Below, piece after piece: positions 1-64,000 of a stretch of DNA of 64,000 bases. The first letter of the stretch is position 1, and each line of letters starts with the position of its first letter. The notes under the pieces were generated by a model. That model was not told where the DNA came from. It did not search any database and saw nothing but the letters and a program-made list of their open reading frames with translations. This DNA comes from an uncultured Phycisphaerae bacterium (lineage in GTDB: Bacteria; Planctomycetota; Phycisphaerae; UBA1845; Fen-1342): contig CALGJV010000007.1 of the NCBI GenBank assembly GCA_937928595.1, positions 1 through 64,000 on the forward strand, read 5' to 3'. Both the position numbers and the translations under genes were made by a program.

Positions 1-1
1 G

Positions 2-220
2 CTGCACGCGCTGGTCGAGGCCGGCAACAGCGTGGTGGTGATCGAGCACAACCTGGAAGTGATCAAGACCGCGGACTGGATCCTCGACCTCGGGCCGGAA
101 GGCGGCGAAGGCGGCGGCCGCATCGTGGCCGAGGGCACGCCCGAGGACATCGCGGCCTGCCCGGACAGCTACACGGGGCAGTATCTCCGGGCGAAGCTCG
201 CCCGTCCCGCACCCGGCTGA
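2..220 (+). CDS. uvrA: UvrA excinuclease ABC subunit A, C-terminal fragment (partial)
   Basis: Only the last 72 codons are present; the reading frame is open from the left edge of the window. The fragment reads through the end of the second ATPase domain of UvrA: a conserved [11 protein letters not shown] switch region, then [11 protein letters not shown] and the G-x-I-V-A-E-G-T-P-E tail that closes almost every UvrA. UvrA is the damage-recognition ATPase of nucleotide excision repair and acts in the cytoplasm as a dimer with UvrB. The end, after a short Ala/Pro tail, looks natural. The gene runs convergently towards the ABC ATPase gene that ends at 287, with a short hairpin between them. Confidence 0.93.
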
Positions 221-235
221 GGCATCCCGCCCCCA

Positions 236-254
236 CGGCGGCTTGCGGCCGCCG
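236..254. terminator. Hairpin between convergent uvrA and ABC ATPase genes
   Basis: A perfect 7-bp stem (CGGCGGC / GCCGCCG) with a 5-base loop lies in the 66-base gap between the two convergent stop codons. No T-tract follows on either strand, so it may only stabilise the transcript ends or act as a weak bidirectional terminator. Confidence 0.4.
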
Positions 255-286
255 CGCCCCGCCGGCCCTGAGCCGCGCGGCGCAGC

Positions 287-1459
287 TCACCCGCGCGTCA
301 GGTTGCGGCCGTTCTCGCCGGCCTCGAAGAAGTGCACGCGCTCCATGTCCACCGCCAGCACGGCCGCGGAGTTCTCCGGCACGCGGGTCTGCGAATCCAC
401 GCGGCAGACGATGTGCGGGTGGCGCGGCGTGCCGGCGTACACGTCCGTCCGGTCCCCCAGCGGCTCCACCACCGAGACCTGCACGCGCAGCGCACTGTCC
501 GTGCGGGCCTCCCCGGTCGGATGCAGCATCTCCGGCCGCACGCCGAGCGTGAGCGTCCGGCCGACGTGCCCCGCCAGCACGGCGCGGTGCCGCGGGCTGA
601 CCGTGAGGCGGTTGTCGCCCTCGTCGAACACGAGGCGGTCGCCCTCCTGGAGCAGGCGACCTTCGAAGAAGTTCATCGGCGGGGTGCCGACGAAGCCCGC
701 CACGAAGCGGTTGGTCGGCCGCTCGTACACCTCATAGGGCGTGTCGCACTGCTGGATCAGACCGTCCTTCATGACGACGACGCGGTCGCCGAGCGTCATG
801 GCTTCTTCCTGATCGTGCGTGACGTAGATCGTGGTGGTCTGCACGCGGCGGTGCAGGCGCTTGATCTCGGCCCGCATGCCGATGCGCAGCTTCGCGTCGA
901 GATTGGACAGCGGCTCGTCGAACAGGAACGCCTTGGGGTTGCGGACGATCGCCCGGCCGACGGCGACGCGCTGCCGCTGCCCGCCCGACAGCGCCTTGGG
1001 TCGGCGGTTGAGGAGCGGCGTGATGCCGAGGATGTCGGCGGCCTCGTGGACGCGGCGGTCGATCTCCTGCCGCTCCGCCCGGGCCTTCCTCCACAGCCCG
1101 TGCGCGAACAGGAACCCGAGCGGATTGTCCCAGGCGCCGTAGCGGCGTCGCAGCAGCAGCCCGAACGCCATGTTCTTGTACACCGTCATGTGCGGGTACA
1201 GGGCGTAGTTCTGAAAGACCATCGCGATGTCGCGGTCCTTCGGCGCCACCCCGTTCACGACGCGCTCCCCGATCCGGATCTCGCCGTCGGAAATGTCCTC
1301 CAGCCCCGCCACCATCCGCAGCGTCGTGCTCTTGCCGCAGCCCGAGGGCCCGACCAGTACCACGAACTCGCGGTCCTGGATCGTCAGGCTGATGTTGTCC
1401 ACGGCCTTGACGTTGCCGGGGTAGATCTTCGTGACGTTCGTCAGGACGACTTCCGCCAT
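287..1459 (-). CDS. ugpC: ABC transporter ATP-binding protein, UgpC/MalK/MsmK type (carbohydrate importer)
   Basis: A 390-residue ATPase of the CUT1 sugar-importer family, expected to drive uptake of di- or oligosaccharides or glycerol phosphates at the inner face of the membrane. Visible motifs: Walker A G-P-S-G-C-G-K-S-T near residue 38, the Q-loop in F-Q-N-Y-A-L-Y-P-H-M, the signature L-S-G-G-Q-R-Q-R-V, and Walker B F-L-F-D-E-P-L-S-N-L-D-A-K-L-R. A C-terminal TOBE/MalK-like regulatory region of about 130 residues follows. Compared with typical members, about 25 extra residues sit in the helical subdomain after L-L-L-R-R. The ATG at 1459 is chosen because the family starts here (M-A-E-V-V-L); an upstream in-frame extension is non-family. 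No permease or binding protein is nearby, so it may serve several transporters, as MsmX-type ATPases do. A promoter lies at 1519-1546. Confidence 0.92.
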   Translation of the reverse strand: MAEVVLTNVTKIYPGNVKAVDNISLTIQDREFVVLVGPSGCGKSTTLRMVAGLEDISDGEIRIGERVVNGVAPKDRDIAMVFQNYALYPHMTVYKNMAFGLLLRRRYGAWDNPLGFLFAHGLWRKARAERQEIDRRVHEAADILGITPLLNRRPKALSGGQRQRVAVGRAIVRNPKAFLFDEPLSNLDAKLRIGMRAEIKRLHRRVQTTTIYVTHDQEEAMTLGDRVVVMKDGLIQQCDTPYEVYERPTNRFVAGFVGTPPMNFFEGRLLQEGDRLVFDEGDNRLTVSPRHRAVLAGHVGRTLTLGVRPEMLHPTGEARTDSALRVQVSVVEPLGDRTDVYAGTPRHPHIVCRVDSQTRVPENSAAVLAVDMERVHFFEAGENGRNLTRG

Positions 1460-1799
1460 GGACGGGCCTCGCTGCGACGCACCGCGGGAACGCCGCCGGA
1501 ACCGGCTCCAGCCCGTCGAATATACGGGCGCCGGGGGGTGGGTCAAGCCGCCCCGCCCCGTCGTCGGCCCCCTCCCTGAGAAACGCGCGTCCTCGCGCCC
1601 CCGCCGCCGCCCGCCCCCCGTGATCGGACCCCGCACCGTCGACGCCTCGCGAGTTCGCGCGTATCATGTCCGCTTTCACCCGGACCTTCCGCCCGTCGCG
1701 GCAACTGCGGTGCCGTCGCGACCGGGCCGCCCCGGCCTGCGGTACCCGGCCGTGCCCGTGGCTGCGCGGCCGGCGGCCCCGGCTCTGGAGGATCACATC
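1460..1799. other. Divergent intergenic region between ABC ATPase and GH127 genes
   Basis: 340 bases without a gene. The left part holds the minus-strand promoter at 1519-1546. For the plus strand, TCGACG (1639-1644) and TATCAT (1662-1667) with a 17-base spacer form a weak candidate promoter for the GH127 gene. The remainder is very GC-rich, with no other signal that I can see. Confidence 0.5.
1519..1546 (-). promoter_or_regulatory. Sigma-70-like promoter for the UgpC-type ATPase gene, with overlapping inverted repeat
   Basis: On the minus strand, -35 TTGACC (1546-1541) and -10 TATATT (1524-1519) are separated by 16 bases, each matching 5 of 6 consensus bases. Transcription would begin near 1512, giving a leader of about 53 bases. 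The -10 is bracketed by an inverted repeat, CCCGT (1512-1516) and ACGGG (1524-1528), which could be a repressor operator. Confidence 0.5.
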
Positions 1800-4220
1800 G
1801 TGACCGCTGTCGAACGCCCCCCGACGACCCCCGCCGTCACGCTGTATGTCGGCAACCGGCCGCCGCTCCAGCCGAGCCCGCTGGTGAAGCTGCCGATCGG
1901 CGCGATCCGGCCGCGGGGCTGGGTGCTGACGCAGCTGCTGCTCGAGGCGGAGGGATTCTCGGGCCGGCTGACGGAATTGAGCGAGTTCTTGCGCAAGGAA
2001 GGCAACGGCTGGTTGTCGCCCGACGGCGCAGGCGCGCACGGCTGGGAGGAAGTCCCCTACTGGCTGAAAGGTTTCGGTGACCTCGGCTACGTGCTCGGGG
2101 ACGAGCGGATCATCCGGGAAGCGCGCGTCTGGATCGAGGGCGCGCTCGCGACCCAGCGGGAAGACGGCTACTTCGGGCCGCGGGTCAACCTGACGAGCCT
2201 GAACGGCAAGCCGGACCTGTGGCCGCACATGATCATGCTGAACGCGCTCCAGTCGTACCATGAGTTCAGCGGCGACCGGCGCGTGCTCGACTTCATGACG
2301 AAGTACTTCCGCTGGCAGCTCGCGGTGCCGGAGGACGACTTCCTCGTCCCGTTCTGGCAGCAGCAGCGGGGGTCCGACAACCTCGCCAGCGTGTACTGGC
2401 TCTACAACCGGACGGGCGACGCGTGGCTGCTCGAGCTCGGGCACCGGATCCACCGCCGCACGGCGCCGTGGACCGAGCGCGTCGCGAACTGGCACGGCGT
2501 GAACATCGCCCAGGCCTTCCGCGGCCCGGCCGTGTACTACCAGCAGTCCGGCGATCCGCGGCACCTCCAGGCGACCTGGGACCGCATCGCGGACGTCTGG
2601 GGGGTGTACGGGCAGGTGCCGGGCGGCGGCTACGGCTCCGACGAGAACTGCCGGCCCGGCTACACCGGCCCTCGCCAGGGCACGGAAACGTGCACGTGGG
2701 CCGAGCTGATGCTGTCCTACGAGATGCTGCTCAAGATCGACGGCGACCCGCGTTGGGCCGACCGTTGTGAGGACGTGGCCTTCAACTCGCTGCCGGCGTC
2801 GATGACCGCGGACCTGAAGGCCCTGCGCTACCTGACCGCGCCGAACCTCGTGGTCGCCGACCGCCGGAACCACGCCCCGGGCATCGAGAACGGCGGCGAG
2901 ATGCTCTCGTACAACCCGCACGGCTACCGCTGCTGCCAGCACAACGTGGCGCACGCCTGGCCGTACTACGTCGAGCACCTCTGGCTGGCCACCGCGGGCG
3001 GCGGGCTGGCCGCCGCGCTGTACGCCCCGTGCGAGGTGCGGGCGCAAGTCGCCGACGGCGTCGAGGTGACGATCGTCGAGGACACGCAGTACCCGTTCGA
3101 CGAGACCGTCACGTTCACGATCACGCCGGCCCGCCCGGCGTCGTTCGCGCTGTACTTGCGCGTGCCCGGCTGGTGCCGCGCGCCGCGGGTGCAGGTCAAC
3201 GGTCAGAACGGGATGCCGCACCGGCCGAACGCGCCTGCGGGCTACCTCGTGCTCGAGCGCACCTGGCAGCCGGGTGACACGGTCGAACTGCGGCTGCCGA
3301 TGGCGATCACGCTGCGCCGCTGGGAGAAGAACGACGACAGCATCTCCGTCGATCGCGGACCGCTGACCTTCTCGCTCGAAATCGGCGAGCAGTACGCCCG
3401 CTACTCGGGCACGGCGCGCCCGGAGCTCGACGCCGCCTGGCCCGCCCATGAAGTGCTGCCGACGACGCCGTGGAACTACGGGCTGGCGGTCGACCCGTCG
3501 GCCCCCGAGCGGTCGTTCGAGGTCGTGCGGCGGCCGTGGGACGGCACGGCGCAGCCCTTCACGCTCGCGGCCGCGCCGGTGACGCTCAAGGCGCGGGCGC
3601 GGAAGATCCCCGGTTGGAAGCTCGATCCGCTGTGCGGCCTGGTCGGCAACCTCCAGCCGAGCCCGGCGAAGTCCGACGAGCCCGAGGAGACGGTGACGCT
3701 GGTGCCGATGGGCTGCGCGCGGCTGCGCGTGGCGGCGCTGCCCACGCTCGGCGTCGGGCCCGACGCCCACGAGTGGGTCTACCGCGAGCCGCCGGCCCGG
3801 CCGTCGCACTACTTCGACAACATCACGGCGCTGTCGGACGGCCGGCTCCCGTCCAGCTCGAACGACCACAGCATCCCGCGCTTTACCTGGGGGGACCACA
3901 AGGGCACGCTCGAGTGGGTGCAGTACAGCTACGAGCGGCCGCGGAAGTTCTCGCAGGCCGCGGTGTACTGGTTCGACGACACCGGGCAGGGCGCCTGCCG
4001 CGTGCCGCAGTCGTGGCGGCTGCTGTACCAGGTGAAGGCCCGCGAGATGGCGGCCGAGGGCGAGTGGCAGCCGGTCGAGCTGGTCGCGGGCGCGTACGAG
4101 TGCGCGCCGGACAAGCTCCACGTCGTGCAGTTCAAACCGGTGGAGACGACCGGCCTGCGGCTGGAGGTGCAGTTGCAGCCGAACTTCTCCGGCGGGGTAC
4201 TGGAATGGAGGGTCGAATGA
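1800..4220 (+). CDS. Glycoside hydrolase family 127 (DUF1680) protein, probable beta-L-arabinofuranosidase
   Basis: An 806-residue member of the DUF1680/GH127 family, whose characterised members release beta-L-arabinofuranose from plant glycans using a cysteine nucleophile held by a zinc-cysteine site. The metal ligands are visible: E296-T-C298, then C378-C379 in R-C-C-Q-H-N. This spacing agrees with the Glu-x-Cys ... Cys-Cys arrangement of the family. An (alpha/alpha) barrel spans roughly residues 15-430, then beta-domains. The last ~140 residues (P-S-H-Y-F-D-N-I onwards) look like a discoidin-type F5/8C module. The GTG at 1800 is preferred because GGAGGA lies 7 bases upstream; a longer in-frame extension is low-complexity and non-conserved. 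No signal peptide is evident, so it may act inside the cell. The stop overlaps the next start (ATGA), so the two genes are translationally coupled. Confidence 0.88.
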   Translation: MTAVERPPTTPAVTLYVGNRPPLQPSPLVKLPIGAIRPRGWVLTQLLLEAEGFSGRLTELSEFLRKEGNGWLSPDGAGAHGWEEVPYWLKGFGDLGYVLGDERIIREARVWIEGALATQREDGYFGPRVNLTSLNGKPDLWPHMIMLNALQSYHEFSGDRRVLDFMTKYFRWQLAVPEDDFLVPFWQQQRGSDNLASVYWLYNRTGDAWLLELGHRIHRRTAPWTERVANWHGVNIAQAFRGPAVYYQQSGDPRHLQATWDRIADVWGVYGQVPGGGYGSDENCRPGYTGPRQGTETCTWAELMLSYEMLLKIDGDPRWADRCEDVAFNSLPASMTADLKALRYLTAPNLVVADRRNHAPGIENGGEMLSYNPHGYRCCQHNVAHAWPYYVEHLWLATAGGGLAAALYAPCEVRAQVADGVEVTIVEDTQYPFDETVTFTITPARPASFALYLRVPGWCRAPRVQVNGQNGMPHRPNAPAGYLVLERTWQPGDTVELRLPMAITLRRWEKNDDSISVDRGPLTFSLEIGEQYARYSGTARPELDAAWPAHEVLPTTPWNYGLAVDPSAPERSFEVVRRPWDGTAQPFTLAAAPVTLKARARKIPGWKLDPLCGLVGNLQPSPAKSDEPEETVTLVPMGCARLRVAALPTLGVGPDAHEWVYREPPARPSHYFDNITALSDGRLPSSSNDHSIPRFTWGDHKGTLEWVQYSYERPRKFSQAAVYWFDDTGQGACRVPQSWRLLYQVKAREMAAEGEWQPVELVAGAYECAPDKLHVVQFKPVETTGLRLEVQLQPNFSGGVLEWRVE

Positions 4221-4879
4221 GATTCATGTCGTTGCTCGTACCGGGCGGGCAGCCACACCCCCGTGCCGGGCTGTTCCTGGCCCTCTTTGTTGCCGGAGCT
4301 TCGCGCATGTCCCTCGCCGCGCCGCCGCGCGACTACCCCATCACGCCCGTCCCGTTTACCCCCGTCCGCGTCACCGATGCCTTCTGGCAGCCGCGGTTCG
4401 AAACCAACCGCACCGTCACGCTGCCGTACTGCCTCCGCAAGTGCGAGGAGACCGGCCGCATCGACAACTTCCTGCGGGCCGGGGGCAAGCTGCCCGGCCC
4501 GTACCAGGGCTACGCCTTCAACGACTCGGACGTGTTCAAGGTGGTCGAGGGCGCGGCCTACGCGCTGGCCCAGCACCCCGATCCCCGGCTCGATCAGTAC
4601 CTCGACGAGCTCATCGCCAGGTTCGCCGCGGCCCAGGAGCCCGACGGCTACCTCTACGCCGCCCGCACGACCGACGGCGAGAAAGTGCCGGAGATGAGCG
4701 GCAAGACGCGCTACAGCAACCTGCGCTGGAGCCACGAGCTCTACAACGTCGGCCACCTCTACGAGGCGGCCGTGGCGCACCACGCCGCCACCGACAAGCG
4801 GAATCTCCTCGCGGTCGCGCTGAAATCGGCGGACCATGTGCAGCGCGAGTTCGGCCCTGGCCTGCTCCCCGAAATCTGA
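4217..4879 (+). pseudogene. Truncated second GH127 gene (N-terminal part only)
   Basis: The frame encodes 220 residues that begin with a likely signal peptide (hydrophobic run about residues 19-36, then A-A-P-P) and continue as a clear GH127 N-terminal region: V-T-D-A-F-W-Q-P-R-F-E, N-D-S-D-V-F-K, E-P-D-G-Y-L-Y, W-S-H-E-L-Y-N-V-G-H-L. Complete family members run 600-800 residues. Here the match stops after R-E-F-G-P-G, followed by five unrelated residues and a stop. No continuation is recognisable in any frame downstream, where the sequence becomes a CT-rich tandem repeat. The zinc-binding Glu-x-Cys and Cys-Cys elements are therefore missing and the product cannot be an active GH127 enzyme. 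Its ATG overlaps the stop of the upstream GH127 gene. A true short protein cannot be excluded, but a deletion is more likely. Confidence 0.75.
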
Positions 4880-5025
4880 TCCAGGTGTTATGAGAGTCCA
4901 TTGCCCGGCCGCGGCGTATGACGCGCGCCGGCATGAGCGCTCGCTCGCGCTTTGCGTTCGGACAGGCCGGCTGTTCCGGCTCTCATGATCGCCCGCTGTC
5001 TCGCTCCCCCCGTGTTCTTGCTTCC

Positions 5026-5073
5026 TCGCTCTCTTGATCTCTCGCTCTCTTGTTCTCTCGATCTCTTGCCCTC
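5026..5073 (+). repeat. Three 16-bp CT-rich tandem repeats
   Basis: Three adjacent 16-base units, TCGCTCTCTTGATCTC, TCGCTCTCTTGTTCTC and TCGATCTCTTGCCCTC, lie in the gap between the truncated GH127 gene and the amidase gene. They differ by only a few bases. The pyrimidine-rich composition is unlike the surrounding DNA. The rest of the 4880-5136 gap shows no gene. A related stretch occurs in inverted orientation at 15637-15666. Confidence 0.8.
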
Positions 5074-5136
5074 TCCCCGCCGGCTCCCGCGCTTCCGCCG
5101 GGGCGCGGACAGGCGCCGCAGCGGATCGGCAGGTTC

Positions 5137-6318
5137 TCAGGTCGCGGGCCGCAACTCGAACTGGAAGTGCGGGTTGAGCACCGAGTTCTTGTTCTTGTTC
5201 ATGAACTGCACCTCGACGCGATGCGGTCCGAACGTGGTTTCCGGCGGCAGCACCACGCGCAGCCGGTAACCCTCGTTCGTGAACTCGTGCGGCACGCGGT
5301 AGCCGTCGATGCGCACCACGATCGTGTCGCTAAGGATCATCTGGCGCTCGCTGCCCCAGGCCCGGCGGCCGCGCAGTCCGTCGTCGAGCTCGAACACGAG
5401 CACGCCCGCCGCCGGACGGGCCCCGCCCGCGTCCGCGCCCGTGCCGGCCTGCGGCGCGGTCGTCGTCACGGGGTCGCGGATCAGCACGCCGTCCGCCGGC
5501 TCGACCAGCCGCGCCCGCGGCAACCCGGCCGCGGCGTAGCGGGCCAGGCCGAGAAACAGGCCCCAGGCCTCCCTCAGGTTCCATTCCGGCGTGCGGAGAC
5601 GCTGCTCCTCCTCGGGGTTGGTGAAGAAAGACGTTTCCGTGAGGGCGGCGGTGACCTGGGCGGCGCGGAGCACGCCGAAGCCGTCCTTGTACATGAGCTG
5701 GTCGCTCTTGAGCGGGACGTCCGTGATCTGCGGCAGGGCCAGACTGTCGTAGAGCCCCTCGCACAGGTAGCGGGCGAGGTCGAGGTTCGCCGGGCGGTAG
5801 TCCACGTCACGGTGATACCACACGGTCGTGAAGTTGGTCCGCGGCTTGTCCACGGCGTTGTGATGCAGAGAGATGAACAGGTCGGCGCCCCAGTCGTTGG
5901 CGACGGCGGCGCGGGCCGCGAGCGTCGCATCGGTGTCGTCGGTGCGCGTCAGGCGGACCTCGGCCCCGGCGGCGCGGAGCAGGTCGTGCAGGTACTGGGC
6001 CACGCGCAGGTTCACCTCCGCCTCCCGCACGCCCGTCGGCCCGCGCTTGAAGCCGCGCTTGTGGGCGTCGCCGCCGTGCCCGGGGTCCAGGCAGATCTTC
6101 ACGCCGCGCAGAAACTTCGCCCAGGGCGGGATCACGTACGGCGGCGTGCCGATCCGCATGATCGCGTAGCAGCGCGGCGCGTCGTGCAGCGTGTTGACCG
6201 CCACCATCGGGTCCGGCGTCGGCGCCGGGGCGGGCGCCGCGGCCGGAGCCCGGCACCCCAGCAGCACGCCGACTCCGCACGCCCCCAACAGCCACGCCGC
6301 GATCGTTCGTTGCCGCAT
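5137..6318 (-). CDS. N-acetylmuramoyl-L-alanine amidase (Amidase_3), lipoprotein
   Basis: A 393-residue zinc amidase that should cleave the bond between MurNAc and the stem peptide of peptidoglycan. The N-terminus is a lipoprotein signal (L-L-G-C, lipid-modified Cys22). The catalytic domain starts near residue 74 with I-C-L-D-P-G-H-G-G (zinc ligand His81) and continues through a metal-binding Glu, I-S-L-H-H-N-A and the catalytic T-E-T-S-F-F-T-N. About 120 residues at the C-terminus form an uncharacterised beta-rich domain. The ATG at 6318 is preceded by a strong GGAGGT; longer in-frame extensions lack homology. It is divergent from murQ and the likely glycan hydrolase, which suggests a shared role in peptidoglycan turnover. 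The enzyme should sit on the periplasmic side of a membrane. Confidence 0.9.
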   Translation of the reverse strand: MRQRTIAAWLLGACGVGVLLGCRAPAAAPAPAPTPDPMVAVNTLHDAPRCYAIMRIGTPPYVIPPWAKFLRGVKICLDPGHGGDAHKRGFKRGPTGVREAEVNLRVAQYLHDLLRAAGAEVRLTRTDDTDATLAARAAVANDWGADLFISLHHNAVDKPRTNFTTVWYHRDVDYRPANLDLARYLCEGLYDSLALPQITDVPLKSDQLMYKDGFGVLRAAQVTAALTETSFFTNPEEEQRLRTPEWNLREAWGLFLGLARYAAAGLPRARLVEPADGVLIRDPVTTTAPQAGTGADAGGARPAAGVLVFELDDGLRGRRAWGSERQMILSDTIVVRIDGYRVPHEFTNEGYRLRVVLPPETTFGPHRVEVQFMNKNKNSVLNPHFQFELRPAT

Positions 6319-6490
6319 CGCCGCACCTCCGGCCGGCCGCCGCCGGCCCGTCTGACAATCCGCCCGCATTATGTCGCGAGCGGCGGCCGCGGCCCAGTTG
6401 TCGCGGCCCGGGTTGTTGCACGGGCCCGCCGGATCGGCCACACTAGGGCCGCGCGGGGGCTTGTGGGTCCGGAAGTACGGAGCCTCCCGG

Positions 6491-7411
6491 ATGCAGGATC
6501 GCGGACACCTCCTCACCGAGCTGCGCAACCCCCGCTCGACGCATATTGATCGCGTCTCGATCGCCGAGGCGGTGGACATTCTGAACGCCGAGGATGCGAC
6601 GATTCCGGCGGCGGTGGCGGCGGCGAAGCCGCAGATCATCCGGGCGATCGAGCTGGTGGTGGCGGCGTTCGAGGCGGGCGGGCGGCTGATTTACGTCGGG
6701 GCGGGCACGAGCGGGCGGCTGGGGGTGCTGGACGCGTCGGAGTGTCCGCCGACGTTCCTGTCGGATCCGCGGATGGTGCAGGGCATCATCGCGGGGGGGT
6801 GGGACGCGCTGCGGATGGCGGTCGAGGGGGCGGAGGATCACGAGTCGGACGGGGCGGCGGCCATTGACGAGAAGGAAGTCGGACCGCACGACGTGGTGTT
6901 CGGGATCACGACGGGCGGCACCACGCCGTACGTGCACGGGGCGCTGCGGCGGGCGAGGGAGCGCGGCGCCAAAACGGTCTTCTTCGCGTGCGTGAAGGCG
7001 GAGCACGTCGCCAGCGAAGCGGATGTCGAGATTCGCGTGCTCGTCGGCCCCGAAGTCATCACCGGCAGCACCCGGCTGAAGGCCGGCACGGCGACGAAGC
7101 TCGTGCTGAACATGGTCACGACGATCGCGATGGTGCGGATCGGCAAGGTCTACGAGAACCTGATGGTCGACGTGAACACCCGCGCCAACCGCAAGCTCGT
7201 CGACCGCGGGACCCGCATGATCATGACGGTCACGGGGCTGGAGCGGTCGGCGGCGGCCGAGCTGCTGACGCGCAGCGGCGGCCACGTGAAGACGGCGCTG
7301 GTCATGCACGCCCGCGGCGTGGACCGGGCCGAGGCGGAGCGCCTGCTGGCGACGACGCGCGGGCATCTGGCGCCGCTGCTGGCGCCGGCGGCCGGTCCGC
7401 CGCACCCGTAG
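6491..7411 (+). CDS. murQ: N-acetylmuramic acid 6-phosphate etherase MurQ
   Basis: A 306-residue cytoplasmic etherase that converts MurNAc 6-phosphate to GlcNAc 6-phosphate and D-lactate, the key step in recovering the muramic acid of peptidoglycan. The length matches the family. The SIS domain carries the hallmark G-A-G-T-S-G-R-L-G-V-L-D-A-S-E-C-P-P-T-F, a second phosphosugar-binding stretch G-I-T-T-G-G-T-T-P-Y, and the conserved K-A-G-T-A-T-K-L-V-L-N-M and N-x-K-L-V-D-R-G-T-R motifs. The ATG at 6491 fits the family N-terminus (L-L-T-E-L-R-N-P-R-S). It is first in a same-strand group with an SSS symporter (67-base gap) and a DigH-like hydrolase, which points to import and degradation of peptidoglycan fragments. 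No MurNAc kinase is present in the window. Confidence 0.95.
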   Translation: MQDRGHLLTELRNPRSTHIDRVSIAEAVDILNAEDATIPAAVAAAKPQIIRAIELVVAAFEAGGRLIYVGAGTSGRLGVLDASECPPTFLSDPRMVQGIIAGGWDALRMAVEGAEDHESDGAAAIDEKEVGPHDVVFGITTGGTTPYVHGALRRARERGAKTVFFACVKAEHVASEADVEIRVLVGPEVITGSTRLKAGTATKLVLNMVTTIAMVRIGKVYENLMVDVNTRANRKLVDRGTRMIMTVTGLERSAAAELLTRSGGHVKTALVMHARGVDRAEAERLLATTRGHLAPLLAPAAGPPHP

Positions 7412-7478
7412 CATCCGCCGCGCGGCGCCGGTCGTCGCGCGGCGTCGCCGAGGTCGTCCCGGCGCGTGGAGGATGGGA

Positions 7479-9386
7479 ATGCCGCTCGCGACCGTCAGCG
7501 CGCAGTTCACGGCGATCGACTGGGGGGTCGTGATCGCGTTCCTGGCCTTCACGACGCTGCTGGGGACGAAGCTCGCCGGCCAGCAGGCCACGCTGCGGGA
7601 TTTCTTCCTCGGCGGCCGCAAGCTGCCGTGGTACGCGGTGAGCGGCTCCATCATCGCCACCGAGATCAGCGCGGTGACGTTCATCGGCGTGCCGTACGTG
7701 GTATTCAAGCCGGGCGGCAACTTCACGTACCTCCAGCTCGGGGTGTTCGGCTCGCTGCTGGCGCGCATCATCGTGGGGTTCGTGCTCGTGCCGCAGTACT
7801 ACCGCCGCGAGATCTACAGCCCGTACGACTACATGGGGCACCAGCTCGGGCAGCGCGTCCGCACGATGACGAGCGGGCTGTTTCTGCTTGGGGCGATGCT
7901 GGCGCAGTCGGCCCGCGTCTATCTCACCGTGCAGATCATGATCGTGCTCCTGAACGACCAGATCGGCGCGCTGGTGGCGCGGTTCGGGCTGAACGAACTC
8001 GCCTGGGCCGCCATCATCCTGGCGGTCATCGCGATCGGCTGGGCCCTCGTCGGCGGAATCACGACGGTCATCTGGACCAACCTGACGCTGTTCCTCACGT
8101 TCCTCGTCGGCGCCGTCGTGGCCCTGGGGGTCATCGCCTGGAAGCTCGACGGCGGCCTGCTCGAGATCTTGCGCGTCGGCTTCGCCGCGCCCGGCTCCGC
8201 CCCCGAAGGACTCCCCGCGGCGCTGAACTGGGGCAAGTTCACCTTCTTCGACTTCAGCCCGAGTCCGGTCCGGGACTTCACCATCTGGACCGCCGTGATC
8301 GCCAGCACCTGGGGCGGTCTGTTCTCCTACGGCACGGACCAGCTCCTCGTGCAGGGCATGTTCTGCTGCCGCGACGCCCGCGAAGCCCGCAAGGCCATCA
8401 TCGGCAGCGCGTTCGGCCAGGTCGTCACCGCGACCGTCATGCTCGTCGGCGTCGGCCTCTACGCCTACTACCAGGCGCACCCGCTGACCGGCGAAGCCCT
8501 CGCCCTCTACGAAGCCAAGGGCGACCGCATCTTTCCGATCTTCATCTGCCAGGTCGTCCCCGTCGGCCTGAGGGGTCTCATCATGGCCGCGGCCCTGGCG
8601 GCCGCGATCTCGACGATCATGGGCGTCCTGACCGCCCTCAGCCAGACCGTCATGGGCGCCTTCTATACGCCGCTCCGCAAGCGCATCCTCGAGCGCCGCG
8701 CCGCCGCCGGCCGATGCGCGTCCTGCGGCTACGACCAACGCGGCCGGGTGCACGACCGCTGCTCCGAATGCGGCCACGCGGTCGGCGCCCCGCCCCCGGG
8801 CGAAGACCGCCGGAATCTGCGGCTGAGTCGCGCGCTGATCGTGTTCTGGGGGGTCGTGTTGTGCACGCTCGCGTATCTGACCGACGCGATCGCCCACCGC
8901 GAACCGTCGATCCTGCAACTGGCCCTGGCGGCGGCGGGCTATGCCGGCGGGGCGCTGCTGGGGTGCTTCGCGCTCGCCTTCCTGCCGCTGGGCGTGGACG
9001 GGCGCGGGTACATGTGGGCCGCGCCGCTGTCGGTGGCTTATGTGTACGCCCTGGCGTGGCACAACCCGGCCTCGCATTGGGCCTGCGCGATTTTCGGCGT
9101 CGCGCTCCTGGCGGGCTGGCTAGTCTGGCAGCTTGTGCCTGCGGGCCGCGACGCCGGGCCCCGCGTCCTCCCCGCCCCCGTGCAGTTCCTCGTGCTGCTC
9201 GCGGGCGTGGTCGGCATGTCGCTGATCAACCGGTACGGCTACTGGGCGAACCCGCTGGATCCGGCCAAGCCGCTGTGTGTCGCCTGGCCGTGGTACGCCC
9301 CGCTCGGCAGCCTCGTGGCGGTCGTTTGGGGCTACCTGCTCGCGCGTCGCAAGCTTCCCGCACAGGCCCCGGCGACCGCCGGATAA
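7479..9386 (+). CDS. Sodium:solute symporter (SSS family) with an inserted zinc ribbon; candidate muropeptide/amino-sugar importer
   Basis: A 635-residue polytopic membrane protein of the SSS family. The first ~410 residues hold the conserved core: F-F-L-G-G-R-K-L-P-W-Y, T-E-I-S-A-V-T-F-I-G, P-Y-D-Y-M-G, S-T-W-G-G-L-F-S-Y-G-T-D-Q, and A-A-I-S-T-I-M-G-V-L-T-A-L-S-Q. Between this core and a C-terminal block of about six more membrane helices lies a cytosol-style zinc ribbon, Cys413-x2-Cys416 ... Cys428-x2-Cys431, with the C-G-Y-D-Q-R-G signature. That is not part of normal SSS proteins. The ATG at 7479 is preferred over the one at 7473, because GGAGG at 7468-7472 gives a 6-base spacing only for the former. 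Position between murQ and a DigH-like hydrolase suggests the substrate is a peptidoglycan sugar; this is inference. Confidence 0.88.
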   Translation: MPLATVSAQFTAIDWGVVIAFLAFTTLLGTKLAGQQATLRDFFLGGRKLPWYAVSGSIIATEISAVTFIGVPYVVFKPGGNFTYLQLGVFGSLLARIIVGFVLVPQYYRREIYSPYDYMGHQLGQRVRTMTSGLFLLGAMLAQSARVYLTVQIMIVLLNDQIGALVARFGLNELAWAAIILAVIAIGWALVGGITTVIWTNLTLFLTFLVGAVVALGVIAWKLDGGLLEILRVGFAAPGSAPEGLPAALNWGKFTFFDFSPSPVRDFTIWTAVIASTWGGLFSYGTDQLLVQGMFCCRDAREARKAIIGSAFGQVVTATVMLVGVGLYAYYQAHPLTGEALALYEAKGDRIFPIFICQVVPVGLRGLIMAAALAAAISTIMGVLTALSQTVMGAFYTPLRKRILERRAAAGRCASCGYDQRGRVHDRCSECGHAVGAPPPGEDRRNLRLSRALIVFWGVVLCTLAYLTDAIAHREPSILQLALAAAGYAGGALLGCFALAFLPLGVDGRGYMWAAPLSVAYVYALAWHNPASHWACAIFGVALLAGWLVWQLVPAGRDAGPRVLPAPVQFLVLLAGVVGMSLINRYGYWANPLDPAKPLCVAWPWYAPLGSLVAVVWGYLLARRKLPAQAPATAG

Positions 9387-9424
9387 GGCCACGCACCGAC
9401 TCCCGTTTTGTCGGAGAAACGCCC

Positions 9425-10639
9425 ATGTCCGGTCTTTCCCGTTCGATCCGCTGCTCCGTCCGCGGCACCGCGCTCGCGCTGTTGGGCGGGGCCGTGCTCC
9501 TTCTGCTCGCCTCCGGCTGCCGAACGGCCCCGCCCGGTGCCACCCCGTCGCCGATCCGGGCCGTGTGGGTGACGCGCGGCGACTATCGCTCGGCCGACGA
9601 CGTCACGCGCATCCTGGAGAACTGCCGGGCCGCCGGTTTCAACACCGTGATCTTCCAGGTGCGCGGCAACGGCACGGCGTTCTACAAGTCGAGCCTCGAG
9701 CCGTGGGCCGACGAGCTGGGCGGCCAGGACCCCGGCTGGGATCCGCTCGCGCACGCCTGCCGCGAAGCCCACGCCCGCAACCTCCGGCTTCAGGCCTGGG
9801 TCAACGTGATGCCCGCGTGGCGCGGCAAGAAACCGCCCGCCCACCCGGAGCAGCTTTATCACAAGCACCCGGAATGGTTCTGGTACGATCAACACGGCAA
9901 CCGCCAGCCGCTCTCGGACTTCTACGTCAGCCTGAACCCCTGCCTGCCGGAGGTGCGGGCGTACCTGGTCAGCGTGTTTCAGGAGATCGTCGCGAGCTAC
10001 GACATCGACGGCCTGCACCTTGACTACATCCGCTTCCCGAACGAGCCGCCCGCCACGCCGGCCCGGTCCGACATCGACTACCCCTACGACGCCGCCACGC
10101 TCGCGCTGTACCGGGAGGAGACCGGCCGGGCGCCGGCCGACGACCAGGCGGCGTGGAACGCCTGGCGGACGGAGCAGGTCACGCGCCTCGTGACCGAGAT
10201 CCGCGACATGGTGAAACGCACCAAGCCGCAACTGCCGCTCACCGCAGCGGTGGGCTCGGTGCCGGCCAACGCGCTCAAGCACTTTCAGGATGGGAAACGC
10301 TGGGCCGAGGAGGGGCTCGTCGATGCCGTGTACCTGATGAACTACACCGACTCGACCGCCGAGTTCGAGAAGCGCATCGGTCCGTGGCTCACGCCGCCGC
10401 CGCGGGCCGCGGTCGTGCCGGGGCCTTGGTTCGGTCGTCACCCCGGCAAGACGCCGCAGGAGGCCGCGGAGGTCGTGCGGCAGCAGATCGAGATCGCCCG
10501 CCAGCTGACCGGAAACTTCTGCCTGTTCTCGTACGCCGGGCTGTTCGAGACGCGCGACCGCGAGGCCGCGACGCAGCCCACAGCCCGCGAGCAGCGCCGC
10601 GCGGTGCTGCTGCCGTACCTCGCCGCGCTGGATCGCTGA
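9425..10639 (+). CDS. GHL10-family glycoside hydrolase-like lipoprotein (DigH/YddW-like)
   Basis: A 404-residue protein of the glycosyl-hydrolase-like 10 (DUF187) family. E. coli DigH (YddW) of this family cleaves denuded peptidoglycan glycan strands. The N-terminus is a lipoprotein signal ending L-A-S-G-C. The barrel then shows I-R-A-V-W-V-T-R, N-T-V-I-F-Q-V-R-G-N-G, L-R-L-Q-A-W-V-N, S-L-N-P-C-L-P-E-V-R, D-G-L-H-L-D-Y-I-R-F-P, L-T-A-A-V-G-S and V-Y-L-M-N-Y, all typical of GHL10. It lies 38 bases after the symporter gene and is probably in one operon with murQ. With the divergent amidase this would supply denuded strands, cut them and import the sugars. The exact glycosidic bond cut here is unproven. 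Confidence 0.88.
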   Translation: MSGLSRSIRCSVRGTALALLGGAVLLLLASGCRTAPPGATPSPIRAVWVTRGDYRSADDVTRILENCRAAGFNTVIFQVRGNGTAFYKSSLEPWADELGGQDPGWDPLAHACREAHARNLRLQAWVNVMPAWRGKKPPAHPEQLYHKHPEWFWYDQHGNRQPLSDFYVSLNPCLPEVRAYLVSVFQEIVASYDIDGLHLDYIRFPNEPPATPARSDIDYPYDAATLALYREETGRAPADDQAAWNAWRTEQVTRLVTEIRDMVKRTKPQLPLTAAVGSVPANALKHFQDGKRWAEEGLVDAVYLMNYTDSTAEFEKRIGPWLTPPPRAAVVPGPWFGRHPGKTPQEAAEVVRQQIEIARQLTGNFCLFSYAGLFETRDREAATQPTAREQRRAVLLPYLAALDR

Positions 10640-10668
10640 GCCGCGGCGTCCGGCCGGCGCGGCTCAGC
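10635..10668. terminator. Perfect hairpin enclosing both convergent stop codons
   Basis: GCTGAGCCGCG (10635-10645) pairs perfectly with CGCGGCTCAGC (10658-10668) around a 12-base loop. The TGA codons of both convergent genes (10637-10639 on plus, 10666-10664 on minus) lie in opposite arms of the stem. There is no T-tract, so it is a GC-only bidirectional terminator candidate or a 3'-end protecting structure. Confidence 0.55.
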
Positions 10669-13015
10669 GCCGCCCGAAACCCGTCCCCGGCGCGTCCCAG
10701 CGGCGGTCGGCCTTCCACTCCTCCGGCCGCGGCGGACCGGTCCGCAGCGCGATCCGCCGCGCGAAGACGTACTCGTCGCGGTGGCCGAGGTTGTACGCGA
10801 GGTTCGCATCCGTCACCTCCTCGAACAGGAAGTAGTGCTGCCCCCCGTACGTCACCCGCAGCAGAACCACCCCGTTCGAGTGCCCGAACGTGTGCCGGAT
10901 GCGCCCGTCCTCCGCGAACAAGGTGCGGTCGAATGCGACGCGGCCGCGCTCGTCGGCCGTGGCCTGCACCGCCGGCGGATCCTCGTAGACCTTCGCATAC
11001 CAGTCCTTCCCCGTTCCGCCGGCGCGATAGCCGGACACGGTCGCGCCGGCGAGCGGCCGGCCGTCGTCGCCCGTGAACTCGTACACCAGCCGGGCCGGGA
11101 TGTCCTGGAGGAACTCGCCGATCGTCGGCGGACTGTTGCAGTTCCCGCCGCGGGCCCGCCAGCCGCTGACCCGGTTCCAGCACATGGCCTCGTAGACGCT
11201 GTAGCGCCACTCGCTGCCGGCCATGTTGCCGGGGTACTTCTGCCAGTGCTGGATGTCCTGATCCAGGGGCATGTGGCGGCCGAGCACGGGGCCCTCGCCG
11301 TCGGTGACACGGAGCGTGCGCCGGGTCAGGTCGGGGCCCGTGCCCGTGTGCACGTTGAACCCGTACGCGTCGACGAGGTACCGGGCGTGCCCCATCTCGT
11401 GGATGTAGCCGTAGCCGCACCAGAAGGGCGGGTCGATTTTGCCGGCGGCGATCCGTCCGTCGGCCAGCGCTGCAATGGCGCGCTCGGGCGACCACCAGTG
11501 GTCCGGCTTCAGCGCGCTGTCGGGGCGCAGATCTACGGCCTCCATACCCCACACCAGATCGACCGTCTTGTCGCGGTTGTCGGGGTTGTTCGAAGGCAAG
11601 CCGCCCGCCAGCGGCAGGGCGAAGTCCGGCACGACCACCAGCCGATCGAGCCGCACACGCTCCGTGATGCCCTCGGGGTATTCGTTGGGATACACCGCCT
11701 CGGTGAACATCAGGTTCCACCGCCGCATCATCCGCTGCGCCCAGCCCGCGAAGCTGTTGGCGTCCTGCGGCGGCAGCCGGTGCTGGTGTTCATGGTGAAA
11801 GTCCCAGAGCGAGCGTTCCACCCAGAACCCGACCGTGATCGCGTTCGTCTGGATCGTCAGCGTGTTGTTCAGCGTGCTCACCTCGTCGAGCGGCTCCACC
11901 GGCGTCAGGGTCAGCGCGAGATCATGCCGCGCAAACTCCCACTTCCACCGCAGATCCAGCGGCACGCCGTCCGTCCCCGGCGGGCCGACCGGCAGCTCCG
12001 TCTCGCCCCGCGCGACCACCGCGCCGTCGAGCCGCCACTCGTATTGCACGCGCACCGGCCGCTCGCCCCAGTTGTACACGTGTCCCCGCCAAGTCACGGT
12101 GCTGCCCTCGACCGGCCAGCCCGCGCGGGGGTCGCGCGAATCGGCCGGCGGGTAGTCGAGCCGCGGCAGACGTTCGATGAAAAAGATCTCCACGTCCGGC
12201 CGCCGGTTCCGAATGCTCCGCGGCTCGCCGATGATCGTGACTGTCTGCTCGAAGTCGCCGCACCGCGCCACGAGCTTGTGCTCACCCGGTGCGCGGACGA
12301 GGAACAGGCCCGGCTGGTCGCCGAAGGGCTCGAGCCCGGGACTCTGCGGCGTCCAGCGGACCTGCTCGTCGGCCGGCATGTCCACCCCGCCCGCCACGGC
12401 CGCCGCCTTCAACCACACCACGCTGTCCACGAGTTTCGGGATGGGCCCGTCCACGTCCCGCCGCCCGGCCGGCGCGTCGGCCTGCCGCCGGTCGATGACC
12501 TGCTGAATCCGCACGCGCTCGACTCGCCCCCGCACGCAGAACTGGAGCTCGCCGATGTGCACGTAGTCATCGCCGGTCTTCCGCCGCACGTCGAGCTGGA
12601 ACGCGCGTGCGGTCACCGCCTCGGGGAGCCCGACCTCCGCCGTGCCGGTCGCCGGCGTCCGCCCGTCCGCCACCAGCACGCGGTACGTCCCGGATTTCGA
12701 AGTCAGGTCCGCGAGGCGGTCCGCGGCCGCCAGCGACCACTCGTGCTCGTTGTTCGAAAAGATCACGCGCACCAGCTCGAACGTGACCGGCTCGTCGAAC
12801 TCGACGCGCAGGAACGCCGGGTTGATCGCGGGCGTGCGGATCAGCGTCCGCGGATCGGCGTCGAAGACCAGCCTGCCCTCGCCGATGTCGAGCGGGGTGG
12901 ACTCGAACGAGCGGATCTTGTCGGCCAAACGCTGGGGCACGTAGTAGGCGTCGGCGGCCGGGGCGACCGCTGCGACGAGCCGGACGGCAACCAGGGTGAG
13001 GAATAAACGCGACAT
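10664..13015 (-). CDS. Secreted protein with F5/8C-like, CARDB-like and HExxH (zincin-like) regions
   Basis: A 783-residue exported protein with an N-terminal signal peptide (M-S-R-L-F-L-T-L-V-A-V ... A-D-A). Residues about 40-175 resemble a discoidin (F5/8C) fold, with L-R-V-E-F-D-E-P-V-T-F-E-L-V and Y-V-H-I-G-E-L-Q-F. Residues about 290-390 look like a CARDB/Ig-like domain (W-R-G-H-V-Y-N-W-G ... L-N-N-T-L). The central part carries H539-E-M-G-H543 in G-Y-I-H-E-M-G-H-A-R-Y-L-V-D-A-Y-G, the zinc-binding signature of zincin metalloproteases, though a third ligand cannot be assigned with confidence. A C-terminal beta-region (about 650 on) resembles a carboxypeptidase-regulatory-like fold (V-Y-E-F-T-G-D-D-G-R-P-L-A-G-A-T-V). 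I do not recognise a named family. It is convergent with the glycoside hydrolase gene. Confidence 0.7.
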   Translation of the reverse strand: MSRLFLTLVAVRLVAAVAPAADAYYVPQRLADKIRSFESTPLDIGEGRLVFDADPRTLIRTPAINPAFLRVEFDEPVTFELVRVIFSNNEHEWSLAAADRLADLTSKSGTYRVLVADGRTPATGTAEVGLPEAVTARAFQLDVRRKTGDDYVHIGELQFCVRGRVERVRIQQVIDRRQADAPAGRRDVDGPIPKLVDSVVWLKAAAVAGGVDMPADEQVRWTPQSPGLEPFGDQPGLFLVRAPGEHKLVARCGDFEQTVTIIGEPRSIRNRRPDVEIFFIERLPRLDYPPADSRDPRAGWPVEGSTVTWRGHVYNWGERPVRVQYEWRLDGAVVARGETELPVGPPGTDGVPLDLRWKWEFARHDLALTLTPVEPLDEVSTLNNTLTIQTNAITVGFWVERSLWDFHHEHQHRLPPQDANSFAGWAQRMMRRWNLMFTEAVYPNEYPEGITERVRLDRLVVVPDFALPLAGGLPSNNPDNRDKTVDLVWGMEAVDLRPDSALKPDHWWSPERAIAALADGRIAAGKIDPPFWCGYGYIHEMGHARYLVDAYGFNVHTGTGPDLTRRTLRVTDGEGPVLGRHMPLDQDIQHWQKYPGNMAGSEWRYSVYEAMCWNRVSGWRARGGNCNSPPTIGEFLQDIPARLVYEFTGDDGRPLAGATVSGYRAGGTGKDWYAKVYEDPPAVQATADERGRVAFDRTLFAEDGRIRHTFGHSNGVVLLRVTYGGQHYFLFEEVTDANLAYNLGHRDEYVFARRIALRTGPPRPEEWKADRRWDAPGTGFGRR

Positions 13016-13103
13016 GGGGCGACTCCGAGCACGCGCCGCGTGGATGGATGAACCGATTCAGCGAGTGTACCCCGGGCCGCGTCGCCCACCAACCCCGCCC
13101 CGC

Positions 13104-13586
13104 TCATTTCTCGCCCCGTGCCCGTCGGTCCCGGAAAAACGCCCGCAGCAGCTCCGCCGCAGGCTCCGCCAGCACCCCGCCGACCGTCTCCACGTGGTGA
13201 TTGAGCCGCGGGTCCTGTGTGATCGTGAACAGCGAGCCGCACGCGCCGGCTTTCGGGTCCGCCGCCGCGTAGACCAGCCGCCGCACCCGCGCCAGCACCA
13301 ACGCCCCCGCACACATCGCGCACGGCTCCAGCGTCACGTACAGCGTGCAATCGTCCAGGCGCCACTGCCGCAGGTGCGCCGCCGCCGCCGTCAGCGCGAT
13401 CATCTCCGCGTGCGCCGTCGGGTCGTGCAGGGCCTCCCGCTGGTTGTAGCCGCGCCCGATGATGCGCCCCTCGTGCACGACCAGCGCGCCCACGGGCACA
13501 TCCTCGCTGGCCAGCGCCTGACGCGCCAGCTCCAGCGCGGTCCGCATGTACCGCCGATCGATCTCGTCCTGGTGCAACCCGAGCAT
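13104..13586 (-). CDS. tadA: tRNA-specific adenosine deaminase TadA
   Basis: A 160-residue cytidine-deaminase-fold enzyme that converts adenosine 34 of tRNA-Arg(ACG) to inosine. The zinc site is complete: H59-A-E61 (E is the proton shuttle) and P-C89-A-M-C92. Other family marks are D-V-P-V-G-A-L-V-V, G-x-G-Y-N-Q-R-E, D-P-T-A-H-A-E-M and the late N-H-H-V-E motif, which favour TadA over guanine or dCMP deaminases. The length is typical. It is transcribed from the same strand as the upstream-facing secreted protein gene (88-base gap) but shares no obvious function with it. Confidence 0.93.
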   Translation of the reverse strand: MLGLHQDEIDRRYMRTALELARQALASEDVPVGALVVHEGRIIGRGYNQREALHDPTAHAEMIALTAAAAHLRQWRLDDCTLYVTLEPCAMCAGALVLARVRRLVYAAADPKAGACGSLFTITQDPRLNHHVETVGGVLAEPAAELLRAFFRDRRARGEK

Positions 13587-13948
13587 CCGGCGTCGCCACT
13601 CCCACGGGCCCGGCGTCCGCCGCCGGCGCGGGCCATTATCGCCCGCCGCCGCGCCGGCCGATACGCCGGGCCCACCACCATCACCAGAACCCCCTGCCGC
13701 TGCTCATTCGCTTCCGCCTCCGCCCGGCGCGCCCCGCCCGCCGCCGTATCCGCCAACCGGCGTCAGCTTCCGCCCACCGGCGCGCGATGCGATGCACGCG
13801 ACCTAGCGTGCGATATGGTTCGCGGCGGGGGCTTCCGCCATGCGCTTCCGCCCCGCGCGGTGCGGATGCGTCAAGAGGTGCGGCATTCGTGCGACAAGCC
13901 GCGGCGGCTGACCCGCCCCCTGTGCCGACCAGCCCCGTAGCTCCCGGG
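13587..13948. other. Divergent GC-rich intergenic region, no gene seen
   Basis: 362 bases between tadA (minus) and the terminase-like gene (plus). The sequence is Pro/Arg-codon-like GC-rich DNA with no frame showing homology. The frame of the terminase-like gene is open back to 13787, but those extra residues look random. No convincing promoter or repeat is visible. Confidence 0.5.
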
Positions 13949-15436
13949 ATGCCCGACACCGCTGCCGACCTTCCGCCCGCCGCACTCGCCCGCGATCCGC
14001 TCGCCTGGGCGCAACACTTCCTGCCGCACTACTTCACCGATCCGCCCAGCGACTTTCACCGCGAGTTCATGGCCGCGCTGGCGAGTCCGGCCGTTCGCCT
14101 GATCGCCCGCATCGCCCCGCGCGGCCACGCCAAGAGCACGTGCGCCGCCTTCGCGTACCCGCTGTGGTGCCTCTGCCAGCAGCGCCGCCGCAACATCGTG
14201 CTCGTCACCCACGAGCGGGCGCTGGCGACGCAGTTTCTGCGGGACATCCGGCAGGAACTGGAGTGCAACGAGCGGATCCGGGCCGTTTACGGCGACCTGT
14301 GCGCCGGCGAGCCGGCCGCGGCCGACGACGCGGAGCCGCGAAAGCGCACGGCGGCGGGCCCGCGACGGCGCAAGTGGGCTGAGACCGTCTTCACGACCGT
14401 CACGGGCGTCACCGTGCAGGCCAAGGGGGCTGGGGCGGCGTTCCGCGGGCTGCGCGTCGGCCCGCAACGGCCGGACCTGGTGATCTGCGACGACCTCGAG
14501 AAGGACGACACGGTGGCGTCGCCGGCGCGGCGGCGGAAGCTCGAGGCCTGGCTGCAGCGCGTCGTGCTGCCGGCGCTCGCGCCCGAGGGGCAGCTCGTCG
14601 TGCTCGGCTCGCTGCTGCACCACGACGCGTTGCTGGCAAACCTGCGCGACCGGCGGCGCTTCCCACGCTGGGACTACGCCGTGTACCGCGCCATCGAGGC
14701 CCGCCCGCGCCCCGACGGCCGGTTCGAGCGGGTCGCGCTGTGGCCGGCCCGCTGGCCGCTGGCGCGGCTCGACGAGGAACGCGAGCGGATCGGCACGCTC
14801 GCCTTCGAGCAGGAGTACCAGGCCAATCCGGCCGACGAGGCGCAGCGGGTGTTCCGGCCGGAGTGGCTGCGGTCGTACGACCCGGCCGCGCTGGTCCCGC
14901 AGCGGCTGACGAACCTGCTCGCGGTGGACCCGGCGGCCGGCGTGTCGGGCGGGGACTTCTTCGCACTGTGGGTCGGGAGCGTCGACGAGGCCGACGGCAC
15001 GATCTACACGCGGGAGCTGGTGCTGGAGCGCATCAACATCGTCGAGCAGGTGCGGCGCATCATCTCCGCGTGCGCGCGCTGGCGACCGCTGCGGGTCGGC
15101 ATCGAGACGACCGCGTATCAGGCGGCCCTGAAAGACGTGCTGGACGACCACGGCCGCCGCCACGGCCTGTACCTGCCGATCGTGCCGCTGCGGGCGGTCG
15201 GGAACAAGCGGGCGCGGATCGAGGCCAGCGCGGTGTTCTACGAGAACGGCGTCTTCCGCCTGCCGCCGGACCTGCCGCCGGAGGCCGAGCGGCAGTTTCT
15301 CCAGTTCCCGAAGGCCCGGCACGATGACGCCCCAGATGTGTGCGCGATGGGCATCGAGCTGGCCCGGACGGTGCGCGCGGGCGGGCGGGTGGCGGCGTGG
15401 CTGGGTCCGAGGAGGGGCGAGCGCGGGGAGTGGTGA
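13949..15436 (+). CDS. Terminase large-subunit-like ATPase/nuclease (orphan)
   Basis: A 495-residue protein with the two-domain plan of phage terminase large subunits, which package DNA into phage heads. The ATPase half has a Walker A-like R-G-H-A-K-S-T (residues 58-64), and Walker B V-I-C-D181-D-L-E-K-D-D. The RNase H-like nuclease half has A-V-D-P-A-A-G, G-I-E-T-T-A-Y-Q and H-D-D-A-P-D-V. The ATG at 13949 is the best start by homology onset (D-P-L-A-W-A-Q-H-F-L-P-H-Y). No portal, capsid, tail or integrase gene is nearby, so this is either the last relic of a prophage or a domesticated protein. All the motifs are intact, which argues against simple decay. A repeat-rich, gene-free gap follows directly. 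Confidence 0.82.
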   Translation: MPDTAADLPPAALARDPLAWAQHFLPHYFTDPPSDFHREFMAALASPAVRLIARIAPRGHAKSTCAAFAYPLWCLCQQRRRNIVLVTHERALATQFLRDIRQELECNERIRAVYGDLCAGEPAAADDAEPRKRTAAGPRRRKWAETVFTTVTGVTVQAKGAGAAFRGLRVGPQRPDLVICDDLEKDDTVASPARRRKLEAWLQRVVLPALAPEGQLVVLGSLLHHDALLANLRDRRRFPRWDYAVYRAIEARPRPDGRFERVALWPARWPLARLDEERERIGTLAFEQEYQANPADEAQRVFRPEWLRSYDPAALVPQRLTNLLAVDPAAGVSGGDFFALWVGSVDEADGTIYTRELVLERINIVEQVRRIISACARWRPLRVGIETTAYQAALKDVLDDHGRRHGLYLPIVPLRAVGNKRARIEASAVFYENGVFRLPPDLPPEAERQFLQFPKARHDDAPDVCAMGIELARTVRAGGRVAAWLGPRRGERGEW

Positions 15437-15636
15437 GGGCGCACGCGCGCGGAAAGTTGAGCCGGAGGGAACGTGCGCACGGTGCGGGCGGCTGGCCGAG
15501 AGGGGCTGAGAGGTCCGGGAATCAAGGACTGAGGGGTGGAAGGATCAGGGGGCGGGTGGTTGGTGAACGGAGGTTGCGGGATTGAGGGAGGGCATCCGCC
15601 CATTCGAGCCCGAGCAGCGACGGGGGAGCTACCGGG

Positions 15637-15666
15637 AGGAGAGCAAGAGATCAAGAGAGAACAAGG
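15637..15666 (-). repeat. CT/GA low-complexity segment related to the 5026-5073 repeats
   Basis: Read on the minus strand, this segment contains the words CTTGTTCTC, CTTGATCTC and CTTGCTCTCC in close series, the same words that make up the 16-base tandem units at 5026-5073. It may be a second, more degraded copy of one dispersed simple repeat. Confidence 0.55.
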
Positions 15667-15764
15667 GCGGCCGTCTGACCACGAAGCGCCGGCGGGCGAT
15701 CATGCTGAGATGCTCGTTTACCGACCGGCTTCACCCGTGTGATCGCGCGCGGCGAGGAATCTGA

Positions 15765-17303
<1,539 letters not shown>

Positions 17304-17316
17304 GGCGCGCGGCGGG

Positions 17317-20300
17317 TCAGCGGGCCGGGCCGGTCGCCGCGGGCGCCGCCGGCGGGGCTTCTCCGACCGGGGCGGGCTTGCGACCGCCCACGAGCCAGTC
17401 GATGACATAGTAGAACACCGGCGTCAGGAAGATGCCGAAGACCGTGACGCCGAGCATGCCGCTGAACACGGCGATGCCGAGCGTGACGCGCATCTCGGCG
17501 CCGGCGCCCTTCGCAATGGCCAGCGGCACCACGCCGAGGATGAACGCGAAGGACGTCATCATGATGGGCCGCAGGCGCAGCCGGCAGGCTTCGAGCGTGG
17601 CCGCGCGGCGCTCCGCTCCGGCTTCGCGCTTCATCTTGGCGAACTCGACGATCAGGATCGCGTTCTTGCACGCCAGGCCGACCAGCGTCACGAAGCCGAT
17701 CTGGGTGAAGATGTTGATATCGAGCTTCGCCGCGGCCACGCCCACCAGTGACGAGAGAATGCACATCGGTACGACGAGAATCACGGAGAGCGGCAGGGCC
17801 CAGCTTTCGTACTGCGCGGCCAGAAGCAGGAACACGAGCACGACGGCGCCGCCGAACGCGAAGATGGCGGTGTTGCCGGCGAGAATCTGGAGCAGGGTCA
17901 GCTCGGTCCATTCGGCGCCCATCTGCGGCGACAGCTCGCGCCGCGCCAGCTCGTCGACGATCCGCACGGTGTCGCCCGAACTCACGCCGGGCGCCGCCGC
18001 CCCGTTGATGGCGGCGGCCGGGTACATGTTGTAGCGCACCACCATCACCGGTCCGCTGATCTCCTCGATCCGGGCGAGCGTGCTGAGCGGGAGCATGTCG
18101 CCTCGCGCGCTACGCACCTGGAGCTGGCCGACGGCCGAGGCGTCCACGCGGAACCGCGAGTCCGCCTGGAGGTTGACCTGCCACGTGCGGCCGAAGCGGT
18201 TGAAGTCGTTGACGTACTGGCCGCCCAGGAAGACCTGGAGGGTGTTGAACACGTCGGAGATCGGCACGCCCAGTGCCTTGCACTTGGTGCGGTCGAGGTC
18301 GACGTAAAGCTGCGGCGTGTTCGCCCGGAACATGTTCAGCATGCCGGCAATGCCCGGCGTCCGGAGGCCCTGCGCGGCGAGGTTGTCGGCCTGCTCCTGG
18401 AGCGCCGTCAGGCCGGCGTCCGAGCGGTCCTGCACCATGTACTTGAAGCCGCCGGCGGTGCCGAGGCCGTCGACGGGCGGCGCGCCGAACGCCGCCACGG
18501 TCGCCTCCGGCACCTCCGCGTAGCAGCGCTGCTGGATCCTCCGCAGGATGCCGGTGACGTACCGGTCCGCGCCGCGGCGGTGCTCGAACTCGTCGAAGAT
18601 GACGTACAGCGAGGCGAAGTTCGACCCGTTCGCACCCAGCAGTACGGACTGGCCCGCGATGCCCATGGTGTGCCTGACGCCGGGCGTCGCCCGCGCGAGG
18701 GCGTCGACCCGGGCCAGGGCCGCCGCCGACCGCTCCAGCGACGCCGAGTCCGGCAGCTGGATGTTGACGACGCCGTAGCCCTTGTCCTGGGCCGGGATGA
18801 AGCCCCCCGGCACGCGCGTGAAGCCCCAGACCGTCCCGTACAGCAGCCCGCCGTAGACCAGCAGCACCAGCACGCTCACGCGCAACAAACCGCCGACCAC
18901 GCGGGTGTACCCGGCGGTGCCGACCTGGAACGTCCAGTTGAACGCCTTGAAGAACCAGCCCACCGTCACGTTGAGCAGCAGCGTCAGCGGATCCCGCTGC
19001 TCCGCCCGCGCCCGCAGCAGCACGCCGCAGAGGGCCGGGCTCAGTGTCAGCGAGTTGATGCCCGAGAAGATCACCGCCACCGCGATCGTCAGCGCGAACT
19101 GCTTGAAGAACTGCCCGGTGATACCGGTGATGAACGCGCACGGGATGAACACCGACGCGAGCACGAGCGTGATCGCGATGATCGGGCCGGACACCTCCGC
19201 CATGGCCTTGTAGGCCGCCTCGCGCGGCTTCAGGCCGTGCTCGAGGTGGTGCGCCGCCGCCTCCACCACGACGATCGCGTCATCGACCACGATGCCGATC
19301 GCCAGCACGAGGCCCAGCAGCGAGATGTTGTTGAGCGAGAAGCCCATCAGCGCCATCACCGCGAATGTGCCGACGATGGCCACCGGCACGGCGATCAGCG
19401 GAATCAGCGTCGCGCGCCAGCTCTGGAGAAACGCGAGCACCACGATCGCCACGAGGATGATCGCGTCGCGCAGCGCCTTGAACACCGCGTGGATCGACTC
19501 GTTGATGAACGGCGTCGTGTCGTACACGATCGCGTAGTCGAGCCCTTCCGGAAAGCGCTGCTTGAGGTCTTCCATCTTCGCGCGGATGCCATCGGCCGTC
19601 GCCAGCGCATTCGAGCCGGGCAACTGGAAGATTGCCAGGCCCACCGACGGCCCGCCGTCGAGCGTGCAGCTCAGGTCCTGGTTCTTGGCGCCCAGCTCGA
19701 TGCGGGCCAGGTCGCGCAGCCGCACCACCTCGCCCGCCGCGCCGGTCTTGACGATGATCTCGCCGAACTGCTCGGGCTCCGTCAGGCGCCCGAGCGTCGA
19801 CATCGTGTACTGGAAATCCTGCCCCGGCGGCACCGGCGGCTGGCCGATCTGGCCGGCCGCCACCTGCACGTTCTGTTCGCGCACGGCGGCGACGACGTCC
19901 ATGGCCGTCAGGTCGCGCGCCAGGAGCTTCTCCGGGTCCAGCCAGACCCGCATGCTGTAGTCCTGCTGGCCGAAGTAAGCCACGTCGCCCACGCCGGGCA
20001 GACGCGCCAGCTCGTCCTTGATCTGGATGGTCGCGTAGTTGCTGATGTAGAGCTGGTCGTAGCGACCGTCGGGCGAGTACAGGTTGACGCACAGCAGGAT
20101 GGCCGGTGACTTCTTCTTGGTCGTGACTCCGGTCTGCTTGACGATATCCGGCAGCGACGGCATCGCCAGCGACACGCGGTTCTGAACCAGCACCTGGGCC
20201 ATGTCCAGGTTCGTGCCGAGCTTGAACGTCACCGTGAGGTTGTACGTGCCGTTGTTCGTGCAAGTCGACGACATGTACAGCATGTTCTCGACGCCGTTGA

Positions 20301-20508
20301 CCTGCTGCTCGATCGGCGCGGCGACCGTCTCGGCCAGGACCACGGCGCTGGCGCCCGGATACGTGCACGACACCTGCACGGTCGGTGGCGTGATCTCGGG
20401 ATACTGCGCGACCGGCAGCGTGAAGACCGCCGCCAGGCCCGCGAGCGTGATCACGATCGACGGAACCGACGCCAGGATCGGACGGTCGATGAAGACCCGT
20501 GAAAGCAT
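17317..20508 (-). CDS. RND multidrug efflux permease (HAE-1 family, AcrB/MexB-like)
   Basis: A 1063-residue inner-membrane proton antiporter that forms a trimer and exports hydrophobic compounds through a tripartite pump. It begins with the typical F-I-D-R-P-I-L-A-S-V. It has the A-Q-Y-P-E-I-T-P-P-T-V motif, the TM4 proton-relay pair in G-L-V-L-A-I-G-I-V-V-D-D-A-I-V-V-V-E, and two homologous halves each with a large periplasmic loop; the second half ends with G-L-A-C-K-N-A-I-L-I-V-E-F-A and a final helix block. Length and architecture match AcrB. It lies 12 bases after its adaptor gene, so the two are an operon. No outer-membrane TolC-type gene is in the window. Confidence 0.96.
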   Translation of the reverse strand: MLSRVFIDRPILASVPSIVITLAGLAAVFTLPVAQYPEITPPTVQVSCTYPGASAVVLAETVAAPIEQQVNGVENMLYMSSTCTNNGTYNLTVTFKLGTNLDMAQVLVQNRVSLAMPSLPDIVKQTGVTTKKKSPAILLCVNLYSPDGRYDQLYISNYATIQIKDELARLPGVGDVAYFGQQDYSMRVWLDPEKLLARDLTAMDVVAAVREQNVQVAAGQIGQPPVPPGQDFQYTMSTLGRLTEPEQFGEIIVKTGAAGEVVRLRDLARIELGAKNQDLSCTLDGGPSVGLAIFQLPGSNALATADGIRAKMEDLKQRFPEGLDYAIVYDTTPFINESIHAVFKALRDAIILVAIVVLAFLQSWRATLIPLIAVPVAIVGTFAVMALMGFSLNNISLLGLVLAIGIVVDDAIVVVEAAAHHLEHGLKPREAAYKAMAEVSGPIIAITLVLASVFIPCAFITGITGQFFKQFALTIAVAVIFSGINSLTLSPALCGVLLRARAEQRDPLTLLLNVTVGWFFKAFNWTFQVGTAGYTRVVGGLLRVSVLVLLVYGGLLYGTVWGFTRVPGGFIPAQDKGYGVVNIQLPDSASLERSAAALARVDALARATPGVRHTMGIAGQSVLLGANGSNFASLYVIFDEFEHRRGADRYVTGILRRIQQRCYAEVPEATVAAFGAPPVDGLGTAGGFKYMVQDRSDAGLTALQEQADNLAAQGLRTPGIAGMLNMFRANTPQLYVDLDRTKCKALGVPISDVFNTLQVFLGGQYVNDFNRFGRTWQVNLQADSRFRVDASAVGQLQVRSARGDMLPLSTLARIEEISGPVMVVRYNMYPAAAINGAAAPGVSSGDTVRIVDELARRELSPQMGAEWTELTLLQILAGNTAIFAFGGAVVLVFLLLAAQYESWALPLSVILVVPMCILSSLVGVAAAKLDINIFTQIGFVTLVGLACKNAILIVEFAKMKREAGAERRAATLEACRLRLRPIMMTSFAFILGVVPLAIAKGAGAEMRVTLGIAVFSGMLGVTVFGIFLTPVFYYVIDWLVGGRKPAPVGEAPPAAPAATGPAR

Positions 20509-20520
20509 GGCGTTCTCCCG

Positions 20521-21735
20521 TCAGCGGCCCGCGGCCGGAGCCGAACTGGTCGTCACCCCCGGCGGCGTGGCGCCGGCCGGCCCGGTCGGCATCGGTGCGA
20601 CGACCGGCTTCACCGTCAGCCCCGGCCGCACGCGTTGCAGGCCCTCGACGATGACCCGCTCGTCGGGCCGGAGACCCTCCGTGATGACGCGCAGCCCCGC
20701 CTGGAGCGCGCCGACGCGCACCGGCCGGCGCTCGACCTCGTTCTTGTCGTTGACCACCAGCAGGAAGCGCTGCCCCTGGTCCGAGCCGAGCGCACGCTCG
20801 CTGACCGTGAGCGCCGTGTACGGTGCCCCGACCGGCACGCGCACCCGCACGAAGAGCCCGGCCACCAGCACCCGGTTGGCATTCTCGAAAACCGCGCGGA
20901 CCTGGAGCGTCCCGGTCGTCGGATCCACCTGGGGCGCGGCGTAATCGATCACCCCCACGTGCGGATAGCCTGTCTCGGTCATAAGGCCGATCTCGACCCG
21001 CCAGTTCAAGTCGCGCAGCTCGGGCTGGTTGGCGGCCGCGACGCCCCCGACCCGCTGGGCGCGTGCCCGCTCCCGTAGCGTCAACAGGTCGCGTTCGCTG
21101 ATGTTGAAGTACGCGTACACCCGCCCGTCGTCAACGATCTCGGCCAGGACCGTCTGGTTCGCCGACACGAGGTCGCCGTTGCGGAAGTAATCGCGGCTGA
21201 TCCGGCCGCCGATCGGCGCCGTGACCGAGCACCACTCGAGCTGCAGGGCGGCGTTGGCCAGCGCGGCTTGCGCGGAGGTCAGCGCGGCCGCGGCGGCGTC
21301 CCGGTTGGCCATTGCGTCGGCGTATTCCTGTTCACTGACGGCCCCGGTCGCGCGAATCTCCTCGAGCTTGTTGAACTCGAACGTCGCCCGTCGCAGCAGC
21401 GCTTCCCGCATCGTCACTTCGCCCTGCGCCCGGTCGCGGGCGGCCCGGAACTCGCGGGCGTCGATCTCGAACAGCACCTGGCCCGGTTTCACGATGTCCA
21501 GCGGCTGGAACTTGACGGCCTCGATGAAACCGGTGACACGGGGCCGGACCTCGGTCGTGTCGAGCGCCTGGGTCGAGCCGGTGCAGAGGAGCTCATCGAC
21601 GACCTCGCGCGTCAACGGCGCGCTGACGACGACCTCGGCCGGCGGCGCAGTGGGCGGCGCCGCGCCCTGCCGCTCACAGGCCGTCAGCAACGCGACCCCC
21701 ACGATCAGCAGCATACCGCGCAGCGGCCAACGCAT
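20521..21735 (-). CDS. RND efflux periplasmic adaptor (membrane fusion protein), lipoprotein
   Basis: A 404-residue HlyD/AcrA-type adaptor that links the inner-membrane permease to an outer-membrane channel. The N-terminus has a lipobox (L-L-T-A-C). A lipoyl half (V-R-P-R-V-T-G-F-I-E-A-V ... V-K-P-G-Q-V-L-F-E-I-D), an alpha-helical hairpin of about 60 residues rich in Ala/Arg/Glu, the second lipoyl half (T-A-P-I-G-G-R-I-S-R-D), a beta-barrel and a membrane-proximal domain follow in order. AGGAG precedes the ATG at 21735. It is the first gene of the two-gene efflux operon. Confidence 0.95.
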   Translation of the reverse strand: MRWPLRGMLLIVGVALLTACERQGAAPPTAPPAEVVVSAPLTREVVDELLCTGSTQALDTTEVRPRVTGFIEAVKFQPLDIVKPGQVLFEIDAREFRAARDRAQGEVTMREALLRRATFEFNKLEEIRATGAVSEQEYADAMANRDAAAAALTSAQAALANAALQLEWCSVTAPIGGRISRDYFRNGDLVSANQTVLAEIVDDGRVYAYFNISERDLLTLRERARAQRVGGVAAANQPELRDLNWRVEIGLMTETGYPHVGVIDYAAPQVDPTTGTLQVRAVFENANRVLVAGLFVRVRVPVGAPYTALTVSERALGSDQGQRFLLVVNDKNEVERRPVRVGALQAGLRVITEGLRPDERVIVEGLQRVRPGLTVKPVVAPMPTGPAGATPPGVTTSSAPAAGR

Positions 21736-21882
21736 GTCCGGCTCCTTTGGACGACGGAACGATCAGCACGGAATCGGCGTCGTAGACTTGCGGGATCGAT
21801 TGCTCTCAGCGGTGCTATCCTGGACCAGTGGCATTAGACCGCGGTCGGAGCGAGTGGTCAACGAACCGCCGCGCGGACCCCG

Positions 21883-23442
21883 TCAGCCGAGATACCGCTC
21901 CTGCAAGATCCGGTGCTCAGACTCGCGCACATCCAGCCGCGACCATTGGAGCGCGGCCGCCGCCACGTGCAGCAGCACCAGCACCACCAGCAGCCGCGCG
22001 GCCCGCGGCCCCGGCGCCTGGAGCCAAGCCGGCTGCAACAGCAGGCCCAGCAGCAGCAGCGGCATGAACGGAATCCACAGGCGCGGCGTCTCGACGTTGG
22101 TGAATCCGACCGTCGCGAGCAGGACGACGCCCGTCAGGCCGACCAGCCAGCGCCCGAGCGCCGCGCGATCGGGCCCGGGCGCGGACGGCTTGGATGATGC
22201 GGCGGAAGGGGAGGTTGAAGCCGCCCACAGTGCGGCCGTCCAGGGAATCGCGCCCGCGAGCAACAGAAACAGCGGGATCCCGAGCGCCTGCCACGCCAGC
22301 GGCATCGCGTCCGGGCCGCGCGTCACGCGCGCCTGCGCCCGCGCAACCGACGCCAGAGTCATGGGCAGGTTCACGTCGGCCAGCAGCGCCAGCAGCACGA
22401 TCGTTGCCGCAGCGCCGCCCCCAGCCGCGAGGGCGATGCCGGCGAAATGCCGCCGTCCCGTCGCCCACAGCGCCCGCGCCGTGGCGGCGACGACGATCCC
22501 CGCGATCCACACATGCACGAGGCTCGCGACGCACCCCAGCACGGCGGCCGCACCGGCGAGGGCCGCGGCCGTCCACGCGGCGCGTCCGCGGCTGCGCAGG
22601 GCGATCAGCCACAGCAGCAGCGGCACGGCGACGGTCAGGAGCTGCGCGGGGTCCTTGCCGGGCGTGAACAGCAGCGAGGCGGGTCCGGCCCACGCCGCGA
22701 TCGCGAAAACCAGCGCGGTCGCCGGCGGCCAGAACTGTCGTCCGACCGCGTAGAGCACGGGCGCCGCCGCGGCCCACAGCGCCGTGAGTGCCCAGAAGTA
22801 AACCAGCCCGACGGCGACGGAATCGTGCGCCTGCGGCAGAACTTGGTCCTCGATTCCGGCGAGCGCCGCTGCCCGCAACGCGGGCACGGCCGCGAGCAGC
22901 CGCGTGACGGCGACGGCCAGCAGCGTCGCGCCCGGCGGGTTGCTGATCACGCGCGTGCCGCGCATCTGCTCGGGTGGGGTCTGCGCCCGCGCGGGAAACT
23001 CGCGCAGGTACGGCCGCACCGCCGTGATCGACCAGGCTTCGACCGCGAACGCGCCGTCGTGCGACGGGGAGTGCGCGTTGAGGATGTGCTGGCCGACGTG
23101 GTGCGGCGGGGCCCGGTAGGCCCACACCGCCAGGCCGGCAGCAGCGACGGCGGCCAGCACGAGGCCGACCGCGCCGCGCCGCGTTCCCGAGCAAAGAAGC
23201 ACGGCCAAGGCCAGCAGGACGGCCAACGCGAGCGCAGGCAGCGCGGCGGCCAGGCGGAGCGCGCCGAAAGGGGAGTAGAGGTATACGAACCGGCCGGGGC
23301 AGCCCAGCGGCACGGCGAACTGCTCGAGCACGACCAGCGCCGTCAGCGGAACGAGGGCCGCCAGCACGAGGAAAAACAAGGCCCGCGAAGGCGGCTCGCC
23401 GTCGGGCGGCACCGCCGGGCCGGGCCGGCGCGGCGTACTCAC
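21883..23442 (-). CDS. Polytopic membrane protein, putative GT-C-type glycosyltransferase
   Basis: A 519-residue protein with about 11-13 hydrophobic segments. The loop after the first helices contains an acidic/His patch and the stretch R-V-I-S-N-P-P-G-A-T-L-L-A-V-A-V-T-R-L-L, which resembles the conserved periplasmic loop of ArnT/PMT-like GT-C enzymes (H/N-P-P ... L-L). I cannot name the sugar or the acceptor. The GTG at 23442 overlaps the stop codon of the MFS gene (GTGA), so it is translationally coupled to it; in-frame sequence further upstream lies inside the MFS gene and is not part of this protein. Function is tentative. Confidence 0.6.
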   Translation of the reverse strand: MSTPRRPGPAVPPDGEPPSRALFFLVLAALVPLTALVVLEQFAVPLGCPGRFVYLYSPFGALRLAAALPALALAVLLALAVLLCSGTRRGAVGLVLAAVAAAGLAVWAYRAPPHHVGQHILNAHSPSHDGAFAVEAWSITAVRPYLREFPARAQTPPEQMRGTRVISNPPGATLLAVAVTRLLAAVPALRAAALAGIEDQVLPQAHDSVAVGLVYFWALTALWAAAAPVLYAVGRQFWPPATALVFAIAAWAGPASLLFTPGKDPAQLLTVAVPLLLWLIALRSRGRAAWTAAALAGAAAVLGCVASLVHVWIAGIVVAATARALWATGRRHFAGIALAAGGGAAATIVLLALLADVNLPMTLASVARAQARVTRGPDAMPLAWQALGIPLFLLLAGAIPWTAALWAASTSPSAASSKPSAPGPDRAALGRWLVGLTGVVLLATVGFTNVETPRLWIPFMPLLLLGLLLQPAWLQAPGPRAARLLVVLVLLHVAAAALQWSRLDVRESEHRILQERYLG

Positions 23443-24731
23443 GCGGCCCTCCGCCGCGCGCCGGCCGTGTAGATCCAGGCGGCCACGCCGCCCGCCGCCA
23501 GGAGCCCGGCCGCGGTCAGACCGATCAGCAGCGGGATGTAGCGGTCGAGCTGGGGGATGTGGGGCAGGCCCAGCAGGCCGGTGGAAGCCACGATCGCGCC
23601 CATGGTGGTCATGTCGGCCACGCCGAAGACGCGGCCGCGGCGGTTGTTCGGCACGAAGCGCTGGATGACGACCATGACCGACACGAGGATGCCGGCGCCG
23701 TGCACGCCGATCATGAAAAGGCACACGCCCGTGAAGAGCCGCCCCAGCTTCCACCACACGGCCGCATCCAGCGCGAGCATCCAGGCCGCGCCGCCCAGCA
23801 CGCCGACGAGCACGACGGGCTGGAGCCGCGCCCGGTTGCCGAGGACGGTCAGCACGGCCGAGCCGATGGCGATGCCGGCCGCGATGAGCCCGCGGTAGAT
23901 CCCGGCGTCGGAGTACTGCCCGCCGAAGACGTCGCGGACGATGGCCGGGACGATCGAAATGACGACACCGGCGGCGGCCCAGAAGACGGTGCCGAGGAGA
24001 ATGATCTGGAGGATGCGGCGGTGCTGGAAGACGTAGGCGAAGCCCTCGCGGACGGGGGTCCAGACGCCCGGTGTGATCGTGTGGGGCACCGCCCGCGTGC
24101 GGTGCATGGCCATGCCCCACAGGAGCACCGCGCTGACCACGAAGGTCAGAGCGTCGAGGCGGTAGTTCCACTCCAGGTGCAGCTTCCCGTCGTGGTGGAG
24201 GTCCACCAGCCAGCCGCCGATGATGGCGCTGAGGATCGCGCCGATCGTGCCGAGCCCGCTGATGAGGGCATTGGCCCGCACGAGATGCTCGGACCGGATC
24301 AACGTCGGCAGCAGCGCCTGGCGGGCCGGCGAGAAGAACGCGGCCAGCGCGCCGGCCGCGGCCAGCGGCAACGTGGCGGCGAAGTCGCCCAGGCCCCAGC
24401 CGAGCAGCAGCGGCACGGTGTACGGGAGCGTGATCATGACTACGGCGCGGGCCAGGTCGGCGGCGATCATGGTGCCGCGGCGGCTGAACCGGTCGGCCCA
24501 CCAGCCGGCCAGCGGGCCCAGCACCACGAAGGGGGCGAAGAAGCAGAACGTCATCAGGGCCTGCACGCGGGTGACGTCGGGGCGCTCCAGCCCGCCGACG
24601 GTGCGCAGCAGGGCCATTTCGCTGAGGTGATCGCCCAGAGCGCTGATGCCGTACGCGGCCCAGAGCAGCACGAAGTTGCGGTTCAGGATGAGCAGTCGTG
24701 GCAGAAGCGCGTCGGACGGTCCCACGCTCAT
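23439..24731 (-). CDS. Major facilitator superfamily transporter (MFS_3/EntS-like)
   Basis: A 430-residue permease with about 12 membrane helices and the MFS signature G-P-L-A-G-W-W-A-D-R-F-S-R-R-G between helices 2 and 3. Further family marks are F-F-S-P-A-R-Q-A-L-L-P and N-A-L-I-S-G-L-G-T-I-G-A-I-L, and N-N-R-R-G-R-V-F-G in the second half, typical of the drug/siderophore exporter branch. The ATG at 24731 is chosen over a GTG at 24746 because GGAG lies 9 bases before it. The downstream membrane-protein gene starts within its stop codon. The substrate is unknown. Confidence 0.88.
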   Translation of the reverse strand: MSVGPSDALLPRLLILNRNFVLLWAAYGISALGDHLSEMALLRTVGGLERPDVTRVQALMTFCFFAPFVVLGPLAGWWADRFSRRGTMIAADLARAVVMITLPYTVPLLLGWGLGDFAATLPLAAAGALAAFFSPARQALLPTLIRSEHLVRANALISGLGTIGAILSAIIGGWLVDLHHDGKLHLEWNYRLDALTFVVSAVLLWGMAMHRTRAVPHTITPGVWTPVREGFAYVFQHRRILQIILLGTVFWAAAGVVISIVPAIVRDVFGGQYSDAGIYRGLIAAGIAIGSAVLTVLGNRARLQPVVLVGVLGGAAWMLALDAAVWWKLGRLFTGVCLFMIGVHGAGILVSVMVVIQRFVPNNRRGRVFGVADMTTMGAIVASTGLLGLPHIPQLDRYIPLLIGLTAAGLLAAGGVAAWIYTAGARRRAA

Positions 24732-24855
24732 GGACGGGAACTCCACGTCGTGCCGCTCCGGCCCGGAGCGGCGGCGCGTGGACTCTACCGCGGCCCCGGC
24801 CCCGGCCCAAGCCCGTCGCCGGGGCCGGTCCGATGCGGTAGCATGCGCGGCGGGG

Positions 24856-25503
24856 ATGTGGTCGGCACGCGACGGAGCGCTGCGCGGCGTGTGGCGAGGA
24901 CGTTGGGAACTGGTGGGCGGCGGGGCGCTGCTGGTACTGGTGGCGCTCTTCCTGATTCCGTACCTGACCGCGCGCCCGACCGGGTCGGCCGACGGCGCCG
25001 CGGGCGGTGTGAACCGGTCCGACTTCGTCCAGCTCCCGACGGAGGCGCCGCGGTACGAGTTTCCGCCCGGAATGGAGCAACGGTACCCCGACGCGGCCGG
25101 GTTCCTGCGGCAGTTCCTCGAGACCTGCCTGGCGGGGGACTACGCGGCGTACCGGCGGCTGGTGGCCCGCCGCGCCGACCCGGAGACCCGGACCCGCTTC
25201 GAGCGGATGCTGCTATCACTGCGCGCGCTCACCGTGGAGTCGATTCGGACCGTCGAGCTGCCCGATGTGGCCGGGCCGGTGTACGTCGTGACGAGCCGCG
25301 TGGAGTTTGCCGCGCCCGCCAAGGGAGCGCAGCGCCGCGAAGGCACACGGCGCGTCGCGATCCTCGTGTTGAGCGAGGACGGCGAGTGGCGCATGGCCCT
25401 CGCGCCGGCGCACCTGCAACCGCCCGGCGAGGAGACCGCCGCCGAGACCGCCCCCGCCACGACGGCCCCGAGCTACCCATGGCAAGGCGACGGGGACTAT
25501 TGA
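24856..25503 (+). CDS. Hypothetical single-pass membrane protein
   Basis: A 215-residue protein that I do not recognise. It has one membrane helix at about residues 19-38 (after G-R-W-E-L-V) and then a soluble region of about 170 residues. The middle part (D-A-A-G-F-L-R-Q-F-L-E-T-C-L-A-G-D-Y-A-A-Y-R-R-L-V) and the later beta-like V-Y-V-V-T-S-R-V-E-F ... R-V-A-I-L-V-L-S-E-D-G-E-W-R-M are reminiscent of an NTF2/SnoaL-like fold, but this is only a guess. The tail is Thr/Ala/Pro-rich. The ATG at 24856 comes just before the membrane segment. Its stop overlaps the next start (TGATG), so both proteins probably act together at the envelope. Confidence 0.7.
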   Translation: MWSARDGALRGVWRGRWELVGGGALLVLVALFLIPYLTARPTGSADGAAGGVNRSDFVQLPTEAPRYEFPPGMEQRYPDAAGFLRQFLETCLAGDYAAYRRLVARRADPETRTRFERMLLSLRALTVESIRTVELPDVAGPVYVVTSRVEFAAPAKGAQRREGTRRVAILVLSEDGEWRMALAPAHLQPPGEETAAETAPATTAPSYPWQGDGDY

Positions 25504-26327
25504 TGCGGCCGCGGCCGCGGGCCCGCGTGGCCGGTCTGGTGCTCCTCGCGCTCGTGCCGACCCCGGCAGCAGCACAGCCCGCCTCCGCGCCGGCCTGGGA
25601 CCTGCCGGCCGACGTACGGACCCCGCTCGCCGCCGTGCAGGATTTCGCGATCGGGTTCGACGTGCCGGCGTTCTACGCGGTCGTGGCGTTCGTGCGCTCC
25701 AGCCCGCGGGCCCCGGGCTTTGCCCAGCCGCCTGTGGAGGTGGACGACTGGCGGGACCTGGTCGAACGGCCGAACTCGCTGCGCGGCTGCCCGGTGACCG
25801 TCGAGGGGCGAGTGGGGCGGAACAAGGATCCGTGGACGGTGTCCGGGCGGCCCGAGCTCGGCACGCTGTCGCAGCTCGAGCTCGACCGGCCGGATCAGCC
25901 GGTCACGATCACGGTGATCTGCACGCAGGATGTGAGCGACATCCCCGTCGGCGCGACGGTCCGCGTGACCGGCTACTTCGTGCTGGCGCGGGAGTACGCC
26001 GGGCCGAGCGGACGCACGCAGCGCGGCGCGGTGCTCGTGGCGCCCGGGCCCAGCGAGATCTCGCGCGCCGCGGCCGTGGCCGACGGTCGCGATGTCGGCC
26101 GGCAGCTCTGGTGGCTGGGCGGGTGCGTCATCGCGGCGCTGCTGATTGCGTGGATCCTCCTGCGTCGCGCGGCGGCCGGCGGACGCTGGGATCCGACGCG
26201 CCTGCGGGCGGCCCATCCTGCGCCGCTGAACCTCGCGGACGACCTGGAGCGCTGGGCGGGTGGCGAGTCGGTCCCCGGCGCCCGCGCCGCCGAACGACCG
26301 TCGGAGCCGTCGGACGACCGGGCGTGA
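25503..26327 (+). CDS. Hypothetical exported protein with OB-like region and C-terminal membrane anchor
   Basis: A 274-residue protein without a recognised family. It has a signal peptide (residues 1-24, ending A-A-A), an extracytoplasmic region with V-T-V-E-G-R-V-G-R-N ... V-T-I-T-V-I-C ... V-G-A-T-V-R-V-T-G-Y-F (about 98-160), which has the strand pattern of an OB-fold-like barrel, and one membrane helix at about 202-220 followed by a 50-residue basic/acidic tail. The start overlaps the stop of the preceding gene. The following amidohydrolase gene is 31 bases away on the same strand. Confidence 0.75.
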   Translation: MRPRPRARVAGLVLLALVPTPAAAQPASAPAWDLPADVRTPLAAVQDFAIGFDVPAFYAVVAFVRSSPRAPGFAQPPVEVDDWRDLVERPNSLRGCPVTVEGRVGRNKDPWTVSGRPELGTLSQLELDRPDQPVTITVICTQDVSDIPVGATVRVTGYFVLAREYAGPSGRTQRGAVLVAPGPSEISRAAAVADGRDVGRQLWWLGGCVIAALLIAWILLRRAAAGGRWDPTRLRAAHPAPLNLADDLERWAGGESVPGARAAERPSEPSDDRA

Positions 26328-26358
26328 AGCGCACGTTGCGCGCCGGAAGGCCGGGAAC

Positions 26359-27498
26359 ATGCTGATCGACGTGCACTGCCACTACACGCTGACGCGGCGG
26401 GCCCCGGTGACCCAGCCGCGGTTCAGTTTCGAGCCGGGCGGAACGCCCGGCCCCGGGGCCCGGCCGACGGATTACGACTCGTGCGTGTCGGACCGGGCCC
26501 TGGGGCGGCTGGATTGGCGGCTGGCGCGGTGGTGGTTGCGGTTGCCGGCCCCCGGGCCGGCGCTGGACGCGTGGCTGGAGCAGGAGTACGCGCGGCACCT
26601 GCACGCGCCCGGGCCGATCGAGCGGTTCGTGCTGCTGGCGTTCGACGCCGTGCACGCCGATGACGGCCGCGTGCCGCCCCTGCCGCGGCGCCGCACCGAC
26701 TTCGGCAGCGACATCTACTCGTCCAACAGCTTCATCCGCGGGCTGTGCCGGCGGCATCCGCAGCGCTTCCTGTTCGGGGCGTCGGTGCACCCGTACCGGC
26801 AGGATGCGGAGGCGGCCCTGGCGGAGGTGTTCGCCGGCGGCGCGTGCCTGGTCAAGTGGATGCCGCTGCACCACAACATCGACCCCGACGACCCGCGCAC
26901 GCGTCGCGCGCTGGCGTGCTGCGCGCGGCTCGGCCTGCCGGTGCTGCTGCACTGCGGGCCGGAGTTCACGCTCACGACGCAGCGTCCGGCGCTGGCCGCG
27001 CTCGGGCCGCTGCTGGCCGCGCTGGCCGAGTTGCGGCGGACCGGGGACATGCCGGTCACGGTCCTCGCGCACGCCGCGACGCCGGTGACGCCGTGGGGCT
27101 CCCGCGACGGCTACCGCCGCCTGCTCGCGGCCCTGGCCGGCGAGTTCGCCGCCGCGCCGCTGTACGCGGACGTATCAGCCCTGGTTACGCTCGGCAAGGC
27201 GGGGTTCCTGCGGGCGCTGCTCCGCCGGCCGGAGCTGCACCACAAGCTGCTGTTCGGCTCGGACTTCCCCGTGCCGCCGTCGCTCGCACGGCTCCGCTCC
27301 GTGCTCGGCGGCGCCCGCCGCGCCGTGGCGGCCGAGCCGGCCTGGCCGCAGCGTGCGGCACGCGCGTGCCGGGCGGCGGGGTTGAGCGAGATCGTGCTCC
27401 AGCGGGCGGGGGCGCTGCTGCCGAACGTGGACTACTTCGCGCGGGGGTCCCCCGCACCGCGCGCCGTGCCCGCCGGGCCGGCTACGCGACGTGGATGA
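26359..27498 (+). CDS. Amidohydrolase-family (TIM-barrel metal-dependent) hydrolase
   Basis: A 379-residue protein of the amidohydrolase_2 type. It opens with the metal-binding M-L-I-D-V-H-C-H and continues with F-G-A-S-V-H-P-Y-R-Q-D (barrel strand), C-L-V-K-W-M-P-L-H-H-N-I (a Lys/His strand), L-P-V-L-L-H-C-G-P, V-L-A-H-A-A-T-P and K-L-L-F-G-S-D-F-P, where the Asp is the usual catalytic/metal residue. The substrate is unknown. Start ATG 26359 fits the family. The C-terminus overlaps by 17 bases the end of the convergent glycosyltransferase gene. Confidence 0.82.
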   Translation: MLIDVHCHYTLTRRAPVTQPRFSFEPGGTPGPGARPTDYDSCVSDRALGRLDWRLARWWLRLPAPGPALDAWLEQEYARHLHAPGPIERFVLLAFDAVHADDGRVPPLPRRRTDFGSDIYSSNSFIRGLCRRHPQRFLFGASVHPYRQDAEAALAEVFAGGACLVKWMPLHHNIDPDDPRTRRALACCARLGLPVLLHCGPEFTLTTQRPALAALGPLLAALAELRRTGDMPVTVLAHAATPVTPWGSRDGYRRLLAALAGEFAAAPLYADVSALVTLGKAGFLRALLRRPELHHKLLFGSDFPVPPSLARLRSVLGGARRAVAAEPAWPQRAARACRAAGLSEIVLQRAGALLPNVDYFARGSPAPRAVPAGPATRRG

Positions 27499-29248
27499 GC
27501 CGCCACCGGCCGCAGGCCCGGCGGATGGCCGGCCAGACGAAGCGTTCGGCCACGACGTCCCAGCTCATCTGGCTGGCGAGCTCGTAGCCGGAGCGCAGCA
27601 GTTTCTGCTGGGCGGCCTCGTCGGTGGGCAGGCGCTTGAGGAGCTGGTCGGCGACCTGGGGCGCGAGGCGGCGTTCGACCTCGCGCCGCTCGGTGGCGTT
27701 GAGTGCGAGGGCGTCCTTGATGGTGCGCGGCGGCTCGACGGCGTTGAGATAATCGACCAGCAGCACGTTGGGCGATTTGCGCGGACCGAGTACCTGCCGG
27801 ACGAAGCCGGCGCAGCCGCAACTGGTGCTGACCACGCAGATGCCGCCATAGGTGAGCGGCTCGAGCGGCGAGATGCCGAAGGGTTCGTAGAGGCTGAGGC
27901 CGAACTCGACGTCGGAGGCCCGCCGCAGGTCAAGAAACTCGACGTCGGGGGGCACGCGGCGGCCGGCGCGGGCCTGGTCGAAGCCGAACTGGTTGATGTA
28001 GACCGCGCGGATGTTGCGGGCCCGCGCGTTGAAGGCCTGGACGAGCTGGTAGTAGCGGGCCTCGCCGCCGGTGAGGTCCGGGCCGCCCTCCCGATGCGCC
28101 AACGGCCAGTCCCACGCCTCTTCCATGTGCAGGATGTCGTGCGCGGGCCGGCGCGGCAGCTCCGTCGACAGCACCAGCAGCACGGCCGTGCGGCCCTGCT
28201 CCACCAGCCGCCGGTCGAGCGCCAGGAGCACGTCGAAATCACGCCACATCGCCTTGCTCAGCGCCAGGCGCGTGACGTGGGTAAACAGCAGGTCGGGCTG
28301 CCAGCCCAGGAGGGTCTCGAAATAGCGGTTGAGACGCGCCCGGGCGGCGCGGCGTTCGGCGAGGGTGGTCGCGGCGACCGGCACGCCGTTGTACGCCAGA
28401 GTGATGTCGGCGTGGTCGAAGTCGCTCGAGAGGAACTGGAGCTCGCGGACCACGTGGTGCCCGACGGCCAGCACGCCGTCGCAGCGATGCGTCGCCCCGA
28501 CCAGCGGCAGCTTGAAGTACTCGTCCTGCGGGCCGAAGACCTGCTCGAGGTACAGCTTGCCGCGCCGCGCCAGCTCCAGCGCGCTGTAGAACATCACGTC
28601 GTGGCCGGGGTGCGCCTCGACGAGGCGGCGGACGGGGGCGGTCTCGTGCGCGTGGAACAGCGTGCGGTAGCGGGCGCGGTGGAGCACCTGGAGCGCCAGG
28701 GCCGTCGGCACGCCCATGAACTCGTGGGCGAACACCACCGCCGGCGCGTCCGCCGTCGCGAGCTGCAGCGCTTCCAGCGCGGCCGCGGCCGGCGCCGCGA
28801 GCTGCACGTACTGCTCGAACTCCCAGATGTGCTGGTAGCGATCCGAGGGGATGCGGAAATGCTCCCAGAGCAGCCCCTTTAGCGCGTTGACGCGGTGCAC
28901 GTGGATGCCGCGCAGGTCGATCAGCAGGACCTCGCAGATCGTGCGCCGGCCCGACGGCTCGTCCTCGAGCGGCCGGCGGCCGTACACAATCCGGACGTTG
29001 AAGTCCTGCTCGACGCGGCGGAAGGCGTCCGCATACGGCCCCCCGTACACCTGATCCAGGGAGGAGTACTCGACGATGCCCGCCAGCCCCAGACGCTGGG
29101 TGTTTTCCGGGTAGAAGAGCGGGCAAACCAGGACGGTGCGCCCGACGCCGTCGCGGTACGCGCGGGCGTTGACGAGGCCTTCCAGCACCGTGCCGATGCC
29201 GCCGACCTTGTAGACCGCCTCGTGCGTGACGTGGATGGCGTTGAACAA
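27482..29248 (-). CDS. Starch/glycogen synthase-like glycosyltransferase (GT5/GT4 type)
   Basis: A 588-residue GT-B protein. The N-terminal K-V-G-G-I-G-T-V-L-E-G-L (about residues 15-26) corresponds to the ADP-glucose-binding K-x-G-G-L motif of glycogen synthases. Near the C-terminus, S-L-Y-E-P-F-G-I-S-P-L-E-P-L-T-Y-G-G is the E-x7-E donor-site motif. F-A-H-E-F-M-G, F-H-A-H-E-T-A and V-G-H-H-V-V-R-E-L lie between. A role in glycogen or another alpha-glucan is plausible but the donor is unproven. The start is a TTG at 29248, preceded by a strong GGAAGGA. The gene lies 76 bases after rpsT on the same strand. Confidence 0.8.
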   Translation of the reverse strand: MFNAIHVTHEAVYKVGGIGTVLEGLVNARAYRDGVGRTVLVCPLFYPENTQRLGLAGIVEYSSLDQVYGGPYADAFRRVEQDFNVRIVYGRRPLEDEPSGRRTICEVLLIDLRGIHVHRVNALKGLLWEHFRIPSDRYQHIWEFEQYVQLAAPAAAALEALQLATADAPAVVFAHEFMGVPTALALQVLHRARYRTLFHAHETAPVRRLVEAHPGHDVMFYSALELARRGKLYLEQVFGPQDEYFKLPLVGATHRCDGVLAVGHHVVRELQFLSSDFDHADITLAYNGVPVAATTLAERRAARARLNRYFETLLGWQPDLLFTHVTRLALSKAMWRDFDVLLALDRRLVEQGRTAVLLVLSTELPRRPAHDILHMEEAWDWPLAHREGGPDLTGGEARYYQLVQAFNARARNIRAVYINQFGFDQARAGRRVPPDVEFLDLRRASDVEFGLSLYEPFGISPLEPLTYGGICVVSTSCGCAGFVRQVLGPRKSPNVLLVDYLNAVEPPRTIKDALALNATERREVERRLAPQVADQLLKRLPTDEAAQQKLLRSGYELASQMSWDVVAERFVWPAIRRACGRWRLIHVA

Positions 29249-29324
29249 GCGGGTCCTTCCCAGCGCTGAACACGGGCCGCGTACCGCGGTGCCGACCGGC
29301 GTGCGACGCGCCGCCGCCCGCGGA

Positions 29325-29618
29325 CTAGCGGTCGGCCGACGCCGCCGAGCTCTTCTGCTTGAGTGCGTTGAGCTTTTTCTGGAGCCGGCTCTTGCGGCGC
29401 GCCGCCGCGTTCCGGTGCAGCGTGCCGCGGTTGGCCTCGCGATCGAGGTGCTGCGCGGCGAGCTTGACCGCCTTGGTCGCGTCCTCGACGCTGCCCTTCT
29501 GGAGCGCCTCGTTGCTCGTCTTCAGCTTGCTCTTCAGGGCCGTGCGACGCGCGCGGTTCAGGGCGCGGCGCTTGGCGTTCTGCCGGATCCGTTTCTTGGC
29601 CGAAAGCGAATGGGCCAT
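29325..29618 (-). CDS. rpsT: 30S ribosomal protein S20
   Basis: A 97-residue, strongly basic three-helix protein that binds 16S rRNA early in 30S assembly. The start M-A-H-S-L-S-A-K-K-R-I-R-Q-N-A-K-R-R-A-L-N-R-A-R is diagnostic, and H-R-N-A-A-A-R-R-K-S-R-L near the end is the conserved C-terminal helix. Length is slightly above the usual 85-90. GAGGA lies just upstream of the ATG. It sits 30 bases after a TPR-protein gene and before a glycosyltransferase gene. Confidence 0.96.
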   Translation of the reverse strand: MAHSLSAKKRIRQNAKRRALNRARRTALKSKLKTSNEALQKGSVEDATKAVKLAAQHLDREANRGTLHRNAAARRKSRLQKKLNALKQKSSAASADR

Positions 29619-29648
29619 GCGTGAGTCCTCATCAGCGGTGCGCGACGG

Positions 29649-31109
29649 TCACTTGAGAGCATCCAGCCGTTTGCGCGCCTCGCCGTCGCGGTAATTATAA
29701 TCTTCGCGCAACAGCTTACCGTAAGCGGTCCGCGCGTCGTCGATCTGGCCGGCGGACTCGTACGCCCGCCCGAGCCAGTAGAGCAGCTCCTTGCTCGTGT
29801 CGTCGGTCAGCTCGTACGCCTCCAGCGCCTCGCGCAGCACCTCCGCGGCCTGCGCGTGGCTGCCCTGCTCGAAGAACGCCCGCCCGATCATGAGCCGGCT
29901 CCGGACGCGGTTGCGGGGGTCGGCCTGGGCGGCCTGGAGGATCGGAATGGCCTCGTCGTACTGCCCGGACTCGAACAGGGCGGCGCCGAGCTTGAACTTG
30001 AGCCGCAGGTCGGTGGGGTACTGCGCGACGCGTTCGCGGTAGACCTCGAGCGCGGTCTGGCGCTGCTCGAGCACCGCGAGGCGGTGCTGCTGCTTGTCTT
30101 CTTCGCTGCCCGTGCGCCGGGCGCGCTCGGCCAGCTCGCGGGCCTGCCGGGTGAGCTGCCGCAGACGAATGTCGTCGGCCCGGACCTTCAGGTTGTAGTT
30201 GCGGGTCTTCTCGTAGTGCGCCTGGAGCAGCCGCAGGGCCTCGTTCTCGTGGACCGGCTTCTCGGTCTTGACGAGGATGTCGACCAGGGCGCTGAGCTTC
30301 TGGGGCGCGTCCGGGCTGGCCTCGTATTCCTCGCGGGCCGCTGCGATCAGCGCTTCGACGCTGGCCTCGGCCTGCTGCGTGCGGTCGGAATCGTGCAGCC
30401 GCTTCTGCTTTTCGGCGTCCCGCAGCGAATCGCGGAAGTCCTCGGCATCCTCGTACTTGCCGCGGGCGATCGTCAGGCGGCCCGCCAGGTCGCGCTGCTC
30501 GCTGCGCAGATCCTCGTCGCCGGGCGAGCGCATCAGGATGTAGTCCAGCGAGTTCACGGCCTGGTCGAGGAACCACGTCTCGAGCGGCGCCTGGCCCCAC
30601 TCGTTGGCCCGCGCGGCGGCTTCGATCAGCGTGTCGCGGAAGGTCTTGAACTTGCCCTTGTCCGGCTTCTTGTCCTTCTTGAGCAGGTCGTACACGAGCG
30701 GCGCGACCCATTTGAGCGTCTGGAGCAGGCCGGCCTTGCAGGCGTTGCGGAGCACCCCCTCCGCGTACCCGTAGTGCTGCGGGTCGAGCGCCAGCAGGTA
30801 CTCCGCGTTCAACATGTTCTTGCGGAAGTCCTTGCCGCTCATCGAGCGCTTCACCCCCTCCATGAAGCTCGGTTTCTTGCCACCCGCCTGCTGCCGCTGG
30901 ATCGCGAGCGACCGCAGCGGCATGTGCCCCTCCTCAACCGCTTCCGGCCAGTACCCGAGCCCCGTGATGTAGCACTCGATCGCGTAGTTGTAGTCGCGCT
31001 TCTCGCGGCAGTCGGCGGCCTTCTTGAACCACTGGCGGGCGCGCGCCTGGTCGGCCTCGGAGAACTCCGGAGGCCCGGACGGTGTTGCCGTCTTGTCCTT
31101 TTCCGCCAT
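29649..31109 (-). CDS. Tetratricopeptide-repeat protein
   Basis: A 486-residue soluble protein, Lys/Glu/Ala-rich and almost wholly alpha-helical, without a signal peptide. TPR-like units are visible near residues 25-60 (A-R-Q-W-F-K-K-A-A-D-C-R-E-K-R-D-Y-N-Y-A-I-E-C-Y), and again over the last 120 residues (L-K-F-K-L-G-A-A-L-F-E-S-G-Q-Y-D-E-A-I-P; G-R-A-F-F-E-Q-G-S-H-A-Q-A-A-E-V-L; Y-W-L-G-R-A-Y-E-S-A-G-Q-I-D-D-A). A long coiled-coil-like middle joins them. It probably scaffolds protein contacts; no partner can be named. The ATG at 31109 is chosen because upstream in-frame sequence is non-conserved Arg/Pro-rich. Confidence 0.85.
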   Translation of the reverse strand: MAEKDKTATPSGPPEFSEADQARARQWFKKAADCREKRDYNYAIECYITGLGYWPEAVEEGHMPLRSLAIQRQQAGGKKPSFMEGVKRSMSGKDFRKNMLNAEYLLALDPQHYGYAEGVLRNACKAGLLQTLKWVAPLVYDLLKKDKKPDKGKFKTFRDTLIEAAARANEWGQAPLETWFLDQAVNSLDYILMRSPGDEDLRSEQRDLAGRLTIARGKYEDAEDFRDSLRDAEKQKRLHDSDRTQQAEASVEALIAAAREEYEASPDAPQKLSALVDILVKTEKPVHENEALRLLQAHYEKTRNYNLKVRADDIRLRQLTRQARELAERARRTGSEEDKQQHRLAVLEQRQTALEVYRERVAQYPTDLRLKFKLGAALFESGQYDEAIPILQAAQADPRNRVRSRLMIGRAFFEQGSHAQAAEVLREALEAYELTDDTSKELLYWLGRAYESAGQIDDARTAYGKLLREDYNYRDGEARKRLDALK

Positions 31110-31301
31110 GCGTTTCGCCCGCCGCGCTCCCGCGGCCTGCCCGTGGGGGGCCGGGCGTGCCCGTGCCCGGCCGGCGCCATTCCCAGTCCGGCAACTATAC
31201 CACAGGGCCGCCGCGGACCGCAACCGACCGCCGCCCTCGCCGTCGGCCCGCACCCCGCGGGCGATAATCGTGGCGCCCCGCTTCTGCGGACGTGCGGCGT
31301 T

Positions 31302-32061
31302 TCAGTCCGCGCCGGCCGGCCGCACGGCGCGGCGCACCAACGCCCAGCCCAGCCGCCCGACGACGCCGACGGCCACCAGTCCGAGCTGGATCATGACGAT
31401 CTGCGGGGCCGTCAGCTCCAGCAGCACGGCGCACCCCGCGAACACCGCGTAGCGCAGCCCGCGGCCGAGCGCATACGCCGCCGCGAACAACGGCCGCGGG
31501 TAGCGTTGCAGGATCGCGAGCCAGCGGACGGCGTCGACCGGGATGGGGATGAAGCCGATCAGCGTCAGGAGCTGGAACGGCGCGCGGTCGAACCCGCGGG
31601 CCGCCCAGCCGTAGACCCGCGTGTTTCGCACGCGCCGCCCCCACCCGAAGCGCAGCAGCCACGCCAGCAGGTGGTACTCGTTCAGGTTCGCCATGACCGT
31701 GCCGGCCGTGCCGACCACCGCGACGAGGGCCACGCGCAGCGGGCCGCTTTCGACCAGCGCATAGCCCGGGGCTGCCGCGAGGAGGATGATCCACGCGGTC
31801 GGCAGCGGCAGAAACACGTTGCACAGCGACAGGTAGAACGCCAGCAGCGCAAGCAGCCAGCCGTGCAGCGCCTGCGGATCACCGTGATCGAAGCGGTCGA
31901 GCTGCCAGAGGGCCAGCGTCGCCAGGGCCGCCATCCAGAGCACGTAGCCGACGAACCAGGCCCGTGTGCCGGGCAGCTCGCGGTCGAGCGCAGCCGAGTC
32001 CCGCGCCGCGGCCGGGGCGTAAGGCAGCGGGGCGATGTCTGTCGCGGGGGTGACCGGGGGA

Positions 32062-32069
<8 letters not shown>
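31302..32069 (-). CDS. Integral membrane protein, possibly VTT/DedA-like
   Basis: A 255-residue protein with about six hydrophobic stretches. The stretch T-L-I-G-F-I-P-I-P-V-D-A-V-R-W-L-A-I-L-Q followed by Y-A-L-G-R-G-L-R-Y resembles the re-entrant P-x-P and G-R motif of VTT (SNARE-associated/DedA) proteins, and N-V-F-L-P-L-P-T-A-W could be the first re-entrant loop. The match is suggestive only. It starts with a TTG at 32069 that overlaps the last 8 bases of the ABC ATPase gene, so it is translated by coupling and may be a third member of that transport operon. Confidence 0.6.
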
Positions 32070-32738
<669 letters not shown>

Positions 32739-32742
<4 letters not shown>

Positions 32743-33941
32743 TCGTGCAGCAGCGCCAGCGCCGGGTCGAGCCGCGCGGCGCGGTAACCCGGGTACAGCG
32801 CGCTCAGCGTGCCGCCGACCGCCCCCACGGCCAGCGCCGCCAGCAGTTGCCCGCCCGTCAGCTCGACGGTCAGCAGCGGCACGAGCACCCCGAGCAGGCC
32901 GCGCACCGCCAGCGCCAGCGCGACGCCGATCGCGACGCCGCCCAGCGAAATCAGCAACGCCTCGCACACGGACAGCCGCACCAGCCCCAGCCGCGTGACG
33001 CCCAGCGCCTTCAGGATGCCGATCTCGCGCGTCCGCTCGATCACCATCGTGTGCATCGTCAGCAGGATGAACAGGAAGCAGGTCGCCAGCGCCACGCCGC
33101 TCGACGCCGTCATATACAGATTCACCGACGCGAAGCTCTCCCGCAGCAGCCGCCCGTACTCGGTCTTCAGCTCCACCCGGGCCGTGTCGCCCAGGCTCTC
33201 CTGGAAGCGCTCGGCCGCCGCCGCCGGGTCCAGCCCCGGCCGCAGCTTCAGGAAGTACATGCTGGCGTGCGGCTCGCCCGCGACCGTCAGCAGCCGCAGC
33301 GTCTGAAGCGGCGCCAACACGCGGCCGGCCACGCCCGTCTCGACCACGCCGACGATTCGAAAGACGTGGCCCATGAGCTGCACCGCATCACCCACCGCGT
33401 ACCGCCCGACGCGCTGGAGCCGCTCGTCGATGACCAGCTCGAGTCCATCGGCCAGGAACGCATCGTACGCGGCCGCGTCGCCGTCGGGCGGCGGCGTGAC
33501 GCCGGCGTCCACCCGGGCCGCGAAGCCGACCGCGCGGTCGAACAGCCGCCCCGCGACGACCCGCCGCCCGGCCAGGAAGACGCCCAGCTGCCCCGGGTCG
33601 ATGCCGAACAGGCGCTGCTGCTGGCCGCCCAGCCGAACCTGACCGAAAAAGACCGGGACGACCGCCGCCGCCAGCGGTCCGTCGGCGTCCGCCACGGCCC
33701 GCAGGTGCCGTTCATGCAGGCCGCGGAACGGGGCGCCGCTCGTGAAGATGATGTTGTCCTGCGCCGGCAGCACGACCAGCTCGGCCGCGACGCTCTGCAT
33801 GCGCTGGTTCACTTCGCTGATCGAACCGGTCGCCAGGCCGCGCGAGACGAGCATGAGCATCAGGCCGATGCCGACCGCCAGCGCGCTGAGCACCGAGCGC
33901 AGCTTGTGGTGCGTCAGGTTGGCCCAGGCCAGCGCAAGCAT
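32739..33941 (-). CDS. ABC transporter permease, FtsX/MacB type
   Basis: A 400-residue permease with the FtsX-like plan: one N-terminal helix after M-L-A-L-A-W-A-N-L-T-H-H-K-L-R-S-V-L-S-A-L-A-V-G-I-G, a periplasmic domain of about 200 residues (MacB-PCD), then three helices with the conserved E-R-T-R-E-I-G-I-L-K-A-L-G-V-T-R coupling loop between the first two. The C-terminus Y-P-G-Y-R-A-A-R-L-D-P-A-L-A-L is typical. The ATG at 33941 is the family start. Its stop overlaps the ATPase start. Confidence 0.9.
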
Positions 33942-34020
33942 CGCGGCATGATACGCGGGCGCGGGCCGCTCGGTCAGGCGGGCCCGGGCCTCGCGACACG
34001 GCCCGCCGCGCCCGCGCACG

Positions 34021-34692
34021 TCAGGGGCCGGCGTCGCGCAGCCCGTGCCCCGCGCGGGCGGCCGCGACGAAGCGGGCCATGCGAACGGCGTCCTTCCGCC
34101 CCGGCGTGCGCTCCACGCCGCTGGCCACGTCGACACCGTCAAACAGTCCCGCGGCGCACACGGCCGCGACATTCTCCGGTGTGAGTCCGCCCGCGCACCA
34201 GACTTCCGGCGGCCGCAGCGTCACCGCCTTGGCCAGCGCCGCCAGCGCCGCGAAGCCCGGATGCGGCCCGCCCTTCGGTGCGTCGAGGATCAGCACGTCC
34301 AGCCGCAGGTCGGCGGCGCGCGCCTCTGCCAGGTAGGCGGCCAGCTCCGCGGACTCCGCGCTGTGCACTTCCCAGGCCTTGATCAGCCGCAGGTCCGGCA
34401 GACGGGCCGCCAGCCGGTGCACGTCCGCGACCGGTTCCCGACCGTGGAGCTGCACCCACTCCACACCCGTCCGCTCGACGACCGCGACGATTTCGCTCAC
34501 CGCCGCATCGCGGAACAGCAGGACGGGCCGGACCTTCGGCGGCAAGGCGGCCGCGATCGCCCGCGCGGTCTCCAGACTGACATGCCGCGGGCTGGCGGCC
34601 CGGATCAGGCCGACGAAGTCGGCCCCGGCTTCCGCGGCCGCCCGGGCATCGGTGACGTTCGTGACACCGCAGATCTTGACGCGCATCGGCAT
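34021..34692 (-). CDS. trpF: Phosphoribosylanthranilate isomerase TrpF
   Basis: A 223-residue TIM-barrel enzyme that isomerises phosphoribosylanthranilate to CdRP in tryptophan synthesis. The signature M-R-V-K-I-C-G-V-T-N-V-T-D-A holds the catalytic Cys; A-D-F-V-G-L-I, E-W-V-Q-L-H-G-R-E, the catalytic Asp in L-I-L-D-A-P-K-G-G, and G-V-D-V-A-S-G-V-E-R-T-P-G at the phosphate site follow in order. Possible ATG starts lie at 34716, 34692 and 34686; the conserved motif begins at the last two, so 34692 is used. No other trp gene is present here. It is divergent from the M48 protease gene. Confidence 0.92.
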   Translation of the reverse strand: MPMRVKICGVTNVTDARAAAEAGADFVGLIRAASPRHVSLETARAIAAALPPKVRPVLLFRDAAVSEIVAVVERTGVEWVQLHGREPVADVHRLAARLPDLRLIKAWEVHSAESAELAAYLAEARAADLRLDVLILDAPKGGPHPGFAALAALAKAVTLRPPEVWCAGGLTPENVAAVCAAGLFDGVDVASGVERTPGRKDAVRMARFVAAARAGHGLRDAGP

Positions 34693-34732
34693 TCGCTCGC
34701 CGGTCTCACCCGCCATGCCGTAATATCGTAGC

Positions 34733-36214
34733 GTGCACGTGGTCGTCGTCGGCATCCTGGCGCTCATCCTGACCTTCACGGCTCCGCCGTACCCGTGGGT
34801 GCGCGGCCCGGCGGCGACACTGGGCGTGGCGGCGGCCGTCACGCTCGTCCCGGCGCTGGCGGCGTGGCTGCTCAACCGGCGGGTCCTGCGGCTGTTCGAT
34901 GTGTACGCGGCCGCGCCGAACCGAGCACAGTCGGCGCTCGGCCGCGGAACGGCGCTTGTCCAGGGCCTGCTCGGCTCCGGGCAGGCCGCGCTGCTGCTGA
35001 CCACGGACTGGCTGGATCTGTGTAATGGGCTGCCGGTGGTCGGGGCGTGGCCGGCGGTGCCGGGGCTAGCGGCGCTGGTGCCGTTCCTGCTGGCGCTGCT
35101 GCTGATCTGGAGCGCGCTGTATCCGTCGGACCGCGCGGTGCGGCAGATCGCGTTCGAACTGCACCTGCTGCGGGGGCAGCCGCTCCGGCCGGTGTGGACA
35201 CGGAGGCAGTACCTGCTGTACAGCCTGCGGCACCAGGTGCTGTTCGTTCTGGTGCCGATGGCGCTGATCCTGGTGGCGCGCGACACGGTGTACCGCTACG
35301 AGGAGCCGCTGCGGACGCTGACGCGGGTGCCGTACGCGGGCGACCTGCTGATTGGGGCGGTGGCGCTGCTGGTGGCGGTGGTTGCGCCGGCGCTGCTGCG
35401 GCGGATCTGGGTGACGCAGCGCCTGCCGGACGGCCCGCTGCGCGACCGGCTGCTGGCGCTGTGCGCTCGGCTGCGGCTGCGCTGCCGGGAGATCCTCGTG
35501 TGGCGCTCGGGCGGGATGGTGGTGAACGCCGCCGTGATGGGCGTCGTGCCGCGCCTGCGCTACGTGTTGATCACGGACGGCATGCTCGAGCAGCTCGACG
35601 ACACCAAGATCGAGGCGGTCTTCGGGCACGAGGCCGGGCACGTGCAGCAGCGGCACATTCCGTACTACCTGCTGTTTGCGCTGCTGTCGGGCTGCCTGGT
35701 GGCCGTGTTCTCGGCCGCGGCGCGCGGGCTGCCGCGGCAGCACTACGAATGGGCGCTGGCGGCGCTCGGTGCGGTGCTGCTGGTGAAGTGGGGGGTCGTC
35801 TTCGGCTGGATCTCGCGGAGGTTCGAGCGACAGGCGGACGTGTGCGGCGTTCGGGCGCTCACGCTCAGCGGCCTGCCGTGCGACCAGCCGTGCGCGCTGC
35901 ACCCGCCGGGACCCGACCGGGCGCCGGAGCCGGGCGCGCTGTGTGCCGCCGCGGCGCACATTTTCAGCGACGCGCTGCACGACGTCGCCGCGCTCAACGG
36001 CATGTCCGCCGAGGCCCGCAGCTGGCGGCATTCCTCCATTGCGTCGCGCGCGCGGTTCATCCAGCGCCTAGCGCTGCGCCCCGCGGACGCCCGCGCGTTC
36101 GAGCGCGGGGTGGGCCGCATCAAGCTCGCGATCGCCGTCGCAGCGGCGGGGGGAGCGGTGTGGGCGGCGCAGGCCATGGGCGTCTGGGCCGCGCTCCGCG
36201 CCTGGGTCGGTTAA
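34733..36214 (+). CDS. M48-family membrane zinc metalloprotease
   Basis: A 493-residue polytopic protein with at least six membrane helices in the first 215 residues. A protease domain follows: V-F-G-H299-E-A-G-H303-V-Q-Q-R-H supplies two zinc ligands and the catalytic Glu, and R-R-F-E-R-Q-A-D-V-C-G the third ligand, with E-I-L-V-W-R-S-G-G-M-V-V-N-A-A-V-M-G as the substrate-edge strand typical of M48/HtpX-like enzymes. It probably degrades misfolded membrane proteins. The start is a GTG at 34733, 41 bases from the divergent trpF start. A strong hairpin follows the stop. Confidence 0.88.
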   Translation: MHVVVVGILALILTFTAPPYPWVRGPAATLGVAAAVTLVPALAAWLLNRRVLRLFDVYAAAPNRAQSALGRGTALVQGLLGSGQAALLLTTDWLDLCNGLPVVGAWPAVPGLAALVPFLLALLLIWSALYPSDRAVRQIAFELHLLRGQPLRPVWTRRQYLLYSLRHQVLFVLVPMALILVARDTVYRYEEPLRTLTRVPYAGDLLIGAVALLVAVVAPALLRRIWVTQRLPDGPLRDRLLALCARLRLRCREILVWRSGGMVVNAAVMGVVPRLRYVLITDGMLEQLDDTKIEAVFGHEAGHVQQRHIPYYLLFALLSGCLVAVFSAAARGLPRQHYEWALAALGAVLLVKWGVVFGWISRRFERQADVCGVRALTLSGLPCDQPCALHPPGPDRAPEPGALCAAAAHIFSDALHDVAALNGMSAEARSWRHSSIASRARFIQRLALRPADARAFERGVGRIKLAIAVAAAGGAVWAAQAMGVWAALRAWVG

Positions 36215-36252
36215 GCGGCCGCAGGGCGCGTCACGCCCTCCCCACACAAGCC

Positions 36253-36292
36253 GCACGGGCCGGCGGCTGCGTTCGCAACCACCGGCCCGTGC
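36253..36292. terminator. Bidirectional terminator hairpin between M48 protease and RRM genes
   Basis: GCACGGGCCGG (36253-36263) and CCGGCCCGTGC (36282-36292) form a perfect 11-bp stem, and the 18-base loop itself can fold (GGCTGCG/CGCAACC with one mismatch). On the plus strand TGTTTCG follows. The element sits between two convergent stop codons. Confidence 0.7.
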
Positions 36293-36318
36293 TGTTTCGC
36301 TGAGGTCGGGACGTCGGC

Positions 36319-36714
36319 TTAGTACCGCCGGCCGCCGCCGCCACCGTAGCCGCCGCCACCGCCGCCGCCGCCGTAGCCACCGCGGCCGCCACCGCCGCCG
36401 CCGTAGCCACCGCGCCCGCCGCGGCCGCCGCCACCACCGCCGCCGAAGCCACCGCGCCCGCGGTTCTCCTGCGGCTTGGCCTCGTTGACGTTCAGCGCGC
36501 GGCCGTCGTGCTGCTGGCCATTGAGGGCCGCCATGGCGGCCTGCGCCTCATCATCGGAGCCCATCTCCACGAAGCCGAAGCCCTTGCTGCGGCCCGTCTC
36601 ACGGTCGGCGATCACCTGCGCGCTCACCACCGTCCCATGCTGCGCGAAGAGCTGCTCCAGATCCGCGCTGCTGACAGAGTAACTCAAGTTCCCCACATAC
36701 AACTTCCGGCCCAT
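36319..36714 (-). CDS. Glycine-rich RNA-binding protein (single RRM)
   Basis: A 131-residue protein with one RNA-recognition motif (residues 1-80) and a Gly/Arg/Tyr-rich tail. RNP2 is K-L-Y-V-G-N-L-S-Y and RNP1 is R-S-K-G-F-G-F-V-E-M, both complete. The tail of G-G-G-G-G and R-G-G-Y-G-G repeats runs to the end (R-R-Y). Such bacterial RRM proteins, best known in cyanobacteria, are often cold-induced and act as RNA chaperones. AGGAG lies 7 bases before the ATG. A good promoter about 180 bases upstream implies a long leader, as seen in cold-shock genes. Confidence 0.93.
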   Translation of the reverse strand: MGRKLYVGNLSYSVSSADLEQLFAQHGTVVSAQVIADRETGRSKGFGFVEMGSDDEAQAAMAALNGQQHDGRALNVNEAKPQENRGRGGFGGGGGGGRGGRGGYGGGGGGRGGYGGGGGGGGYGGGGGRRY

Positions 36715-37073
36715 CGAAATCTCCTGTGTCTTTGGGCGGTGGCGACCCCATCATTCACTTTCGGGTCGCGGGAAAGCGGCCGACCAATCGGCGCGTTGCG
36801 GCAGGATGGGCGAGAGAGGCAGACCGGTGCGGGACATCACTTGTCGCAATCACGTACGCTGACTCATTCGTCAAACCAGCCGAAGGTAATATAGTCGTCG
36901 CATCCGGCGAAGTAAATGACCCCCGGGTGGCCCCTCGCGGGTTTTGCGCCTCCGGACGCGGCGAACCGGTTACGGCCACGCTCCGCGGCCCCGCCGTACC
37001 GGCCCCGGTGTTCCACCCCTTCCGGGGATACCACCTCTTGTAAAACCGCGACATCGGCGGCCGCCCCGCCGGC
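36715..37073. other. Intergenic region with RRM promoter and long leader
   Basis: 359 bases, less GC-rich than the surroundings, between the methyltransferase stop and the RRM start (both minus strand). It holds the RRM promoter at 36888-36916 and the untranslated leader below it. I see no gene on either strand and no clear intrinsic terminator for the methyltransferase gene. Confidence 0.55.
36888..36916 (-). promoter_or_regulatory. Sigma-70-like promoter for the RRM gene
   Basis: On the minus strand, -35 TTTACT (36916-36911) and -10 TATATT (36893-36888) are separated by exactly 17 bases. The start would be near 36881, giving a leader of about 165 bases. An inverted repeat TGAC-N6-GTCA (36860-36873) lies just inside the transcript. 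Confidence 0.55.
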
Positions 37074-37796
37074 TCAGAACGCCCGCGCCAGCCGGAAGAT
37101 CCGACCCGCCGCGGGCCGATCTGCCGTCAACCCCGGCCGGGTCCGAGCCTCAACCACGCTACGCAGGCCGGCGGCCGCGGCCACCGCGGCAAAGCAGTCC
37201 GCCGTCGAGCGGTTCGCGTCGCTGACGAGGGCCTCACCGCCGGGAGCGAGATGCGCGGCCACGAAGCGCGCGACGGGCTCCAGGTGGCGGGCCTCGTAGA
37301 GCACGTCGGCCGCGACGATCCGATCCGGCCGCAGGTCGGGGTACGTCTGGCGCCAGTCGACACGGCGCGCGGCCGGCTCGGGCAGCCCGTTTTCTCGCGC
37401 GCTCGCGCAGGCGAAGGCCAATGCGTCGTCGTCGTAATCGCTGACCAGTACGTCGCAGCCCCGCGCGGCGGCGACCAGTCCGACCAGTCCGAGGCCGCAG
37501 CCGAGTTCGAGGACTTGGGGGGCCGCAGCGCCGGGGGGAACGAGCGGCCAGTCGGCGACGGCGTCGGCGAGCACCAGCGCCGCGGGCCACAGCGTCGCCC
37601 AGTAAGGCATGTACTCATCCTCGGCGAAGCGGGCGGCGACCCGCGGGTCGTCGAGGAGCCGTTCCGGCTCACACGGGGCAAGCAGGGTGAAACACCGCGT
37701 GCCCACGCGTGCTTGCAGGCGCTGAACCAGGTATCCGCGAAGCGTCTCCAAAGGTCGACCTTGGTTCGCCCGGGAGAAGCATCCGACCGCGGCCAC
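37074..37796 (-). CDS. Class I SAM-dependent methyltransferase (protein-lysine/ETFB-like)
   Basis: A roughly 240-residue Rossmann methyltransferase. The SAM-binding motif I is V-L-E-L-G-C-G-L-G-L-V-G-L-V-A-A-A-R-G, motif II V-L-V-S-D-Y-D-D-D-A-L, and the post-II D-R-I-V-A-A-D-V-L-Y-E is the D/N-x-L-Y-E type seen in the METTL/Nnt1/ETFB-KMT branch, preceded by Y-W-A-T-L-W-P-A-A-L-V-L-A. That branch methylates proteins or small amides; the substrate here is unknown. The start is unsure: GTG 37796 is given, with GTG 37826 and a TTG at 37751 (AAGG upstream) as alternatives. It follows the sigma-54 activator gene by a short gap. Confidence 0.8.
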   Translation of the reverse strand: MAAVGCFSRANQGRPLETLRGYLVQRLQARVGTRCFTLLAPCEPERLLDDPRVAARFAEDEYMPYWATLWPAALVLADAVADWPLVPPGAAAPQVLELGCGLGLVGLVAAARGCDVLVSDYDDDALAFACASARENGLPEPAARRVDWRQTYPDLRPDRIVAADVLYEARHLEPVARFVAAHLAPGGEALVSDANRSTADCFAAVAAAAGLRSVVEARTRPGLTADRPAAGRIFRLARAF

Positions 37797-37830
37797 GTCC
37801 GTCGCCCGGCGGCGGGGGGTCTCCACCGGG

Positions 37831-39183
<1,353 letters not shown>

Positions 39184-39213
39184 GGATGCGGGGCCTCCAC
39201 AAGGGCGGCGATT

Positions 39214-41448
39214 CTAGTGGCGCGGGCCGGGCGGGGCCAAGGCGGGGGCGTCGGCCGGTCGCGCCGGGGCCAGCAGGCACATCACCACCCCGAACACCGC
39301 GAGTCCGGCCGCCGCCGCCGTCCACGATCCGGGTGGGAATCCCTGGGCATCCAACGCGTATCCGACGCCCGCCAGCGGCTTCTGCAGCGGCCCGCCCTCG
39401 GCAACCAGCACGGACAGCCCGTTGTGCAACAGGTGCGCCAGCATCGCCGGCCACAGCGACCGGTACTGCACGACCAGCAGCGCGAAGGCCGCGCCCAGCG
39501 CCCCTGTCACGATCATCCGGTGCACGCTGTGATGGTTGATCGCGAACGCGAACGACACCACCAGCACGGCCGCGGCCCGCCCCAGCCCACCCCGCAGCCC
39601 GCTGAGCGCGTAGCCGCGGAAGAACAGCTCCTCGCACACGGCCGGCAGCGCGGCCAGCACGAGCACCAGCACGGCCGGGTGCGCGTCGCCCAGCCCGGCC
39701 ATGAGGCGCGTCAACTCGGCCCGTATCTCCGGCGGCATGGGCAGCCAGGTCTCCTGGAACGACATCCAGGCCTGCGCGAGGATCCAGGTGGAGGCGCCGA
39801 AGCACAACGCCGCGACCAGGCCGCGGGCCGGCGGGAGTCGCAGGTTGAAGGCCGTCGCGAGCCGCACGCGGGTGTACAGGCCGGCGGCGGCGGGCAGAAC
39901 GACGAAGACCGCGAGCAGGATGGCGGTCAGCCCGAGCCAGTACTTCGACGTCCCGAACACGCCGGGGGCGGCGAGCAGCCGGCTCTGGGCGAAGAAATTC
40001 GCGGAAAACGCGACCGCCAGCAGCAGGAACGCCTGCGCTGTTGTCGGCTGGTCGGACGGCTTGAAGAACCGCCGCTGGAAGAGCGTGCGGATCGAGCCGC
40101 TGTCGGCGAAAAGCACCGCTTCCTGCCCGAAGAGCTTGGCGGCCACGGCCACCGCGGCCCCGGCGTACAACGTGGTCGAGACGAGCACCCAGAGCAGGGC
40201 GACCAGCTCGAAGCGGCCGGTGAACAGGTCGCGCGTCAGCAGGACGATGTTGGTGACGGGCATGACGACGAGCGGCCCCTCGAGCCGCATGCCCGGCAGA
40301 ACGCCGATGACCGCGGGGATCAGGGCCGCGATCATGACCGGCATCACGTAGTTCTGGGCCTCCTTGAAGCTGCGGGCGAAGCTGCACACCGCCAGCAGCG
40401 CGGCCGAAAACATGATCGCCAGTGGAATCAGCACCAGCAGCACCCAGGGCAGCGCACGCAACGGGATCACGACCTGGCCCCCCGCACCGAACACCGCGCC
40501 GAGTCCGCCCAGGTACACCGTGCCGCCGATCGACAACAGGTTGAGCAGCGCGCTGAGCATGCCGATCAGCGCGACCACGACGAACTTGCCCGCGATCAGG
40601 TCCACCGTCGGCACCGGCGCCGCCATCAGCGTTTCGAGCGTGCCGCGTTCGCGCTCGCCCGCCGTCAGGTCGATCGCCGGGTAAATCGCGCCCGTGATCG
40701 TCATGATGATCAGGATCAGCGGCACGATCTGTCCCAGAATCGAGCCGCCGACCTTCTCCGGCGTCGCCACCGTCTCCTGCCGCAGCTCCAGCGGCCGCAC
40801 CAGCCCCGGCGCCAGCTCCAGCCGCGCCAGTCGCTGCTGCACGAGGTCGCGTCCGGCGCGCTCGAGGATGCCGTCGAGGCCGGCCACCGCCATCTGGCTG
40901 CGGATTTCGGTCGGGTCGGTCAGCAGGGTGATCGAAGCCGTGGCCGTGTCCCGCGCCGTCGGCAGCGGCCCGGCGACGAGAAACCCGACGTGCAGGCGGC
41001 CGGTCAGCACCCACTCGGCGAGCATGCGCGCGTCCGGCACGACCTCGATCTCGTACTCGGGCGGATGCTCGCGCACGTCGGAGCGCGCCGTCTCGGTGGG
41101 CGAGCGGTCCGTCGGAGCGGCGGGCTGGGACTCGGCCGGCAGCTCGCCGCGTACATCCTTCTCGATCAGCTCCTCCGCCGACAGACCGGCGGCGCCGGGC
41201 CGTCGGACCGGATCGGTATCGATGACCTGCTGGAGCCAGTGGCGCGCCGCCTCGTCGGTCACGCCCACGCGGTAGATTTCCCGCTTGAGCCGGCTGACCT
41301 GAAGCTCGAAGCCCTGGAGCGAGCCCAGGATCATCGCCGGATAGAGCACCATCGGCACGAGCACCATCGCGATCAGCGTGCGCCGGTCGCGAAGCGTGTC
41401 GATCAGCTCCTTGCGCCAGATCGTGTTGATGCGCGCCAGCCGGCTCAT
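39214..41448 (-). CDS. ABC-2 (NatB-type) permease fused to a CPBP intramembrane protease
   Basis: A 744-residue fusion. Residues 1-~400 are an ABC-2 permease of the NatB kind: a first helix, a long periplasmic loop, then five to six helices with T-A-G-E-R-E-R-G-T-L-E-T-L-M-A-A-P-V, the ABC-2 hallmark. From about residue 480 a second block of membrane helices includes P-A-V-C-E-E-L-F-F-R-G-Y-A-L, N-H-H-S-V-H and L-A-H-L-L-H-N, the three metal-site motifs of CPBP (Abi/Rce1-like) proteases. An acidic Ser/Thr/Pro-rich stretch lies in the first loop. The start overlaps the stop of the ATPase gene (ATGA). Such fusions are known from annotation in planctomycetes, but the cargo and the protease substrate are unclear. 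Confidence 0.87.
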   Translation of the reverse strand: MSRLARINTIWRKELIDTLRDRRTLIAMVLVPMVLYPAMILGSLQGFELQVSRLKREIYRVGVTDEAARHWLQQVIDTDPVRRPGAAGLSAEELIEKDVRGELPAESQPAAPTDRSPTETARSDVREHPPEYEIEVVPDARMLAEWVLTGRLHVGFLVAGPLPTARDTATASITLLTDPTEIRSQMAVAGLDGILERAGRDLVQQRLARLELAPGLVRPLELRQETVATPEKVGGSILGQIVPLILIIMTITGAIYPAIDLTAGERERGTLETLMAAPVPTVDLIAGKFVVVALIGMLSALLNLLSIGGTVYLGGLGAVFGAGGQVVIPLRALPWVLLVLIPLAIMFSAALLAVCSFARSFKEAQNYVMPVMIAALIPAVIGVLPGMRLEGPLVVMPVTNIVLLTRDLFTGRFELVALLWVLVSTTLYAGAAVAVAAKLFGQEAVLFADSGSIRTLFQRRFFKPSDQPTTAQAFLLLAVAFSANFFAQSRLLAAPGVFGTSKYWLGLTAILLAVFVVLPAAAGLYTRVRLATAFNLRLPPARGLVAALCFGASTWILAQAWMSFQETWLPMPPEIRAELTRLMAGLGDAHPAVLVLVLAALPAVCEELFFRGYALSGLRGGLGRAAAVLVVSFAFAINHHSVHRMIVTGALGAAFALLVVQYRSLWPAMLAHLLHNGLSVLVAEGGPLQKPLAGVGYALDAQGFPPGSWTAAAAGLAVFGVVMCLLAPARPADAPALAPPGPRH

Positions 41449-42233
41449 GCGGGGCCCCCCGCGCCGGCGGCGTAGTCCAGCGGCGCGCCGAGCGTTGTCT
41501 GCGTCGCCCCGACCAGGTCGAGAAACGCTTCGCTGAGCCGCTCGCGGCCCGTCTGCCGCTTCAGCTCCGCCAGCTCGCCTTCGGCGATCAGCCGCCCGTT
41601 GTGGATCAGCCCGACGCGGCGGCACAGCTTCTCGATCTCGTCCAACGCATGCGTGGACAGCAGCACGGCCTTGCCCGCCGCCGCCTGCACCCGGATGAAG
41701 TCCAGGATCAGCCGGTTGCTGAGCACGTCCAGGCCCAGCGTCGGCTCGTCCAGGATCAGCACCGGCGGATCGGCGATCAGCGCGCGGGCGATGCTCGTCC
41801 GCTGCTTCTGCCCGGTCGACAGCGCCCCGCACCGCAGCCGCAGGAAATCGCGCATCCCCAGCCAGTCCACCAGTTGCGCGATCCGCTGCCGCGCCGCTTC
41901 CGGCGACAGCCCGTACAGCGTCGCGAAGTACTCCAGCACCTCGCGCGGCGACAGGCGCGCGTACAGCCCCGTGTTCGCCGTCAGGTACCCGATGTGCCGT
42001 TTGACCGCCTCCGGTCGGTCCGTCACGTCCTCCCCGTGAATCCGCACGCGCCCGGCCGTCGGCCGCAGCAGGCCGCTCACCATCCGCAGCGTCGTCGTCT
42101 TGCCCGCCCCGTTCGGCCCGAGCAGGCCGTAGATCTCGCCCGGGCGCACCGCGAACGAGACGTGGTCGACGGCCACCTTCTCGGTGCCGTCCGGGTTCGG
42201 AAAGACCTTGGTCAGGCCCTCGACTTCGATCAT
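41445..42233 (-). CDS. ABC transporter ATP-binding protein, NatA type
   Basis: A 262-residue ATPase that pairs with the permease/CPBP fusion encoded immediately downstream (ATGA overlap). Motifs: Walker A G-P-N-G-A-G-K-T-T-T, a Q-loop region with A-N-T-G-L-Y, signature L-S-T-G-Q-K-Q-R-T, Walker B V-L-I-L-D-E-P-T-L-G-L-D-V, and the switch L-S-T-H-A-L-D-E-I-E. NatA-type ATPases drive export of sodium, drugs or peptides. The start ATG 42233 fits the family (M-I-E-V-E-G-L-T-K-V-F). It is divergent from the next methyltransferase gene. Confidence 0.92.
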   Translation of the reverse strand: MIEVEGLTKVFPNPDGTEKVAVDHVSFAVRPGEIYGLLGPNGAGKTTTLRMVSGLLRPTAGRVRIHGEDVTDRPEAVKRHIGYLTANTGLYARLSPREVLEYFATLYGLSPEAARQRIAQLVDWLGMRDFLRLRCGALSTGQKQRTSIARALIADPPVLILDEPTLGLDVLSNRLILDFIRVQAAAGKAVLLSTHALDEIEKLCRRVGLIHNGRLIAEGELAELKRQTGRERLSEAFLDLVGATQTTLGAPLDYAAGAGGPA

Positions 42234-42323
42234 GACCTCGTCCGCGCCGCGCGCCGCGCGTATTGTGGTCCTATCGGTCGCTTGCGGCCAGCACGCCGAC
42301 CCGCACCGAGCTACACTCCAAGC

Positions 42324-43115
42324 ATGAAGCGCCCGTTCGAACTCGATCCACCGACTTACGACGCGCTCATCGACTGGCCCCGGCGCCTCGCCGCCGAGGA
42401 GCCGTTCTGGCGGGAGCTGTTCGCCGGGGTCGGGGCGCGCCGCGTGCTCGATGCGGCCTGCGGCACCGGCCGGCACGCGGCGCGGTTTCACGCGTGGGGA
42501 CTGGCGGTCGAGGGGGCGGACCTCGAGCCCGCCATGATCGCCCACGCCCGGTCCGCCCACGGCGCGCCGCCGGGCCTCCGCTGGACCGTGCGCTCGTTCA
42601 CGGAGCCGCCCCCACCCCCGCCTTTCGACGTGGTTCTGTGCACCGGCAACTCGCTGGCGCTCGTACCCGACACCGGCACGCTGCGGACGGCCGTCGCGGC
42701 GCTGTATGGCGCGGTGCGTCCGGGGGGCGCGCTCGTGCTGCACCTGCTGAACCTGTGGCGGCTCGACGAAGGGCCGGTGACCTGGCAGAAATGCGTGCGG
42801 TTGGCGAGTTCCGGCGGCACACGCGTGCTGCTGAAGGGGATCCATCGGGCCGGCGGACGAGCGTACATGAGTTTCGTGGAGATGCGGCTCCCTGCGGAGG
42901 GTACGGCGGACACCCCGGACGCGGGTCCGCAACCGATCGCTGCAGCGACGCACAACACACCGCTCCTCGGGATCACGCGGGACGAGCTGGAGGCGGCGGT
43001 GCGGGCGGCCGCGGGCCCCGCGCCCCTGGAGTTGGCTGTTTTCGGGGACTGGGCCCGGTCGGTGTACGAGGCGCGGACGAGCCCGGATCTGATCCTGCTG
43101 GCCCGGCATCAATAG
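42324..43115 (+). CDS. Class I SAM-dependent methyltransferase
   Basis: A 263-residue enzyme of the UbiE/Methyltransf_25 type. Motif I is V-L-D-A-A-C-G-T-G-R-H-A-A-R-F, motif II V-E-G-A-D-L-E-P-A-M-I, and the post-motifs F-D-V-V-L-C-T-G-N-S-L-A-L-V-P and V-R-P-G-G-A-L-V-L-H follow. The pattern resembles glycine/sarcosine or small-molecule methyltransferases (C-T-G-N-S-L-x-L), but the substrate cannot be read from the sequence. A hairpin terminator for the opposite gene lies just downstream. Confidence 0.85.
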   Translation: MKRPFELDPPTYDALIDWPRRLAAEEPFWRELFAGVGARRVLDAACGTGRHAARFHAWGLAVEGADLEPAMIAHARSAHGAPPGLRWTVRSFTEPPPPPPFDVVLCTGNSLALVPDTGTLRTAVAALYGAVRPGGALVLHLLNLWRLDEGPVTWQKCVRLASSGGTRVLLKGIHRAGGRAYMSFVEMRLPAEGTADTPDAGPQPIAAATHNTPLLGITRDELEAAVRAAAGPAPLELAVFGDWARSVYEARTSPDLILLARHQ

Positions 43116-43130
43116 GGCGGCGACCCCGCG

Positions 43131-43182
43131 AAAAAGCACGCGGCGCGGGCGGCCCCGGCGAAGGCCGCCGCGCACCGCGTGC
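43131..43182 (-). terminator. Intrinsic terminator of the multihaem cytochrome gene
   Basis: On the minus strand, a long GC hairpin (outer arms GCACGCGG, 43182-43175 and 43143-43136, with an inner GGCCGCC-type stem) is directly followed by TTTTT (43135-43131). It lies 16 bases after the cytochrome stop codon. This is the clearest rho-independent terminator in the window, and it may also serve the convergent methyltransferase gene. Confidence 0.8.
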
Positions 43183-43197
43183 GTGCGGGTCGGAGCG

Positions 43198-44403
43198 CTA
43201 CTCGATCGTGTAGAGCATCTTGTTGATCTGCTGGGTTGTGAGCGGGGAGCCGTAAGGCATGTGGCCCCCGTCCGTCGTGGTCTTCAGGAGGTCCCAGTAC
43301 GGCAGATCGCCGGTGGCGTTAACGGGAGTGCTGGGGTCGGCGTTGTAGGTCAGGAACGCGAACTCCAGCGCGGTCTTCCAGTTCTCGGGCACCGGGATCA
43401 CGCCGGTCGGGCCCACGAGCCGGGCGGTGCCGCTCTTGGTCGGATCCCAGCTCGTGACGGTGATCTTGCCGGTGTCGCGCAGTTCGACCAGCTTCGGGTT
43501 GCCCTGGCCGGCGAAGAGGTGGCAATCACTGCATTCGATGTCGGCCTTGGTGATGCTGTGCCCGAAGAACGGGGCCACCGTCAGGAAGGTCTTGCCCTGG
43601 TACGTGAGCGTCTGGAACGTGCCCGTGCGCACCTTTCCGTTGTAGTTCAGGAGCAGCTTGAAGCCGGTGCGCGGCCCCTGCCCGAAGAAGCGCTTCACGT
43701 CCTGCACCACCTCGGTCTCGAAGTGACAGCTGTAGCAGGAGCTGACCGATTTGACGTGGCACGCCGAGCAGTCGAGCTTGCTGCCGTGCACCGTGTGGTA
43801 GGCGTTGGCCTCCGGCGCGCGGGCGACGCCGCCGGTCTTGTGGCAGTCCTCGCATCGGACGTCCGGCTCGCCCGGGTCGAGGAACGACTTGTACTCGTTG
43901 CCGTCGCCGTGCATCTCCGACTGCGGGTGGCAGTTGACGCACCGCAGCCCGAGCGCCTTGTGCACGTCGTTGAACAGCCTCTGCTCGGCGTTCTGCCGGC
44001 CGTGGCAGCCCAGGCAGACTGAGTCCGTCACCGCCGTGGCGCCGGGCTTGCTCGGGTCCGCGTGGCAGTCCCGGCAGCCGGGCGTGTACGTCGCCTTGTC
44101 CACGGAGGTGCCGTCAGGGTACTTGGCCGCATGACACTTACCGCACCCGAGCTGCGAAATCGGCACGCCGGTGATGGTGTAAAATCCGTCTTCCGCCATG
44201 TAGAACGTCGCCTTGCCCGGCCGCGCGCCGTGAATGCTCTTGGGGAACGTGTCGTCCGGCGTCAGCACGGTGCCGCCCCCGCCGCCCCCGTCGCCGCCGG
44301 GCGGCGGCGGCGCCGGCTGGAGCCACGGGCACCCGCCCAACGCCACCCCCAGCATACCCGCACCGAGGACCGTCAGCAGTATCCTGCTCAGACGTGCTCG
44401 CAT
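43198..44403 (-). CDS. Eight-haem c-type cytochrome, lipoprotein
   Basis: A 401-residue exported electron carrier. The N-terminus is a lipoprotein signal (A-L-G-G-C25), followed by a Pro/Gly linker. Eight C-x2-C-H sites bind c-haem at Cys87, 110, 130, 155, 184, 212, 223 and 291; several extra His residues could be distal ligands. The last ~100 residues have no haem site. The pattern of paired C-x2-C-H with short spacing resembles doubled-CXXCH/cytochrome c7-like and octahaem families, but I cannot assign an enzymatic activity. GGAGG lies upstream of the ATG at 44403. Haem attachment implies a Ccm/Ccs system elsewhere. It probably sits on the outer face of the cytoplasmic membrane or on the outer membrane. 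Confidence 0.88.
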   Translation of the reverse strand: MRARLSRILLTVLGAGMLGVALGGCPWLQPAPPPPGGDGGGGGGTVLTPDDTFPKSIHGARPGKATFYMAEDGFYTITGVPISQLGCGKCHAAKYPDGTSVDKATYTPGCRDCHADPSKPGATAVTDSVCLGCHGRQNAEQRLFNDVHKALGLRCVNCHPQSEMHGDGNEYKSFLDPGEPDVRCEDCHKTGGVARAPEANAYHTVHGSKLDCSACHVKSVSSCYSCHFETEVVQDVKRFFGQGPRTGFKLLLNYNGKVRTGTFQTLTYQGKTFLTVAPFFGHSITKADIECSDCHLFAGQGNPKLVELRDTGKITVTSWDPTKSGTARLVGPTGVIPVPENWKTALEFAFLTYNADPSTPVNATGDLPYWDLLKTTTDGGHMPYGSPLTTQQINKMLYTIE

Positions 44404-44553
44404 GACCCTGGCCTCCATGGCGGCTACGGCGCCGATCGCGGGCACCCGCGTTCGCCGCTCCGCACTACCGAAACCTGTCGTGTTGCGTTCTTGAACACGA
44501 ACGACTTGCATCCCGGGCCGCCCGTCCAGACCATGCCGCGGGGCGACGCCTTC

Positions 44554-44565
44554 TTGTTGCAACAA
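44554..44565. promoter_or_regulatory. Palindrome TTGTTGCAACAA, candidate operator
   Basis: A perfect 12-base dyad about 150 bases upstream of the cytochrome start codon and 165 bases before the SAM-hydrolase-like gene. It could bind a dimeric repressor; no consensus is known to me that would name the protein. Confidence 0.35.
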
Positions 44566-44686
44566 AGTAACGCCCACCGTGCCGCCCTTCAATAGGTCAT
44601 TTCGATGTTCTTACCAACACCGTTTCGGGTTGATCAGACCGTAACAGGACCGAATCAGTACGACATGCGCCCTCCCGAGGGGACCG

Positions 44687-44692
44687 TATAAT
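44687..44692 (+). promoter_or_regulatory. Perfect -10 element (TATAAT) before the SAM-hydrolase-like gene
   Basis: TATAAT ends 35 bases before the ATG at 44728. No good -35 hexamer is found at 16-19 bases upstream, so the promoter would need an activator. Confidence 0.4.
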
Positions 44693-44727
44693 GCCCGCCG
44701 GCCGTGGTGGCCGCGGAGTGCCCGCGC

Positions 44728-45633
44728 ATGCATCCCCCCCGCTTGGCGTTTCCGTTAATGCTGGCCCTGCTTGTCGCCGGGTGCCGTTCCGGCCCGACCG
44801 GCACCGTTGCACTTCTGACCGACTACGGAACGCAGGATCATTACGTCGGCGTGCTGTCGGCCGCGGTGCTCGGGGCGAATCCGCACGCTCGCCTCGTGCC
44901 GATCACGCACGAGATCGAGCCGTACAACATCGCGCAGGGCGCGTTCGTACTGGCGGAGGCCGGTGGCGAGTTCCCGCCGGGGACCGTCCTGGTCGCTATC
45001 GTGGACCCCGGCGTCGGAACGGCCCGGGCCCCCATCGTCGTCCAGACCCGCCGCGGGCTCCTGCTCGTCGGGCCCGACAACGGCTTGCTCGACCCGCTCA
45101 TCTGCCGTGACGGGGGCGCCCGCGGCGTCTGGCGGATCGAGAACCCGCACGTCGTGCGGGCCGGGGCGGCCTCCAGCACGTTCCACGGCCGCGACCTGTT
45201 CGGCCCCGTCGCCGGCCACCTGAGCCGCGGCGTGCGGCCGGAGCGGGTCGGCCCGCCGGTCGCGACGTGGGTGCATCTCAACCTGCCGGAGGCAACGCAC
45301 GACGAGCGCGGCCTGTGCGGAGCGGTCGTGCACGTGGACCGGTACGGCAACCTGCTGACGAACATCCCGGCCGACTGGCTCGGACTGACGCCGCCGGACG
45401 GGCGGCTGGTCGTGCGCTGCCACGGCCGCACGCTCGTAGCGCGCGTCGGTCGGACCTACGCCGACGTACCGGTGGGCGAGGGCGTGGTGCTGGCAAACGC
45501 ATCGCGGTATGTGGAGATCGCGCGGAACCAGGCCCGCGCGGCCGAGGCGCTGGGGGGTCGCGCGGGGGACGCGGTGGAGATCGGGCTGGGCCCGGCGTCG
45601 GACTCGGGTCGCGACGACGGCGAGCGGCGTTGA
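44728..45633 (+). CDS. SAM hydrolase (DUF62/SAM hydroxide adenosyltransferase family) with lipoprotein signal
   Basis: A 301-residue protein of the DUF62 family, whose members split S-adenosylmethionine into adenosine and methionine (or use halides, as in fluorinase). The motifs are complete: L-L-T-D-Y-G-T-Q-D-H-Y-V-G, A-I-V-D-P-G-V-G-T, V-G-P-D-N-G-L-L, S-T-F-H-G-R-D-L-F-G-P and D-R-Y-G-N-L-L-T-N-I. What is odd is the N-terminus, M-H-P-P-R-L-A-F-P-L-M-L-A-L-L-V-A-G-C, a good lipoprotein signal with lipobox V-A-G-C, which would place the enzyme outside the cytoplasm where SAM is normally absent. The ATG at 44728 has a GGAG upstream. Confidence 0.9.
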   Translation: MHPPRLAFPLMLALLVAGCRSGPTGTVALLTDYGTQDHYVGVLSAAVLGANPHARLVPITHEIEPYNIAQGAFVLAEAGGEFPPGTVLVAIVDPGVGTARAPIVVQTRRGLLLVGPDNGLLDPLICRDGGARGVWRIENPHVVRAGAASSTFHGRDLFGPVAGHLSRGVRPERVGPPVATWVHLNLPEATHDERGLCGAVVHVDRYGNLLTNIPADWLGLTPPDGRLVVRCHGRTLVARVGRTYADVPVGEGVVLANASRYVEIARNQARAAEALGGRAGDAVEIGLGPASDSGRDDGERR

Positions 45634-45808
45634 GGTCCGCGCCGCGGGCGCGCGTGAAGCCGCGCCGGGGTTGCGGCGCAGAGGTGGCGGCGGGGGCCGG
45701 CCGGCGCGCTTTGCGTTGACGCCCACGGGGCCGCCGGGTAGCTTCCACCGCCTGTTCCGCAGTACGGGCCTCGCCGCCCGACGGCCCGCTGGCGAAGGAT
45801 GCGCACCC

Positions 45809-47023
45809 ATGAGCTTCAGTCACATTGGACAGTCCATTGCCCAGTCGCCGACGCTGAAGCTGAACGAGACCGCGGCGCTGCTGCGGGCCAAGGGCGAGCC
45901 CGTGATCCACCTGGGCGGCGGCGAGCCGAAGAGCAAGCCGCCGCTGGACGCCCTGATCGCTGGCGCCGCGCTGCTGAACTCGGGCGAGGTCCGCTACACG
46001 CCGGCCGACGGCATTCCGGCGCTCAAGAAAGCCATCATCCGCTACACGGAGGAGTTCTACGGGCACTCGGTCGAGCCGGCGAACGTGATCGCCTCGGGCG
46101 GGGCGAAGCAGGCCATCATGGTCGCGCTGCAGGCCATCCTGAACCCGCAGGAGGAGGTGCTGTACCCCGCCCCGTACTGGGTGAGCTACCCGGAGATGGC
46201 CAAGCTCTGCGGCGGCGTAGGCGTGCCGGTGCTGCCGGAGGACGGTTCGTTCTACCCGAAGATCGGCGACCTCGAGCAGAAGATCGGGGCGCACACGCGG
46301 GCCGTCATCATCAACAGCCCGAACAACCCCAGCGGCGCGATGTATTCGGCCGAATTCATCGCCGATGTCGTCCGGCTGTGCGAGCAGCGCGACCTGTGGC
46401 TGATCATGGACGACATCTACCACCGGCTGATCTTCGACGGCCGGCGGCCGATCAGCGCGTACCAGTTCGCCAAGAAGAAGGGCGAGGACTCGAAGCTCGT
46501 GATCGTCAACGGCGTCTCGAAGCAGTACGCCATGACCGGCTTCCGCATCGGCTGGGCGGTCGGTCCGCGGAAGCTGATCGAGATCATGACCAACATCCAG
46601 AGCCACCAGACCTCCGGCCCGTCGGCCGTCTGCCAGCACGCCGCGCTCGGGGCGCTGGCCGGCGTGCAGTCGAGCGTCGAGAGCCTGCGGGTCACGCTGG
46701 AGAACGCGCGCAACGTGCTCGTCGCCCGTTTGCAGACGTTCCCGGGCGTGAAGGTCTGCAAGCCGGACGGGACGTTCTACTGCTTCGCCGACTTCCGCGC
46801 GTACGGGGCGAGCTCGGCCAAGCTCGCCCATTTCCTGCTCGAGAAGGTGCGCGTGCTGGTCATGCCGGGCATCGAGTTCGGCTTGGAAGGCCACCTGCGC
46901 ATCAGCTTCTGCGGCACGATCAAGGACGTGACCGAGGGCGTGGAGCGCATGAAGTGGGCCCTCGACCCGCAGGCCCCCAACGAGCTGTACCTCGGCGACC
47001 GCAAGCTGATCCGCGACTGGTAG
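45809..47023 (+). CDS. Pyridoxal-phosphate aminotransferase, class I (aspartate aminotransferase-like)
   Basis: A 404-residue fold-type I aminotransferase. The cofactor lysine is in N-G-V-S-K-Q-Y-A-M-T-G-F-R-I-G-W; other marks are I-H-L-G-G-G-E-P (substrate loop), Y-T-P-A-D-G-I-P, S-G-G-A-K-Q-A-I, N-S-P-N-N-P-S-G and the substrate-binding Arg in L-R-I-S-F-C. This matches the AspC/Ib-gamma group that makes aspartate from oxaloacetate. It is followed after 29 bases by PEP carboxykinase, so both act on oxaloacetate and are probably one operon at the junction of the TCA cycle, gluconeogenesis and amino-acid synthesis. Confidence 0.92.
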   Translation: MSFSHIGQSIAQSPTLKLNETAALLRAKGEPVIHLGGGEPKSKPPLDALIAGAALLNSGEVRYTPADGIPALKKAIIRYTEEFYGHSVEPANVIASGGAKQAIMVALQAILNPQEEVLYPAPYWVSYPEMAKLCGGVGVPVLPEDGSFYPKIGDLEQKIGAHTRAVIINSPNNPSGAMYSAEFIADVVRLCEQRDLWLIMDDIYHRLIFDGRRPISAYQFAKKKGEDSKLVIVNGVSKQYAMTGFRIGWAVGPRKLIEIMTNIQSHQTSGPSAVCQHAALGALAGVQSSVESLRVTLENARNVLVARLQTFPGVKVCKPDGTFYCFADFRAYGASSAKLAHFLLEKVRVLVMPGIEFGLEGHLRISFCGTIKDVTEGVERMKWALDPQAPNELYLGDRKLIRDW

Positions 47024-47052
47024 CACGCGCCGCGCGCCCGTGGAGCCCCCGC

Positions 47053-48705
<1,653 letters not shown>

Positions 48706-48729
48706 GCCCCGCCGCCCCCCTCCAACGCA

Positions 48730-48763
48730 CCGCCCGGGCGGCGCCCATGGGCCGTCCGGGCGG
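48730..48763. terminator. Hairpin between convergent pckA and porin-partner genes
   Basis: CCGCCCGG (48730-48737) pairs with CCGGGCGG (48756-48763) across an 18-base loop, between two convergent stop codons. No T-run follows, so efficiency is unknown. Confidence 0.45.
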
Positions 48764-48787
48764 ATGCGGAACTCGGTCGCGCGGGGG

Positions 48788-49093
48788 CTACCGCTTCACG
48801 ATCGGGTTGTTCGGCAGGTCATCGGGGATGTTCCAGTCGAGCCAGTTGGCCCAGACCGACTGGGAGAACTTGGTCAGCGGCTCGGACACGTACTTGTCCC
48901 AGTCGGTTCCGAGGCTCACCCGGTCGGCGACATCCTCGATGAAGGTGTTGCCGATGGTCTGGAAGAACTTCTGGTAGTCGCCGAACTGCGCATAGTTGCA
49001 GCCGAAGCCGACCGGGCCGAAGACGGCCAGCGTCGAGCCGCCCAGGGCCAGCAGCACCAGGGCCCGGCGGAGCGTCTGGAAACGCGTGTTCAT
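48788..49093 (-). CDS. Small exported protein encoded after the porin
   Basis: A 101-residue protein with an N-terminal hydrophobic segment (L-R-R-A-L-V-L-L-A-L-G-G-S-T-L-A-V-F, about 9-27) that reads as a signal peptide or anchor, then a small acidic/aromatic region (Y-A-Q-F-G-D-Y-Q-K-F-F-Q-T-I-G-N-T-F-I-E-D-V-A-D) and W-A-N-W-L-D-W-N-I-P-D near the end. No family is recognised. GGAGG lies 8 bases upstream of the ATG at 49093. It follows the porin gene by 55 bases on the same strand and probably shares its promoter, so it may be a porin-associated envelope protein. Confidence 0.75.
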   Translation of the reverse strand: MNTRFQTLRRALVLLALGGSTLAVFGPVGFGCNYAQFGDYQKFFQTIGNTFIEDVADRVSLGTDWDKYVSEPLTKFSQSVWANWLDWNIPDDLPNNPIVKR

Positions 49094-49148
49094 CCGTGCA
49101 TCCTCCATGTAGGGGTTCGTCCTTGAGTGTTCCTGCCTGCGGCCGCGG

Positions 49149-50681
49149 CTAGAACGCGACCTGCAACTGCGTACGCCAGATCAGGGCATCGTCGTTCACG
49201 TTCGCGAGGCTGTGGGTCGCCGACGAGATCGGCACCTCGCTGACCTTCGTCAGGTCCGTCTGGAGCTTCACGCGGTGGCCCTCGATGTAGTAGTTCAGGC
49301 CGCCGGTGTACGCCCAGGTGCCCTCGGTGCCGCTGGAGTTGGTCGAGATCCCCTCGACCCGCGCCACGACCTCGAACTTCTTCTCCATTCCGGGGATCGG
49401 CAGGAAGTAGCCGCATTCCAGATAGGCGCCGTGCTGCACGTTGCTGGAGCCGTCGCCGGTCAACTGGTACAGCGGCGTGAACGGCGGCTCGCTGCCCCGG
49501 CGCACGTCCAGCAGTCGGCAGACGTACTCGGCCGTGGCCGAGAAGCCCATGAACTTGAAGCCGGTGTCGAGACCCAGCTGGTGAATCTGGAGGCCGTCCG
49601 AGCTCGTCAGCCCGAAGCCGCCCGGCGCGAAGAACGTCTTGCGCGGGTACGGAATCCGCAGGTTGCCGTCGTGCCGGTCCTCGGTGTAGGCGTAGTGGAA
49701 GCCCAGCTCCCACGCCGGGGCGGTGTGGTATTCGCTGTCGGAGTTCGCCCAGAACGTGCTCCCGCCCTCGGGCTTGTCCCGGCTCTCTCCCTCGAGCAAC
49801 GCCCAGGTGGTGCGCAGCGCGATCGCCGGGTTGTTGTCGTGCCCGTTGGTGTAGAGGTCCTCGTCGTTGGTGATCGTCCGCGTGCCGGGGCTGTTGAACG
49901 AGTTCACGATATCGAGGTAGTACGCGCCGCGGTTTTCCAGCAGCTTGCCCCAGAACCGCACCCCCAGACCGTCTCCCAGACTGTACACGGCCTCGGTGAG
50001 CGTCGTGTAGTCCAAAGTGTGGAACGCGCGGGTCGATCCGAAGCTGGAGCGCATGCCCGCCAGCCGCATGATGCCGGCCTGAAACTGGAACTCATCCACG
50101 AAGCGGTAGTTGATCCAGCCGTACTTCAGCCCCGTGTCGTACCGCGACGGGCCGTCCGGCGTGGACTCGAACTCCATGAAGTAGGTCAGGTTCGGATCGT
50201 ACGCGTGGCCGCTGACCTGGAAGCGGATGCGGGCGAAGTCGAACCCGGTCCGGTCATCCCGCTGGAGGCCCGGCGCCAGGTAGCGGTTCGTCGAGCGTGT
50301 CCCGTAGTGCGTGAACCGGAACTGGAACAAGCCGCCGAAGACGATCTTGAACTTCTCGTCCGTGCTGCGGATGTAGAAGCCCCGGTCGTAGCCCGCCTGC
50401 ACCGTCGCCGGCATCAGGCTCTCGCGGAACTCCCGCTCGCTCAGGATCTCGCGGATCTGCTGCTTCATCGCGGCGACCCGGGCCTGGTCGGTGTCGCCCT
50501 GCTCCGCGGCCGCGAGCCGCTCCTCCAATCGTTCGATCTGGCGCTGCTGCGCCTCGAGCAGGGCCTGCAGCCGAGCCGCGTCGTCCACCGGCGGCGGATC
50601 CGCCGCGCGAACGACACCCGTGCCGGTCACCGCCAGGCCCACCAGCAGCAACGGGCACAACCAGCGAAGTCGTCCTGACAT
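49149..50681 (-). CDS. Outer-membrane porin (OprO/OprP-like)
   Basis: A 510-residue beta-barrel protein of the phosphate-selective porin O/P family, but the real solute cannot be told. It has a signal peptide (cleavage after V-R-A), a coiled coil at about residues 30-60 (A-R-L-Q-A-L-L-E-A-Q-Q-R-Q-I-E-R-L-E-E-R-L) that can bridge to the cell wall, and then alternating barrel strands with F-E-F/Y-G motifs. It ends in L-Q-V-A-F with the C-terminal aromatic residue required for outer-membrane insertion. AGGAGG precedes the ATG at 50681. This shows that the organism has an outer membrane. Confidence 0.9.
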   Translation of the reverse strand: MSGRLRWLCPLLLVGLAVTGTGVVRAADPPPVDDAARLQALLEAQQRQIERLEERLAAAEQGDTDQARVAAMKQQIREILSEREFRESLMPATVQAGYDRGFYIRSTDEKFKIVFGGLFQFRFTHYGTRSTNRYLAPGLQRDDRTGFDFARIRFQVSGHAYDPNLTYFMEFESTPDGPSRYDTGLKYGWINYRFVDEFQFQAGIMRLAGMRSSFGSTRAFHTLDYTTLTEAVYSLGDGLGVRFWGKLLENRGAYYLDIVNSFNSPGTRTITNDEDLYTNGHDNNPAIALRTTWALLEGESRDKPEGGSTFWANSDSEYHTAPAWELGFHYAYTEDRHDGNLRIPYPRKTFFAPGGFGLTSSDGLQIHQLGLDTGFKFMGFSATAEYVCRLLDVRRGSEPPFTPLYQLTGDGSSNVQHGAYLECGYFLPIPGMEKKFEVVARVEGISTNSSGTEGTWAYTGGLNYYIEGHRVKLQTDLTKVSEVPISSATHSLANVNDDALIWRTQLQVAF

Positions 50682-50804
50682 GTGTGCACCTCCTGTGGCC
50701 ATGAGAGCATTATCGGCCCGAATCGCCATGAGACCGTACCCTTGCGGACCGCCACGCATCGGGTTTTCTCACGACCGGAACCGCGTTAGGGAACTGCGCA
50801 CGGG

Positions 50805-50834
50805 ATTCTGCCCGCCCGTTTGCTCGTGTGTCAA
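50805..50834 (-). promoter_or_regulatory. Candidate promoter for the porin operon
   Basis: On the minus strand, a perfect -35 TTGACA (50834-50829) and a -10 CAGAAT (50810-50805) are 18 bases apart. The leader would be about 117 bases. Confidence 0.45.
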
Positions 50835-51047
50835 GCCTCCGCCACTATTCTGACCTGAAACATTGATGTGACGAATATCCATCACTCGCGCGACCTGATT
50901 CCCCGCGCTCGCGGGGGTCCCGCGCGGCAGACCCACGCAGCGGCCGCCCGTCCCGGTCACCGGGCCCCGCCGCGTCCCCGTCGGGGCCCACAGTGCGCAG
51001 CCCAAGCCTCGTCGCGCCGCACCGGACACGCCTTGACCGGAACCCGG

Positions 51048-51076
51048 TTGACACACGCGCGGGGCATCGGTTTACT
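51048..51076 (+). promoter_or_regulatory. Sigma-70-like promoter for the 33-residue membrane protein gene
   Basis: A perfect -35 TTGACA (51048-51053) and a -10 TTTACT (51071-51076) are 17 bases apart. Transcription would start near 51083, about 50 bases before the ATG at 51134. Confidence 0.55.
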
Positions 51077-51133
51077 AGCGCGCGGCGATGGTCTGATCCA
51101 GTTCGTTCCAGAACCCTCTAAGGAACCGCCACG

Positions 51134-51235
51134 ATGGGACAACTTATCAACAGCCCGATGTACTGGGTGTTCATCGGCGCGCTGGTCGTGATCGTTGTGG
51201 TGCTGTTGATCATCAAGAAGAAGCAATCGTCCTGA
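51134..51235 (+). CDS. 33-residue single-helix membrane protein
   Basis: A very short gene: ATG at 51134, TGA at 51233. The product begins M-G-Q-L-I-N-S-P-M-Y-W, then has one strongly hydrophobic helix (V-F-I-G-A-L-V-V-I-V-V-V-L-L-I-I, about residues 12-27), and ends K-K-K-Q-S-S, so it should sit with the basic end in the cytoplasm. AGGAA lies about 9 bases upstream and a well-spaced promoter stands at 51048-51076, which supports real expression. The AMMECR1-family gene follows after 38 bases on the same strand. No function is known; it could be a regulatory subunit of a membrane complex. Confidence 0.65.
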   Translation: MGQLINSPMYWVFIGALVVIVVVLLIIKKKQSS

Positions 51236-51273
51236 GCCCGCGCGGCTGCGCCCCGCGCGAAGGGCCGGGCGAC

Positions 51274-51831
51274 ATGAGCACTGCCAGCACGTTCGCGGCT
51301 CCCGATTGGGCCGGCTACGCCCGGGCCGTGATCTGCGCGGCGGTCCGCGGAACCGCATCACCCGATCCGCCCACGGTCGCCGATGAGCCGCACGCGGGTG
51401 CGTTCGTGACCCTCCACAAGCACGGTCGCCTCCGCGGCTGCATGGGCACACTCGATCCGTCCCTGTCGCGCGCTGACGCCGTGCGGGAGGCGGCGATCTC
51501 GGCCGCGCTGCACGACCCGCGCTTTCAGCGCATAGCCCCCGACGAGCTCGGCGCACTGGAGGTCGAGGTTTCCATCCTTTCGACCCCGGTCGCCATGCGC
51601 TCTCTCGACGACCTGGAGCTCGGCAAGCACGGCATCATCGTCCGGGGCGGCGGACGCCGCGGCCTGTTCCTTCCGCAGGTCGCCACCGATCACGGCCTCG
51701 ACAAGGAAGCGTTCCTGTCGCGCTGCTGCTCGGAGAAAGCGGGGCTGCCGCCCGACGCCTGGCGCGACCCGGCCACCGAGATACTGCTGTTCACGACCAC
51801 CGTTTTCCGCGAACGGCCCGGCCCGACCTGA
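51274..51831 (+). CDS. amrA: AMMECR1-domain protein (AmmeMemoRadiSam system protein A)
   Basis: A 185-residue protein made almost wholly of one AMMECR1 domain. The hallmark L-R-G-C-M-G-T-L lies at residues 53-60, with A-A-L-H-D-P-R-F, L-E-V-E-V-S-I-L and G-I-I-V-R-G-G-G-R-R-G-L-F-L-P-Q-V as further family marks. In many bacteria it is found with a Memo-like protein and a radical-SAM enzyme (the AmmeMemoRadiSam system), whose chemistry is not settled. Neither partner is in this window. It is probably transcribed with the 33-residue membrane protein gene. Confidence 0.88.
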   Translation: MSTASTFAAPDWAGYARAVICAAVRGTASPDPPTVADEPHAGAFVTLHKHGRLRGCMGTLDPSLSRADAVREAAISAALHDPRFQRIAPDELGALEVEVSILSTPVAMRSLDDLELGKHGIIVRGGGRRGLFLPQVATDHGLDKEAFLSRCCSEKAGLPPDAWRDPATEILLFTTTVFRERPGPT

Positions 51832-51842
51832 CCCCTGCGCCG

Positions 51843-52325
51843 CTACGCCAGCGCGTCGATCGCACGCCGCAAAGCCGCGACGTATGCCGCGTGCTCGTCC
51901 GCGCTGAGCGCCTCGGCCGTGCTGCCCGGGTCCAGCGCCCGCCCCTCCCACCGGTCGCCCGGCCGCCGCGGGCACACATGCACGTGCAGATGCGGCACGA
52001 GGTTGCCCAGGCTGAGCAGGTTGAGCTTCACGGCGCCGGTGGCGGCCGCGACCGCCCGGCTCACGCGGTTCACGTCGGCCAGAAACGCCGCGGCCGCCGC
52101 CGGGGCCAACTCGTGCCACTCGACGACGTGCGCCCGGTGAATCACGCAGGCGTAGCCCCGCACGCAGGCGGCCGCCGGCACCCGCACCCGCGACGCCGGC
52201 AGTTCCGCGACGACATCGGCCGGGGCCGCGCCGCACAGTGGACAGCCCACCCCGCGGCGCAACCGTTCCCACCGGTCGGGATCATGCCACGGCCAAGCGT
52301 GCTGTGGGTCGCCGTTGGCGCTCAC
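51843..52325 (-). CDS. HIT-family nucleotide hydrolase/transferase
   Basis: A 160-residue protein with the histidine-triad motif H-L-H-V-H-V-C-P, which forms the phosphate-binding site of AMP-lysine or dinucleotide hydrolases. An N-terminal C-P-L-C (about residues 30-33) may bind zinc as in GalT-like and some HIT proteins, although only one pair is seen. The start is a GTG at 52325 overlapping the stop of the xylulokinase gene (GTGA), so it is coupled to it. The natural substrate is unknown. Confidence 0.85.
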   Translation of the reverse strand: MSANGDPQHAWPWHDPDRWERLRRGVGCPLCGAAPADVVAELPASRVRVPAAACVRGYACVIHRAHVVEWHELAPAAAAAFLADVNRVSRAVAAATGAVKLNLLSLGNLVPHLHVHVCPRRPGDRWEGRALDPGSTAEALSADEHAAYVAALRRAIDALA

Positions 52326-53851
52326 CGGTCCCACCGGGCGTAATGCGGCTCCAGTTGCTCGTACAGCTCCTGCAGGCGTGCGCCGCGCGCCCGGTAGAGC
52401 CGCGTCCGCGCCGCCCGCGGCCGGTGCGTCGCCTTCACCTGCGCCGCCGCGTTGCTGGCGGCCGGCACGCTGCGGAAGGCCCCGGCGCCGACGGCCGCGA
52501 GGAGTGCCGCGCCGAGCGCCGAGCCCTCCTCGGATTTCATCACGACACAGGGCACGCCGTACACGTCGGCCTGGAGCTGCCGCCACCACGCGTTGCGGGC
52601 GCCGCCGCCGGCGAGGCGCACCTGGCGGATCGGCACGCCGAGCGACCGCATCATTTCCACCTGCCGACCCATTCCGAGCGTGATGCCCTCGAGCACGGCC
52701 CGCACGAGCGTTCCGCGCCCGTGCGCGCGGGTCAGGCCCAGCCAGGCCGCCCGCGCGTGCGGGTGCGGGTAGGGGCAGCGTTCGCCGGTCAGGTAGGGGT
52801 GGAACAGCACGCCGGCCTCGTCCGGCGCCGCCGCGGCCTCGGCGATCATCGCGGTGTACAGCGTGTCGCGGGCGGCGTCGGTCCTCGCTGCGGCCAGCCG
52901 GTCCGCGTACAGGACCTCACGCGCCCATTGCAGGCTGCCGCCCGCCGACAACATGCAGCCGAACACGCACCACGCCCCCGGCACGGCGTGGCAGAACGAC
53001 TGGAGCAGCCCCGCGTCGTTCGGCACGGGCGTGTCGCTGTGGGCGAACACCACGCCGCTCGTGCCCATCGTCGCCGAGACGACGCCCCGCCGCACGACGC
53101 CCGTGCCCACGGCCGCGGCCGCCTGGTCGCCCGCGCCCGCCACGACCAGCACGCCCGCCCGCAAGCCCAGCGCTTGCGCCGCGGCCGCCGTCAAGGTGCC
53201 GATGACCTCCGGCGACTCGGCGACCGACGGGAGCAACGCCGGGTCGAGGTCCAGCTTGCCCAGCAGCTCCGTGGACCAGCGGCGTCCGGCCACATCCAGC
53301 AGCAGCGTGCCGGATGCGTCGGATACGTCCGTGCGACGCTCGCCGGTGAGCCGGAAGTTGATGTAGTCCTTCGGCAGCAGCACCGTGTGCAGCCGCGCGA
53401 ACAGCTTCGGCTCGTGATTGCGGAGCCACAGGATCTTCGGGGCCTGATACCCGGTCAGCGCCGGGTTGCGCACCAGGCGGATCAGCGCCTGGCGGCCGCC
53501 GGCCCGGCGTTCGATCTCGGCGCATTCGGCCGCCGTCCGCTGGTCGTTCCACAACAGCGCCGGCCGCAGCACGCGGCCCCGGGCATCGAGAAACACGCTG
53601 CCGTGCATCTGCCCGGACAGGCCGATGCCGCCGACGTCCGCGGCGGAGGCCCGGCCCTTCCTCAGCACGAGCCGCGTCGCGCGGCACGCGGACGTCCACC
53701 AGTCGTCCGGCCGCTGCTCCGACCAGCCCGGCCGCGGGAAGAAGATCGTATGATCGGCCGACGCCGTCGCGCGGACGCGGCCGCGGTCATCGAGTAGCAG
53801 GGCCTTCGTGCCGCTGGTGCCGATGTCGATGCCGAGAAACAGACGCGTCAT
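52322..53851 (-). CDS. xylB: Xylulokinase
   Basis: A 509-residue FGGY-family kinase that phosphorylates D-xylulose with ATP. G-I-D-I-G-T-S-G-T-K-A-L (phosphate 1), the substrate stretch G-L-S-G-Q-M-H-G-S-V and N-D-Q-R-T, the catalytic Asp in G-A-G-D-Q-A-A-A-A-V-G, M-G-T-S-G-V-V and the adenosine site L-A-G-G-G-A-R-N are complete and specific to xylulokinase. The ATG at 53851 overlaps the stop of comEC. No xylose isomerase is present in the window. Confidence 0.93.
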   Translation of the reverse strand: MTRLFLGIDIGTSGTKALLLDDRGRVRATASADHTIFFPRPGWSEQRPDDWWTSACRATRLVLRKGRASAADVGGIGLSGQMHGSVFLDARGRVLRPALLWNDQRTAAECAEIERRAGGRQALIRLVRNPALTGYQAPKILWLRNHEPKLFARLHTVLLPKDYINFRLTGERRTDVSDASGTLLLDVAGRRWSTELLGKLDLDPALLPSVAESPEVIGTLTAAAAQALGLRAGVLVVAGAGDQAAAAVGTGVVRRGVVSATMGTSGVVFAHSDTPVPNDAGLLQSFCHAVPGAWCVFGCMLSAGGSLQWAREVLYADRLAAARTDAARDTLYTAMIAEAAAAPDEAGVLFHPYLTGERCPYPHPHARAAWLGLTRAHGRGTLVRAVLEGITLGMGRQVEMMRSLGVPIRQVRLAGGGARNAWWRQLQADVYGVPCVVMKSEEGSALGAALLAAVGAGAFRSVPAASNAAAQVKATHRPRAARTRLYRARGARLQELYEQLEPHYARWDR

Positions 53852-56544
53852 GTCGCACTCCCATGGGGCTTGCCGCGTGCGGCGCGCCGGCGCCGCCGCG
53901 CGACCGGCGCGGCGATTATGGCGCGCCGCCGCGCGGCGTGCACGGGGCGCGCCGTCGCGCCGCTCACGTCTACGGCACCGGAGGGAGCGGCCGGCGGCGG
54001 CGCGGGGCCGCGCACCGCCGCGACCCGCGGCGTGCCGCCGGGAGCCCAGCGGATCGTGACGGCGCCGCGCTCGCCGGTGACCCACAGGCGCTGCGGCGCA
54101 CCCAGGACGTCCTCGACCCGCGGCGCGAGCCCGGACGGGGCGGCCGTCGCGGAGACAATCACCAGGCGCGGAGAGACGGCCGCCACCAGTTCGGCGACGG
54201 CATCGACATCCGCGCGCCCGTGCCGCGGCAGCAGCAGCACGTCGGCACGCAGATCCAGCCCCCGGTCGCGCTCCGCCGTCAGCAGCCCCGCCACGGCCGC
54301 GGCATCCACCGCTCCCGCGGCGACGATGCGCAGTTCGCCGGCCGTCGCGCGCACCACCAGCGGCTGGTCGCGCGGCCCGTCGCGCGGCGGCCAGAGCGCC
54401 GCGAGCGTCACCGGCCCGCACGCGGCCGAGTCCCCCGCGGCGAGCACGGTCGGCGACGGGCCGCCCGGCGGCAGTCGCTCGTACAGCCGGGCGAGACCGC
54501 GCCCCGGCGGCGGGAACGCAGGCCCGACCAGCCAGCGTTCGACGCGCCGCGCGGCCAGCAGCGTCGGCAGCCCGCTGAAGTCCGTGTACCGCCCGCTGCT
54601 TGTGACGCAGGCGACGATGCGGCGCGCTCCGGCCGCTCGCAAGGCGCGGACGACCGTCTCCCCCGCGTCGGAGTTCGTGTTCGTGCCTGCGTTCAGGATT
54701 ACCGCGGCTCCGTCGGGCGCACTCAGCACGGCCGCGCGGCCGTCGCCCACGGCCAGCACGTCCAGCCGGTACTCCGCCGGCTGCGTGGGCCATAGCGCCC
54801 AGCCGCCCCAGGCGAAACCCAATCCGCCGAGCGTCGCGAGCGCAACCCGGCGGGTGCGCCGCAGCGTGCGCGCACCGGCCGCTGGTTCGGCGTACGCCGC
54901 GGCCGCGTGCTGCCGTTGCCGGAAGAGCGCCAGCGTCAGCAGCGCCCCGTAGGTGAACGCCACGAGCGGCGCGGGCGGCAGGGCGCACTCGATGATCGCG
55001 GCCGGCACGTGCGTGAACCACCCGACCAGCGTGAGCAGCACGGCGGTCAGCGCCCGCAGCACCGCACCGACGAGGGCGCCGAACACCGGTACCCAGCCGA
55101 GCGCGAGCGTGAGGAAGCCGCAGATCGTTACGAGCGTTACGGGGATCGTCAGTACGAACGTCCCCACGGCGCCCCACGGCGCGAGCCGACCGAAATGCCA
55201 CAGCACGAGCGGGATGGAGACGAGCCACGCACCGACGCTGACGAGCGCGAGGGCCTCGAGCCCGCGGCCCACTCGGCGGACGACCAGTTCGCGGAACGTC
55301 GTCGCCTCGGGCGGGAGCGGCTCGTCCGCGGCCGCGCCGCGCGCCGCGCGCCCGCTTCCCGGCAGCAGCAGGACCAGTGCGAGCACCTGCACGAACGAGA
55401 GTTGGAAGCCGGCGCGAAAGAGCTCCTGCGGGTTCACCAGCAGGATGGCCAGCGCCGCCAGCGCCAGCCCGTTCACGACCGACATGCGGCGGCGCAGCAG
55501 CGCCGCGACCGCCGTGACACCGGCCGCGATCGCGGCCCGCAGCACCGGCGCGTTCGGCTCGGTGACGAGTGCAAAGAGCAGCGTGGTGGCGAGCGCGGCG
55601 AGGGCCGCTGTCCGCGGACCGCGCCGCAGAAGCCGCCGCAGCGTCCACCACGTCGCCACGGCGAGCAGGTTGACGTTGAACCCGCTGACCGCCAAAAAAT
55701 GCAGCCCGCCCGCCCGCAGGAACGCGTCGTTCAGGGCGCGGTCGGCCGCGGTGCGCTGGCCGAGGATCATCGTGTCCAGGAGCTGCGCCGCGGTGTCCTC
55801 GGCGTCCGCCGGAAACGGCTCGAGCAGCGCCGTTCGGGCCCAGCCCCGCAGAAGGGCGACCAGCCGCGGCAGCGGCCGGTCCGGCTCCGGAAGCGGCTGC
55901 ACCAGTCCGGCCCCCTCGACGGTCAGCCCGCCGGCCAACCCCTGCCGCCGGTACGCCGCCGCCCAGTCCGGCTCGCCCGGGTTGCGCGGCCCCCGCGGCG
56001 CGTACACGCGGCCAGTGACCTGCACGCGCTGCCCCAGCCGCAAGCCGAGCCCGTGAGCCGCGACCGCCACGCGCAGCGCGCCGTGCACGCGGCGCGGGGG
56101 CTCGTTCGCGCATAGCTCCTCTGCTGCAAGCACGAACACCGTGCGTGGGGGCGGGTCGAACGGCAGGAACGGGTTGTGCTTTTCCGCCGGACGCTCGAGC
56201 GGCGTGCTGACGACCGTGCCCGTCAGGCGCGTCAGGAGCGGTGCGTCGGACAGCGCGAGCGCAAGGTCGTCCGGCGAGCGCCAGAGCGCGTGCTGCTGCC
56301 GCACGAAGCCGCACAGCAACGCCACCGCGGTCAGAGCGACGGCCATGAGCGTGCCCCCGGCCGTCCCGTGCCGGCGCGACGCCCGGACCGACAAGGCCGC
56401 GGCCGCGAGGGCCGCCGCCGCACACGCCAAACGGGCGGCAAGCGGTATCGGCCCGACCGCCTCCGACAAGGCGACTCCGACCATGAGGCCGACGGCCGGC
56501 GCAAGCAGCGGCCGCGGCGATACGCGTGGGCGCAACCCCTTCAC
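53848..56544 (-). CDS. comEC: ComEC/Rec2-type DNA-uptake protein with degenerate metallo-beta-lactamase domain
   Basis: An 898-residue membrane protein. ComEC forms the inner-membrane channel that takes up single-stranded DNA in transformation. The N-terminal OB-like domain (about 90-200), the Competence helices with L-H-F-L-A-V-S-G-F-N-V-N-L-L and G-F-Q-L-S-F are clear. From about residue 600 the metallo-beta-lactamase-like domain begins with L-D-V-L-A-V-G-D-G-R-A-A-V-L. The usual T-H-x-H-x-D-H metal motif reads T-S-S-G-R-Y-T-D-F (from residue 648), so the His ligands are missing and the domain cannot bind metal normally. The GTG at 56544 has GGAG 8 bases before it. Its stop overlaps the start of xylB. 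Confidence 0.9.
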   Translation of the reverse strand: MKGLRPRVSPRPLLAPAVGLMVGVALSEAVGPIPLAARLACAAAALAAAALSVRASRRHGTAGGTLMAVALTAVALLCGFVRQQHALWRSPDDLALALSDAPLLTRLTGTVVSTPLERPAEKHNPFLPFDPPPRTVFVLAAEELCANEPPRRVHGALRVAVAAHGLGLRLGQRVQVTGRVYAPRGPRNPGEPDWAAAYRRQGLAGGLTVEGAGLVQPLPEPDRPLPRLVALLRGWARTALLEPFPADAEDTAAQLLDTMILGQRTAADRALNDAFLRAGGLHFLAVSGFNVNLLAVATWWTLRRLLRRGPRTAALAALATTLLFALVTEPNAPVLRAAIAAGVTAVAALLRRRMSVVNGLALAALAILLVNPQELFRAGFQLSFVQVLALVLLLPGSGRAARGAAADEPLPPEATTFRELVVRRVGRGLEALALVSVGAWLVSIPLVLWHFGRLAPWGAVGTFVLTIPVTLVTICGFLTLALGWVPVFGALVGAVLRALTAVLLTLVGWFTHVPAAIIECALPPAPLVAFTYGALLTLALFRQRQHAAAAYAEPAAGARTLRRTRRVALATLGGLGFAWGGWALWPTQPAEYRLDVLAVGDGRAAVLSAPDGAAVILNAGTNTNSDAGETVVRALRAAGARRIVACVTSSGRYTDFSGLPTLLAARRVERWLVGPAFPPPGRGLARLYERLPPGGPSPTVLAAGDSAACGPVTLAALWPPRDGPRDQPLVVRATAGELRIVAAGAVDAAAVAGLLTAERDRGLDLRADVLLLPRHGRADVDAVAELVAAVSPRLVIVSATAAPSGLAPRVEDVLGAPQRLWVTGERGAVTIRWAPGGTPRVAAVRGPAPPPAAPSGAVDVSGATARPVHAARRRAIIAAPVARRRRRAARGKPHGSAT

Positions 56545-56622
56545 CCCGTTTCTCCGCTGGCATGCAGTCGCGTCGTAAGCGGAACGTGCGGGACGGGAAC
56601 CCGCGGACCGGCGCCGACGCGG

Positions 56623-57111
56623 CTAGAGGTTCACACGCGTCGCGAGGATCTTCTGGGCCCTCTGCTGCCGCGCTCTGGCCAGTTGTTCGCGCAGCGCCGG
56701 CCGCTCGTTGCCCAGGATGCTCACAGCCAGCAGCGCCGCGTTCACAGCCCCGGCCTTGCCGATCGCGAGCGTGCCGACCGGGATCCCCGGCGGCATCTGC
56801 ACCGTCGCCAGCAACGCGTCCAGCCCGTTCAGGTCCGACGCCGCCAGCGGCACACCCAGCACGGGCCGGACGGTCTGCGCGGCCACGGCGCCCGCCAGGT
56901 GCGCCGCCATGCCGGCCGCCGCGATGAAGACCCGCGTGCCCGCGGCGTCGGCCGCGCGGACGTACTCGGCGGTTTCGGTGGGAGTGCGGTGCGCGGACAG
57001 CACGCGGGCCTCGTACGCGACGCCGAACTCGGCGAGCGTGCGGGCGGCGTGCTGCATCACGTCCCAGTCGGATTCGCTGCCCATCAGGATCGCGACCTCA
57101 CAAGCGGCCAT
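56623..57111 (-). CDS. purE: N5-carboxyaminoimidazole ribonucleotide mutase PurE
   Basis: A 162-residue class I PurE, which moves the carboxyl group from N5-CAIR to CAIR in purine synthesis. M-G-S-E-S-D-W-D-V-M, the catalytic S-A-H-R-T-P, A-A-A-G-M-A-A-H-L-A-G and P-L-A-A-S-D-L-N-G-L-D-A-L-L-A-T-V-Q-M-P-P-G-I-P-V complete the family pattern. The ATG at 57111 fits the usual short N-terminus. PurK is not nearby. The gene stands alone, divergent from the GT2 gene. Confidence 0.96.
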   Translation of the reverse strand: MAACEVAILMGSESDWDVMQHAARTLAEFGVAYEARVLSAHRTPTETAEYVRAADAAGTRVFIAAAGMAAHLAGAVAAQTVRPVLGVPLAASDLNGLDALLATVQMPPGIPVGTLAIGKAGAVNAALLAVSILGNERPALREQLARARQQRAQKILATRVNL

Positions 57112-57331
57112 GGCGGGGGTCCTCCGGACGACGGGTTGGAGCGTCTTCTCGCCGCCGCAGCCGGCGGCGAACATACTGTGTCGCGGGACGCGCCGGCCCG
57201 CAAGCCGTCCGGGCGGGACGGCGGCCGGTTGCCGCTGGGGCGGCGTGACGCCAACCGCTACAATGCTGGTTGCCGTGCCGTCTTCGGGGCCGCCCTGTCG
57301 CGGAGGCGCGGGGCGAAGAGGTTGTTGCCGC

Positions 57332-58396
57332 ATGGCCGCAGCGCCCGAAATCTCCGTGGTCGTCCCGGTCTACCAGGAAGAGGCCAGCATCCCGACGGTC
57401 TTTCCGCACTTCCTGCGGGTACTGTCCGGACAGCGGCGCTCGTTCGAGCTGATCGCGGTGAACGACGGAAGCCGCGACCGATCGGGCGAGCTGCTCGACG
57501 AGCTGGCGGCCCACGAACCGCGACTGCGCGTGATGCACCTCGCGCGCAACTACGGGCAGACGGCGGCGATGATGGCGGGCTTCTGGGCCGCCCGCGGCGC
57601 GATCATCGTGCCGCTCGACGGCGACGGACAGAACCCGCCGGAGGAGATCGAACGGCTGTGCGATGTGCTCGAGGAAGGCGGATACGACGTCGTCAGCGGC
57701 TGGCGCAAGGACCGGAAGGACTCCTGGCTGCGGACGCAGGTCTCGCGGGCTGCGAACTGGCTGATCGGGCGGGTGACCGGCGTCCGGCTGCACGACTACG
57801 GCTGCACGCTGAAGGCCTACCGAGCGAAAGTGATCCGCGACGCGCGGCTGTACGGGGAGATGCACCGCTTCATCCCGGTCTACACCTCCATGCACGGCGC
57901 CCGCATCTGCGAGGTCGTCGTCCGGCACAATCCCCGCACCGCCGGCGCGAGCAAGTACGGCTACAGCCGAATCTTCAAGGTGGCGGTGGACCTCATCCTC
58001 GTGCGGATGCTCCAGAAATACCGCACCAAGCCGATGCACTTTTTCGGAAAGATCACGCAGTGGGCGTGGTTGGCGTGCGCGCTGTGCCTGCTGTTCGGCA
58101 TCGGGCGCGCGATCTATGCCCAGAATGCCTGGGAGGCCTTCTGGGGCAAGGCCCCGCTCGTGGGCGTCATGTTCTTCCTCCTCGGCTGCTTCGCGATCAT
58201 GCTCGGGCTCGTGGCCGAGTTGGCCATGCGGGCCTCGTACGAGCACAACGCCGGTCGCTACTGGGAGGAGGCCCGCCACGTGAACTTCAACGAGGATCGC
58301 GACACCCCCGACATCCGGCCGTCACGCGACTCGGTCGGCCGACCCTCCGGCAAGCCGGCGTCCGAGCGCACCCGAACTCCCGTCGGGACCCCGTGA
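57332..58396 (+). CDS. Family 2 glycosyltransferase with C-terminal membrane helices (polyprenyl-phosphate glycosyltransferase-like)
   Basis: A 354-residue enzyme that probably loads a sugar onto undecaprenyl phosphate, as ArnC and dolichol-phosphate mannose synthases do. The GT-A domain has I-S-V-V-V-P-V-Y-Q-E-E, V-N-D-G-S-R-D-R-S, the metal/donor motif V-P-L-D-G-D-G-Q-N-P-P-E, and the acceptor-site M-H-R-F-I-P and S-K-Y-G-Y-S-R (all diagnostic of the DPM1/ArnC branch). Two membrane helices follow at about 240-265 and 275-300, then a hydrophilic tail rich in Arg/Pro. The acceptor pathway (lipid A, exopolysaccharide) is unknown. Confidence 0.9.
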   Translation: MAAAPEISVVVPVYQEEASIPTVFPHFLRVLSGQRRSFELIAVNDGSRDRSGELLDELAAHEPRLRVMHLARNYGQTAAMMAGFWAARGAIIVPLDGDGQNPPEEIERLCDVLEEGGYDVVSGWRKDRKDSWLRTQVSRAANWLIGRVTGVRLHDYGCTLKAYRAKVIRDARLYGEMHRFIPVYTSMHGARICEVVVRHNPRTAGASKYGYSRIFKVAVDLILVRMLQKYRTKPMHFFGKITQWAWLACALCLLFGIGRAIYAQNAWEAFWGKAPLVGVMFFLLGCFAIMLGLVAELAMRASYEHNAGRYWEEARHVNFNEDRDTPDIRPSRDSVGRPSGKPASERTRTPVGTP

Positions 58397-58446
58397 GCCG
58401 ACGCGAGCGCCGGCTTCGAGCGCTGTGGCAAACGCACCAACGATTG

Positions 58447-58462
58447 TGTGAAATTTCTCACA
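58447..58462 (+). promoter_or_regulatory. Perfect Crp/Fnr-family palindrome (TGTGA-N6-TCACA) upstream of the hyp-hox genes
   Basis: The 16-base site TGTGAAATTTCTCACA matches the Crp half-sites on both arms. Its centre is at 58454.5. TAGCCT at 58482-58487 could be a weak -10 such that the site would sit near -41.5, the position of an activator overlapping the -35. The hypC start codon is about 125 bases downstream. The surrounding DNA is AT-richer than its neighbours. Confidence 0.65.
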
Positions 58463-58587
58463 GCAAGCCGCCCGAACCCGGTAGCCTCGCTTCCCCGGCG
58501 CACGTCGCTGCCGGTCCGCCGGTTGCAGGACTGAAACATGCCCCGCCCGAGGACGCAGCGGGCAGGCGGACGATGGAGACCTCAAAG

Positions 58588-58854
58588 ATGTGTCTGGCGG
58601 TACCCGGGAGAGTGCTCACGCGGTCGGGGGACGAGGCCACCGTTGATCTCCAGGGCAACCGGCTCCGCATCAGCACGGTCCTGACGCCGGAGGTGAGCCC
58701 GGGGGACTGGGTACTCATCCACGCGGGCTTCGCGATCTCGCAACTTGATGAACGGGAAGCACTTGAGACGTGGGACTACCTCCGCCTCGCGCTGGGTGAC
58801 GATGTGACGGCCGCGGCGGGACAGGAGCCTCCCGCCGGTGCTCCGGAGACCTGA
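58588..58854 (+). CDS. hypC: Hydrogenase maturation protein HypC
   Basis: An 88-residue OB-fold chaperone that carries the Fe(CN)2CO group with HypD and delivers it to the hydrogenase large subunit. The functional start must be M-C-L-A-V-P-G-R-V at 58588, since Cys2 is the essential ligand once Met is removed; an in-frame ATG at 58573 would bury it. G-N-R-L-R-I-S, G-D-W-V-L-I-H-A-G-F-A-I and D-E-R-E-A-L-E-T are typical of the family. GGAG lies 9 bases upstream. First gene of the hyp-hox run. Confidence 0.93.
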   Translation: MCLAVPGRVLTRSGDEATVDLQGNRLRISTVLTPEVSPGDWVLIHAGFAISQLDEREALETWDYLRLALGDDVTAAAGQEPPAGAPET

Positions 58855-58872
58855 CACGGCAGGCAAAACCGC

Positions 58873-59961
58873 ATGAGCCGGTTCGTTGACGAGCTGCGCG
58901 CCGAGCTGGCGGCCGCGTGCCGGGCGGTCGGCCGTCCCGTCCAGATCATGGAGGTGTGTGGGACACACACGGTCTCGATCTTCCGCAACGGGCTGCGGCC
59001 GCTCCTGCCGGAGAACCTGCGGCTCGTCAGCGGCCCCGGTTGCCCGGTGTGCGTGACCGCACAGCGGCACATCGACGCCGCGCTGGAGCTGGCGGCCCGC
59101 CCGGGCGTGCTCATCGCGACGTACGGCGACATGGTTCGCGTGCCGGGGCGGCGGGGCAGCCTCGAGCGCCAACGGGCCGCCGGCGCACAGGTGCGCGTTG
59201 TGAATTCCGCGCGCAGCGCGCTTGAGATGGCCCGTGACAACCCGCGACAGCAGGTCGTCTTTCTGGGCGTCGGCTTCGAGACCACCGCGCCGGCGACCGC
59301 CGCCACGGTGCTTGCCGCCGAGCGTCTCGAGTTAGATAATTTCAGCGCCCTGATGTGTCACAAGCTGGTCGTGCCGGCCATGGCCGCGCTGCTCGACGCC
59401 GGCGACGTGCCGCTGGACGGCTTCCTCGCGCCGGGGCATGTCAGCGTGATCATCGGGGCGGGGGCGTACCGACCGATCGCGGAACGTTACCGCCGGCCGG
59501 TCGTCGTGGCGGGTTTCGAGCCGGATTCGATCCTGCGGGGGCTGGTCGCGCTGGTGCGGCAGATCGCGAGCGGGCGGGCGGCGGTCGAGAACGCCTACTC
59601 GGCCGTCGTGCGGGATGAGGGCAACCGCGTGGCGCTGGACTTGCTGGAGCGCGTGTGCGTCGTGGCGGATACGCCGTGGCGGGCGCTGGGCGTCATTCCG
59701 CGGAGCGGGCTGGAGCTCGGGCCGGCCTATCGCCGGTTCGACGCGCTGGAGCGTTTCGACGTGCACCTGGGCGAGGACGAGGACCACCCCGCGTGCCGCT
59801 GCGGCGAGGTCATCACCGGCCGCGTGCTGCCGGCGGACTGCGCGGCGTTCGGCCGGGCGTGCACGCCGCTGACGCCGATTGGTCCGTGCATGGTGAGCAG
59901 CGAGGGGACGTGCGCGGCCTGGTACAAATACGGGCGGGGGCTCGCGGAGCGGGGAACATGA
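58873..59961 (+). CDS. hypD: Hydrogenase maturation protein HypD
   Basis: A 362-residue iron-sulphur protein that assembles the Fe(CN)2CO moiety of [NiFe]-hydrogenases. The catalytic motifs I-M-E-V-C-G-T-H-T, G-P-G-C-P-V-C-V-T and G-F-E-T-T-A-P-A-T-A are complete, and the C-terminal C-R-C-G-E-V ... D-C-x5-G-R-A-C-T-P ... G-P-C-M-V-S-S-E-G-T-C-A-A-W-Y binds the [4Fe-4S] cluster. Its stop overlaps the start of hypE (ATGA). Confidence 0.97.
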   Translation: MSRFVDELRAELAAACRAVGRPVQIMEVCGTHTVSIFRNGLRPLLPENLRLVSGPGCPVCVTAQRHIDAALELAARPGVLIATYGDMVRVPGRRGSLERQRAAGAQVRVVNSARSALEMARDNPRQQVVFLGVGFETTAPATAATVLAAERLELDNFSALMCHKLVVPAMAALLDAGDVPLDGFLAPGHVSVIIGAGAYRPIAERYRRPVVVAGFEPDSILRGLVALVRQIASGRAAVENAYSAVVRDEGNRVALDLLERVCVVADTPWRALGVIPRSGLELGPAYRRFDALERFDVHLGEDEDHPACRCGEVITGRVLPADCAAFGRACTPLTPIGPCMVSSEGTCAAWYKYGRGLAERGT

Positions 59962-60998
59962 CGCAGCCGCGAGCGACGCATGACCACGTCGTGCTGGCCC
60001 ACGGCGGCGGGGGCGAGCTGATGGGCCGCCTGATCCGGGAGCACATCGTTCCGCGGCTCGACAACCCGTGGCTGGCGGGGCTGACCGACGGAGCGGTCGT
60101 GCCGTGGAGCGGCGACGCGGTCGTATTCACGACCGACTCGTATGTCGTGACGCCGCTGGAGTTTCCGGGCGGCGACATCGGCCGGCTCGCCGTGGCGGGC
60201 ACGGTCAACGACCTCGCGGTCATGGGGGCCGAGCCGGTCGCGCTCAGTCTGGGTCTGATCCTCGAGGAGGGGCTTCCGCTGGCGGTACTGGACCGTGTGC
60301 TGGACAGCGTAGCGGCGACGGCCCGCGAGGCCGGCATCGCAATCGCCAGTGGCGACACAAAGGTCATCGAACGTCGAACCGCCGGCAGCGAGGCGGCGGC
60401 GCAGATGTTCATCAACACCGCGGGCGTCGGGCGGCGGCGGCCCGGCTTGCACCTGGACGTCGCGCGGATCGAGCCGGGTGACGCGGTGCTGGTGACCGGG
60501 CCGCTCGCGGAGCACGGACTGGCGATCCTGTCCGTGCGGGCGGGGCTCGAGTTCGAGTCAACGCTCCGCAGCGATGTCGCGCCGCTGAGCGGCTTGCTCG
60601 CCGCAGTGTTCGCAACCGGCGCCGTCGTGCGGTTCGTGCGGGACGCGACACGCGGCGGCGTGGCGGGCGTGTTGGCAGACATCGCGGCCGGCTGTGGGCA
60701 AAGCGTCGAGATCGACGAACATGCGGTCCCGTTGTCGCCGACCGCGCGGCACGCGGCCGAGATGCTCGGCCTCGATCCGCTCGCGGTGGCGAACGAGGGC
60801 AAGTGCGTGCTGGTGGTCGCGGCGGCGGATGTGGAGCGGGTCCTGGCGGCCTGCCGCAGCCACCCGTTGGGCCGGGGCGCGGCGGTCGTCGGCCGCGTGA
60901 CGGCTTCACAGCCGCCGCTGGTCGAACTGCTCACGCGTGCCGGCGGGCGGCGGATCGTGCAGCGGCCATACGGCGAGGACTTGCCGCGGATTTGCTAG
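59958..60998 (+). CDS. hypE: Hydrogenase maturation protein HypE
   Basis: A 346-residue PurM-like ATPase that dehydrates its C-terminal thiocarboxamide to thiocyanate, the source of the cyanide ligands. The key C-terminus P-R-I-C is intact, and the nucleotide-binding D-H-V-V-L-A-H-G-G-G-G, T-D-S-Y-V-V-T-P, T-V-N-D-L-A-V-M-G-A and D-A-T-R-G-G-V-A-G-V-L motifs are present. The enzyme needs HypF to carbamoylate the Cys; hypF is not in this window. Confidence 0.97.
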   Translation: MTQPRATHDHVVLAHGGGGELMGRLIREHIVPRLDNPWLAGLTDGAVVPWSGDAVVFTTDSYVVTPLEFPGGDIGRLAVAGTVNDLAVMGAEPVALSLGLILEEGLPLAVLDRVLDSVAATAREAGIAIASGDTKVIERRTAGSEAAAQMFINTAGVGRRRPGLHLDVARIEPGDAVLVTGPLAEHGLAILSVRAGLEFESTLRSDVAPLSGLLAAVFATGAVVRFVRDATRGGVAGVLADIAAGCGQSVEIDEHAVPLSPTARHAAEMLGLDPLAVANEGKCVLVVAAADVERVLAACRSHPLGRGAAVVGRVTASQPPLVELLTRAGGRRIVQRPYGEDLPRIC

Positions 60999-61037
60999 CG
61001 ACGGCGGGGCCCGCGCCCCGCGCGCTGAGGCGCGAGA

Positions 61038-61400
61038 ATGCACGAGTTCACCTTGGCGACAGCGCTGGTTGACCAGCTCCTGCGGATCGCGGCGGAGCAC
61101 CGCGCGACGGGTGTCACCAGCGTCGAGGTGCGGTGCGGCGTGCTCCAGCAGGTCGAACCGGAGTCGTTGCGCTTCGCGTTCGAAGCGCTGGTGCGCGAGA
61201 CGGTCGCCCACGGAGCCGAGCTGCGAATCGTGCCGGAGCCGGTGGCGGCCCATTGTCGGGCGTGCGGACGCGAGTTCGCGCCGGGGATTGACGACTACGC
61301 GTGCCCAAGCTGCGGCCGCGCCGACGCGGAAGTCACGGCCGGGCGGGATGTTGTGTTGCAGAGCGTGGGGCTGGTGACCGCAGGCGAGACCGCGGCATGA
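61038..61400 (+). CDS. hypA: Hydrogenase nickel-insertion protein HypA
   Basis: A 120-residue nickel chaperone. The N-terminal M-H-E (His2 binds Ni) and the zinc site Cys73-x2-Cys76 ... Cys89-x2-Cys92 are complete. It delivers nickel to the hydrogenase large subunit with HypB. Its stop overlaps the hypB start (ATGA). Confidence 0.95.
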   Translation: MHEFTLATALVDQLLRIAAEHRATGVTSVEVRCGVLQQVEPESLRFAFEALVRETVAHGAELRIVPEPVAAHCRACGREFAPGIDDYACPSCGRADAEVTAGRDVVLQSVGLVTAGETAA

Positions 61401-62044
61401 AGATCAACGTCGTCGAGAGCGTGCTGAAGGCGAACGATGCGGTGGCGGCGGAAAACCGTCGCCGGCTGAGCGCGGCCGGCGTGCTCGCGGTCAACGTGAT
61501 GAGCGCTCCCGGAAGCGGTAAGACGCTGCTCCTGGAACGAACGATCCCCCGCTTGGCGCCCGAGCGTTGCGCGGTGCTGGTGGGGGATCTTCAGACGACG
61601 CGGGATGCGGAAAGGCTGGGGTCCGCGACGCCGCTGGTGACGCAGATCAACACCGGAACCGGTTGCCACCTGACGGCGCCGCAGGTGACGGCGGGCCTCG
61701 ACAGCCTCGCGCTGGACGGTGTACGGTACCTTTTTATCGAGAACGTTGGGAACATGGTCTGTCCGGCCGGGTTCGACCTCGGCGAGCACCGGCGGGTGGT
61801 GCTGGTGAGCGTGACGGAGGGGGACGACAAGGTGGCCAAGTACCCGACGCTGTTCCAGGTGGCGGACGCGATTCTGCTGACGAAGGTCGACCTGCTCGGT
61901 GTCCTTGACGGCTACCGGCGGGAACGCGTATATGAGGATATATCACGAATTAACTCGCGTGCGCCGGTCTTCGAGGTCGCGGCACGAACGGGCCAGGGGC
62001 TCGACCCGTGGCTGGCATGGTTGCAAGCGCAACGGAGCGCCTGA
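61397..62044 (+). CDS. hypB: Hydrogenase nickel-insertion GTPase HypB
   Basis: A 215-residue SIMIBI GTPase that supports nickel insertion. Walker A is S-A-P-G-S-G-K-T (residues 36-43), then G-D-L-Q-T-T-R-D, the metal-binding T-G-C-H-L, I-E-N-V-G-N-M-V-C-P, E-G-D-D-K-V-A-K-Y-P and the guanine-specific L-L-T-K-V-D. There is no N-terminal His-rich stretch or C-x2-C-G-C nickel site, so this is the short form. The last ~40 codons are AT-richer than the rest. Confidence 0.95.
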   Translation: MKINVVESVLKANDAVAAENRRRLSAAGVLAVNVMSAPGSGKTLLLERTIPRLAPERCAVLVGDLQTTRDAERLGSATPLVTQINTGTGCHLTAPQVTAGLDSLALDGVRYLFIENVGNMVCPAGFDLGEHRRVVLVSVTEGDDKVAKYPTLFQVADAILLTKVDLLGVLDGYRRERVYEDISRINSRAPVFEVAARTGQGLDPWLAWLQAQRSA

Positions 62045-62158
62045 GTCGCCGCCGCGCGGCACGCGGGTTGCAAGGCCGATTTCGGAACCGGGCGGTGCGC
62101 CGGGGTCGCCCGGCTCCGGCTCACGTCGGATGACCGACGGCTGTCAGCGAGGAACGGC

Positions 62159-63976
62159 ATGAGCGCCAGTCTCGAAGCGACGACCCGCGAGGTGTGCGCC
62201 GCCTGCGGGCGCGACCGGACGCGGCTGATGGACATCGTCCGCACGCTACAGGAGCGGCTGGGGTACATCGGCGGCGACACCGCGGCCGCGCTCGCCCGCG
62301 AACTCGGGATCCACCGCGTCGAGGTCGAGAGCATGGTTTCTTTCTACGCGTTCCTGTCGCATCGGCCGCAGGGCCGGATCGTCATTCGCCTCTGCAACGA
62401 CTACCTGGACCGGATGCTGGGCGCGGACGAGGTCGCGGCCGCGTTCGAGGCCGAGCTGGGCATCCGGTTCGGCCAGACGACGCCGGACGGCGCGATCACG
62501 CTCCAGCACGTGCCGTGCATCGGAATGTGCGACCAGGGGCCGGCGGCGCTGGTGAACGACGTCGTGGTGACGGAGCTCTCGTCGGACGCGGCGCGGCGGA
62601 TTGTCCGCGAGCTGCGCAAGCACGGCGACCCCGCGCGGCTGGTGACGCGACTGGGCGACGGGAACAACGCGCATCCGCTGGTGCGCGCCATGGTGAACAA
62701 CAACATCCGCCGGCGCGGCCCGGTGATCTTCAGCCCGATGGTTCGCGGCGAGGCGATCCGCAAGGCGTTGGCGATTACGCCGGCCGAGGTGATCCGCGCG
62801 GTCAAGACCGCCCGGCTGCGCGGGCGCGGCGGGGCGGGCTTCCCGACCGGCATGAAGTGGGAGTTCGCGCGGGCCGCCGCGGGTGAGCCGAAGTACGTGG
62901 TCTGCAACGCGGATGAGGGCGAGCCGGGCACGTTCAAGGACCGCGTGATCCTGACGGAGCTGCCGGACCGCGTGTTCGCGGGCATGACCATCGCCGGGTA
63001 CGCGATCGGCGCCGCGGAGGGCGTGCTTTATCTGCGGGGCGAGTACGCCTACCTGCGCAAGTACCTTGAAGACGTGCTCGCCCGGCGGCGGGCCGACGGG
63101 CTGCTCGGGCAGCAGATCTGCGGGCGCAGCGACTTCAGCTTCGACATCCGCATTCAGATGGGGGCCGGGGCGTACGTCTGCGGTGAGGAGACGGCGCTGC
63201 TGAGTTCCTGCGAGGGGCTGCGGGGCGACCCGAAGAACCGTCCGCCGTTCCCGGCCCAGAAGGGCCTGTTCGGGCGGCCGACCGTCGTCAACAACGTCGA
63301 GACGCTGGCCTGCGTGACCAAGATCCTGGAGGAAGGTCCCGCGACGTTCTGCGAGCTCGGCTCGCAGGGCAGTCCCGGCACGAAGGTGCTCAGCATCTCG
63401 GGCGACTGCCGCAGTCCGGGCGTCTTCGAGGTGCCCTTCGGCATCAAGCTCAGCGAGGTCCTGGCGCTGGCGGGCGGCGAGGACGCGCTCGCCGTGCAGG
63501 TCGGCGGGGCCAGCGGGCAGATGGTCGCGCGCGAGGAGTTCGACCGCACGATCTGCTACGACGACCTCGCGACCGGCGGCTCGATCATGGTTTTCGGCCC
63601 GGACCGCAACGTGCTCGAGATCGCCGAGTCGTTCCTCGACTTCTTCATCGAGGAAAGCTGCGGCTACTGCACGCCCTGCCGCGTCGGGAACGTGCTGCTC
63701 AAGGAGCGCCTGCACCGCATCAACGCCGGCCAGGGCGAGTCGGCCGACCTCGACTATCTGCAGGACCTGGCCCAGACGGTCAAGACCATGAGCCGCTGCG
63801 GCCTGGGCCAGACCTCGGCCAACCCGGTCCTGACCACGCTTAAGAACTTCCGCGTTACGTACAACGCGCTGGTGCGCAAGCGGACCAACGGCCTGGTGCC
63901 GGCGTTCGATCTGGCGGCGGCCGTGGGAGCGGCCGAGGCGCTCGTCGGCCGTAAGTCGGAGCACGCGCACGCTTGA
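62159..63976 (+). CDS. hoxF: NAD-reducing [NiFe]-hydrogenase diaphorase subunit HoxF (NuoE-NuoF fusion)
   Basis: A 605-residue protein: a NuoE-like module (about 1-150) fused to NuoF (about 165-600), the layout of HoxF in soluble bidirectional group 3d hydrogenases. The FMN site is G-R-G-G-A-G-F-P-T-G-M-K-W and C-N-A-D-E-G-E-P-G-T-F-K-D-R; the NADH site includes G-A-G-A-Y-V-C-G-E-E-T-A-L. Cys501-x2-Cys504-x2-Cys507 with Cys547 binds the [4Fe-4S] cluster. In the NuoE part only the second Cys pair (V-P-C-I-G-M-C-D) and one of the first pair are seen, with D-Y-L-D-R-M-L-G as in HoxF proteins, so a full [2Fe-2S] site is unlikely. GAGGAA precedes the ATG. The rest of the operon (hoxU/Y/H) should lie past the window edge. 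Confidence 0.9.
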   Translation: MSASLEATTREVCAACGRDRTRLMDIVRTLQERLGYIGGDTAAALARELGIHRVEVESMVSFYAFLSHRPQGRIVIRLCNDYLDRMLGADEVAAAFEAELGIRFGQTTPDGAITLQHVPCIGMCDQGPAALVNDVVVTELSSDAARRIVRELRKHGDPARLVTRLGDGNNAHPLVRAMVNNNIRRRGPVIFSPMVRGEAIRKALAITPAEVIRAVKTARLRGRGGAGFPTGMKWEFARAAAGEPKYVVCNADEGEPGTFKDRVILTELPDRVFAGMTIAGYAIGAAEGVLYLRGEYAYLRKYLEDVLARRRADGLLGQQICGRSDFSFDIRIQMGAGAYVCGEETALLSSCEGLRGDPKNRPPFPAQKGLFGRPTVVNNVETLACVTKILEEGPATFCELGSQGSPGTKVLSISGDCRSPGVFEVPFGIKLSEVLALAGGEDALAVQVGGASGQMVAREEFDRTICYDDLATGGSIMVFGPDRNVLEIAESFLDFFIEESCGYCTPCRVGNVLLKERLHRINAGQGESADLDYLQDLAQTVKTMSRCGLGQTSANPVLTTLKNFRVTYNALVRKRTNGLVPAFDLAAAVGAAEALVGRKSEHAHA

Positions 63977-64000
63977 GGCGGTTCCGGCCGCGGACCCGCG

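Follow-up and report, generated by a model that had tools for sequence, protein, structure and literature searches.

A conserved murQ, symporter and GHL10 gene cluster and a candidate ROK-fold kinase point to N-acetylmuramic acid catabolism in Planctomycetota

Does a four-gene locus in an uncultured Phycisphaerae bacterium encode a route for the use of N-acetylmuramic acid (MurNAc), and which proteins would import and phosphorylate the sugar ahead of the MurQ etherase? The locus lies in a stretch of 64,000 nucleotides (the window) from an assembly of 3.69 Mb with planctomycete relatives. Peptidoglycan was long believed to be missing from planctomycetes. A conserved cluster for MurNAc use suggests that peptidoglycan is used by many of them, by recycling of their own wall or by scavenging of foreign material; the sequence fits either mode.

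Organization of the locus and proposed pathway

An amidase gene diverges from a same-strand run of murQ, a symporter gene and a GHL10 gene, and both the coordinates and the gene identities of the original prediction proved right. The features are as follows.

5137-6318, minus strand: Amidase_3 lipoprotein, predicted N-acetylmuramoyl-L-alanine amidase (PF01520, E=5e-36; PDB relatives AmiA, AmiC and CwlV)
6319-6490: divergent intergenic sequence of 172 bp, presumed promoter region for both units
6491-7411, plus strand: murQ, MurNAc-6-phosphate etherase (TIGR00274; MurQ structures 4lzj/1nri)
7473-9386, plus strand: SSS-family Na+/solute symporter, predicted MurNAc importer (PF00474; SiaT 5nv9; Na2 and carboxylate residues)
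8715-8771, plus strand: Cys4 zinc-ribbon-like insert (CASCGYDQRGRVHDRCSEC) in a symporter loop
9425-10639, plus strand: GHL10 lipoprotein, predicted peptidoglycan-glycan cleaving enzyme (PF02638, E=2e-41; Cwp19 fold match)

The amidase belongs to Amidase_3 by its family match and by the conserved motifs of the catalytic domain (DPGHGG, REAEVNL, SLHHNA and TETSFF, all found). Its lipobox reads LLGC, and its open frame extends to 6639, with the lipoprotein start at 6318. MurQ passes the TIGR00274 equivalog cut-off (376.2 bits versus 302) as the sole copy above it in the genome and aligns with the 4lzj/1nri structures at E=2e-76. The murQ and symporter genes are separated by 61 bp and the symporter and GHL10 genes by 38 bp; the GHL10 protein carries the lipobox ASGC. 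No sigma-70-type promoter was matched in the divergent intergenic sequence, a null result that is uninformative because the GC content is 70%.

Elsewhere in the window, a gene for a GH127-type beta-L-arabinofuranosidase (1575-4220) is followed by a second GH127 open reading frame; this one ends at 4879, roughly halfway through the catalytic domain (profile positions 2-165 of 376), and is perhaps a truncated gene. On the opposite strand from murQ, positions 10664-13015 encode a 783-residue protein with no match in Pfam, NCBIfam or PHROG. A terminase large subunit gene occupies 13787-15436 (phrog_38, E=4e-94; no Pfam match), and no phage gene was recognised among the few neighbours examined.

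What would such a set of genes do together? We propose that the four genes probably encode the envelope, import and committing cytoplasmic steps of a MurNAc catabolic pathway, with the kinase and NamZ encoded elsewhere. The amidase lipoprotein would remove stem peptides, and the GHL10 lipoprotein would cleave the denuded glycan. NamZ exo-muramidases encoded elsewhere may then release free MurNAc, which the symporter would bring in together with Na+. A ROK-fold kinase (G000:C4:60404-61561, where G000 is the genome of the window) is the candidate for producing MurNAc-6-phosphate, and MurQ would cut its lactyl ether to yield GlcNAc-6-phosphate, with a NagB relative (contig C9) acting further downstream. 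This proposal draws on observed gene identities, clustering, presence or absence of partner genes and conservation of binding residues, from which we infer each substrate, the direction of flow, the function of the kinase and the bond that the GHL10 protein cuts. The original prediction of a pathway that strips, cuts, imports and splits holds as a coherent MurNAc route with conserved linkage, but not in the novelty of its importer or in the likeness of its GHL10 protein to DigH beyond the family level. Several observations run contrary to the proposed pathway: some symporter orthologues are encoded apart from murQ, among them those of three genomes (G405, G307 and G324) that have neither a full kinase match nor NamZ, G341 has the murQ-symporter pair with neither this kinase nor AnmK, the GHL10 residues corresponding to the proposed catalytic residues of Cwp19 are replaced, and the kinase gene lies outside the window.

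Conservation of the gene neighbourhood

Co-occurrence was checked in related genomes, and the neighbourhood is conserved within the family and order; the original prediction would have been refuted by the lack of such conservation, and it passes this check. The murQ, symporter and GHL10 genes are consecutive in four genomes of the same family (G330, G347, G318 and G335) and in three further genomes of the same order (G377, G417 and G263). The amidase gene is divergent upstream of this block in G330 and G318 and lies ~2.7 kb away in G335; in relatives, it adjoins murQ or the kinase gene in a conserved manner. At four loci (L198, L199, L203 and L261), the complete amidase-murQ-symporter-GHL10 block is present with the kinase gene adjoining the amidase gene, and the murQ stop overlaps the symporter start in L198 and L199. 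G341 keeps the murQ-symporter pair, and more distant genomes (G019, G192 and G236) keep the symporter-GHL10 pair without murQ. In G077, which belongs to another family of the class, GHL10 and symporter genes stand beside a ROK kinase-MurQ fusion; this fusion is a single open frame (L109:5942-7681). Because the arrangement recurs in many relatives, it is not due to chance.

Judging conservation from a phylum sample only was rejected as misleading: the closest symporter orthologues in that sample are not beside murQ. A more distant SSS clade does adjoin murQ there, and in the 29 genomes of the sample with an SSS gene no more than 6 kb from murQ, the symporter is mostly of a different clade. Class-level sampling cleared up this picture. 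In a quick tree of SSS proteins fetched by similarity alone, 14 murQ-linked orthologues grouped together with 97% support (SH-aLRT only), and further murQ-linked SSS groups fell outside this group.

A candidate ROK-fold kinase

Which enzyme would supply MurQ with its phosphorylated substrate? The original prediction placed the matching kinase elsewhere, and a candidate is indeed encoded outside the window. The lead came from G330, where actin-like ATPase motifs mark a gene on the far side of the amidase gene. Neither this protein nor its G196 homologue hits any Pfam family at 0.001, the ROK profile included, or has a convincing match to an NCBIfam model. A profile of the family finds one strong copy in the genome of the window (E=5e-131), at the contig C4 position given above; in relatives, the gene stands beside the amidase-murQ-symporter-GHL10 block. 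The L203 relative was modelled (pLDDT 95.2) and adopts the ROK fold; the structures nearest to it are those of glucokinase and ManNAc kinase, the latter (2yhw) at Z 26.6. Judged from this model, the relative is a ROK-type sugar kinase. Asp156 of kinase A3, taken as the catalytic Asp, is invariant in 59 sequences and aligns with the Asp of the ROK ManNAc kinase.

Other kinases were also considered. The AnmK route was rejected for the genome of the window, in which PF03702 has no match. BadF-type PF01869 passes its cut-off there solely in a 1157-codon frame (C1:84987-86834) that contains two copies in tandem; no MurK-type kinase is evident in this genome, and a BadF-type sugar kinase looks unlikely. 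AnmK is found near the cluster in G335, where the ROK-fold kinase is missing, and G341 has the murQ-symporter pair with neither kinase. As for the remaining pathway genes, the genome of the window has two NamZ copies and the NagB relative, and canonical NagA has no match near the cut-off in the family of this genome. NamZ is present in 9 of the 10 tested genomes with adjacent murQ and symporter genes (G371 is the exception) versus 0 of 3 others, counts that are uncorrected for relatedness; it is absent from G405, G307 and G324.

Of the 10 family and order genomes in which murQ and the symporter gene are adjacent, 8 have the kinase, among them G417 (G417:C9), as against none of the other 13 (Fisher p=9e-5, with no correction for relatedness). 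At ~80 kinase loci from public genomes, the nearby genes encode GT2 (54 loci), SpoIID/LytB (44), AmpG (27), SSS (23), NamZ (20), murQ (13) and GHL10 (12), counts that are lower bounds because many contigs are short. In Bacteroidota and Calditrichota, the kinase is grouped with GT2, SpoIID/LytB, AmpG and NamZ. We consider it somewhat more probable than the contrary that this ROK-fold family, which neither Pfam nor NCBIfam recognises, adds another class of MurNAc kinase to AmgK, AnmK and MurK, serving PTS-free MurNAc use with SSS importers in Planctomycetota and recycling operons (GT2, SpoIID/LytB, AmpG and NamZ) in Bacteroidota, Calditrichota and Marinimicrobia. No literature joining an N-acetylmuramic acid kinase with the ROK family was found, which is weak evidence given that most subscription papers were outside the search.

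The pairing with GT2 in other phyla is not explained by a simple MurNAc kinase. The ROK-fold protein could work with GT2 in another envelope step, with MurNAc-6-phosphate coming from a different ROK kinase. Besides the frequency of GT2 at kinase loci, this reading draws on G341, which has murQ and the symporter and lacks the ROK-fold protein, and on Tannerella forsythia, which has a similar gtf-gtf-lytB-ampG-ybbC order and already uses MurK. However, the kinase gene directly precedes the symporter gene at seven loci where no GT2 was detected (L264, L265 and L270-L274) and in G092, G196 and G030, and it directly precedes murQ in G371, L221 and L239. Together with the distribution among murQ-symporter genomes, these arrangements make the GT2 explanation doubtful, and a kinase that feeds MurQ is the reading that we prefer.

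Several kinase loci have features of their own. The GT2-kinase-SpoIID/LytB-AmpG block is seen at L240:8427-14571 and similar loci from Bacteroidota and Calditrichota. A double-SIS protein resembling the glucokinase regulatory protein is encoded directly downstream of the ROK-fold kinase in L208 (3852-5552); its regulation of the kinase is possible. The public record of L212, a G263 contig, is titled Alphaproteobacteria and carries a planctomycete-type kinase, and the genome groups with the order of the window; the title is probably a mislabel.

The symporter and the envelope enzymes

The symporter is the sole match to its own sequence in the genome (E<=0.001). It belongs to the SSS family (PF00474, 79.1 bits, cut-off 22.8, E=4e-22) and scores below the TIGR00813 cut-off (133.7 versus 184). 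Its Cys4 insert is absent from all other SSS proteins compared, including the 73-78% identical symporter of G330. MurNAc bears a lactyl carboxylate, and GlcNAc has none. The best PDB sequence match of the symporter is the sialic acid transporter SiaT (5nv9), in which the substrate carboxylate is bound by Ser60, Thr63 and Arg135 (PMC5931594). In the alignment to SiaT, the Na2 site is complete (A62, I65, A377, S380 and T381), and the three carboxylate-binding residues correspond to S66, T69 and R148, which are invariant in 15 aligned proteins. The retained Na2 site and carboxylate residues are what a MurNAc importer would need, and S66, T69 and R148 fit an anionic sugar without proving one. The symporter differs from SiaT in that the Na3 serines are not conserved and Thr58 is replaced by an invariant Glu64, and its predicted substrate is different.

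Could the substrate of the symporter instead be a muramyl disaccharide, or else GlcNAc or another neutral amino sugar, with the adjacency to murQ reflecting general amino-sugar use? Symporter and kinase genes stand beside a nagB-type gene without murQ in G092 and G196, in G183/G140 the symporter gene comes after a gene of the nagB type and one for a diverged kinase-like protein, and some genomes that lack NamZ or a full kinase match still encode a symporter orthologue. However, these same genomes have murQ elsewhere, the three SiaT-type carboxylate positions are invariant, and the symporter is linked to MurQ, NamZ and the murQ-linked kinase. We therefore regard a neutral-sugar or disaccharide symporter as unlikely and retain MurNAc as the predicted substrate.

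Is a sodium symporter for a muramic sugar a new alternative to the PTS and AmpG routes? The importer role put forward in the original prediction is strengthened by the conserved linkage and the retained residues, but its novelty is not, since the MurT protein of T. forsythia is already known as an SSS-type MurNAc importer encoded in a murTKQ operon (a 2016 study, as related in PMC5790795). The T. forsythia system is PTS-independent and links an importer of the sodium symporter superfamily to MurQ and a kinase; the murTKQ operon is part of a nine-gene ampG-murTKQ unit, and the wider cluster also contains NamZ-type ybbC and genes for envelope hydrolases (PMC5790795, PMC5388701). Its gene order, gtf-gtf-lytB-ampG-ybbC-murTKQ (PMC5388701), resembles the layout of the Bacteroidota and Calditrichota kinase loci. 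The likeness of the window to this system is one of superfamily and gene context, as the symporter likewise has a conserved neighbourhood with murQ. In contrast, the kinase of the window's genome is ROK-fold and encoded elsewhere, and the amidase and GHL10 genes flank murQ and the symporter gene. The E. coli MurP-MurQ and AnmK-MurQ routes have MurQ as the committing step in common with the proposed pathway, whereas the genome of the window lacks AnmK and the importer is of the SSS rather than the PTS type. What is new here is an SSS-MurQ route conserved in planctomycetes with an amidase and a GHL10 protein, together with a linked and previously unrecognised ROK-fold kinase family. This extends to another phylum a route characterised in one oral pathogen, names an importer and a kinase and gives a candidate function to an unassigned kinase family that recurs in recycling operons across several phyla.

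The GHL10 protein has the domain and fold of the DigH/Cwp19 type. Its model (pLDDT 82.9) matches Cwp19 best (Z=35.0 versus 27.1 for the highest-scoring entry that is not Cwp19), and Cwp19 and E. coli DigH are in the same Pfam family. Cwp19 from C. difficile is a lytic transglycosylase (PMC6016235) with Asp196 and Arg132 as proposed catalytic residues (PMC5765458). Across the planctomycete GHL10 subfamily, these positions are Tyr201 and Pro, respectively. The label DigH-like should stay at the family level because both residues are replaced; identity to E. coli DigH is 29%. That the amidase and GHL10 protein are ordinary hydrolases of daughter-cell separation beside a MurNAc catabolic pair by chance is improbable: E. 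coli amidases and DigH do function in cell separation and the amidase gene is divergent, outside the murQ-symporter-GHL10 transcription unit, but another family keeps GHL10 behind the symporter gene where murQ is not part of the block (G019, G192 and G236), and the amidase gene stays beside the kinase gene in G347, where murQ and the symporter gene are on another contig, and also in L196.
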